A stretch of DNA of 37,571 nucleotides from positions 1 to 37,571 of the forward strand of contig NZ_LKBG01000242.1 of NCBI RefSeq assembly GCF_001402945.1, in the 5' to 3' direction. Below, piece after piece: positions 1-37,571 of the stretch. The position numbers were made by a program, and so were the translations under genes. Each line of letters begins with the position of its first letter. Within the stretch, counting starts at the first letter, position 1. Under the pieces are notes generated by a model, which saw only the letters and a program-made list of their open reading frames with translations, was not told the origin of the DNA and did not search any database. The stretch comes from Acidiplasma aeolicum. GTDB taxonomy: Archaea > Thermoplasmatota > Thermoplasmata > Thermoplasmatales > Thermoplasmataceae.

Positions 1-103
1 CATAGAACATTATTGCCTGCATTTCCTCTATTAGTGACTGCCTCGCCCTTGAAAGGTCCTTTGTTCTCTCATCCAGACTGCCTTCTGATTCATAAACTGG
101 CAT
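1..103 (-). CDS. Ferritin-like protein, N-terminus (partial, runs off left edge)
   Basis: An uninterrupted minus-strand reading frame begins at ATG 103-101 and leaves the window at position 1, giving about 34 residues that begin MPVYESEGSLDERTKDLSRA. The pattern of a T-x-D-L-x-R-A helix followed by S-L-x-E-E-x-x-A-I-x-x-Y is what I know from the N-terminal iron-binding helix of ferritin-like proteins of the encapsulated-ferritin type. In that family the Glu in SLIEE and the following Tyr line the di-iron site. Those proteins oxidise and store iron. A TTTAAA-type TATA element sits about 30 bp upstream on the minus strand, consistent with a leaderless start. Only the first third is visible, so the family call rests on a short motif. 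A rubrerythrin-like protein is the alternative. Confidence 0.5.
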   Translation of the reverse strand, partial: MPVYESEGSLDERTKDLSRARQSLIEEMQAIMFY

Positions 104-329
104 GCTTATCGTATTTACAATGTAATTACATTTTTAAAGTTTTTGACAGTTTAAAAATTAATTTTAATAAGTTCCGATCATCTTTTTTATATGTTAAATA
201 TATCATAATTATGTATATTTAAAAATTTAAAATTTGTGCAGAAAAAATACACAATATAACAATATTTATATACAAAAAATGCAAAATATTTAAAAAAATT
301 TTTATTCTAAAAAGATATAAACCTAATGA

Positions 330-743
330 ATGGATGAACTTGATATTAAAATTGTAAAGGCTATTTCAGAAAATTCGAAGCTTTCCATACGTGACCTGGC
401 AAAGCTCTGTGGTGTTAGTCCCGGAACAATACATAACAGGCTTATGGAAATGGAGAAAAGTAAGGGAATAATATCATATACTGCCAGAATAAATTATAGA
501 AAATTTAACATGGAGGACGCAATAATAGGCTTTGATATAACTCCAGAAACCTACATTAAAACTGTTGAGGAAATTAAAAAACTAAATTTCGTTGTTCAGC
601 TGTACACAACAACGGGTGATCATGGCGCCATAGCGTATATAATATGTAATGAAAATGAAACATCACAGTGTGTCAGGGCTCTGGAAAAAATACAGGGCGT
701 AAGGAATGTTTATCCATCGCTGATACAGAATATTTTAAAGTGA
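330..743 (+). CDS. Lrp/AsnC-family transcriptional regulator
   Basis: A 137-residue protein with the standard two-part Lrp layout and the usual family length of 135-160. Residues 1-60 form a winged helix-turn-helix (LDIKIVKAISENSKLSIRDL, then GVSPGTIHNRL as recognition helix). Residues 65-135 form the alpha/beta RAM ligand-binding domain, with the IGFDI strand and the TTGDHGAIAYI strand that shapes the effector pocket and dimer interface. Such proteins bind DNA as dimers or octamers and respond to amino acids or related metabolites. The target cannot be read from the sequence. The gene stands alone, 31 bp upstream of rfcS, which has its own promoter. The long A/T-rich leader (about 220 bp) upstream, with several TATA-like stretches, leaves room for autoregulation. 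Confidence 0.88.
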   Translation: MDELDIKIVKAISENSKLSIRDLAKLCGVSPGTIHNRLMEMEKSKGIISYTARINYRKFNMEDAIIGFDITPETYIKTVEEIKKLNFVVQLYTTTGDHGAIAYIICNENETSQCVRALEKIQGVRNVYPSLIQNILK

Positions 744-744
744 A

Positions 745-757
745 TATTTATATAAAG
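745..757 (+). promoter_or_regulatory. TATA box of rfcS
   Basis: TATTTATATAAAG lies 18-30 bp before the rfcS ATG. That is the distance expected if transcription starts at or next to the start codon, as in leaderless mRNAs typical of Thermoplasmatales. Confidence 0.6.
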
Positions 758-774
758 TATGTAATTATTAAACT

Positions 775-1731
775 ATGCTAGATATATGGACAGAGAAATA
801 CAGGCCATCAAAATTATCCGCTGTTATTGGAGAATCAGAAAATATTAACCGATTAGAATCCTTTGTTAAAGATAAAAATATACCGCATCTAATTTTTGCA
901 GGTCCTCCCGGAACAGGGAAGACATCAACTGCAATAGCGCTAGCCAGGGAACTTTTTGGTGACTCATGGCGCGATAATTTTTTAGAATTAAATGCATCAA
1001 ATGAAAGAGGTATTGATATAATCCGTGAAAACATTAAAAATTTTGCAAAAATTAAGCCATCAAATGATCTTGGATTTAAAATCATTTTTCTTGACGAGGC
1101 CGATCATTTAACTCCAGATGCACAGGCAGCGTTGAGAAGAACCATGGAAATGTATTATAATACAACAAGATTCATATTTTCATGCAATTATTCATCAAAA
1201 ATAATACCACCGATACAGTCCAGGTGCGTTGTTCTTAGATTTTCACCTATAAACAAAAATGAGATGGTATCCAGATTGAAGGCAATATCAAAAAAGGAAA
1301 ATTTTGAGATAGATGATGAATCTCTTGATGCAATCTATGAAATTTCAGAGGGTGATATGAGAAAGGCAATAAACATACTCCAGGCCATAAAAACAACAGG
1401 GAAAATATCACCTGCAACAATTTACCAGATAGCAGGGGAAATAAACAAAAATGAATATAAAAAATTAATTTTAATGGCTCTTGAGGGAAATTTTGACGAG
1501 GCCAGATCCATGCTTGATAAAATGCTTGTGGATTATGGTTTATCAGGTATAGACATTATAAAGGGAATGCATTCATCAATTAGAAATGAGCAGATTGCAT
1601 ACAGGCAAAAACTACAGATAATTATGGCACTTGCCGAGACAGAATTTAGAATAGTTGAGGGCGGTACAGACAACATTCAAATGGATGCACTTTTGGCTAA
1701 GTTATCATATATAGGTAGTGAAATAAATTAA
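775..1731 (+). CDS. rfcS: Replication factor C small subunit (clamp loader)
   Basis: A 318-residue AAA+ ATPase of the expected length for an archaeal RFC small subunit. It carries Walker A GPPGTGKT at residues 43-50, Walker B FLDEAD at 105-110, and the clamp-loader SRC motif with its arginine finger at 149-151 (IQSRC). A C-terminal helical collar follows from about residue 230. With RfcL it forms the heteropentamer that opens the PCNA ring and loads it at primer-template junctions. No N-terminal RPSKL variation is seen; the WTEKYRP start is canonical. The gene is the last backbone protein gene before the tRNA-Ala integration site. The minus-strand frame over 768-1085 is only its shadow. Confidence 0.97.
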   Translation: MLDIWTEKYRPSKLSAVIGESENINRLESFVKDKNIPHLIFAGPPGTGKTSTAIALARELFGDSWRDNFLELNASNERGIDIIRENIKNFAKIKPSNDLGFKIIFLDEADHLTPDAQAALRRTMEMYYNTTRFIFSCNYSSKIIPPIQSRCVVLRFSPINKNEMVSRLKAISKKENFEIDDESLDAIYEISEGDMRKAINILQAIKTTGKISPATIYQIAGEINKNEYKKLILMALEGNFDEARSMLDKMLVDYGLSGIDIIKGMHSSIRNEQIAYRQKLQIIMALAETEFRIVEGGTDNIQMDALLAKLSYIGSEIN

Positions 1732-1777
1732 TCTAAAAAAGCGAATTCTTATAATATTATTTTTAATTAAGAGTCAA

Positions 1778-1849
1778 GGGCCGGTAGATCAGCGGTAGAT
1801 CGCTTGCTTCGCAAGCAAGAGGGCTCGGGTTCAAATCCCGACCGGTCCA
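1778..1849 (+). tRNA. tRNA-Ala (anticodon CGC)
   Basis: A complete cloverleaf of 72 nt can be folded. The acceptor stem is GGGCCGG with CCGGTCC plus discriminator A. The D arm is GATC/GATC. The anticodon arm is CTTGC-TTCGCAA-GCAAG with anticodon CGC at 1810-1812, and the T arm is TCGGG/CCCGA with loop TTCAAAT. The third acceptor pair is G3:U70, the alanine identity element, which supports the isotype independently of the anticodon. CCA is not encoded. There is no intron. The 3' end from 1832 is repeated exactly at 11451, making this gene the attachment site of the downstream island; the gene remains intact after integration. Confidence 0.96.
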
Positions 1850-1855
1850 TTTAAT
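1832..1855 (+). repeat. attL core (tRNA-Ala 3' end)
   Basis: Identical over 24 bp to 11451-11474. It comprises the T-arm loop and 3' acceptor strand of the tRNA plus six bases beyond. Similarity continues downstream with scattered mismatches, through the integrase promoter and into the integrase start, because a second integrase remnant follows the right copy. Confidence 0.88.
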
Positions 1856-1870
1856 CTATTAATCGAATAC

Positions 1871-1878
1871 CTTTTATG
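1871..1878 (+). promoter_or_regulatory. Integrase promoter (TATA-like)
   Basis: CTTTTATG lies 21-28 bp before the integrase ATG and only 15 bp after the att core. A leaderless integrase transcript is likely. Because the att core is immediately upstream, the sequence 5' of this promoter changes between integrated and excised forms. Confidence 0.45.
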
Positions 1879-1898
1879 CCACCAATCGTTATGTTCTC

Positions 1899-3188
1899 AT
1901 GACCATGCAGCCGAAGTATCGGAACCTACTTCTGGACGATGATGTACGAAGGTGGTTTGAGAACCTCAATGCGAAATCAGTCTTGACAGCAACCGTAGCC
2001 CTGAGGAATCTTGGTCACTATTGCGAGCTTACCATGACAACGCCAAAGGAAATCCTGAATAAAGCAATAACTAACGAGAAGGATTTCCGCTACGAGTTTA
2101 CGGATTTTGTCAGGAAGCTTGAGAAGGAGAGCAAGGCAGGGTCATACATTGCAAGGTTCAAGAAGGTTATATTATCGTGGCTCAAGTTTAACGATATCCG
2201 TTTGCAGTTAACCGTTAACATATCCGGGGAGAACGAAACACCGACAATCGTTAACGAGAGAGTTCCAAGCAAGGAGGAGTTGGCAAGGATTCTCAGGAAG
2301 GCAACTTCAAGAGGCAGGGTTGCCATAGCAATCATGGCATTCTCCGGACTCCGACCGGAATCTCTGGGCGATTATGAGGGCACGGACGGTCTCAGGCTTG
2401 GTGATCTCAAGGAACTGAAGTTGTCCGACGAAATCCAGTTTGACAAGATGCCGGTAAAAGTGATGGTGAAGAGCAAGCTGAGCAAGGCAAGACACCAGTA
2501 TTTCAGCTTCATTGGAGAGGAAGGTGCAACCTACATCAAGGAGTATCTTGAGGAGCGGAGGAAACAGGGAGAAGAGCTTACCTATGAATCTCCGTTATTG
2601 CAGTTTGACGTTAGAGGTACCAAGAAGAACGCATTCTTGAGGACAACGTTAGTAACTAGGGACATAAGGGAAGCAATAGAGAACTCGGGCCTGAAGATGC
2701 GGCCCTATGTCCTGAGGGCCTATTTCTCGACTGCTTTGGATATTGCAGAAAGCAAGGGCTTGATATCCCACCCCTGGAGGCAGTTCATCATGGGGCACAA
2801 GGGAGACATTGAGGCAAGATACAGCACTAACAAGAGGTTGCCACCAAGCGTTATTGAAGAGATGAGGGAAGCATACAAAAAGAGTACAAAATTCCTTGAA
2901 ACCAGACACGACGAGCTTGATGAGGACAATGCCCTCCTGTATTTGCAGCAACAGCTCCTATCTGCAGTGGGATACAAACTGGAAGAGATTGACAAAATGG
3001 ATCTCACCGATATAAGCAACGATGATTTCCAGAAGCTCCTTAGGAACAAGGTGGCAGGAGCCATGGCCAGCAACGGCTCGAAGCAAAGGCTCGTTCCCAT
3101 GAACGAGATAGAGAAACTGCTAGGCGAAGGATACGAGTTTCAGGCAGTCCTTCCCAACGGAAAGGCTATAATGAAGATGCCGTTTTGA
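1899..3188 (+). CDS. int: Tyrosine recombinase / integrase
   Basis: A 429-residue integrase placed directly after the att site in the tRNA. An N-terminal SAM-like core-binding domain covers about residues 10-105. The catalytic domain follows, with R152 (SGLRPE), a Y-x-x-R box at 270-273 (YVLRAYFST, Tyr where many relatives have His), the H300 box (IMGHKGD) and the nucleophile candidate Y308 (EARYS). A C-terminal extension of about 110 residues follows the catalytic domain. The gene is intact and its att site lies outside the coding region, so it is not of the SSV type that is split on integration. Its last 33 bp are duplicated at 5088-5120, and a decayed copy of its first 75 codons lies at 11517-11741. 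Base composition is richer in G+C than the flanking host genes. Confidence 0.92.
   Translation: MTMQPKYRNLLLDDDVRRWFENLNAKSVLTATVALRNLGHYCELTMTTPKEILNKAITNEKDFRYEFTDFVRKLEKESKAGSYIARFKKVILSWLKFNDIRLQLTVNISGENETPTIVNERVPSKEELARILRKATSRGRVAIAIMAFSGLRPESLGDYEGTDGLRLGDLKELKLSDEIQFDKMPVKVMVKSKLSKARHQYFSFIGEEGATYIKEYLEERRKQGEELTYESPLLQFDVRGTKKNAFLRTTLVTRDIREAIENSGLKMRPYVLRAYFSTALDIAESKGLISHPWRQFIMGHKGDIEARYSTNKRLPPSVIEEMREAYKKSTKFLETRHDELDEDNALLYLQQQLLSAVGYKLEEIDKMDLTDISNDDFQKLLRNKVAGAMASNGSKQRLVPMNEIEKLLGEGYEFQAVLPNGKAIMKMPF
3154..3186 (+). repeat. 33-bp direct repeat, copy 1 (integrase 3' end)
   Basis: Perfectly identical to 5088-5120. It covers the last 10 codons of the integrase and the first base of its stop codon. 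The segment between the two copies is the 3379-5049 cassette. Confidence 0.95.
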
Positions 3189-3378
3189 TGAATTCGTTCT
3201 ATCTGTCGAAAGAGAAATGTGGTATAATTGACTCTTATTCAGGTCTATGCTCACTGGTAATATATATATTATAATTCATTTTTAAGAAAATAAATTTTAG
3301 ATAACCTATTTTTCCTTTAAATTTATTCATTATTGTGAGTATAACAACATTTTTATAACAGGATTTTATTCATAAATT

Positions 3379-3789
3379 ATGACCTGTAGTAATTGTTTTG
3401 ATGCAAAGGGCAGAAAAATTACTAAAATAAGCGTGCCACACACAGAGACATACAAGGTAGGAGCAACAAACGTAACTGAGGGAGTTACGGTTGTGCAATT
3501 TAAGGAGGGCCCTAGTACAATCCTAAACTGGAAGTATATTATCGAAGGAGAAACTTCATCAAATGCATCTATTACATACATAATTCAGCATAGCGGAAAA
3601 ACAATAACCAATAAATTCAAGACAAAGTACATTGACACAATCAACGGTAAGAAAATTGTCCATGTTGATGGAAGCGGACTGAACTCGAACGGCAAGGTTA
3701 CAACTGCTAACCAAGATATCGCTCTCTCGAACGTAAAATCAGACCCAAATGCCATAGAGTGTCTTATTCCCATATATAGTTTAAGGTGA
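3379..3789 (+). CDS. Unknown protein, first gene of cassette 1
   Basis: A 136-residue protein I do not recognise. It opens with a Cys pair (MTCSNCF, C3 and C6). It continues as a Thr/Ser/Asn/Val-rich stretch that reads like beta-strands (residues 10-115) and ends with a third Cys near residue 128. There is no signal peptide or membrane segment. A TATA-like TTTTATAAC lies 19-28 bp upstream of ATG, so the transcript is probably leaderless. It heads a run of five closely packed genes (3379-5049), the others being membrane proteins; its stop overlaps the GTG alternative start of the next frame. By position it corresponds to the Cys-rich precursor that heads cassette 3, but I see no sequence similarity between them. 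A secreted or antagonistic role is inference only. Confidence 0.7.
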   Translation: MTCSNCFDAKGRKITKISVPHTETYKVGATNVTEGVTVVQFKEGPSTILNWKYIIEGETSSNASITYIIQHSGKTITNKFKTKYIDTINGKKIVHVDGSGLNSNGKVTTANQDIALSNVKSDPNAIECLIPIYSLR

Positions 3790-3794
3790 AATCA

Positions 3795-4322
3795 ATGAGA
3801 TATAGGCTGGCATACGTGAGCATTGGTATCGCAATAATGATCGTCGATATCGTTATCTCTCTAAAGTATCCAGAGATATTAATCTACAGTTATCTTGGTT
3901 CTTTTTTGGGGTTCTTTGTACCCTTTGGGATAGGCCTTTCACTTCTTTTATATGGCGTTTTTAGGGCTCATGATTATGGAATAAATCCAGTTATTGGAAT
4001 ATTCGGCTCCGGGGGCTTCACAAGAGTGTTGAGACAAAATAGGATTCAGGGTACCAGAATGTGGAAAACTGACCACGATATTCTTTCTGATCTGCCAGGT
4101 GCCGTAAAATCCCCTGATGGAAAGACCGTAGAATACGGTAATCTGTTCATCAGGAAGCCCTACGGAACAACAAAACATACAAGAAAACTTAACGAAGCGG
4201 CGAATAAATACCTTAGCGGTGAATTAGATGAGGAAGGCTTTTACAACTACGTCGGAAAGCATGGGGCGAAGGAAGAGCAAATGCTCGAATTTATTAAGAA
4301 ATTCAAAAATGACTATAAATGA
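3795..4322 (+). CDS. Membrane protein with cytosolic C-terminal domain, cassette 1
   Basis: A 175-residue protein. Two transmembrane helices (about residues 5-24 and 32-57) are followed by a hydrophilic, basic domain of about 115 residues. That domain contains a Gly-rich turn (IFGSGGFTRV) and a helical tail rich in Lys and Glu. I place the start at ATG 3795 because AAGGTG sits six bases upstream; a GTG nine bases earlier overlaps the previous stop. I know no family for it. It is the second gene of the cassette, as the MRY-starting membrane protein at 10630 is in cassette 3. Both begin MRY, but similarity beyond that is not evident. Immunity, transport or anchoring are all possible. Confidence 0.7.
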   Translation: MRYRLAYVSIGIAIMIVDIVISLKYPEILIYSYLGSFLGFFVPFGIGLSLLLYGVFRAHDYGINPVIGIFGSGGFTRVLRQNRIQGTRMWKTDHDILSDLPGAVKSPDGKTVEYGNLFIRKPYGTTKHTRKLNEAANKYLSGELDEEGFYNYVGKHGAKEEQMLEFIKKFKNDYK

Positions 4323-4331
4323 GGTGATAAA

Positions 4332-4580
4332 ATGGTTAAATTTTATCCAATAAACCGGACAATGACCGTTGGCACATTCATGTTTTTTGCGTCTTTGGTC
4401 GTTTTAGCAATAGGAGCTGCCTTTCATGCAGACGGAACGGTTTTAGCCGATAGTTTTCTCTTCGGAGGCTTTGCCTTCCTAATATCCATTGTACTACTAA
4501 CGGTTGGGGTGATATTAGGAGCCAGAAGCGGAAAATTGCAAAGAAGGGGCGATGAGATATTCCGCAAAAATAGAAAATAG
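4332..4580 (+). CDS. Small two-helix membrane protein, cassette 1
   Basis: An 82-residue protein with two hydrophobic helices (about 13-32 and 40-65) and a short basic tail (GARSGKLQRRGDEIFRKNRK). A good Shine-Dalgarno sequence, GAGGTGAT, precedes the ATG by four bases. Spacing to the upstream gene is 9 bp, so the genes are very likely co-transcribed and perhaps coupled. The basic end suggests both termini are cytosolic. I recognise no family. Small two-helix proteins of this kind recur in all cassettes of the island. Confidence 0.7.
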   Translation: MVKFYPINRTMTVGTFMFFASLVVLAIGAAFHADGTVLADSFLFGGFAFLISIVLLTVGVILGARSGKLQRRGDEIFRKNRK

Positions 4581-4609
4581 GTTCAGATAAGTCCAACAAG
4601 ATATACCTC

Positions 4610-4873
4610 TTGATAGCAATAGTTACTGCAATTTTTTTCATCTCCGCAGCTGTAACCTTAGCATATTATCTGGTAGCGGTGTTCCCGAAAAGCCCGCTAG
4701 CACCTTTGATCTCATCAATCGTGTCTTGGATCGCTGGAGCTTTGTCACTTGTCTACCTTCTGTTACGATACAGGGTAAACCACGGGGACCAGTTATCCAA
4801 GTCAAACAGTGATCCTAATAAGGGAAAAGGTGAATCATTAACCAAGCTGGCAACTATCATTTTATCTTCATAA
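4610..4873 (+). CDS. Small two-helix membrane protein, cassette 1 (TTG start)
   Basis: An 87-residue frame with two hydrophobic helices (about 3-24 and 31-51) and a polar, Lys/Ser/Asn-rich tail. The only usual start is TTG 4610; the frame is open back to 4574 without ATG or GTG, so the true start may be an unusual codon. The second helix reads LISSIVSWIAGALSLVYLLL and resembles LISIVSIIAGVYFIL of the 11000-11224 protein. The two hold the same place in their cassettes, directly before the conserved GNSAH protein. This is probably a paralogous pair. Its 3' end overlaps the next gene by 37 bp. Confidence 0.55.
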   Translation: MIAIVTAIFFISAAVTLAYYLVAVFPKSPLAPLISSIVSWIAGALSLVYLLLRYRVNHGDQLSKSNSDPNKGKGESLTKLATIILSS

Positions 4874-5049
4874 CCGAGTTATCGTTGGTTATCCTTACAA
4901 TAAACGGATTGGCATTCGTTTACAGAGATGTAACGTCTTATCTGTTTGTGCTGGACATGGTTTACATAATAGGAAACAGTGCTCATCTCGTTGCACTGTC
5001 CATTTCATCAACTGGTCTCAGAATTGAAGATGAAAAGAAATCGACGTAG
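4837..5049 (+). CDS. Small membrane protein with GNSAH motif, cassette 1 (non-canonical start)
   Basis: A 70-residue frame found by comparison with the protein at 11221-11430. The two align from end to end and share GNSAH and VALSIS as identical blocks near residues 46-57. One or two membrane helices precede the motif, and the tail is charged. The position matching the paralogue's initiator Met is ATT at 4837, three bases after GGTGA; no ATG, GTG or TTG is available before the upstream stop at 4831-4833. Either ATT is used as the start, or this copy has lost its ATG and is a young pseudogene. It is the last gene of the cassette, just before the 33-bp integrase-tail repeat. Confidence 0.6.
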   Translation: MNQAGNYHFIFITELSLVILTINGLAFVYRDVTSYLFVLDMVYIIGNSAHLVALSISSTGLRIEDEKKST

Positions 5050-5053
5050 CCTT

Positions 5054-5066
5054 GGTTTCTGAAACC
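5054..5066. repeat. Short inverted repeat after cassette 1
   Basis: GGTTTC-T-GAAACC, six-base arms with a one-base centre, five bases after the last stop of cassette 1. It could be a protein-binding palindrome or part of a transcription end; no T-run follows. Confidence 0.35.
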
Positions 5067-5087
5067 CCAGATTAAATTGCATGGTGT

Positions 5088-5120
5088 CCAACGGAAAGGC
5101 TATAATGAAGATGCCGTTTT
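5088..5120 (+). repeat. 33-bp direct repeat, copy 2 (detached integrase 3' end)
   Basis: Exact copy of 3154-3186, including the frame of the final codons. Here it runs into TAG instead of TGA. It is not joined to any integrase gene and lies 14 bp before the 5135 gene. It therefore marks the junction where the 3187-5087 segment was inserted or duplicated. Confidence 0.95.
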
Positions 5121-5134
5121 AGCCAACCGTATAG

Positions 5135-5662
5135 ATGAAAGATTCACTTTCAGAACTCTATCCTATTGAGTTCATCCTTACATGTAAGAAGTGCGAGCTT
5201 ATTGTTAACGCAATCCGGGAACAGAGCTTAGAACCCAGAACATCTGACCTGTACTGGATTTTCAAAGGGAAAATGAGTCACCGAACATTAGACAAACACG
5301 TCAAAGAACTTGTATCTCAAGGATATCTGAGGAGGTTTGTAGGCAATTTCTCTGGTGAGATCAGTTTCCTGCTGCTGCCAGACCAGATATACATAGACAT
5401 GATGGAGAAAGATCCGAGCAGAAAATGGGAGTTCGTAAAGAACTCTGAAATGTTCGTCTCTGATTGCAAGATCCTCTACGAAAACTGGGAGGATATACTA
5501 AGTTTCAAATGTCCGAATTGCAACAAGAAGGAGCTTACTCCTCACTATGAGGACGTAGTACCCCAGGAGAAGAAATATAAAAACCGCCGTGTGAAAGGTG
5601 AGATTAACTGGACATGTGACCTATGCGATTTCACTCACACAACGCCAATTAGAACTTTTTAG
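5135..5662 (+). CDS. Winged-helix and zinc-ribbon DNA-binding protein
   Basis: A 175-residue protein. The N-terminal part (about 5-80) reads as a winged helix: helix, SHRTLDKHVKELVSQGYLRR as recognition helix and wing. A helical middle follows. The C-terminal 45 residues form a zinc ribbon with CPNC (about 129-132) and CDLC (about 163-166). A further CKKC sits near residue 17. The composition suggests a sequence-specific regulator or a plasmid-type DNA-binding protein. It is the first gene of the G+C-richer core and may control it. It also sits where the integrase's original downstream neighbour would be if the inserted cassette were removed. Confidence 0.72.
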   Translation: MKDSLSELYPIEFILTCKKCELIVNAIREQSLEPRTSDLYWIFKGKMSHRTLDKHVKELVSQGYLRRFVGNFSGEISFLLLPDQIYIDMMEKDPSRKWEFVKNSEMFVSDCKILYENWEDILSFKCPNCNKKELTPHYEDVVPQEKKYKNRRVKGEINWTCDLCDFTHTTPIRTF

Positions 5663-5720
5663 AGAACTAATTTGTCAGGTATCTAAAACGATACAATACC
5701 CTGGATTCCATCATTAAGTC

Positions 5721-5909
5721 ATGCAAGAGGGTCAGCAGGCGAGGAGGGTCTCCATATCGGAGCTTAAAAGGAATTTCGTGAGAAAATTCCCTTCTCATCA
5801 ATTGTCAAGGATACTCTCCACCGAGCCGGATAGTCTTACCGTAGAGGAATTGCTTGCGAAAGCACAGACCTGGCTGGCCTTCTTCAAAGGAGAAGATGAA
5901 AATGAGTAG
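5721..5909 (+). CDS. Small unknown protein of the island core
   Basis: A 62-residue, largely helical protein with a basic N-terminal half (QARRVSISELKRNFVRKFPS) and an acidic end (FFKGEDENE). I recognise no family. Its end overlaps the start of the next gene by eight bases, which suggests translational coupling, and its codon use matches the integrase and ATPase. It probably belongs to the operon ending with the ATPase. Confidence 0.6.
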   Translation: MQEGQQARRVSISELKRNFVRKFPSHQLSRILSTEPDSLTVEELLAKAQTWLAFFKGEDENE

Positions 5910-6261
5910 AAGGCAGAGAATAGTTGTAGACGGAAATGAGCCTGAATACACAGGTATTGTTCAGCCTGAAATGGTGCACTACGAGATAGTGAGACCGGAG
6001 AGGAAAGGCACCCTAGAAAGGCTACAGGAAACAATCATAGAGAACACAGTGAACCAGTATGAGCTTGAGGATAGACGGCAGATAGCCGCCATACGGGAGT
6101 TCATGGAGCGGAATCCTGACATAAGCTACGTGGAATATGAGTCAAATCCTGTTATGAGGATGGATCTCGTGATAACGAGGAGAGGACTGATATTCAAGCG
6201 CGAAGAGGCATCCATATCCTCGACACTCACGCCAAACAGGAGATTCAGGGCGCAGAGGTGA
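5902..6261 (+). CDS. Unknown protein of the island core
   Basis: A 119-residue soluble protein rich in Arg and Glu (ERLQETIIENTVNQYELEDR as a likely coiled helix), with a C-terminal beta-like segment (RMDLVITRRGLIFKR). I choose ATG 5902 because AAAGGAG at 5886-5892 is nine bases upstream; ATG 5896 is too close to it and the frame start at 5854 lies deep inside the previous gene. The start overlaps the stop of the 5721 gene. It is three bases from the membrane protein that follows, so all four genes from 5721 to 8453 look like one operon. No recognisable family. Confidence 0.68.
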   Translation: MSRRQRIVVDGNEPEYTGIVQPEMVHYEIVRPERKGTLERLQETIIENTVNQYELEDRRQIAAIREFMERNPDISYVEYESNPVMRMDLVITRRGLIFKREEASISSTLTPNRRFRAQR

Positions 6262-6264
6262 ATT

Positions 6265-6672
6265 ATGGAAGTCGAAAAACTGTTCACTGTGGTATTTCCT
6301 GGCATGGCGCTGGTCATGATCCTGGCTGGTTTCCTTGATCCCAAGTTCTGGCCGATGCTCCTTCAATGGTTGGTATCGGGAAACGCGTTCCTGATGGTTC
6401 TTGCAGCTTCAGCATTCCTGATAGTTGTTGTCGGAGGCATTGTTCTGATCTACTATGCAATGATCGCTCTCGTGTTCATACTGATATTTTCTATTTTTGT
6501 CCTGGCTCCCCTGCATTTTCTTTATCTGGTTCTGGGATTCACATACTCGGTGATTCTGGCAGTTGTTATTGGTGCTGCTGTGCTGCTGTATCTCGTCGAG
6601 ACCAGAACGGTGAAGATCGAGCACCATACCATAACGCTCTCCGTGCACAGGAAGTTCATCGTCAAGAGGTAG
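6265..6672 (+). CDS. Multi-pass membrane protein next to the ATPase
   Basis: A 135-residue protein that is almost wholly hydrophobic between residues 8 and 110, with three to four membrane helices (about 8-24, 38-62, 64-90, 92-111), then a short basic, beta-like cytosolic tail (VKIEHHTITLSVHRKFIVKR). Stop and next start are only five bases apart. Placement immediately upstream of a HerA/FtsK-like ATPase suggests it provides the membrane pore or anchor for a DNA-pumping machine. That is inferred from context, not from a known family. Confidence 0.75.
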   Translation: MEVEKLFTVVFPGMALVMILAGFLDPKFWPMLLQWLVSGNAFLMVLAASAFLIVVVGGIVLIYYAMIALVFILIFSIFVLAPLHFLYLVLGFTYSVILAVVIGAAVLLYLVETRTVKIEHHTITLSVHRKFIVKR

Positions 6673-6677
6673 ACAGA

Positions 6678-8453
6678 ATGGATAAATATTTGCAATGCGA
6701 AGACAGGAATATGCGAGAAATGGGCTTTTCTGATCTGATCAATTCACGAAAGGTCCTATCCAGACCCATAATCGAATTGCCCATGAGGAATGAGGAAAGG
6801 CTATTCTATCATCCAGAGAAAAGGCTCAAGAGGTTCGCAGGTCATACTGCGATCGCATACGCAATCATACCTGATACCGAGCGAGGAAAGTACAGGAGAG
6901 AAGAATGCTCTCCAAAGGCATCTTCCCTCAGGGACTATGTGCTGCACAAGGGAAACAGGAATGTATCAATAACGGGAGTGTCAGGACAGGGCAAGAGCTA
7001 TCTAACCACCCACCTTATATCGATATTCAGTGACAAAGAAATAATCATATTCTCATTCAAGCCAAACGACCATGAATTGCATCTTGGGATTCCGGTCATA
7101 GATGCAAAAGAATGTCTTCCCAATCCATTCAGGGATGTAAATGCCTTCTCAGAGGCATACATGACTGCATTCTTTGGCGAGAAAACTTCATCCGGAATAC
7201 AGCTTCAACAGACCCCAGGATTCTTGCAGGAGCTTGCTTCTGAATGCAATAGCTGGAAGGATTTCATGAAGAGGCTGAATGATAGGAAGAGATCCGCGTC
7301 CAAGAATCAGGTCGAAGCATTGAACGCCATTGAACAGAACGTGAAGACTCTCGTAATTGAAGCTATGGGAAGCGTAACGCTGGGTAATGGCAGTATCGTC
7401 TTTGATTTCTCATCCCTACCAACAAAACAGGCTCAGAACTTCTATGCCGAGCTTATGCTTAGGCAGATATACAGGGAAATGGAAGAGCGCAGGAGAAACG
7501 ACGTTCTCATCCTGATAGACGAAGCCCATCGCCTGACCAAGTCATATCATACAATCCTGGATGTAATGTCCCGCGAGATAAGGGACAAGGGCATGCTCTG
7601 GATAATCACGCAGAATCTAATCGACATCCTGCCTGAGATGCGTGCCAATTTCGGTACAAAATTCACATTCAGGCTCGGAGATGCAGATCTAAACATGCTT
7701 TCCTATAACCCTTTAATGAAATACGCCGTAGAAATACTCCAGCCAAGGCAGTTCATTGACATAGAGTTCCCTGAAGGATCATCCTTCTCGCCGGTCTTCA
7801 CGTATGTATCAAACGGCCTGGAGCACAAGGAGATGCAAAAAGTCGCCGCAGTAGTATCGGGGCCAAGGAGGGAAGAGGGAGTCGGAGGGAGAGGGGAGGC
7901 TATCGACTACAGGAGGGAGGCCCTGGAAATCCTGAGCGAGAGAATGTCCTACGCGACAGAGATGGGAAAGATAATTGCCGAGAAGTACGGTATCACGAAG
8001 GATCAGGCGAAGCTCAGGCTGAAATCCGCACTGGAAGACCTAAAGAACAACAACGAAGTGGGCAGAGTGAAATACATCAGAGATGGAAAGCCAATAGTCA
8101 TGTACTATTCCAGGAGTCCAAATCTGACTAACCTTCACACTGGGATGCAAAGCCAGGTTGTGGGAATCCTGAATGATCTCGATGTAACCATCAATAGAAT
8201 ATCCACCACAGGAGAAAGGAGTGCATTCGACATCGAAACCGATTTCTTCATGGTTGAGATCGAAACAGGCCTGAAGCACAGTATGGAAGACCTGAAAGAC
8301 AGAATCAAGAGCACCAATCTTCGCGTGATAATCATAGTTCCTAACAAAGAACTCATTGACAAATATCAGGGACTTTGGGAAAACGTAGTAGTTACAACAA
8401 TAGATTCCTTCAGAGCACTCCTTGAGGTGCCAGAAAGGAATCGATCTAAGTAA
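6678..8453 (+). CDS. HerA/FtsK-type DNA-translocating ATPase with nuclease-like tail
   Basis: A 591-residue protein. Walker A GVSGQGKS lies at 100-107 and Walker B DVLILIDEAH at 275-284. A polar sensor TQN lies at 311-313, as in the DUF87/HerA, VirB4 and FtsK group of ring ATPases. A winged-helix-like stretch follows at about 412-475 (EKYGITKDQAKLRLKSALED). The last 100 residues have D518/D522, then VEIETGLK (E527, E529, K533) and the strand RVIIIVPN. This pattern resembles PD-(D/E)XK nuclease-like domains. The frame is open upstream to 6366, but that part overlaps the membrane protein in another frame; ATG 6678 gives clean spacing. The likely job is moving element DNA during transfer or packaging. 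The nuclease reading is tentative. Confidence 0.82.
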   Translation: MDKYLQCEDRNMREMGFSDLINSRKVLSRPIIELPMRNEERLFYHPEKRLKRFAGHTAIAYAIIPDTERGKYRREECSPKASSLRDYVLHKGNRNVSITGVSGQGKSYLTTHLISIFSDKEIIIFSFKPNDHELHLGIPVIDAKECLPNPFRDVNAFSEAYMTAFFGEKTSSGIQLQQTPGFLQELASECNSWKDFMKRLNDRKRSASKNQVEALNAIEQNVKTLVIEAMGSVTLGNGSIVFDFSSLPTKQAQNFYAELMLRQIYREMEERRRNDVLILIDEAHRLTKSYHTILDVMSREIRDKGMLWIITQNLIDILPEMRANFGTKFTFRLGDADLNMLSYNPLMKYAVEILQPRQFIDIEFPEGSSFSPVFTYVSNGLEHKEMQKVAAVVSGPRREEGVGGRGEAIDYRREALEILSERMSYATEMGKIIAEKYGITKDQAKLRLKSALEDLKNNNEVGRVKYIRDGKPIVMYYSRSPNLTNLHTGMQSQVVGILNDLDVTINRISTTGERSAFDIETDFFMVEIETGLKHSMEDLKDRIKSTNLRVIIIVPNKELIDKYQGLWENVVVTTIDSFRALLEVPERNRSK

Positions 8454-8474
8454 TCTAATCCAAAGGCTATGTTT

Positions 8475-8518
8475 CTATAGCGACTATAGTAAATGTTATA
8501 TTCTTATTAGTACTATAG
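8475..8518. promoter_or_regulatory. Promoter of cassette 2 with three CTATAG boxes
   Basis: CTATAG occurs at 8475-8480, 8484-8489 and 8513-8518, on both sides of a TATA element (GTTATAT, 8495-8501) that is 23-29 bp before ATG 8524. Three copies of a self-complementary hexamer around a core promoter suggest operator sites for a repressor. Confidence 0.45.
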
Positions 8519-8523
8519 GAACT

Positions 8524-8814
8524 ATGGAAGGAAATGTAGTGTTTTCTAAAGAAGGCGTAAAGTTACTGTCTGAGGTAGAAACTCTATCCGGAAGAAAAAC
8601 GCACGAAGAGTTCTACCAATGGGATGAATTTTCTTGGGACATTATTAAGGGATACCAAAACATAAATGGAAGTTACACTAAGAACGAGAAGGGCGAACTG
8701 CACTCGATCGAGCTCCAAATCAGAAGTTGTGCCGAAACATCAACTTCGACCATCAAGAATGAGCCTAGGGACGGGGGAGCCGAGTACATATGCCAAAAGG
8801 TAGGTGTATGCTAG
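8524..8814 (+). CDS. Small protein with Cys-containing tail, first gene of cassette 2
   Basis: A 96-residue protein of unknown family. Residues 1-65 are polar and mixed. The last 30 residues hold three cysteines (near 69, 90 and 96) with Ser/Thr and Gly between, ending YICQKVGVC. The frame is open back to 8422, but that stretch overlaps the ATPase; ATG 8524 sits at the right distance from a TATA element for a leaderless transcript. No signal peptide is seen. Two small membrane proteins follow, so the layout (soluble Cys-bearing lead gene, then membrane genes) matches the other cassettes of the island. A secreted peptide precursor is possible but unproven. Confidence 0.6.
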   Translation: MEGNVVFSKEGVKLLSEVETLSGRKTHEEFYQWDEFSWDIIKGYQNINGSYTKNEKGELHSIELQIRSCAETSTSTIKNEPRDGGAEYICQKVGVC

Positions 8815-8834
8815 ATAGTTTACATTAACGTGGG

Positions 8835-9086
8835 ATGATTATAGTGGTAAAATATCATAAACCAGTTAGTTATTTGAGTCTTATCGCAGGTTTCCTCTTC
8901 ATAGCGTTTTTATTAATCGGAGCAATTGCGATAATGGTCATACATTCACATGTTCTGGCCTTTATTGATCTGGGTTTGTTACCGGTAATCGTAATTGTGG
9001 GAACAGTCGGATATATAAAAAGCCTAAAAAGCGGTTCAAGACAAGAGAGAATGAGAGAACTCTTTGAAAATTCAAAGAGGAAGTGA
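8835..9086 (+). CDS. Small two-helix membrane protein, cassette 2
   Basis: An 83-residue protein with two strong hydrophobic helices (about 14-38 and 42-62) and a basic tail (KSLKSGSRQERMRELFENSKRK). The tail resembles in character that of the 4332 protein of cassette 1 (GARSGKLQRRGDEIFRKNRK), and both end in R-K or N-R-K. It starts 20 bp after the previous stop. No family recognised. Possible immunity or transport component, by context only. Confidence 0.65.
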   Translation: MIIVVKYHKPVSYLSLIAGFLFIAFLLIGAIAIMVIHSHVLAFIDLGLLPVIVIVGTVGYIKSLKSGSRQERMRELFENSKRK

Positions 9087-9089
9087 AAA

Positions 9090-9299
9090 ATGGTTTCAAA
9101 ACACGTTCACAGGTATATCATAGGTGGGATGGCCATATTTTTCATAGTTTATGTGCTTGTAGCAAATGCCTATCTTAGTTTCAGGGACTTTGCACTGTAT
9201 GCGGCGTTGCCTTCATTAGTGATAATGATTGCTCTTGCCTTTGTTTACCGCTATCTTGAAAACAGTATCAAATTTGAGCGGAGGACAGGAACTCAATAA
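9090..9299 (+). CDS. Small two-helix membrane protein, cassette 2
   Basis: A 69-residue protein with helices at about 9-28 and 36-53 and a charged end (RYLENSIKFERRTGTQ). It begins three bases after the stop of the 8835 gene, with GAGGAAGTGA as ribosome-binding sequence. The two are therefore co-translated. The loop (NAYLSFRDFALY) faintly recalls that of the GNSAH proteins, but the GNSAH block itself is absent. No family recognised. Confidence 0.65.
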   Translation: MVSKHVHRYIIGGMAIFFIVYVLVANAYLSFRDFALYAALPSLVIMIALAFVYRYLENSIKFERRTGTQ

Positions 9300-9333
9300 C
9301 CTGAAAGAAAAGTATGAGGGGTTGTGGAAATAG

Positions 9334-9483
9334 ATGGTATTAATCAAAAAAGAAAGGAGGAATAGCAGAATAGACTATGACTATTGGAATGAAGTACAGC
9401 GGTCTCACGTTTTCTCACGAAATGAACGGGAGGATAGGAAAGGAATCAATAAGCAGATGGTGGAGCTTCTGGAAGAGCAGTAA
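9334..9483 (+). CDS. Possible small basic protein (49 aa)
   Basis: A short frame, too small for confidence, encoding a highly charged, helical peptide (Arg/Glu/Lys-rich, ending MVELLEEQ). GGAGG occurs inside rather than before it. The ten codons directly upstream, in frame but closed by TAG, read LKEKYEGLWK. This resembles DKYQGLWEN near the end of the ATPase at 6678-8453, so the area may be debris of a second ATPase gene rather than a functional gene. Confidence 0.3.
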   Translation: MVLIKKERRNSRIDYDYWNEVQRSHVFSRNEREDRKGINKQMVELLEEQ

Positions 9484-9722
9484 TTCCTATTAAACTAAAA
9501 GACACTGCCCCCAAAATGTTACACTTGTAACAAGTAATACCTGTAATAACCTTTGAAATGTGACTAATGTGCTACAGAGCAGATTGTGCTATTTTGGTAA
9601 GTATCCCCTCAAAACGTTAATCAAATCCCGGCGCATCTTCTATATATTAAAAAATGCCCTGAACTACAGGGTTTACTAATAAATGTGAATATATTTATAT
9701 AAGATGATTTGCTTCTTTTATT
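9484..9722. promoter_or_regulatory. Intergenic control region before the Cys-rich precursor gene
   Basis: A 239-bp region without a gene. It holds, in order: a perfect palindrome GTTACA-CT-TGTAAC (9518-9531); the element-end repeat copy A (from 9601); an inverted repeat CCCTG-AACTA-CAGGG (9657-9671); and the TATA box ATATTTATATAA (9691-9702), which is 21-32 bp before the ATG at 9723. The two palindromes are candidate operators for the precursor gene. Confidence 0.5.
9601..9648 (+). repeat. Element-end repeat, copy A (decayed att)
   Basis: The first 30 bases match 11430-11459 at 26 positions, including CAAATCCCG, the first nine bases of the att core. After that the tRNA-like sequence breaks down. 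The stretch ending CTATATAT also matches copy C near 12230. It is read as the right end of an earlier or nested insertion. Confidence 0.6.
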
Positions 9723-10604
9723 ATGGGTAGCAGAAAGCAGGAACTCACAATGTCAGAAGTAGTACGAGTGACAAAGGATAAAGATGAAATAAAAACTGAG
9801 GTTATTACTTACAAGAAACCTAGAAAGATCTCCCCAAAAATTCAAACGCCTCAAACGTTTGCTAATAGCGGTGTGAAAAACATTTCTCTAATTTTTTCTG
9901 ATAAAACTCAAAATTACACCCTATCATTTCGAGAGATGGATTATGAACTTTCAGAGAAAAAAATATCTCAGTCTGGAAAAGCTTATTCATTATACTTTGA
10001 GATTGCCGATGATGAGGCCATAATATACTTAGAAGGGAATATAGTTCCACTTGAAAACAACAAAGGTGCATTGTTTCTATCTATCAACGTTTCACCAAAG
10101 GACCCAACCCATGTTGACCTTTTCGCTTTACCTATAAGCATAAATTATAACGGAGACTTTTTATCGGTTGCAAAGGACTTAAGTTTTGTTATAAATAAAT
10201 TAGATAATGGTGCCTCAGAAAAGAGAAAGTGGATTTACAGTAAAATGGAGTCTCTTCTGAGCGCATTTCCTGAAGCATATGAAAGCAATCGAAATAAATT
10301 GAAGGCAATTGATGTGATGGAACTATCTTACAAGGTGACCTTAATGGATTTTAATTTTACATGTTGCCTGGAGAATGCATTGAGTCTCACGGATTGCGTT
10401 CTTAGTGTTCCTGACATTGAGGAGATATGCGCAGAGTGTCTAGTTTTACCAGATTGTCTTGCAGCTTGCTTTGATTTTTTAACGTTACCTGCTTGCCTTA
10501 TATGCTTTAGTCTTGATGTTCTTGCGTGTGCCTATTGTATTTATAAAGCAGGAGAGTGCACTGAGGATGCGTATAATGTAATTCAATGTTGCACTGGGGC
10601 TTAA
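9723..10604 (+). CDS. Cys-rich C-terminal protein, candidate archaeocin precursor (halocin C8-like layout)
   Basis: A 293-residue protein. Residues 1-45 are polar and basic. Residues 50-205 look like a mixed beta/alpha domain with no cysteine. The last 80 residues (214-293) hold all 14 cysteines, at 214, 215, 225, 236, 239, 245, 249, 258, 261, 269, 272, 279, 289 and 290, in short hydrophobic helices. The halocin C8 precursor has this plan: about 207 residues acting as immunity protein, then a 76-residue mature peptide with ten cysteines. I therefore propose a secreted peptide antibiotic with a fused immunity domain. No Tat or Sec signal is visible, unlike the haloarchaeal protein. Three coupled membrane genes follow. 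A leaderless promoter and two palindromes lie upstream. The family link is by architecture, not by residue alignment. Confidence 0.7.
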   Translation: MGSRKQELTMSEVVRVTKDKDEIKTEVITYKKPRKISPKIQTPQTFANSGVKNISLIFSDKTQNYTLSFREMDYELSEKKISQSGKAYSLYFEIADDEAIIYLEGNIVPLENNKGALFLSINVSPKDPTHVDLFALPISINYNGDFLSVAKDLSFVINKLDNGASEKRKWIYSKMESLLSAFPEAYESNRNKLKAIDVMELSYKVTLMDFNFTCCLENALSLTDCVLSVPDIEEICAECLVLPDCLAACFDFLTLPACLICFSLDVLACAYCIYKAGECTEDAYNVIQCCTGA

Positions 10605-10629
10605 TAAGATTGAGAAAAGGGAAGTAAAT

Positions 10630-11025
10630 ATGCGATATGAGAACATCTATAAGTCCCTTCTTTTTTATATTGTTGGTTTAGCTCTTCTATATGTGTCAAT
10701 ATTTCTATCTAACAACCTAAAGTTTAATGGAAATTTCATATCGGCATTGCCAATAGTTTTGCCATTGGTTTTTTCCATAGCCTCTATTGGGGTGGCAGTT
10801 ATTTTTATAATGGAAAAAGACTCCCCTTGGCTTTTCAGAACTGGCATGATGAGTTTAGTTAGTGGAATCACTTTATTTTCGTTCGGGGTTCTAGCATTTT
10901 ACTTGGGAGTAAAATCCTTAGTATGGGCAGGTTCATTTGTAATTGGTATAATGTTAATTTTCGCTGCGATGGTTAGATTATTCATTCAGGGTGGTTTGAG
11001 TGCATACAGAAAAAGCAGGAATTAG
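10630..11025 (+). CDS. Four-helix membrane protein, cassette 3
   Basis: A 131-residue protein with four hydrophobic helices (about 8-26, 38-61, 70-92 and 96-118) and a short basic end (AYRKSRN). It begins 25 bp after the Cys-rich precursor and its 3' end overlaps the next gene by 26 bp, so the cassette is translated as a unit. The protein starts MRY like the second gene of cassette 1. I recognise no family. By analogy with bacteriocin loci it may export the peptide or protect the producer, but the sequence alone does not decide this. Confidence 0.75.
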   Translation: MRYENIYKSLLFYIVGLALLYVSIFLSNNLKFNGNFISALPIVLPLVFSIASIGVAVIFIMEKDSPWLFRTGMMSLVSGITLFSFGVLAFYLGVKSLVWAGSFVIGIMLIFAAMVRLFIQGGLSAYRKSRN

Positions 11026-11224
11026 GGCATCATTCCTATCAACATTTGGAATTATATTTCTAACTTTAGGTGTTGTGGGTTTATTAGGTTTATTTAATGT
11101 TCAAATATTGTATTCATTTGGTACTTTGATTTCCATAGTTTCCATTATCGCTGGAGTATATTTTATTCTGAGTGCTCACATAAGTAGGAAGAATAGAGTT
11201 AAAAGGAGTGCCAGACAATCATGA
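11000..11224 (+). CDS. Small two-helix membrane protein, cassette 3 (GTG start)
   Basis: A 74-residue protein starting at GTG 11000 inside the previous gene. Two hydrophobic helices (about 12-32 and 38-60) precede a basic tail (SRKNRVKRSARQS). The second helix resembles that of the 4610 protein in cassette 1, at the same position before the GNSAH gene. Its stop overlaps the next start as ATGA, the classical coupling arrangement. Function unknown. Confidence 0.65.
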   Translation: MHTEKAGIRASFLSTFGIIFLTLGVVGLLGLFNVQILYSFGTLISIVSIIAGVYFILSAHISRKNRVKRSARQS

Positions 11225-11430
11225 ATCGTTATGTATACCACTTAATTCTTGTTATAGTTGTATCCATTGTTGTTCTGGCGATCAACATAATGGCATTCAG
11301 GTCAAAGAACGTTTCTGATTATCTCTACATATTTGATCTAACATATGCCGCAGGGAACAGTGCTCATTTTGTTGCTCTATCAATATCTGATAAGGGAATT
11401 TCTGTGAAGGACGAAGTAAATGAGAAATAG
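11221..11430 (+). CDS. Small membrane protein with GNSAH motif, cassette 3
   Basis: A 69-residue protein. A strong N-terminal membrane helix (about 6-27) is followed by a loop, a second weaker hydrophobic stretch containing GNSAHFVALSIS (about 46-57), and a charged end (DEVNEK). It is a paralogue of the product of 4837-5049 over its full length, and is the only gene clearly shared by two cassettes. ATG overlaps the previous stop (ATGA). A conserved protein in cassettes with otherwise different lead genes could be a common immunity or transport factor. The stop codon touches the element-end repeat. Confidence 0.72.
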   Translation: MNRYVYHLILVIVVSIVVLAINIMAFRSKNVSDYLYIFDLTYAAGNSAHFVALSISDKGISVKDEVNEK

Positions 11431-11474
11431 TATTCCCTTAAAACATTAAGCAAATCCCGACCGGTCCATTTAAT
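11430..11474 (+). repeat. Element-end repeat copy B with attR core
   Basis: GTATTCCCTTAAAACATTAA leads directly into the 24-bp att core (11451-11474), identical to the tRNA-Ala 3' end at 1832-1855. This is the best-preserved right junction of the island. Confidence 0.85.
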
Positions 11475-11516
11475 TTATTAATAGAATACTTTTATCTAGC
11501 CAGTCTTTATGTTCTT

Positions 11517-11741
11517 ATGACGATCCAGCAGAAGTATCAGTAACCGCTTCTTAATGAGGACCTGCGAAGATGGTTTGATAATCTTAAAGTAAAATTATTT
11601 CTCACTTTAACATTTAAATTAAGAAACCTTGGATATTATTGCGAGCTTACACATATAACTACAAAGGAAATTTTGTACAAGGCAAAGTGTAACGAGAAGG
11701 ATTTTAGATATGAATTAAATTTTGTTTTTAACTTTGGATGG
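11517..11741 (+). pseudogene. Remnant of a second integrase (N-terminal 75 codons)
   Basis: Translation from ATG 11517 matches the first 75 residues of the intact integrase at 1899, with shared blocks RRWF, LRNLG, YCELT, KEIL and NEKDFRYE. Codon 9 is a TAA stop, and similarity ends near 11741 with no catalytic domain left. The promoter region between the att core and ATG is also conserved. The remnant is much richer in A/T than the intact gene, as expected for an older insertion that has drifted toward host composition. It shows that the same tRNA was used by a related element before. Confidence 0.9.
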
Positions 11742-11842
11742 ATTGAACTTATGTATGTGAAATAAGGTCAGATGTTATATATTCAAGGCTAAGGAAAAAT
11801 GATGCACAAGATTTAAATGCCTGTTGACATTATTAAATAGAG

Positions 11843-12109
11843 ATGAAAAACAGGCTTGCGAATGTACGAAACCTCATGGATAAAAACAATTTAAAATATT
11901 TTATTATTTCTGTAGTTGCCTCAATTCTTTTAATTGTTTCAGGAATATTTGGAGTCTTTTATTTTATTTTGTTTATTAATACTAATTCATTAGCTTACCA
12001 GATCACATCATTTGTAATGGCTGTCTCAGGTATCTATTTTTTGTATACAAATTTAAAGAGGAAAAAAAGGCAAAATTATAGTAGCTTGGGGAGTTTTAAG
12101 AGAAAGTAA
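11843..12109 (+). CDS. Small two-helix membrane protein, orphan of an older cassette
   Basis: An 88-residue Lys/Asn-rich protein with two hydrophobic helices (about 20-44 and 50-70) and a basic tail (NLKRKKRQNYSSLGSFKRK). Its plan matches the other small membrane proteins of the island, although it lies outside attR, between the integrase remnant and element-end repeat copy C. ATTTAAATG at about 11809-11817 is a fitting TATA box for a leaderless start. Likely a surviving cargo gene of the older insertion. Function unknown. Confidence 0.65.
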   Translation: MKNRLANVRNLMDKNNLKYFIISVVASILLIVSGIFGVFYFILFINTNSLAYQITSFVMAVSGIYFLYTNLKRKKRQNYSSLGSFKRK

Positions 12110-12189
12110 CTTATTATTCTAATTCCTTATATCTAACTATTTTGTTAATTAATCATTATGTGATTTATGATATTTGTGAAAAAGAAATT

Positions 12190-12238
12190 GTATTAACTTA
12201 AAACCTTAATCAACCTGGACTAAAATATCCTATATATC
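12190..12238 (+). repeat. Element-end repeat, copy C (decayed)
   Basis: The first 24 bases match copy B at 20 positions (GTATT...CTTAAAAC.TTAA.CAA) and copy A at 19. The att core after it is no longer recognisable, but CTATATAT follows at the same distance as in copy A. It probably marks the outer edge of the oldest insertion. Confidence 0.45.
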
Positions 12239-12312
12239 AATAAATTTTATGGCATCATTGGAATGAATTTAAACCACAATGATTTTAAGAATTATATAAT
12301 TAACTGTCAAAT

Positions 12313-12346
12313 GTTATATATAAGTAAAAAATATAGTAAAAAGGTG
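12313..12346 (+). promoter_or_regulatory. Promoter and ribosome-binding site of the rpl44e operon
   Basis: The TATA box GTTATATATAAG (12313-12324) and AAGGTG (12341-12346, nine bases before ATG 12356) mark a short-leader operon promoter, in contrast to the leaderless promoters of single genes nearby. Confidence 0.6.
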
Positions 12347-12355
12347 TAAATTAAA

Positions 12356-12637
12356 ATGAAAATGCCAAAGCAGATTAAAACTTACTGTCCATATTGCAAA
12401 AAACATACGATTCATGATGTTGAGAGGGTAAGAAAAAGAAAGGCAAGTGAGTTAAGGGCAGGTCAGAGAAGGTTTAGAAGGGTAACATCAGGTTATGGAG
12501 GTTTCCCAAGGCCAAGGTACGAGGGCAGGGAAAAACCAACTAAAAGAATAGCATTAAGATTGAAATGCACTGTATGCAAGAAATCTATAACACCAGAAGG
12601 CCAGAGGGCAAAGAAATTTGAAATAGTGGAGGCGTGA
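12356..12637 (+). CDS. rpl44e: Ribosomal protein L44e
   Basis: A 93-residue, strongly basic protein of family length. It has the zinc-binding pairs CPYC (residues 11-14) and CTVC (about 72-75) that frame the [15 protein letters not shown] core, and the YGGFPRP segment typical of archaeal L44e. It is part of the large ribosomal subunit near the E site. First gene of the conserved archaeal run L44e, S27e, aIF2-alpha, Nop10, PAC2. AAGGTG precedes ATG 12356 by nine bases; the ATG two codons later is the alternative. Confidence 0.96.
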
Positions 12638-12642
12638 AAATT

Positions 12643-12843
12643 ATGGCAGACGAATTTCATAAATTAAAAAACGTTGGGAATTCATTTGTAAAAATCAAAT
12701 GCAAAAACTGTGGAAACGAGCAGGTGGTTTATTCAAAAATATCCTCACAGGTTGTTTGCAACATATGCGGGTCCACTCTTGCAAAACCAACCGGTGCCAC
12801 ACTCTCAACATCCGGTGAGCTGGTGGAAAAAGTTAAATTATGA
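12643..12843 (+). CDS. rps27e: Ribosomal protein S27e
   Basis: A 66-residue protein with a four-cysteine zinc ribbon (CKNC about residues 19-22 and CNIC about 38-41) followed by the GSTLAKPTGA segment that is the family hallmark. I choose ATG 12643 because GGAGGCGTGA lies just upstream; a GTG at 12634 overlaps the previous stop and would add three residues. Small-subunit protein; co-transcribed with L44e and aIF2-alpha. Confidence 0.95.
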   Translation: MADEFHKLKNVGNSFVKIKCKNCGNEQVVYSKISSQVVCNICGSTLAKPTGATLSTSGELVEKVKL

Positions 12844-12852
12844 GGTGTTATC

Positions 12853-13617
12853 ATGCCTAGGGATATCCCGGATACAGGCGACCTTGTGGTTGTCACTGTA
12901 AAGGAAGTTAAAAACTACGGGGCAATTGTTGATCTGGATGAATATCCCGGTGTATCAGGTTTTGTCCATATTACAGAGGTTGCCACAGGCTGGATAAAGC
13001 ATATTAAGGATTATTTACGGGTTAATCAGAGGACAGTATGCAAGGTTCTAAACGTTGACCCATCAAGAAATCATGTAGATCTTTCCTTAAAGCGTGTAAA
13101 CGAACATCAAAAAAGGGAAAAAATAGAGGAATGGAAAAACGAACAGAAGGCTCATAAACTTTTAGACATGCTTTTTGAGGAGGAAAATATTAATGAAAGC
13201 AAGGAAAGGGAGGATATAGAGGATTTATTATTAACAGAATATGGAACACTTTACTCTGCTTTCTTTGAGGCCGCATCAAGCAAGGATTTTTTAAAAGATA
13301 AGGATTTAAAATGGAAAGATTCTCTTATTAAAATAGCAAAGGAAAATATAGCAATACCCACGGTAAAAATTGGTGGTTATCTGGAAATGTATTCCCTGGC
13401 ACCCAATGGAATTGAAACAATAAAAAATGTTTTAACCGATGACCTTATAGATGATAAGGATGTGCAGATTACATATATTGGTGCACCAAGGTATAAAATA
13501 ACAGTAATAGACGAAGATTATAAGTCCGCAGAGGAAAAGTTAAAAAATGTAATTAATGTTATAGAAACCAAAAGCAAAAAAAATAACGTTTCATTTGAAT
13601 TTAATAGAGAGGAATAA
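12853..13617 (+). CDS. eif2a: Translation initiation factor aIF2, alpha subunit
   Basis: A 254-residue protein of normal length. An N-terminal S1 beta-barrel (about 8-85, with GAIVDLDEYPGVSGFVHITE) is followed by a helical domain (about 90-175) and a C-terminal alpha/beta domain (about 180-254) that contacts the gamma subunit. With aIF2-beta and gamma it carries initiator Met-tRNA to the small subunit. GAGGTG lies seven bases before the ATG, nine bases after rps27e. The serine site used in eukaryotic regulation is not evident. Confidence 0.95.
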   Translation: MPRDIPDTGDLVVVTVKEVKNYGAIVDLDEYPGVSGFVHITEVATGWIKHIKDYLRVNQRTVCKVLNVDPSRNHVDLSLKRVNEHQKREKIEEWKNEQKAHKLLDMLFEEENINESKEREDIEDLLLTEYGTLYSAFFEAASSKDFLKDKDLKWKDSLIKIAKENIAIPTVKIGGYLEMYSLAPNGIETIKNVLTDDLIDDKDVQITYIGAPRYKITVIDEDYKSAEEKLKNVINVIETKSKKNNVSFEFNREE

Positions 13618-13623
13618 ATTATA

Positions 13624-13803
13624 ATGAAAACATTAATTAGGAAATGCAGGAAATGCAATATTTATACACTTGAGGAAATATGCCCTAAATGTGGTGGAAG
13701 TACCGAAATGGCAATACCCATGAAATATTCTCCTGCTGATAAATTTCAAAAGTACAGAATTAAATTGAAGGAAAGTGATGATGATGGAAAAAATAATATT
13801 TAA
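13624..13803 (+). CDS. nop10: H/ACA RNP protein Nop10
   Basis: A 59-residue protein. The zinc-binding motif runs C8-x-x-C11 (KCRKC) to C20-P-K-C23 (ICPKCGG), followed by the KYSPADKFQKYR segment, which is the Nop10 signature. It binds Cbf5 and guides RNA in box H/ACA pseudouridylation complexes. It sits at its standard place between aIF2-alpha and PAC2, starts six bases after the former, and overlaps the start of the latter by about 20 bp. Confidence 0.95.
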   Translation: MKTLIRKCRKCNIYTLEEICPKCGGSTEMAIPMKYSPADKFQKYRIKLKESDDDGKNNI

Positions 13804-14536
13804 AAAATATGAGGAGCCAGAACTTGAAAATCCCATCCTTGTTAGCGGTTTGCCTGGTATTGGCAACGTTGGAAAGATTACTGCAGATTATTTTATAGAA
13901 AAATTAAAAATGAAGAAAATGGCGGACATATTTTCAGAATATCTGCCACCTCAGGTTTTTATTTTTGACAATAAAATACACCTTGTTAGGGACTCAATAT
14001 ATTATAAAAAAACCGGGAAAAAGAATGATTTAATTGTTATTGCGGGTGATTTTCAGGGAACGACACAGGAAGGCCAGTATGAACTTTCATATGAAATACT
14101 AAATTATCTTAATAAATATAATATCTCAAGGATATATACCCTTGGTGGATATAGCATAGGCAAGATAGTTGAAAAGCCAAAGGTGCTCGGGGCGGTAAGT
14201 GATAAAAAACTTGTTAAACCACTTGAAAAAGCCGGTGTATCATTTCCATCAGGTGAACCCAGTGGCGGAATAGTTGGTTCTGCAGCACTAATACTTGGCA
14301 TTGGCAAGGAAATGTTTTCAATAGACGGCGCATGTCTTATGGGCGAGACCTCTGGTTATTTTGCGGATCCAAAGGGTGCAAGGGAAATTATAATGGTTTT
14401 ATCGAAGATCCTGAGAAGCAAAATTGATCTTAAGGATATAGATGAAAAGGCAAGGCAGATTGAGGAAATTACAGAGAAAATGAAGGAAGAATCCAAAAAT
14501 AAAAATTCACGGGAGGATCTTAACTACTTTGGATAA
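13781..14536 (+). CDS. PAC2-family protein (proteasome assembly chaperone homologue)
   Basis: About 251 residues of the COG2047/PAC2 family. It has the N-terminal ILVSGLPGIGNVGKITADY strand-turn and the YSIGK and SGGIVGSAALILG segments that mark these ATP-independent chaperone homologues. A Lys/Glu-rich helical tail closes the protein. Four start codons lie in a row (GTG 13775, ATG 13778, 13781, 13784) after AAGGA at 13768-13772; 13781 has the best spacing. The conserved link to ribosomal and Nop10 genes argues for a role near ribosome or proteasome assembly. The exact function in archaea is not settled. Confidence 0.9.
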   Translation: MMEKIIFKKYEEPELENPILVSGLPGIGNVGKITADYFIEKLKMKKMADIFSEYLPPQVFIFDNKIHLVRDSIYYKKTGKKNDLIVIAGDFQGTTQEGQYELSYEILNYLNKYNISRIYTLGGYSIGKIVEKPKVLGAVSDKKLVKPLEKAGVSFPSGEPSGGIVGSAALILGIGKEMFSIDGACLMGETSGYFADPKGAREIIMVLSKILRSKIDLKDIDEKARQIEEITEKMKEESKNKNSREDLNYFG

Positions 14537-14650
14537 AAATATATATTTTATTCATACAGTAACCATTTTTTATAAAAGCAGTTTTGATTCAAATTTAAGT
14601 TTCACGGTTAAAGGTTAAATTATTAAAATAGTTTTTAATTGAGTATATAT

Positions 14651-15262
14651 ATGAAACCCGAAATTATTAAGAGGCAGGGTTTAAGGAAGGTTTGCAAGCT
14701 TGCAGAGAGATCTGAGGGTGAAAAGAAAGAAATATTCTCTGCAGCCATAAAACTTTTTAGGATGTTTGATGATATCGAGTGCATTAAAATATATAATGAG
14801 GATAATGATGTTATCTTTAAGGTAAGACTTGCAGATAACGATTACCGATATGTCAAAATAGTCTTTGTAAATAATGATAGTTTTGACTTAATTAACCTTG
14901 ATTTTTCACAGAGAAGAATTGGCAGAACCAATCTTTTTAATGAGATAATAAAATCCATACAGCAGTCACAATCAATTGATAGGCAGACAAGAATAGAAAT
15001 CTTAAATTATATAGATTTTAAAAGGAACAGAAAAAAACTGATATGGATGCTTGCTGATACCGCATTTGATACCTATTACATTTTAACTGAAAATATGATA
15101 AAGGATTTAATACTTGAGGATATTGAATACAACTTTATAAAAAATAACAATCAGGAAAACTATTCATGTTCCATACCAAAATTTATTATACACAAATACT
15201 GGACAAACATGCTTATAAGAAGGAGGAAATCAGATTATGAACTCTGGAAAAATATACTATGA
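14651..15262 (+). CDS. Unknown protein, probably lineage-specific
   Basis: A 203-residue soluble protein from ATG 14651 (a TTG four codons earlier is possible). It is mixed alpha/beta and rich in Ile, Asn, Lys and Asp, with a helical C-terminal half containing many basic residues (RRRKSDYELWKNIL at the end). It has no cysteine motif, nucleotide-binding loop or membrane segment. I recognise no family. It converges on the AAA-associated gene, overlapping it by six bases. Confidence 0.75.
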   Translation: MKPEIIKRQGLRKVCKLAERSEGEKKEIFSAAIKLFRMFDDIECIKIYNEDNDVIFKVRLADNDYRYVKIVFVNNDSFDLINLDFSQRRIGRTNLFNEIIKSIQQSQSIDRQTRIEILNYIDFKRNRKKLIWMLADTAFDTYYILTENMIKDLILEDIEYNFIKNNNQENYSCSIPKFIIHKYWTNMLIRRRKSDYELWKNIL

Positions 15263-15745
15263 TTGATCCTGTGTGTTTACCTCAAAACCATCATCTGTTT
15301 TTTTAAGAAGGCGTGAATAAACACCCCATTCTATTAAAATTACCTCCAGATCATGTAAACCATCCGGATTATTGAATGTCTGAACACCATTATCCTTCAA
15401 TTTTTCAAGTATATCGTCCAGGCTAAATGATTTTAATTCAATTGCAGTTTTGAAAGGTTCTATATCCCTTAATGAATTGTTTATTATTTTTTTCCTCTGA
15501 ATCATGCCGGATTTTATGTATTCCCTACCCTTATCTGAAATATTTATATCCCCAGATTCAACGGCAACAAGCCCCAATCTTTCAGCGGTGTATACTATGG
15601 GCATTAAATCATCAATATCAACTTCCATTTCCTTCTCCAGCTTGTACAGATCAGTTTTTCCGTTAAATATATTGTTTAAAACATATAAAAGTCCAACCAG
15701 ATCAGCAATTCTAGCATCAGGATCAATAACATCCATAATTACCAT
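15257..15745 (-). CDS. Stand-alone AAA-associated domain protein of the ABC transporter
   Basis: A 162-residue protein matching the AAA-associated domain (COG4754). In many nitrate/sulfonate-type transporters that domain is fused to the C-terminus of the ATPase. The pattern of DPDARIADLVGLLYVL..., KLEKEMEVDIDDLMPIV and LGLVAVESGDINISDKGREY is the family core, a winged-helix-like fold. Here it is a separate gene, third in a minus-strand run after the ATPase and the permease. A regulatory or assembly role for that transporter is the natural reading. ATG 15745 or the Met three codons on could be the start. Confidence 0.8.
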   Translation of the reverse strand: MVIMDVIDPDARIADLVGLLYVLNNIFNGKTDLYKLEKEMEVDIDDLMPIVYTAERLGLVAVESGDINISDKGREYIKSGMIQRKKIINNSLRDIEPFKTAIELKSFSLDDILEKLKDNGVQTFNNPDGLHDLEVILIEWGVYSRLLKKTDDGFEVNTQDQS

Positions 15746-15800
15746 ATAACATTTTTATTTATAATATTAATGACACAATAAAAATAAATTATTTAAAAAA

Positions 15801-17423
15801 TTATGCAGCATAAACACCCTCTTCTGCCACGTATTTTTTCTGTGCCAGATCCATCATTTTCCTTGTAAATACAACAGAATATATTGCCACTATTATACCG
15901 AATATAAATGAACCCCATGCCGCAAGTGCTATATTTCCTGTACCTGTTGCAACATCTATTGTTTTCATTAATCCCTCATGGACATACAGTGAATGAGTAC
16001 CATATATATGGGGCCAGTATTCACCTATCATAAGACCTCCCCACGCACTGTTTATTGTGGATGAGATTCCACTTATCATGTATGGAAATGTTGATGGTAT
16101 GATAACCTTCCTCATCTTTTTAAAATAGCCAAGTTTTAGGTTCCTTGTTATTTCCCAGTATTCTGCTGGCATTGCCTTTACCCCCATCCAGAATGAGTAA
16201 AATACATAATAAAACGTGCTTACAAATCCAAGGAAAAGTACATAAAGTTCATTTGCAGTACCACCAAAAACGCTGAACATAAAAGGTTCTGTTGCTATAA
16301 ATATAAATGGGAAATATATTGGTGCAGGATAGGCACTTAATGTCTGTATTAATGGGATTCCAACAAGCTCCGCATGCTTATTGACTGCAAGATAGTATCC
16401 TAGAAATATGGCTATAGCCATGGATACAAGCAATATTGTTAATACCCTTAAATAGTCAAATCCAAGGCCTGTGAGGAGCATCTTTGTTTTTGAGAATAAA
16501 TACATCCATTCATTATATTTTACCGATATTATGGTTGAAACAGCAGCATATAATATTAATATTAAAAGAAAAATTCCTGCGGCTGCATATATATATTTTA
16601 AATATTTCTGTTTTTTGACCTTTTTCTCATATGTTTCCTCATGGCTCTCATTTTCCCTGTATTTATAATATCTGGACAGTCTGGAGAATGGGTTCTTTGA
16701 TATCACTGCAAAGACCCTTGCTGTTTCCCTGAGATTAATCCTGCCACGTTTTAAAACAGGTGCATCATTATCCAGTGTGTATCTGCTAACAGCATATTTT
16801 GAGAACTCCCTGAGAATTAGAATAATGGCCACAATAATAATACCTAGAATTAAAAGAGACATCTCTATTAAAAATGTATTGCCATCTGCAACAAATGTAT
16901 CAAGCACAGACCCTATGCCGAATGTCTGGTATGTATGTATTCCAACCTCAAATACCTCACTTACTGTTATGTAAAAAAATCCATCAGAAACACTTGGAAA
17001 TAAATTGGCTGCTATTCTTGGTATCGAAAATGGTATGTAAAGCGTTCTTAATTTTCCAAATAACTTATATTTAGAATTCTCAACAACCTCAACCATTTCT
17101 CGTGGAACTGTTTTAAATGCCTGGTATTCCCCCATCCATATATTCCATACAACTGCAGTGAAAACCAGAAAATCTGCAGCCATTTCAACACCAAGTGGCC
17201 CTCCAACCCGGTCTATGAATATAATAAGAACAACAGGGAAAAATGTTATTACCGGTACCGATTCAAAAATCTCTATTAAAATTATGTATGTATTCTCAAA
17301 AAACTTTGATTTTATGGATGCATAGGCCAGAAACCAGCCTGTTAATATTGATATTAATATCAGGCCTATTACCCGTCCCGCTGTGGCCATTACCGCCAGA
17401 ATTATCAGCACTATCTGATTCAT
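15801..17423 (-). CDS. ABC transporter permease, two permease domains fused (NitT/TauT type)
   Basis: A 540-residue membrane protein with two copies of the binding-protein-dependent permease domain, about 1-215 and 285-535. Each has five to six helices and an EAA loop: MVEVVENSKYKLFGKLRTLY in the first half, YWEITRNLKLGYFKKMRKVI in the second. A charged linker (ESHEETYEKKVKKQK) joins them. Such a fused chain supplies the whole membrane channel for one ATPase dimer. The family imports nitrate, sulfonates, taurine or similar small anions; the substrate is not given by the sequence. No substrate-binding protein gene is nearby. Start is nine bases after the ATPase stop. Confidence 0.88.
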   Translation of the reverse strand: MNQIVLIILAVMATAGRVIGLILISILTGWFLAYASIKSKFFENTYIILIEIFESVPVITFFPVVLIIFIDRVGGPLGVEMAADFLVFTAVVWNIWMGEYQAFKTVPREMVEVVENSKYKLFGKLRTLYIPFSIPRIAANLFPSVSDGFFYITVSEVFEVGIHTYQTFGIGSVLDTFVADGNTFLIEMSLLILGIIIVAIILILREFSKYAVSRYTLDNDAPVLKRGRINLRETARVFAVISKNPFSRLSRYYKYRENESHEETYEKKVKKQKYLKYIYAAAGIFLLILILYAAVSTIISVKYNEWMYLFSKTKMLLTGLGFDYLRVLTILLVSMAIAIFLGYYLAVNKHAELVGIPLIQTLSAYPAPIYFPFIFIATEPFMFSVFGGTANELYVLFLGFVSTFYYVFYSFWMGVKAMPAEYWEITRNLKLGYFKKMRKVIIPSTFPYMISGISSTINSAWGGLMIGEYWPHIYGTHSLYVHEGLMKTIDVATGTGNIALAAWGSFIFGIIVAIYSVVFTRKMMDLAQKKYVAEEGVYAA

Positions 17424-17432
17424 TATTACCCC

Positions 17433-18224
17433 TCATTCTCTTTTCCTCGGTGGCGTTAAATAACTGTATAGCATGTCAAGATTTGCATTAAAATCATCAT
17501 TTCTAGGGTTTCTGGGTCTTGGCATATTTACATCAACCTTTCCTACCACTGTGGCAGGAATATTATTAAGTATGTATATAACATCGGCGAGCTCAAGAAC
17601 CTCTGTAAGGTTGTGTGAAACCATTATAACTGATTTAAGTGGTGTTTCACCACTAAATAATATATTGTATATATCCTGGCGCAACCCCTCGGCGGTAAGC
17701 TCATCCAGATGGGCAAATGGCTCATCCATTAAAAATATGTAGGGGTCCGCGGCAAAGGCACGTGCTATTGCAACCCTCTGCCTCATACCACCGCTCATCT
17801 CCTTTGGATAAAGGTCCTCAAAACCCTCAAGGCCGACCCTGGCCAGGGCCTCCCTTGCCTTTTCCTCCATTTTTTCCCGGTCCATGTTCTTGGTCTTCAT
17901 GGAAAGCATTACATTCTCCTCTGCCGTCATCCATGGAAATGTTACAATGGATTGATGTATAAGGGCAACCTCCGGGGTTGGTTCGTGCAAAACCCTGCCC
18001 ATCAATCTGACCTCACCCCTATCGGGTTTTAAAAAACCGCCAAGAATCCTTAAAAGTGTTGATTTGCCAATACCTGATGGTCCAATAATGGCCACAAATT
18101 TACCACTATCCGCCTCTATGTTTATATTTTCAAATACCTTGTAGCCATTATCATATGAAAAGTCTATGTTTACCGCCTCAAGTACCACCTGGCTGACGCC
18201 CTCATTACCTACCTGTGCCTCCAT
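17433..18224 (-). CDS. ABC transporter ATP-binding protein (NitT/TauT type)
   Basis: A 263-residue ATPase. Walker A GPSGIGKST is at 48-56, the Q-loop IHQSIVTFPWMT near 90-100, signature SGGMRQR at 144-150, Walker B IFLMDEPFAHLDE at 163-175, and H-loop VSHN near 207. The Q-loop sequence with FPWMT is typical of the nitrate/sulfonate/taurine branch. It energises the fused permease encoded just downstream, and is first of three minus-strand genes. It lacks the C-terminal AAA-associated extension, which is encoded separately at 15257-15745. Confidence 0.92.
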   Translation of the reverse strand: MEAQVGNEGVSQVVLEAVNIDFSYDNGYKVFENINIEADSGKFVAIIGPSGIGKSTLLRILGGFLKPDRGEVRLMGRVLHEPTPEVALIHQSIVTFPWMTAEENVMLSMKTKNMDREKMEEKAREALARVGLEGFEDLYPKEMSGGMRQRVAIARAFAADPYIFLMDEPFAHLDELTAEGLRQDIYNILFSGETPLKSVIMVSHNLTEVLELADVIYILNNIPATVVGKVDVNMPRPRNPRNDDFNANLDMLYSYLTPPRKRE

Positions 18225-18448
18225 TATGAATCACCCCAGTGAAAATATCCCCGATCATAATGGCGTCGATTTTGATTTAATTATGATTTCTAATGCTATT
18301 TTTTATCACGAGGCTATCTCCCTTTCCATATTTTAATATTCTATATAATATTATCCTAGCCTTATAATAGTCTATTTATTGATTTAATTTAATATTTTTA
18401 TCTTCTAATTATTAAGTAGAATTATAAACAAAAAAGTAATTAGTATGC

Positions 18449-18901
18449 ATGCCAGGAAGAATAGAAAAGGCCATGAATTTGGCCGGTAATTTAAAGGCAC
18501 TGAACGAACTTTTCTCTGCAGATAAGGTTTTTTCATATCTTGGCCTGGAAATAACCAAAGTTGAAGAGGGCCACTGTGAAATGTCCATGCCATATTCAGA
18601 AAGGATAACACGGGCAGGCATGGTATTAAATGGTGGGATGATGATGGCTGCAGCAGACTTTATAGGTGGGCTTACAGCAATGACGGTAAACAATGGTTCT
18701 GATCAGGTCACTCAGGAACTTAAAATCAATTTTTTAAATCCAATGCACAGGGGTCCTTTCAGGCTTGTTTCCGATGTAATTAAGGCCGGTCATAAATCCG
18801 TTGTTATTGAGATAAAACTTTACGATGCCGATGGCACAATGGGAATTATAGGGCTGGGTACATGGTACATAATTCATGATAGAATTATCAAAAAGGATTA
18901 A
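18449..18901 (+). CDS. PaaI-type hotdog-fold thioesterase
   Basis: A 150-residue single hotdog domain. The central helix motif reads GMVLNGGMMMAAADFIGGLTA, matching the HGG...D pattern of PaaI-like acyl-CoA thioesterases, with Asn in place of the usual His. The strands TQELKINFLNPMHRGPFRLV and KSVVIEIKLYDADGTMGIIGLGTWYI complete the fold. It probably hydrolyses an aryl- or acyl-CoA. The start at 18449 is favoured by AATTATAAAC (18420-18429) as TATA box; another ATG lies four bases upstream in a different frame. Confidence 0.85.
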   Translation: MPGRIEKAMNLAGNLKALNELFSADKVFSYLGLEITKVEEGHCEMSMPYSERITRAGMVLNGGMMMAAADFIGGLTAMTVNNGSDQVTQELKINFLNPMHRGPFRLVSDVIKAGHKSVVIEIKLYDADGTMGIIGLGTWYIIHDRIIKKD

Positions 18902-18946
18902 TTTGAACATTAATAAAATAGTTATATAATAATATAATTTATTATA

Positions 18947-19321
18947 ATGAAGGGGCTTGAAATTGCATTTCAGCTTAACAATGAAAAGGATTTTGATGTT
19001 GTTCCAGCCCTGGCCAATTTAACCGGGAATTATTTTAAAAACGAGGAAAAAATGGACATAACATGGAGAATATTTCATGTAACCCTTGGGGATCAAAAAT
19101 ATTTCAGGGTGCTTTACAGGGGTGATAAGATAAATGATTTTCATCCTGAAATTAAAAAGAAAATCCGCGAATATTTCGATAAACTGGCACATTTAAACTT
19201 TGAACAGCTTATGGAATTATATAATAAATCTAAGGAATCAAATGGTTTTAATATAATTAATATCAAGGAAATAACAGAGGAATATGATTTATGGCAGGAC
19301 AAACTCTGGAATTATATATAA
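18947..19321 (+). CDS. Unknown protein
   Basis: A 124-residue soluble protein. The N-terminal half looks alpha/beta (ITWRIFHVTLGDQKYFRVLY), the C-terminal half helical and charged, ending with aromatic residues (EEYDLWQDKLWNYI). No motif I can name. The stop abuts the convergent Bax1 gene. A TATA-like run lies upstream, so it is probably transcribed alone. Confidence 0.7.
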   Translation: MKGLEIAFQLNNEKDFDVVPALANLTGNYFKNEEKMDITWRIFHVTLGDQKYFRVLYRGDKINDFHPEIKKKIREYFDKLAHLNFEQLMELYNKSKESNGFNIINIKEITEEYDLWQDKLWNYI

Positions 19322-20629
19322 TTATTTTTTTACTATAATAAGGTCAAGTCCCCTCCATTTCAATTTGTATCCAAGTGCTGGGAGGAGCCTTTCGGGTATA
19401 AGCCCCTCGGATTCTATATAATTGATGATCTTTTCTGTATCCGGATACAATTTCTCTATATTTTTCTTTATTTCATTTATTGAATATTCATCTATTTCCT
19501 TTTTAATTGAGATATTATTTGAATACTTTTCTTCAAGATACCTTTTTAATGCATTGTAATCTATATCATTGTAAAAGCAGATGCTACCGGGAATCATTTT
19601 TTCCTTATCCCTTAGAACATAGACGTTTTCCCAGTTAACATATTTTTTAACCTCATTTTCTGTCTTTGAGTCCTGCTTTAAATACCTGAGATTTGAAATA
19701 TTTATATATACATCCTTACCATCTATATTTATTATATAATCTGGAAAATATACATTATTTTTAATAATTAATGGTTCTGCCTTTTTTAAGAAACTGTATG
19801 ATGGTGTATCCTCATTTATTTTCCTGTCAGGCAAATAATAAGATACATTATCGCCTATTTTAAGCTTGTACACACTCTCACTTTTGTCATATTTATCCTT
19901 TATTTTTATATCTGCATCTATTGCCCATTTATCCATTTTGTATAATTTCTCAATAAGCATGGCAAACCTTGTACCATACCTTTCTGTATTTTCGAAAATT
20001 GATACTGGTCCGGTCACCGTTATAAAATTCAGATTTTCGCCATCTGTATGTGTTTCATAAAGAAGACCCAGCAGTTTAATGGACCTTAGTGCATAATTCC
20101 AGTCCGATGCCTCTGTTATCCTTAGTTCAGTGCATTTCATCAGTATTGTCTCTATCTGTTCAAGATTATATATTCTGGCTATCTGCCAAACATCATCGGT
20201 TTTAACAGCCCTTAAAACCTGTTCATTATCACGATCTGCATAGAGTCCAGAAATTATCTCATCGTATGTTAATCCGTACTTTTCCATTACATCTTTTAAA
20301 ATTTCAATCTTTTCCTCATAATCCAGGGGAGGTATCCTTGCAGCCTTAAAGACATCATACCTTAATTCAGGTGCATTTACAGAAACAGGCGGTTCAAAGA
20401 TTGAATTCCTGTAGATTACTGTTGAAATTGCCCTTATAATTTTATTATTTGAGGATTTTGCCTCAAGTTCCTTCAGATTTTTTTCTATTATCTCCTTTTT
20501 ATTTCCGATATTTTTTGTAAAAATATCCAGCACATTATCTATATAATCCGAATTTTCACCGGACAGGAAGATTGGAAATATTAAACCATTTTTAGTCTTC
20601 CTTGCTATCATCAATTCCGACGGGAACAC
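19322..20629 (-). CDS. bax1: Bax1-like nuclease partner of XPB (DUF790)
   Basis: A 435-residue protein of the DUF790/COG3372 family, known as Bax1, the endonuclease that binds archaeal XPB. The N-terminal PSELMIARKTKNGLIFPIFL matches the family start (PSDLLRVRR...), so I choose GTG 20629, which has GGAGGAG six bases upstream; the frame is open further, to 20686. The core VTGPVSIFENTERYGTRFAM is highly typical. In the nuclease part the FPDY strand is present, but the next strand reads VYINISNLRYL, with Asn where I expect the catalytic Glu, so activity is uncertain. It overlaps the XPB gene by 38 bp, indicating coupled synthesis. Confidence 0.88.
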   Translation of the reverse strand: MFPSELMIARKTKNGLIFPIFLSGENSDYIDNVLDIFTKNIGNKKEIIEKNLKELEAKSSNNKIIRAISTVIYRNSIFEPPVSVNAPELRYDVFKAARIPPLDYEEKIEILKDVMEKYGLTYDEIISGLYADRDNEQVLRAVKTDDVWQIARIYNLEQIETILMKCTELRITEASDWNYALRSIKLLGLLYETHTDGENLNFITVTGPVSIFENTERYGTRFAMLIEKLYKMDKWAIDADIKIKDKYDKSESVYKLKIGDNVSYYLPDRKINEDTPSYSFLKKAEPLIIKNNVYFPDYIINIDGKDVYINISNLRYLKQDSKTENEVKKYVNWENVYVLRDKEKMIPGSICFYNDIDYNALKRYLEEKYSNNISIKKEIDEYSINEIKKNIEKLYPDTEKIINYIESEGLIPERLLPALGYKLKWRGLDLIIVKK

Positions 20630-21932
20630 CCTTTCTCCTCCTTCTTGATGTGCCATATTCTGCAGTTCCTGCAGATATAAGCTCATATAAATAGCTTGAT
20701 TTACCCTCGGAGGGCCTTAAAATTCTTCCAAGCCTCTGCCTGAACTGTCTGGTACTGCCTGATCCGCTCATTATAATGGCTATGGATGCATCCGGAACGT
20801 CAACACCCTCATCCAGGATTCTGGATGTTGCCAGCACGGTAATCTCACCATTTTTAAACATTTCCAGATATTTTTTTCTCTCCCTTCCAGGTGTCATGTA
20901 TGTCATTGCAGGTACCAGAAATTCCTTTGAAATGGTATATGCCGTTGCAGTGTCCTCTGAAAAAATAATAATTTTTTCTCCGGCATGCTTACTTAATAAA
21001 TACCTTAAATATTCGATTTTCTTCTCAGCATTAAATGCTATCTCCCTGGCCCTTCTCCATGCAAGCAGGGCCTCGCGTCCCTCCTGGTTCCAGGATGTCA
21101 TTATAAAGTGTTCAAAGTCCATATTGCCATTTAACTTAATATCCCTTTTTCTTAGATATGAAATAAAGATATCATGATTTTTCTGATATTCTATTTCATC
21201 CTCCTCGCTTAATTCAATGGGAATTCGAACAATTTTATAATTTGATATAAAATCATTTAATTCCTCATATCCAAGCTCGAAAACCTTACCACCCATATAA
21301 GTTTCAAGGCTCTCATGCATTTTATCCGGCCTTTCATACGTTGCGGTTAATCCAAGCCTGTAGGGTGCGGCATACATCTTTGCTATCTGTATGTAGCTTT
21401 CAGATGCCATATGATGCACCTCATCAGCTATAATGAACTTAAATCTATTCCCAAGGGAGTCCGCCATTAAATATGCAGAATCGTATGTTGATACGCTAAT
21501 ATCCTTTACATCCCTCTCGCCACCGCCGACCTGGCCTATGTCAGTTTTTAAAAAATTTTTAAGCTTCTCCCTCCACTGCTGTATAAGCTCAATCGTTGGT
21601 GCTATAACAATTGTTGGTACCTTTAGCATTGTTATTGCATATATTCCAACTATGGTTTTCCCTGCAGCTGTGGGAAGCACTATTGTTCCAGAATAATTAT
21701 TTTTCCCCCAGAGTTCAAGAGATTTTTTTTGGTATGGCCTTAATGATATTTCTGATGATATATCAAGCTTTATGTCCTTAAAAACATTATCAGTAACATC
21801 AGGATATTTTCTTTTAATTTCAGCATATTTGTATGCAGGTGCCCTGTACATATTTATTCTTTTATCAAATACAAATATCTCAGGGTCGTTAAAATCTGAA
21901 ATTATTGTACCTGCCTTATAATTAATTTCCAT
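20592..21932 (-). CDS. xpb: XPB-type superfamily 2 helicase
   Basis: A 446-residue helicase. The N-terminal damage-recognition-like domain (1-55) leads into RPYQKKSL (Q-tip region), Walker A PTAAGKT (87-93) and DEVHH (170-174). It continues with motif III LGLTATYERPD, and in the second RecA domain EGVDVPDASIAI and QRLGRILRP (399-407). Length and motifs fit archaeal XPB, which unwinds or remodels DNA with Bax1 in repair. The Bax1 gene follows with an overlap, the arrangement seen across archaea. A basic tail (SRRRRKG) closes the protein. Confidence 0.94.
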   Translation of the reverse strand: MEINYKAGTIISDFNDPEIFVFDKRINMYRAPAYKYAEIKRKYPDVTDNVFKDIKLDISSEISLRPYQKKSLELWGKNNYSGTIVLPTAAGKTIVGIYAITMLKVPTIVIAPTIELIQQWREKLKNFLKTDIGQVGGGERDVKDISVSTYDSAYLMADSLGNRFKFIIADEVHHMASESYIQIAKMYAAPYRLGLTATYERPDKMHESLETYMGGKVFELGYEELNDFISNYKIVRIPIELSEEDEIEYQKNHDIFISYLRKRDIKLNGNMDFEHFIMTSWNQEGREALLAWRRAREIAFNAEKKIEYLRYLLSKHAGEKIIIFSEDTATAYTISKEFLVPAMTYMTPGRERKKYLEMFKNGEITVLATSRILDEGVDVPDASIAIIMSGSGSTRQFRQRLGRILRPSEGKSSYLYELISAGTAEYGTSRRRRKGVPVGIDDSKED

Positions 21933-21972
21933 TGCCTATTTATATTAAAATAGATTATAAATTTTATTAAAT

Positions 21973-22266
21973 TTATTCCTTTGATTCTCCAAATATTTTA
22001 TGCCTTGGCATGGATTCCAAAATAGTTTTTCCATAATCCACAGTTTGATTATATTCCTTCATTTTCAGAAAGTTTTTGAATGAATCTATGTCCTTCCATT
22101 CAGTGTATATCATGTATTCCCTTGGGCAGTCAACTTCCTTGTATAATTTTCCATCCAGAAAACCAACATCAGAGCTTTTTAATAATTTAACAACATTGCC
22201 AAATGCGTTTTCAAAATCCTTTTCATGGCCCTGCTTAACCTTGTAATAAAGACCGACATTAATCAT
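21973..22266 (-). CDS. Antibiotic biosynthesis monooxygenase (ABM)-fold protein
   Basis: A 97-residue protein with the ferredoxin-like ABM fold. It reads N-terminal strand INVGLYYKVKQGHEKDFENAF, a helix, GFLDGKLYKEVDCPREYMIYTEW as the central hairpin with the usual W-x-D pair (EWKDIDSFKNF), and a C-terminal helix. Members are small dimeric monooxygenases or haem-related enzymes; the substrate is unknown. Encoded alone, 40 bp upstream of XPB on the same strand. Confidence 0.82.
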   Translation of the reverse strand: MINVGLYYKVKQGHEKDFENAFGNVVKLLKSSDVGFLDGKLYKEVDCPREYMIYTEWKDIDSFKNFLKMKEYNQTVDYGKTILESMPRHKIFGESKE

Positions 22267-22377
22267 GTTTCATAATTTTACCTTTATATTTAAATTTTTT
22301 AAATATTTGAATAAATAAATATTATATTAAATTGGAATAAAAAAAATATTTTATAAATGGGCGCATTATTAAAAATT

Positions 22378-23145
22378 ATGAATCTTCTAAAGGATAAAAT
22401 AGTTTTAATAACTGGTGCATCAAAGGGTCTTGGACGTGCCATTGCGGAAAAATTCAGTGCAGAGGGTGCAAGAATAGCCATTAACTATAATCATGATGCC
22501 AGATCTGCAGAACTTTTAAGGGAAAAATTACCGGGTTCAGAAATATTTCAGGCGGACGTTTCTAGCCATGACAGCGTAAAAAATATGATAGAGGAAATAC
22601 ATAAAAAAATGGGCACAATAGATATTCTGGTAAACAACGCCGGCATGTGGCATTTACTCTCATGGGATGATTTTGACGACGCAAAGGTTAATGAAATGAT
22701 TTCTGTTAATCTTATGGGCCAAATATACGCTGCAAAGGAATGCCTTGAGGATATCAAAAAGAATAAGGGCATAATAATAAATATGGCATCAAATGCAGGT
22801 GTTGGAACAGCAGCGAGCAATACCACATTTTATTCCATATCAAAGGCGGGCGTCATTATGTTAACAAAGAGGCTTGCATTTGACCTTTCAGGTACCGGTG
22901 TCAGGGTAAATGCCATAGCACCAGGATGGATAGAAACAGATATGACGATAGGTGGTAAAACCAGTGAAGAGATAAAAAATCTTGAACATTCTTTCATTTC
23001 AAGAACATCATTGAAAATGTTTGGAAAACCCGAATACATAGCAGATGCTGCCTTATTCCTTGCAACCGATGCCTCAAAATATATGAACGGTCAGGTGCTT
23101 GTTGTTGATGGTGGCAGAATAGATAATCTTACACACAGCCTATAA
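22378..23145 (+). CDS. Short-chain dehydrogenase/reductase
   Basis: A 255-residue classical SDR. It has the NAD(P) loop TGASKGLG (12-19), NNAG near residue 88, a catalytic Ser region (INMASNAGVG), the YSISK active-site pair near 152-156, and the PGWIETDM and GQVLVVDGG ends. It resembles 3-oxoacyl-ACP reductases and glucose or polyol dehydrogenases, so the substrate cannot be set. Start is ATG 22378, since ATATTTTATAAATG lies about 20-33 bp upstream and serves as TATA box; the upstream ATG at 22357 falls inside it. Confidence 0.9.
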   Translation: MNLLKDKIVLITGASKGLGRAIAEKFSAEGARIAINYNHDARSAELLREKLPGSEIFQADVSSHDSVKNMIEEIHKKMGTIDILVNNAGMWHLLSWDDFDDAKVNEMISVNLMGQIYAAKECLEDIKKNKGIIINMASNAGVGTAASNTTFYSISKAGVIMLTKRLAFDLSGTGVRVNAIAPGWIETDMTIGGKTSEEIKNLEHSFISRTSLKMFGKPEYIADAALFLATDASKYMNGQVLVVDGGRIDNLTHSL

Positions 23146-23233
23146 TTTTAATCGTAAATATTTTTTAATATTAAAAATAATATACTTATATATTAGTTAT
23201 TTAATTAAAATATTACCATACAATTATTCATTT

Positions 23234-23255
23234 AATATGACAAAAAAGTCATATT
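23234..23255. promoter_or_regulatory. Inverted repeat in the leader of the sulfur transporter gene
   Basis: AATATGAC-AAAAAA-GTCATATT: perfect 8-bp arms with a six-A spacer, 12 bp before the ATG at 23268. It can be a dimer-binding operator or, in RNA, a hairpin just before the ribosome-binding site AAGGAT. Confidence 0.6.
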
Positions 23256-23267
23256 GAAGGATAAAAT

Positions 23268-24482
23268 ATGATAAGCGTAACAGCATGGGAATGGATAGGC
23301 CTTTTTATAGGGATGTTAATAGGTGGCCTTGCAGAGGCATGGGGCATATCAAACCCTGAGGTCCTCATAAGATTGGGTAAATGGGAAGACCGTCTTTTTG
23401 TTGGGTGTATAGCAATTGCAATAGGTGCAGGCGCTCTGGCATTATATGGCCTGGCAGCACTTGGTGTTGGATTCCACTGGGGAATTAAACCGGATTACGT
23501 CTGGGGTGTTGCACTGGGCGGCGCAATATTTGGTACAGGTATAGCAATATCCGGATACGTGCCTGGCACAGTATGGATGGCACTTGGCGAGGGAAGAAGG
23601 GATGCAATTTTCGCCGTGCTTGGTGGCTTATTGGGTGCTGCAGCATGGACATTAATATACCAGACGTCATTCGGTCACTGGCTTGTAACATATGATAACT
23701 TTGGTTTGATATACTTTGGTGGTAAGGTCGATACAAATCTAACAGTGGGCTTTGGCATAGCAGTGGCCTGGGCCATAATAATGTTCTCAATTGCATATTT
23801 CCTACCAAGGTACAAGCATGGAAAGAGCTGTGCATACAACTCATTGCACAAAAATACAAAATTAAGCCCGGAGGAGGAGGCACAGTATGTGGAAACTGCC
23901 GGCATGCTTCTTGAAGGATCATCAATGCCTCTAGGCAAGAACAATTTACCTGAGAAGGTGAATTATCACTGGACTGTTTCATCAAAATTATTTGGCGTTG
24001 TTATGATGTCTGTTGGTATAATCATAGGTTTAACCGTTGTATTGGAAATGTTCCTTCACCAGATATTTGGTGAATCAACCACATATTCATGGATAGTTGC
24101 AAAGCTATGGCTACCAGCAGGAACATGGAAGTACAGCACATTGGTTGTTCATACAATAGGCTGGGAACCCTTCAGTGATATAGGCACATTATTTGGTGCA
24201 TTCCTTGCATCAGTATTCTTCACAAGGAGATTTCAGTCATTTAATAATGTAATTCCACCATCATGGAAGGCCAGATTTGGGAACAGCCAGATTAAAAGGG
24301 CAGCAGGTGCATTTTCAGGTGCATTCTTAATGCTTCTTGGTGCAAGAATGGCAGATGGATGTGCATCAGGTCATATATTAAGTGGAGACCTTCAGATGGC
24401 AGTAAGCAGTCTGGAATTCTTCATATTTGTCATAATATTCCTTCTGGTTGTTGCACATATAATATACAGGAAGGTGGAGTAA
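23268..24482 (+). CDS. YeeE/YedE-family sulfur-compound transporter
   Basis: A 404-residue membrane protein with about nine to ten helices and an internal duplication. Each half has a short Gly-rich motif: ISGYVPGTVWMALGEGRRDA in the first, ADGCASGHILSGDL in the second, the latter with the conserved pore cysteine. The family imports thiosulfate or related sulfane sulfur. The stop runs directly into the next ATG, so the two form an operon. An 8-bp inverted repeat precedes the start, and a HTH regulator with a CxxC motif lies 63 bp beyond the operon. Confidence 0.87.
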   Translation: MISVTAWEWIGLFIGMLIGGLAEAWGISNPEVLIRLGKWEDRLFVGCIAIAIGAGALALYGLAALGVGFHWGIKPDYVWGVALGGAIFGTGIAISGYVPGTVWMALGEGRRDAIFAVLGGLLGAAAWTLIYQTSFGHWLVTYDNFGLIYFGGKVDTNLTVGFGIAVAWAIIMFSIAYFLPRYKHGKSCAYNSLHKNTKLSPEEEAQYVETAGMLLEGSSMPLGKNNLPEKVNYHWTVSSKLFGVVMMSVGIIIGLTVVLEMFLHQIFGESTTYSWIVAKLWLPAGTWKYSTLVVHTIGWEPFSDIGTLFGAFLASVFFTRRFQSFNNVIPPSWKARFGNSQIKRAAGAFSGAFLMLLGARMADGCASGHILSGDLQMAVSSLEFFIFVIIFLLVVAHIIYRKVE

Positions 24483-24782
24483 ATGGTTGAAAAAGATGAA
24501 ATAGAGCAAACTGAAATTAAAAGGGAGGGTTCAGAACCTAAATGCAAAAGTGAGTCTGGCATTAAGGCATTCATAATAACAATGGTTGGCATAGTAATAA
24601 TAACCGCAGCGCTGACATCGGGCACATACAATGGGTATGATCCAAGCTCATACTCTGTTGCAATCACTGGCTTCTTTGTCATAGTCACCATTGTAATGAC
24701 TGCCATATGGTACAGGACGAAATATAATAATTACAGTTATGAACCCAACAATGAAACAAATAAAAAGGAAAGGAAACAATAA
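24483..24782 (+). CDS. Small membrane protein co-encoded with the sulfur transporter
   Basis: A 99-residue protein starting at the base after the transporter stop. A charged N-terminus with one Cys (KREGSEPKCKSESG) is followed by two helices (about 29-47 and 58-78) separated by a short polar loop (GTYNGYDPSSYS), then an Asn/Lys-rich tail. I know no family. The tight spacing implies a role as partner of the YeeE-type transporter. Confidence 0.72.
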   Translation: MVEKDEIEQTEIKREGSEPKCKSESGIKAFIITMVGIVIITAALTSGTYNGYDPSSYSVAITGFFVIVTIVMTAIWYRTKYNNYSYEPNNETNKKERKQ

Positions 24783-24799
24783 TTTTTTATTATTTTTTT
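24783..24799 (+). terminator. T-rich transcription end after the sulfur transporter operon
   Basis: Two runs of six or seven T (TTTTTTATTATTTTTTTAA) directly after the last stop, the usual intrinsic termination signal in archaea. No hairpin is needed or seen. Confidence 0.4.
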
Positions 24800-24845
24800 A
24801 ATGTATATTAACAATATTTTTTAATACCAAATAAATATACATTTT

Positions 24846-25475
24846 ATGAGTGAAAAATCAAAGGGCTCGGTTATAGCCCTTATAAAACTTCACCGAACAG
24901 ACTGCGAGGTTACAAATTTTATAACCAAAAACTTTCATGATGTTGATATAAAAAGGTTGAAAATAGGAGAAAATTATACGCTTCACTGTATATCATTCAA
25001 TAAGGATGATGATTATTATGATAAAATATCCGAATTAAAAAAAGTTTCAAGGAACTTTATTAATGTGGGAAAAAATAAGATATGGGCAGAGGGTCCTAGC
25101 TGCACTGCATGCCATTTTATGGCAACTGCAGATGTTGAAATACTCAGCAATAAATCCCTTGGTTCTGATTATGTTCTTTACAGGATACTTGTATCCAACA
25201 GGGCAAAACTTAGGGAGCTTGAGGAAAAAATGGATGAGGCAGGCCTTGACCCTGAAATAATTGATGTTACCTATTCAAACGACCTTGAGCTTACATCCAG
25301 GGAAAAGGATATAATTAAAAAGTTATTTGATTATGGTTATTTTGAACTCGACCGGAAAAAATCATTGACAGAGATAGCAGCATCCCTTGGAATATCCACA
25401 ACAACATTATCAGAAATCATGCGTGTTGCACTTAAAAAGATTGTTAAAACATATATTAATGATAATATTTCATAG
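24846..25475 (+). CDS. HTH_10 (bacterio-opsin activator type) transcriptional regulator
   Basis: A 209-residue protein. The C-terminal 60 residues match the HTH_10 domain: LTSREKDIIKKLFDYGYFEL, then LTEIAASLGISTTTLSEIMR as recognition helix. The N-terminal 140 residues form a sensor-like alpha/beta part with the motif SCTACH (C86, C89, H90), which could bind a metal or react with sulfur species. It lies 63 bp after the YeeE operon on the same strand and is the natural candidate to control it through the inverted repeat at 23234-23255. It overlaps the convergent acyl-CoA dehydrogenase gene by six bases. Confidence 0.85.
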   Translation: MSEKSKGSVIALIKLHRTDCEVTNFITKNFHDVDIKRLKIGENYTLHCISFNKDDDYYDKISELKKVSRNFINVGKNKIWAEGPSCTACHFMATADVEILSNKSLGSDYVLYRILVSNRAKLRELEEKMDEAGLDPEIIDVTYSNDLELTSREKDIIKKLFDYGYFELDRKKSLTEIAASLGISTTTLSEIMRVALKKIVKTYINDNIS

Positions 25476-26630
25476 GCCCATAAATGCCTTTGATATTATT
25501 AAATTCATAATGTTTAATGCACCCTCTGCACCCACAAGGTAGCTGAATATCCCCCTTGCACTTTTCTCAAGGCCAGCCTCTGTGCTGTATGAATATGCAC
25601 CAAACCACATCATGACATTCTTTACTATATCAAGTGCAATCTGAGGTGCCTTAAACTTGGACATTGCACTGTATATATATAGATCATTTGAATCAGTGTC
25701 TGCAAGGTACGCAGCCTTGTATGTTAAAAGCTTTGACATTTCAAGTTCTGTTTTTAATTCAGAAAATTTGAAAGATACACCCTGAAATTCTTCAAGTTTT
25801 TTCCCGAATGCACTCCTCTGTTTAATGTAATTCAGCCCCTTCTCAAGGATGGAATCGGATAATCCATTGCAGGCTGCAGCAACAAGAATCCTTGCATGGT
25901 TAAAGCCATCCATGGCATAATAGAACCCTTTGTTTACCTTTCCAATAATGTTTTCTTCCGGGATTTCAACATTGTTATACCTTATTATGCATGTTGATAT
26001 GCCCATCCTGCCCATGTTGTTAATTTTATACATTTCGATGCCCGGGCTGTCAGCAGGCACATAAACCATGGTAATTCCCTTATGCCCACCGTTTTTATCG
26101 GTTTTTACCAGTGTTAAATGTCCGCCACCATTATTTTTTGCCTCAATTCCACCGCTTATATAGGCCTTTTCTCCATTTATAATAATTTTTCCATCTTTTA
26201 TTTCTCCTGATGTTTTAATGGCAGCAACATCACTTCCACCAGATGCCTCTGTTGATGCAATGCCTATAAATTTTTTTCCTATTGCAATATCTGGTAATAT
26301 TTTTGATTTTATAAAGTTATTTCCATATTTTTGCAATATATAAGCCCATGATGTGTTTAGTAAATAATATACAGAGGTTGCCATGCTTGTATCAACCTTT
26401 GCTATTTCCTCCGATATTATTGCAGCATCCATAAATGATAGCTTTGATCCACCATAAAGTGTATCAATAAGCGGTGATATAATGCCATGAGAACCTGCGG
26501 CCATTAAAAAACTTTCAGGTATTTTTTCATTGGTATCAATGGAATCTGCAACAGGTTCAAGATATCTTTTCAAAAATTCCGCTGTTGTTTCCCTTATAAG
26601 CTGTTCCTCCTCTGAAAATGAAAAATCCAT
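25470..26630 (-). CDS. Acyl-CoA dehydrogenase
   Basis: A 386-residue FAD enzyme of normal length. The N-terminal helical domain starts DFSFSEEEQLIRETTAEFLK. The middle beta domain has ASTEASGGSDVAAIKTSGE, the FAD/substrate segment, and INGEKAYISGG. The C-terminal helical domain includes RSAFGKKLEEFQGVSFKFSE and FGAYSYSTEAGLEKSARG. It introduces the alpha-beta double bond in acyl-CoA and passes electrons to an electron-transfer flavoprotein. FixC and FixX homologues lie nearby on the same strand, though no ETF subunit genes are in the window. Chain-length preference is not readable. Confidence 0.93.
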   Translation of the reverse strand: MDFSFSEEEQLIRETTAEFLKRYLEPVADSIDTNEKIPESFLMAAGSHGIISPLIDTLYGGSKLSFMDAAIISEEIAKVDTSMATSVYYLLNTSWAYILQKYGNNFIKSKILPDIAIGKKFIGIASTEASGGSDVAAIKTSGEIKDGKIIINGEKAYISGGIEAKNNGGGHLTLVKTDKNGGHKGITMVYVPADSPGIEMYKINNMGRMGISTCIIRYNNVEIPEENIIGKVNKGFYYAMDGFNHARILVAAACNGLSDSILEKGLNYIKQRSAFGKKLEEFQGVSFKFSELKTELEMSKLLTYKAAYLADTDSNDLYIYSAMSKFKAPQIALDIVKNVMMWFGAYSYSTEAGLEKSARGIFSYLVGAEGALNIMNLIISKAFMGL

Positions 26631-26719
26631 GAGGTTTTATTTTAATATTAATATTAAATATTTCCATGGATTCATAAAAGAACCTTAAAATAATTAAAAT
26701 CACTAAACTATGGATAATA

Positions 26720-27364
26720 ATGGAATTTAAGGCAGTTTATGTAACATGGCAGGACATTGAAGACTGGTGCTCAGGCATACTCGACATGGTTCTTGAGGAC
26801 AGATATAACCCAGATGTTATTGTTGGCATAGCAAGGGGTGGCCTTGTTCCGGCAAGAATGATTTCGGATTATCTGATTAAAAAGGAATTAATATCAATAA
26901 AAACAGAACACTGGGGATTAACAGCAAATATGGATGGAAAGGCAGTGCTTGCAGGTAAAACAAATTATGACATGTCTGGCAAAAAGGTGCTCCTTGTTGA
27001 CGACATCACCGATACCGGAGAAAGCATGAAGGTGGCCCTTGATTACATTAAATCATTAAATCCTTCCGTGGTAAAATCAGCATCAATGCTTTATGTCAAT
27101 GAGGCATCCTTCCGGCCCGATTATTTTGGCATTGGAATTAAAAAAAATGACTGGGCATGGTTCATATTTCCATGGAATGTTTATGAGGATACATACAATC
27201 TGCTTAAGAAGTTTTTAAGTGAACCACTGGATCTTGATGCCGCAGAAAAAATATTAAGAGATAATTACGGGCTTGATACATCACGGGTAAATCTTTCAAA
27301 CATACTGAAAAATCTTTCCAGGTCAGGAATGATAAAAGAAAATAAAGATAAATTTTATATTTAA
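26720..27364 (+). CDS. Phosphoribosyltransferase (COG2236 type)
   Basis: A 214-residue protein. The PRPP-binding loop VLLVDDITDTGES lies at 90-102, and the pyrophosphate loop GIARGGLVPARM at 36-47. The WGLTAN hood region and the AWFIFPWNVYED segment are typical of the hypoxanthine/xanthine-like COG2236 branch. A C-terminal extension of about 50 residues with a winged-helix look (LDAAEKILRDNYGLDTS...SRSGMIKE) is also common there. Probably purine salvage; the base is not determined. Start is ATG 26720; an ATG at 26709 is in another frame. Confidence 0.88.
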   Translation: MEFKAVYVTWQDIEDWCSGILDMVLEDRYNPDVIVGIARGGLVPARMISDYLIKKELISIKTEHWGLTANMDGKAVLAGKTNYDMSGKKVLLVDDITDTGESMKVALDYIKSLNPSVVKSASMLYVNEASFRPDYFGIGIKKNDWAWFIFPWNVYEDTYNLLKKFLSEPLDLDAAEKILRDNYGLDTSRVNLSNILKNLSRSGMIKENKDKFYI

Positions 27365-27373
27365 AATTATTTT

Positions 27374-27640
27374 TTATCCGTATGTGTAGCTTATACCCTT
27401 TTCAGGGAAGGTAAATTCAATTGCTCCAAACGGGCAGGCCACAAGTGCTGCGCCACATTCAAGGCATCTCTCATAGTGTACTGTAAGTATCTCCTTTTCA
27501 TTTGCCTCGTAGGTACCCGCAGGGCAAACCTTTGTACAGGGCTTATATTTGCACGTTCTGCAAATATCTGTATTCACCTTAATATGCGACTCGTTTCCAG
27601 TTTCGTATTTATTTAATGCCAGCCTTTTTAATATATCCAT
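27374..27640 (-). CDS. fixX: FixX-like ferredoxin
   Basis: An 88-residue ferredoxin. A first cluster of cysteines runs CRTCKYKPCTKVCPAG (about 29-43). The second is CLECGAALVACPFGAIEF (about 60-77), incomplete for a second 4Fe-4S centre, as in the FixX family, which carries a single cluster. It takes electrons to or from FixC, encoded immediately upstream with one base between the genes. A C-terminal tail ISYTYG follows. Confidence 0.9.
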   Translation of the reverse strand: MDILKRLALNKYETGNESHIKVNTDICRTCKYKPCTKVCPAGTYEANEKEILTVHYERCLECGAALVACPFGAIEFTFPEKGISYTYG

Positions 27641-27641
27641 T

Positions 27642-28859
27642 TTACATCACCCTCATTGCATCACGCAGAATGGATGCAACACTGAGTCCATTCTGATGTG
27701 CCTGATCAAAAACAACATTTACAGGCTTTCTCCTATTTTTACCATCCACGTTCATTAACTCAGAAAGAACACCGGTAAAAAAGTCCGGATACTTTGTAAA
27801 TAGATCCTTATTACCCAGAAGATTAAACATGGGCCATGCAACCTTCATGTCATTCATAATAAATGATTCATCAAGCATTTTCTTATATATTTCTGTGTTT
27901 GAATAATCACCAGAATCCAATATAATTTTGGCAGCATTTCCAGCTATCATGCCCGATTCTATGGCAAGGTCCATGCCCCTTATGGTGAAGCCATCATTTA
28001 TTAAGAAACCTGCAGAATCACCAGCAACAAGTATGTTGTCATAGTTTACAGGTGGCAGATTGCCATATCCATAATAGGGTATCATATGTGCAGAGTATTC
28101 AAGCATTTTTCCATCTATGCCCAATTTTTCCCTGACCTGCTCTATTAAATCTGAGGATTTTAGGTTATTTGCATCATCCTGCAATGATTCTATCTTAACG
28201 GTGAATCCAACAGATAATGTATCCCTGTTCTCGTAAACAAAGGCACCGCCCTTAAGGTCCCCTGTTAATCCCAGAATTGTCCTTGTTTCTCCATAATCCC
28301 TGTCTGTCTTATTTTCAATAACCTCCTTAACGCCCAGCATATTGTATTTTGGCTGCAGCCTCCTACCCTGAAGCCTTGATATAAGTGCGGCTGACCCATC
28401 AGCCTCTATTACCAGTGGTGTTTTAATATCCCCCCTGTCTGTTATTACATTGATAAGATTATTTTCCCTTGAAATTCCCTTTACAAGTGTGGAATATGAT
28501 ACTGTACAGCCATTTTCCTCGGCGATCCCTGATAAATACCTGTCAAATTTCGACCTGAGCACTGTGTAGCTGTTTTTCTTATTTTTTTCCTCAAAGGAAA
28601 ATGATATTTTTCCATCCTTAGCATATATTTCATATGTATCCTTATACACCGGCAGTTCCAGATATTCATCAGAAAACTGGTCTCCCAAAAGTTTCCTTAG
28701 TGAATGAACATACATCCTGCCGCCGGTAACATTTTTAGACCCGGAGTAATCGCCGCGTTCAAGAACTATTGCGGATAAATTGTTTTTTGTGGCTGTTATT
28801 CCAGCTGAAAGACCTGAAAGGCCGCCACCAACTATGACAACATCAACATCATAATCCAT
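27642..28859 (-). CDS. fixC: FixC-like electron-transfer flavoprotein:quinone oxidoreductase
   Basis: A 405-residue flavoprotein. The Rossmann start VDVVIVGGGLSGLSAGITA (4-22) binds FAD. GDSAGFLINDGFTIRGMDLAIESG near 275-300 is the second FAD motif, diagnostic for the FixC/ETF-QO group. With FixX it carries electrons from electron-transfer flavoproteins to the quinone pool. The acyl-CoA dehydrogenase 1 kb away is a plausible ultimate donor. FixA and FixB are not in the window and must be elsewhere. Confidence 0.9.
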   Translation of the reverse strand: MDYDVDVVIVGGGLSGLSAGITATKNNLSAIVLERGDYSGSKNVTGGRMYVHSLRKLLGDQFSDEYLELPVYKDTYEIYAKDGKISFSFEEKNKKNSYTVLRSKFDRYLSGIAEENGCTVSYSTLVKGISRENNLINVITDRGDIKTPLVIEADGSAALISRLQGRRLQPKYNMLGVKEVIENKTDRDYGETRTILGLTGDLKGGAFVYENRDTLSVGFTVKIESLQDDANNLKSSDLIEQVREKLGIDGKMLEYSAHMIPYYGYGNLPPVNYDNILVAGDSAGFLINDGFTIRGMDLAIESGMIAGNAAKIILDSGDYSNTEIYKKMLDESFIMNDMKVAWPMFNLLGNKDLFTKYPDFFTGVLSELMNVDGKNRRKPVNVVFDQAHQNGLSVASILRDAMRVM

Positions 28860-28984
28860 GGCTTGAAATCCCGTTATAATATATGAACATTTATAATGTC
28901 ATATAAAAATATTTTGTCTGTGGATAGTTTTAAATATTAAAGTATACTTACTAAAAAGTAAATATACTTTAGCAAGGTGATCTA

Positions 28985-30391
28985 TTGCATAAGGACGGTG
29001 CTTATTCAAAGAAATACGATTTCTCTGTGGGCCAGCTAAGGAATAATGTACATAAATTTATGGATCTGGCATCCCTTTCAACATCAAGTGTTGCACCTGC
29101 GTTCAGCATAGCAGCATCATATGGTGTTATTGCCTTTTACCTTGGCATCTATTCTATTATGGGCGTTATAATTGTATTTCCCGTTTACCTTTTTGCATCC
29201 ATTATATTCAGAAAGTTTAATAGATTATATCCAAATGCTGGTGCATCATATTTCTGGGGCAGCAAAATAGTGTCAAAATCCTATGGGTCCTTTCAGGCAT
29301 GGATTATTACACTTGCATACTTTTTTTCAATTCCACCAATAGTTATACCTGCAGGGGAGTACACTGCACAGTTTTTATACTCTCTGGGCATAATAAGTTC
29401 CAGCCTTTTAAATAATGCATTTACCATATTCATACTGGGGTCCTTCTGGATTTTAATTACGTTAATTGCAGGTATTTTGGGGGCAAGGCCCACTGCCAAG
29501 ATAACAGAGCTGTTCCTTGGAGTAGAGCTTTTTGTTATTATAATGTTTTCTTTAATTGCAATATATTACCTTCCGGATCATATGGTAAACCACATATCAT
29601 TTTCATGGTTCTTTTCATTTAATGAAATAGTAAAAAAACCATACGCATTTGTACTGGCATTTCCTGTTATTGCAACCATTATGGATGGCTGGGAAATAGA
29701 TTCATATGCCTCTGAAGAATCCTTTAACAGGGAAAAATGGCCTGGTACAACCGGGATTATGGGATTTTTAATAGTCTTTTCAATATACATGATAACCATG
29801 ACGCTTATGGATGCTGAAACACCCTTAAACCTTCTTTCTGGAAGTATAGACCCGCTTGCTGAATGGGCATCATACATAATACCAAAATATGCGGTTATCA
29901 TGTATATAGCAGTAATAGCGTCCACAGCCAGTTCATTATGGCTTACAACATATATACTGAGCAGGGCATGGTATGCCATGTCAAGGGATCATTTATTTCC
30001 ACAAATTTTTGGTTACACTCATAAAAAATATAAAAGCCCATGGTCAAATCTTGTTATAATCGCTGTTACCGCCGAGGCAATAAACGCATTTATGCTGTTT
30101 ATACCATCCATAGAATCATTTTTCGCCCAGCTTCTTTCAATTTCAGGAATTTTCCTGATGATGGAATTTGCATTTGATGCTTTTTCAGGAATTTATCTAT
30201 TTAAGGGAAGTAAAAATATATTATACCTGTTAATCTCAATAATAACATTTATAGCATTTATATTCATGATAATTATGGGAATAGCCACAAGCACATTTTA
30301 TATTGCACTTGCTGTAATCCTTCTAATTCCTGGGATACTAATGTTTTTTATTCAAAGAAATGGAATAAAATTAAGGAAAATATTAAATTGA
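28985..30391 (+). CDS. APC-family amino acid permease
   Basis: A 468-residue protein with about 12 membrane helices. Helix 1 contains SLSTSSVAPAFSIAASYGVI, the unwound substrate segment of APC carriers, and helix 3 follows YPNAGASYFWGSK. It belongs to the amino acid/polyamine/organocation superfamily; in these acidophiles such carriers import amino acids from protein breakdown, likely driven by protons. The start is TTG 28985, supported by AAGGTGA five bases upstream and by a TATA-like run before it. Confidence 0.88.
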   Translation: MHKDGAYSKKYDFSVGQLRNNVHKFMDLASLSTSSVAPAFSIAASYGVIAFYLGIYSIMGVIIVFPVYLFASIIFRKFNRLYPNAGASYFWGSKIVSKSYGSFQAWIITLAYFFSIPPIVIPAGEYTAQFLYSLGIISSSLLNNAFTIFILGSFWILITLIAGILGARPTAKITELFLGVELFVIIMFSLIAIYYLPDHMVNHISFSWFFSFNEIVKKPYAFVLAFPVIATIMDGWEIDSYASEESFNREKWPGTTGIMGFLIVFSIYMITMTLMDAETPLNLLSGSIDPLAEWASYIIPKYAVIMYIAVIASTASSLWLTTYILSRAWYAMSRDHLFPQIFGYTHKKYKSPWSNLVIIAVTAEAINAFMLFIPSIESFFAQLLSISGIFLMMEFAFDAFSGIYLFKGSKNILYLLISIITFIAFIFMIIMGIATSTFYIALAVILLIPGILMFFIQRNGIKLRKILN

Positions 30392-30431
30392 AAAATAAAG
30401 CAAATACAATAAATCTTATAATATTATTAAA

Positions 30432-30734
30432 TTACCTGTACTTGCTGTAAGCATATATTAAATCCAGCAGATTTTTTTCCATATCCTCTGTGATTACACC
30501 GTCATTCTTCTTTTTAACTATAAAATCCCTGGCCTCCCTGGTGCCCTGCTTGGACATAATTGAATATATGCCACCACGAAGTGCGCCCCTAACACTCTCC
30601 GGGAGATCCCTGACTATGGTGCCAAGCATATAATTAAACTCCTCATTCTTCCTCATATCAAGCTTTTTTACCGATCTTTTCTGATCATTTCTATAATTTC
30701 TATAGTTTTTATTTTTATAACTATTCCTATCCAT
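30432..30734 (-). CDS. Small basic protein of unknown function
   Basis: A 100-residue protein. The first 30 residues are an Asn/Tyr/Lys/Arg repeat-like tail (SYKNKNYRNYRNDQKRSVKK), probably disordered and nucleic-acid binding. The rest is helical (EEFNYMLGTIVRDLPESVRG, EARDFIVKKKNDGVITEDME). No known family. It is encoded alone, divergent from the MFS gene. A chromatin or RNA-binding role is a guess from charge only. Confidence 0.7.
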   Translation of the reverse strand: MDRNSYKNKNYRNYRNDQKRSVKKLDMRKNEEFNYMLGTIVRDLPESVRGALRGGIYSIMSKQGTREARDFIVKKKNDGVITEDMEKNLLDLIYAYSKYR

Positions 30735-30826
30735 GTCATATTAAATAATGTATATAAATATATAACATTTCTTATCTTAATTAGGGTCATCATTGCATTA
30801 ATAAATATTTCAGTTAAGAATAAATA

Positions 30827-32062
30827 ATGTGTTGTAATACTTTACAAATGAATAATGCCAATAGTAAATTAATTTTTATCAATCTAATTATGCTTCTTTC
30901 AGTTACATTCACAATGAGGGCATCCACAAACATGCTTATGACCGTTGTTCCGGTCTTCTCAAAATATGTTCTCCTTGCAAACCTTATTTTTGTTGGATTA
31001 ACCGCAACACTATACGGCATTGGGGCCCTTATTTCAAATATTTTAATTAATGGGCGTGTAAACATATCAAAAACGCCGAAAATGATAACATTATTTCTAT
31101 TTATCATGACAGCATCCATTTTTGCATTTATATTTACCAAAAATATCTATGAGGTTCTTGTGCTTTCATTTATAACAGGGTCCTCAATGGGTGTTGTTCA
31201 GCCTCTGCTCATGACAGTAACCAATATAATATCACCGCCTGATAAGAGGGACAGATATATAGCTGCCTACACTGCATCATTATCCCTGAGCCTTATATTT
31301 GGAGTGCTTTTACAGGGGTATGTAATATCATTTTTAACAATCAGGTATGCTTTTGTTATCTTCTTCTTTATCTCACTGGCATCATCAATATTAATGCTGA
31401 TTCTATCAGGTAAAATAAAAATAAGCTCAGAAAATAAAAAAATAGGCTTCAGGGAAATACTTTCAAAGGCGTCATACTCACTTAAACAGGGGAAGGTACT
31501 TTTTGCCATGTTTGGAAACATTTCATATGCATTTCCATTCATTTTGTTATTAACATATGGCAGCATAATGGGCAGGGAATACTATGGAATAAATCCGGAT
31601 ATATTTTTCTATTTCCTGGCAGTCTTCTTTTCAATATCATTTGCATCCAGAATGTTTCTTTCACTGAAAACTGTAAAAAATAGGGACATAATAATGTATG
31701 CATCATTTATTTTAAGCATTGCAGGATATGCCATGCTTGGTCTCACCGATTATATTTACGTATTTATAATTGGCCTAATATTTCTGGGAATTCCACACGG
31801 AACCATATACCCTATATCAAGCTATTATATTGCCACAAGCATAGATATAAAATATCTGAACATTGTTTATTCTGTTTTTACATTTATAATGGATGTAATA
31901 TTCTTCTTTATACCATTTGTATTTGGCCTGATTTCTGATCTGTATTCAGTAAGGATGGCAATTTATGCAACAATATTCCCAATGGCTGCACTTATAATAG
32001 CGTCAATAATCTTTAATGTAAAATCCGGAACGCAATCAAAAGGCACTGCAACTAAATTATAA
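30827..32062 (+). CDS. MFS transporter
   Basis: A 411-residue protein with 12 hydrophobic helices in two halves and a central charged loop (SGKIKISSENKKIGFREILS). The length and pattern are those of the major facilitator superfamily; the motif A loop between helices 2 and 3 is weak (INGRVNISKTPK). The substrate is unknown; drug or sugar efflux types are possible. ATG 30827 fits a TATA element (TAATAAATA, about 30799-30807); the Met at residue 8 is the alternative start. Confidence 0.82.
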   Translation: MCCNTLQMNNANSKLIFINLIMLLSVTFTMRASTNMLMTVVPVFSKYVLLANLIFVGLTATLYGIGALISNILINGRVNISKTPKMITLFLFIMTASIFAFIFTKNIYEVLVLSFITGSSMGVVQPLLMTVTNIISPPDKRDRYIAAYTASLSLSLIFGVLLQGYVISFLTIRYAFVIFFFISLASSILMLILSGKIKISSENKKIGFREILSKASYSLKQGKVLFAMFGNISYAFPFILLLTYGSIMGREYYGINPDIFFYFLAVFFSISFASRMFLSLKTVKNRDIIMYASFILSIAGYAMLGLTDYIYVFIIGLIFLGIPHGTIYPISSYYIATSIDIKYLNIVYSVFTFIMDVIFFFIPFVFGLISDLYSVRMAIYATIFPMAALIIASIIFNVKSGTQSKGTATKL

Positions 32063-32103
32063 TATAAAAAATAATATATACATTTTATTACTAAACTGTT
32101 AAA

Positions 32104-35100
32104 ATGACAGGGAAAATATATGAGGATATAGATATCAATAAGCCAGTTACTGAAATTGATAAGGAAATTCTTGATTACTGGAAAAATAATAATATTATAA
32201 ATGAGGCATTAAATACCAAAAGGGATTTAAAAAAATTCGTGTTTTTGGAGGGCCCACCAACCGCAAATGGAAGACCACATGTCGGGCATTTAATGACCAG
32301 AACAATGAAGGATACCGTAATGAGGTATAAATTCATGGATGGCTATGATATATTAAGAAGAACCGGTGGCTGGGATTGCCACGGTTTGCCTGTGGAACTT
32401 GAGGCTGAAAAGCATTTTGGATTTAACAGCAAGAAGGAAATAGAGGATTTTGGAATACAGAAATTCAATGAATACTGCCGTGAGAGCGTATTCAGATATA
32501 TAGACGAATGGCATGAGGTGGACGATCTCATAGGCTTCTGGATAGATCAGAATAAGTCATACATAACCCTTAAAAATGATTATATTGAAAGTGAGTGGTG
32601 GGCATTAAAAACATTATATGAATCAAAAATGCTTGTCAAGGACTATAAAATAGTCCCATACTGCCCAAGATGCGGTACATCATTAAGCTCACATGAGGTT
32701 GCACAGGGTTATAAAAATGTGGACGACCCATCAGTTTATGTTAAATTCAGGGAAAGGGGATATGAAAATAGATTTTTTATTGCATGGACAACAACACCAT
32801 GGACGCTTCCATCAAATGAATTTCTTGTTGTAAACCCTGACTTTGATTATTCATTAATATCCAGTCAGGGCGAGGAATATTATCTTCTCTCATCAATGGT
32901 CGACACGCTTTTTAAGGATTATAAAATAATTAAAACATTCAAAGGCCGTGATCTTGATGGAATAAGGTATGAGCAGCTCATGCCATTTTTACATGTTCCG
33001 GATAATGCACTTCGTGTTGTTACCGGAGATTTTGTGACGGCCGAGGATGGTACCGGTATTGTGCATGCAGCCCCTGCCTTCGGTGCAGACGATTTTGAAA
33101 TAGCAAAAAGGGAAAATGTTTCCATGGTAAATCCCGTATCACTGGATGGAAAGTTTGTTGATGACCTCCCATGGAAGGATATGTTCTTTGAAAATGCCAA
33201 TATACCAATAATAGATTACCTTAAAAAGAATAAAATACTTTTTAAAAGCCAGAAGATAAAGCATACATATCCATTCTGCTACCGCTGTGGTACAAGACTG
33301 ATGTACTATCCCTTAGATGCATGGTTTATAAAAGTTTCTGAAATAAGGAACCTTTTAATGGAAAATAATGAAAAGATAAACTGGTTTCCGGATTATTTAA
33401 AGGATGGCCGTTTTGGAAACTTTCTTGCAGAGGCAAAGGATTGGGCACTTAGCAGGGATAGATACTGGGGTACACCACTGCCGGTATGGAAATGTAAAAA
33501 TGGGCATTATGTAGCTGTTGGAAGCAGGGAGGAACTAAAGGCTCTTGGCGGCAATGTTCCAGAAGATCTTCACAGGCCATTTATAGACGATGTTGTTTTA
33601 AAATGCCCGCAATGTTCGGAACCCATGCACAGGGAACCACACGTAATAGATACATGGTTCGATTCTGGCAGTGCACCATATGCAGCACTGCATTATCCGT
33701 TCAATAAGGAATTTAATTCTGAAACCAGCATACCTGTGGATTTTATTACAGAGGCAATTGATCAGACAAGGGGCTGGTTCTATACCCAGCATGTAATATC
33801 ATCATTATTATTTAAAAAGAACGCATATAAAAATGTTCTATCAATAGCATTCATACTTGACGAGCATGGCCAAAAAATGAGCAAGAGCAAGGGCAATTTC
33901 GTTACAGCAAGGCAGTTCATTGATGATTTTGGTGCGGACCCCGCAAGGTTGTTCTTTTTCTCAGGTGCACCATGGAACTCAAAATCAATTGACAGAAAAT
34001 TAATAGGCGATTTAACAAGAAAATCACTTGGCACCCTTGGCAATATTTATTCTTTCTTTGCATCAAACGCCAATCTTGATAATTTTGTATTTGAAAAGCT
34101 TGAAAAATCTGAAAATATACTTGATATGTGGTTGCTTTCCAGACTCAATTCAACAATAAAATCTGTAAGGATTAATATGGACTCATTTAACATGCATATA
34201 GCCCTAAAAAATATAATGGATTTAATTGACGATTTTTCAAATTTTTACTTAAGACTGTCAAGGAAAAACTTCTGGGAGGGCGAGCTCTCAGAGGATAAGA
34301 AAAGATCCTATGAAACCCTATATTTCACATTATTAAGCATAATAAAAATGCTTGCACCAATGGCCCCATTCTATTCAGAATACCTGTATCAGAAGCTATC
34401 TGGAGAAAAAAAGAGCGTTCATTTTGAGGATTATCCTGTCGCAGATACATCCTATATAAATGAGGATTTGGAAAAGACCTTTAAATATGCAGAGACCGTA
34501 CTTGAGCTATCAAGAAGGGCCAGACAGGATGCCGGAATAAAGGGAAGGCAAACTGTTAAAGAAATATTAATTTACAGCGATGTTAATCTTCCAGAAGATG
34601 TCTTAAATATAATTTCCCCAGAATTAAATGCAGAATCAATAAGATTAATAAATCAGAAGGATAGGCCAGTAAAAGTTGTCATGAAACCTGTATATGCAAG
34701 GGTTGCACCAGTTCTGAGATCAAAAACATCGGAATTTTCAGATTTTGTGTTAAAGAATTCTGAAAAGATATACCGGGAAATAATGGATAAGGGTTACACT
34801 GAATATAACGATTTACAGTTTAAGAAGGAGGATTTTGAAATAAATGAAATCCCGGATGAAAATTATTCATTTGCATCTGCTGATAAACTTGGGCTTAATG
34901 TATTTATTAACAGGCATATAGATGAGAAACTTAAACTTATTGGCTATGCAAGGGAGATAATAAGAAGAATCCAGATAATGAGAAAGGATATGAATCTTGA
35001 ATATTCTGAATTTATAAATACAAGCATTGACTGCACAGGAGACATAAAAGAAGCAGTTCAAGAATATTCAGATTACATTAAAAAGGAAACATTAAGCAGG

Positions 35101-35187
35101 GAGATAAAATTTGGATCCGGTGATGATTACCGTGTATGGGATATAGACGGCGGGCACATAGGAATTAAAATAGAAACAATTAACTAA
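32104..35187 (+). CDS. ileS: Isoleucyl-tRNA synthetase
   Basis: A 1027-residue class I synthetase of the archaeal/eukaryotic type. HVGH (59-62) in PPTANGRPHVGHLMTR is the HIGH motif. GGWDCHGLPVELEAEK follows, and the editing domain contains WTTTPWTLPSNEF and the GTGIVHAAPAFGADDF loop. KMSKS is at 591-595. Zinc-type Cys pairs occur (CPRCG, CYRCG, CPQC). A helical anticodon-binding region and C-terminal extension complete it. The last eight bases overlap the convergent Trm-G10 gene. A TATA-like AATATATAC lies about 25 bp before ATG. Confidence 0.97.
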   Translation: MTGKIYEDIDINKPVTEIDKEILDYWKNNNIINEALNTKRDLKKFVFLEGPPTANGRPHVGHLMTRTMKDTVMRYKFMDGYDILRRTGGWDCHGLPVELEAEKHFGFNSKKEIEDFGIQKFNEYCRESVFRYIDEWHEVDDLIGFWIDQNKSYITLKNDYIESEWWALKTLYESKMLVKDYKIVPYCPRCGTSLSSHEVAQGYKNVDDPSVYVKFRERGYENRFFIAWTTTPWTLPSNEFLVVNPDFDYSLISSQGEEYYLLSSMVDTLFKDYKIIKTFKGRDLDGIRYEQLMPFLHVPDNALRVVTGDFVTAEDGTGIVHAAPAFGADDFEIAKRENVSMVNPVSLDGKFVDDLPWKDMFFENANIPIIDYLKKNKILFKSQKIKHTYPFCYRCGTRLMYYPLDAWFIKVSEIRNLLMENNEKINWFPDYLKDGRFGNFLAEAKDWALSRDRYWGTPLPVWKCKNGHYVAVGSREELKALGGNVPEDLHRPFIDDVVLKCPQCSEPMHREPHVIDTWFDSGSAPYAALHYPFNKEFNSETSIPVDFITEAIDQTRGWFYTQHVISSLLFKKNAYKNVLSIAFILDEHGQKMSKSKGNFVTARQFIDDFGADPARLFFFSGAPWNSKSIDRKLIGDLTRKSLGTLGNIYSFFASNANLDNFVFEKLEKSENILDMWLLSRLNSTIKSVRINMDSFNMHIALKNIMDLIDDFSNFYLRLSRKNFWEGELSEDKKRSYETLYFTLLSIIKMLAPMAPFYSEYLYQKLSGEKKSVHFEDYPVADTSYINEDLEKTFKYAETVLELSRRARQDAGIKGRQTVKEILIYSDVNLPEDVLNIISPELNAESIRLINQKDRPVKVVMKPVYARVAPVLRSKTSEFSDFVLKNSEKIYREIMDKGYTEYNDLQFKKEDFEINEIPDENYSFASADKLGLNVFINRHIDEKLKLIGYAREIIRRIQIMRKDMNLEYSEFINTSIDCTGDIKEAVQEYSDYIKKETLSREIKFGSGDDYRVWDIDGGHIGIKIETIN

Positions 35188-36142
35188 TTTTTTCAATTAT
35201 TACAAAATATCTTATAAGTGATCTGTGCTGGTAAACCGGCACACTGTTTATTATCTTAAAAAATTTCTTTGAATATTCCAAAAGCTCCAGATTATTAACT
35301 ATAATTGAACATTTACCATGACTCTTAAGAAGCTCATTAAATTTTTCAAAGGAGGTCTTGTACAAATTTTGTATGTCATAATCATTTACGGATGAACTCC
35401 TGCCATATGGCATATCAGTAACAATGGCGTCCACAGCTTTATTAATATTTAAATCTTTTATATCCAAATTGTATATTTCAATGTATTTTAAATCGAAATA
35501 TTTTAAATTTAATTTTGTACCCATTACCATGTTCAAAAGGGCATCATTTCCTATTATTCTTCTTCCCATAAGTGCTGCCTCTATAAGTATACCACCTGTT
35601 CCACAAAATGGGTCAAGAACGGTATCCCCGGGCCTTGTGTATGAGGTATTTATTAGATATCTCGCATATTTTGGATGAAGCGATACCGGTGAAAAAAACG
35701 GTCTTAATGGTGCCCTTCTTGATTCAAAATCTTTTTTATTTCTTGAGTATACAAGTATTCCAAGATACCATATATCAGCCTTAACAGCACGTACAATAAA
35801 ATCTGGGTTATTAAATGAAATCCTGCCCCTACCACCCAAAATCTTCCCAACAGTGGATTCTACCATTTCAGTATTATACCCGGGAGGCACAGAGGCCCTG
35901 ACATAAAACTTTCCCTCTGGAATTTTACAATTAAACTCATTATAATCCGGTTTTTCATCTATTATCTGCGATATATAATTGATAAATCCTGAATTCTCTA
36001 TATCCCTGTAATTCCCCTCTATTATGTATATAAAGTCTGATTTATAAATTATGTCAAAATCCCTAAAAGTTTCTTTTATTGCGTTTATTTCTGATGATAC
36101 AATATCACGATTTTCCCTTGTATACTCAAGAACATATCTCAT
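35180..36142 (-). CDS. tRNA (guanine10-N2)-methyltransferase with THUMP domain
   Basis: A 320-residue protein. The N-terminal ferredoxin-like and THUMP domain covers about 1-135 (VRAVKADIWYLGILVYS). The Rossmann methyltransferase has the SAM loop DPFCGTGG at 177-184 and the catalytic motif DMPYG at 243-247, the N2-guanine form of (D/N)PPY. This matches archaeal Trm-G10, which makes m2G or m22G at position 10 of tRNA and helps thermal stability. It is 9 bp downstream of rpoL on the same strand, so the two may be co-transcribed. Confidence 0.92.
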   Translation of the reverse strand: MRYVLEYTRENRDIVSSEINAIKETFRDFDIIYKSDFIYIIEGNYRDIENSGFINYISQIIDEKPDYNEFNCKIPEGKFYVRASVPPGYNTEMVESTVGKILGGRGRISFNNPDFIVRAVKADIWYLGILVYSRNKKDFESRRAPLRPFFSPVSLHPKYARYLINTSYTRPGDTVLDPFCGTGGILIEAALMGRRIIGNDALLNMVMGTKLNLKYFDLKYIEIYNLDIKDLNINKAVDAIVTDMPYGRSSSVNDYDIQNLYKTSFEKFNELLKSHGKCSIIVNNLELLEYSKKFFKIINSVPVYQHRSLIRYFVIIEKIS

Positions 36143-36151
36143 TTTTTATTT

Positions 36152-36451
36152 TTATTGTTTTTTTGATAATTTTTCTTTTTCCTTTAACAGGTCATTGTAC
36201 ATGCTTTCATATATTTTATTCATTTTTCTTATAGTACGCTTTATTGCGGCCTGTGGTTTACCCGTACTAACCTTGATATAAATTTGCGGGTTGTCTATTT
36301 CAGGATGCTTTATGTAGTAATGGGCTATTTCTACCTTATCGTCCTTGGTAACCTCTTCCATTAAAGGTCTTAAAAGCGTATTATCATAATTAATTACCTC
36401 TAATGTAATAGAATCTTTATTCCTTGAAACAACATTAAATTTTGAATCCAT
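36152..36451 (-). CDS. rpoL: DNA-directed RNA polymerase subunit L
   Basis: A 99-residue protein of the Rpb11/RpoL family. It contains the conserved DNTLLRPLMEEVTKDDKVEIAHY segment (about 23-46), HPEIDNPQIYIKV as the following hairpin, and a long C-terminal helix (AAIKRTIRKMNKIYESMYNDL) that packs against subunit D. Essential for polymerase assembly. A TATA-like AAATATATATT lies about 20-30 bp upstream on the minus strand. Divergent from the EF-1alpha gene. Confidence 0.95.
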   Translation of the reverse strand: MDSKFNVVSRNKDSITLEVINYDNTLLRPLMEEVTKDDKVEIAHYYIKHPEIDNPQIYIKVSTGKPQAAIKRTIRKMNKIYESMYNDLLKEKEKLSKKQ

Positions 36452-36711
36452 AAAACATCATTATATCTGAATATATATTTATTACTAATTTAATAGCATT
36501 AGGCACTGAAAATGTCATTTTAAAAATAGAACATAAAAGTTATTAATATAAAAGTCTCTATGAATCAATATGAACTATTATGCAAAATTCTTCCATGTTA
36601 AAATGTATTTTAGAATAAATTATTTATATTCGAATAAGCATAAAAAAAAGATATTTAAATATTAAAGTATTATATGGTAAAAGGAAATAATCCTATTAAA
36701 GGTGAAAAAAT
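36452..36711. promoter_or_regulatory. Divergent promoter region rpoL / EF-1alpha
   Basis: 260 bp without a gene. Near its left edge it holds the rpoL promoter (minus strand). Near its right edge GATATTTAAAT (36650-36660) is a TATA box for EF-1alpha, followed by a short leader with AAAGGTGA (36698-36705), six bases before ATG. The middle is A/T rich and I see nothing else in it. Confidence 0.5.
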
Positions 36712-37571
36712 ATGGCACAGGAATTACCACACATAAATTTAGTAGTAATAGGGCATGTAGATCACGGGAAATCTACCCTTGTAGGGAGGTTGTTATACGA
36801 GCACGGAGAAATCCCACAGCACATTATAGATGAATACAAAAAGGAATCAGAGGAAAAGGGAAAGGCAACATTTGAATTTGCCTGGGTTATGGATAGATTC
36901 AAGGAAGAAAGGGAGAGAGGAGTTACAATTGATCTTACACATAGGAAATTTGAAACAGACAAGTATTACTTTACAATTATAGATGCCCCGGGCCACAGGG
37001 ACTTTGTCAAAAACATGATTACAGGTACAAGCCAGGCAGATGCAGCCGTCCTTGTTGTTTCAGCAAGGGAAGGAGAGGGCGTCATGGCACAGACAAAGGA
37101 GCACGCATTCCTTGCCAGAACACTTGGAGTGCCACAGCTTATATGTGTTGTTAATAAGATGGATGCCACACAGCCGCCGTACAGTGAGGCAAGATTCAAC
37201 GAGGTTAAGGACCAGATCACAAAGCTTCTCACACCAATTGGATACAGGGACGTTCCAATTATACCTATAAGTGGATACAAGGGTGATAACATACTAAAGG
37301 CCAGTCCAAACCTTTCATGGTGGAAGGGCCCAACATTAATGGATGCACTTAATGCATTAAAGGTTCCTCAGAAGCCAACAGACAAACCATTAAGAATACC
37401 TGTTGAGGATGTATATTCAATTACCGGTATAGGAACAGTTCCAGTTGGAAGGGTTGAAACAGGTATTATAAAGGTAAACGACAAGGTTATATTCATGCCT
37501 GCAAACAAGGCTGGAGAGGTAAAGTCAATAGAGATGCATCATACACCAATGCAGCAGGCTGAGCCAGGAGA
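36712..37571 (+). CDS. tuf: Translation elongation factor EF-1alpha (partial, cut by right edge)
   Basis: The first 286 residues of an elongation factor that is normally about 425. G1 GHVDHGKST lies at 14-22, the switch region with RERGVTID near 66-73, G3 DAPGHRDF near 90-97, and G4 NKMD near 145-148. The second domain starts with [20 protein letters not shown]. It brings aminoacyl-tRNA to the ribosome. The strong ribosome-binding site and the start [10 protein letters not shown] are clear. There is no sign of a frameshift up to the window end. Confidence 0.96.

Follow-up and report, generated by a model that had tools for sequence, protein, structure and literature searches.

A likely mobile archaeocin cassette of Thermoplasmatales with a cysteine-rich acidic candidate peptide and a separate putative immunity protein

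Among the described archaeocins, halocin C8 from haloarchaea, a peptide with ten cysteines, offers the closest comparison for the locus analyzed here. In 2019 Makarova et al. reportedly extended the halocin C8 family to a wide range of archaea, and some of the proteins discussed below may already be listed in that work. In bacteria, bacteriocin immunity genes are known to be kept as orphans after the toxin gene has been lost. The halocin C8 precursor ProC8 is exported by the Tat pathway (PMC11509114), and for the sulfolobicins two proteins bearing signal peptides have been reported (PMC8628083). Halocins and sulfolobicins are the only described archaeocins named in one review-type introduction (PMC10105419), and in a study of Thermoplasmatales a database search of E-plasma revealed no loci for bacteriocins (PMC10354927).

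The locus lies in Acidiplasma aeolicum, in a window of 37,571 nucleotides (the whole stretch of DNA that was analyzed; features written below with two dots between their coordinates are on its forward strand). Its central gene, T1 (9723..10604, ATG start), encodes a precursor of 293 residues with a predicted β-rich N-domain and a Cys-rich tail. The first-pass annotation had pointed to a protein lacking cysteine in residues 1-213 and holding 14 in the last 80, and the translated reading frame bears this out, with cysteines at positions 214, 215, 225, 236, 239, 245, 249, 258, 261, 269, 272, 279, 289 and 290; such a placement of 14 out of 14 would arise by chance with P ~5e-9. We divide the precursor into a fast-drifting N-domain with predicted β-strands and no cysteine (residues 1-208, 9723..10346) and a tail that is nearly frozen among homologues and is the proposed mature peptide (residues 209-293, 10347..10601). 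The tail carries three CxxC pairs (236-239, 258-261 and 269-272) and 13 acidic residues to a single basic one. The start of T1 is well supported, since its frame is closed by a stop five codons before the ATG at 9723 and a TATA-like promoter element (9688..9704) precedes the ATG by about 27 nt, consistent with a leaderless start. Nor is T1 an assembly accident, because the gene recurs with 99-100% identity in three other genomes belonging to other genera or another family.

The remark in the same annotation that no Sec or Tat signal is visible also holds, as the best 17-residue stretch within the first 77 residues reaches a hydropathy of 0.29 and an RR pair is absent. Neither an RR motif nor a hydrophobic N-terminal segment was found in any of the precursors of types T1 to T4 (see below). 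The AlphaFold model of T1 is poor (pLDDT 51, tail below 45) and places strands before helices, in the same order as the model of T3, which is usable (pLDDT 77.5, one good model out of five) and shows β-strands followed by a helical bundle. Neither T1 nor T3 has a significant match in the PDB by sequence and fold, the T3 model is without a match in a viral fold library, and phage, plasmid and viral-contig collections contained no T1 homologues at the sensitivity used. Pfam and NCBIfam detected no modifying enzyme of the lanthipeptide or sactipeptide RiPP type among the cassette reading frames, and PADLOC matched none of its defence families. Weak tail matches in ten genomes were dismissed as chance, being short and weak, with internal stops or in unrelated frames.

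The layout of T1, a Cys-poor N-domain followed by a C-terminal Cys-rich peptide of about 75-85 residues, is that of the halocin C8 precursor; the Tat signal peptide of that precursor is missing. The profile search proposed earlier gave no match of T1 to TIGR04449, the halocin C8-like domain (a model of 69 positions with a cut-off of 24 bits), even at an E-value of 10. Alignment of the T1 tail with halocin C8 domains by hhalign was likewise not significant (P ~0.2), and in shuffling experiments T1 scored z 0.4-0.8 (p 0.2-0.3) against five tails of the family, compared with z 8-22 for the T2 and T4 controls. Direct membership of T1 in the halocin C8 family was rejected on these grounds. The other precursors behave differently on TIGR04449: T3 scores 53-55 bits (E 6e-14) over the full model length in genomes G061, G064 and G007 and in I-plasma, T2 is borderline at 20-25 bits and T4 is borderline at 17-19 bits. 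A weak halocin C8-domain match above the cut-off (27.5 bits) was also seen in another family of the class (genome G407, L103 1513-1959). In its apparent way of working T1 resembles a halocin C8 system, but none of the comparisons made supports its membership in that family. Of the original reading, an archaeocin-type system with accessory membrane genes, an island location and no classical signal peptide is supported, and the sister cassettes that share accessory genes with T1 do carry halocin C8-domain precursors; the assignment of the T1 tail itself to the halocin C8 family is not supported.

The sister cassettes were found with the small membrane gene m3 as bait, and the types T1 to T4 were defined in this analysis. 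T2 consists of a 213-residue precursor, membrane proteins of 175 and 84 residues and m3; T3 of a 206-residue precursor and membrane proteins of 83 and 69 residues; and T4 of a 203-residue precursor, a 192-residue membrane protein and m3. The types are tied together by their accessory genes. The m3 protein of T1 is 61% identical to that of T2 and 88% to that of T4, the 84-residue protein of T2 is homologous to the 83-residue protein of T3 (E 1e-6), and an 81-residue protein of T2 to the 69-residue protein of T3 (E 3e-8). T1 has both m3 and a leaderless promoter in common with other types, with the TATA-to-ATG spacing being the same in T2, T3 and T4. In G061 and I-plasma, T3 directly precedes T1 at a distance of 0.9 kb, and in G064 and G007, where insertions intervene, it is 2-6 kb upstream; T1 and T2 are adjacent in G018. 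Since Thermoplasmatales harbour at least four types of cassette, the earlier statement that no such system is known in a thermoacidophile fails for this lineage.

Parts of the sister cassettes are also present in the window. The T2 precursor (3379..3789) is reduced to an N-domain of 136 residues, its halocin C8-like Cys-rich tail being gone after residue 130, and is followed by an accessory protein of 175 residues with two transmembrane segments and a soluble C-terminal part (3795..4322), a membrane protein of 82-84 residues (4332..4580) and an m3 homologue whose frame is open and which has lost the ATG of other copies (4840..5049). The T2 accessory genes have remained open with dN/dS of 0.21-0.33, estimated from two copies that share the tail deletion. 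Of the T3 precursor only the last 14 codons are left (8772..8814, ending in ...GAEYICQKVGVC), preceding accessory membrane proteins of 83 residues (8835..9086, the homologue of the 84-residue T2 protein) and 69 residues (9090..9299) and a 49-residue reading frame conserved with the T3 cassette (9334..9483). By its gene content the window appears as a partly disarmed array, in which T1 is the sole intact precursor and the membrane genes of T2 and T3 have been kept.

Across the types, the precursors combine a nearly invariant tail with a drifting N-domain. In T1 homologues of 72% overall identity, all 14 cysteines are retained and the tail is 93-94% identical, compared with 63% for the N-domain. 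The corresponding values are 98% and 72% in T2 and 98% and 81% in T3. Synonymous sites have turned over in T1 and T2, in T1 across both tail and N-domain. In the T3 tail synonymous divergence is also low, so that the contrast between tail and N-domain may be partly local in this type. A C-terminal part held constant while the leader changes is consistent with a mature peptide.

Downstream of T1, after a gap of 25 nt, follow the three small membrane genes noted in the first-pass annotation, and their overlaps are confirmed from the reading frames. The first, m1 (10630..11025), encodes 131 residues with four TM-like segments; m2 (11000..11224; 74 residues, two TM) starts with a GTG inside m1; and m3 (11221..11430; 69 residues, one TM, GNSAHFVALSIS motif), homologous to the m3 of T2 and T4, starts at an ATGA. 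The T1 precursor is present in six of the 77 genomes of the family, compared with 19 for m1. Of the 13 other genomes with m1, one has the locus broken by a contig end (G047) and two hold diverged m1 relatives (G008 and G021); m1 is kept as an orphan in 12-13 of 77 genomes. Next to these orphans, m2 is in most cases damaged or gone and m3 is usually missing. Both G019 and G020 are closed genomes in which m1 stands alone directly 3' of rfcS and the same tRNA-Ala as in the window, and in G020 the homology begins at the final codons of the lost precursor. Pairs of orphan m1 genes show dN/dS of 0.12-0.29, a sign of purifying selection, and in G061 an additional m1 copy follows a precursor stub of 16 residues.

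The idea that immunity resides in a fused N-domain of T1 is therefore doubtful. Immunity more likely lies in m1, because m1 has been kept alone in 12-13 genomes and an orphan T1 N-domain in none of the 77, which also argues against the halocin C8 arrangement with the N-domain as immunity protein. Retention of m1 without the precursor is the footprint expected of an immunity gene, an indication rather than proof. Some copies sit in other accessory-gene clusters, so that m1 is perhaps not T1-specific. In G024, G027, G014 and G062 (L147, L148, L149 and L150), small membrane genes encoding 187-194 and in some cases 72 residues are followed by m1 in clusters devoid of a precursor, which are possibly immunity-gene islands. 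As an immunity gene m3 is not favoured, given its solitary chromosomal copies in unrelated contexts and its loss beside most orphan m1 genes. Such solitary m3-like genes (MKKSIYAIITVGIIS...GNSAHLVALSLSS), unlinked to precursors, were located at L072 3352-3558 and L073 6235-6441 and in L074, L075 and L076.

The genomic surroundings point to mobility. A tRNA-Ala gene (CGC; 1778..1849) provides the integration site with an att core at 1832-1849 and is followed by an integrase-like gene (1899..3188, a weak PHROG integrase match). Beyond the T1 cassette, attR (11451..11468) repeats 18 nt of the tRNA-Ala 3' end without a mismatch, after which an integrase-gene remnant extends to about 11716, and an att-like repeat precedes the cassette (9600..9630, 87% identical to 11429-11459). 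From these signatures (tRNA-Ala, integrase-like gene, the 18-nt copy, the second integrase remnant and the att-like repeat) the region from tRNA-Ala to attR is read as an integrative island or the tandem remnants of several. The island also encodes a VirB4/HerA-like ATPase (6672-8453), 77% identical in L013. Copies of about 37 nt of the integrase gene 3' end flank cassettes on both sides (3150-3189 and 5085-5122 in the window, 10104-10140 and 11931-11979 in L013), and cassette order varies among genomes. On this basis the cassettes may be mobile units beside the integrase, in loose analogy to gene cassettes. Four tandem att-like repeats of the tRNA-Ala 3' end surround cassettes in G007 (L012 7285, 9263, 10192 and 13427), the same genome in which an insertion splits the T1 tail near codon 281 and m1-m3 remain. 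Another genus shares a block of 2.6 kb at 99.96% identity, which indicates recent transfer. Outside the family, the T1 precursor was found in the I-plasma genome and, in a version of 26% identity, in two more members of the order.

Taken together, we consider it likely that the locus is a mobile archaeocin cassette of Thermoplasmatales with m1 as the immunity gene. In the mechanism we propose, the T1 tail would be cut off to yield a disulfide-stapled helical peptide, which the β-rich leader would keep soluble or inactive in the cytoplasm until it leaves by a route that is neither Sec nor Tat. The four-helix membrane protein m1 would give immunity, which would explain its survival after loss of the precursor, and m2 and m3 could help in export or protection. 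A hypothetical acid switch might control the tail: charged and inert at cytoplasmic pH, its acidic residues would be protonated at an external pH of about 1-2, rendering the peptide neutral and membrane-active and killing related cells that lack immunity.

Several other functions have to be weighed against a secreted antibiotic. The tail might stay in the membrane of the producer as a self-directed toxin or exclusion module of the island, blocking competing elements or killing cells that lose the island, with m1 as the antitoxin. The absence of a secretion signal in every cassette type would suit such a role, as would residence on integrative islands close to an integrase and to the VirB4/HerA-like ATPase, and a toxin and its neutralizer are also compatible with a retained m1. 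However, the halocin C8 domains of the sister cassettes suggest a secreted peptide, and an external threat accounts better for a solitary m1 where the site is otherwise empty than does an antitoxin deprived of its toxin, so we regard this reading as unlikely. We give about half as much credence to a pilin-like or adhesin-like component of the cell surface or conjugation apparatus, with the disulfide-rich tail as its anchor and m1-m3 as assembly factors. Although a hydrophobic helical tail, small membrane partners and a transfer-like ATPase would fit such a component, the precursors are also found in cassettes separate from the ATPase and at relic sites, swapping, truncation and deletion affect the types independently while m1 is kept, and the link to halocin C8 would be left unexplained.

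Two further functions appear slightly less probable still. The three CxxC pairs and the conservation of all cysteines could indicate a cytosolic or membrane metal or redox protein binding a metal or Fe-S cluster; this is countered by the absence of any metal-protein family match for T1 in Pfam/NCBIfam, the patchy and mobile distribution (six of 77 genomes), the halocin C8-like precursors of T2-T4 and the placement of the cysteines in hydrophobic helices. To an equally small degree we credit a secreted signalling peptide, since the very strong conservation of the tail fits a receptor ligand; against it stands the persistence of m1, in the manner of an immunity gene, where the peptide is absent. 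The antibiotic reading accommodates these observations best.

A bolder version of the antibiotic reading, which we put forward tentatively and at somewhat less than even chances, holds that T1 represents a class of its own among archaeal peptide antibiotics, new, without relationship in sequence to halocin C8 and swapped into the same cassette system: an acidic helical peptide with 14 cysteines, activated by external acidity, exported without Sec or Tat and accompanied by a distinct four-TM immunity protein, which persists by itself at tRNA sites throughout the family. If the antibiotic reading as such is right, peptide warfare of the halocin C8 type would extend to the thermoacidophilic Thermoplasmatales, with a different immunity logic based on a separate membrane protein and without a classical export signal. 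Orphan m1 genes would then amount to a list of predicted resistant strains, which makes the idea testable by simple inhibition assays among cultured Thermoplasmatales.

Compared with known systems, T1 resembles halocin C8 (ProC8/HalI) in having a precursor encoded by one gene (293 residues versus 283 in halocin C8) and a Cys-poor N-domain followed by a Cys-rich hydrophobic peptide of about 80 residues. It differs in the 14 instead of ten cysteines of its strongly acidic tail, which has no detectable sequence similarity to halocin C8, in lacking the Tat signal of ProC8, and in an immunity function that apparently belongs to a separate membrane protein rather than to a fused N-domain. The halocin C8-like plasmid proteins of haloarchaea, represented by WP_197427780.1 from Halorubrum trapanicum, have the same domain as the tails of T3, T2 and T4. 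Unlike T1-T4, this protein has an RR pair before a hydrophobic stretch near its N-terminus, its tail contains four basic residues and one acidic, compared with 11-16 acidic and one to three basic residues in T1-T4, and no genes like m1-m3 are annotated next to it. With the sulfolobicins (SulA/SulB) of Sulfolobales, T1 would have in common that it is an archaeocin of thermoacidophiles; those proteins are not known to have a fused Cys-rich tail. Finally, m1 parallels the orphan immunity genes of bacteria in being kept after the loss of the toxin gene, and departs from them as an archaeal four-TM protein with no match to any family.
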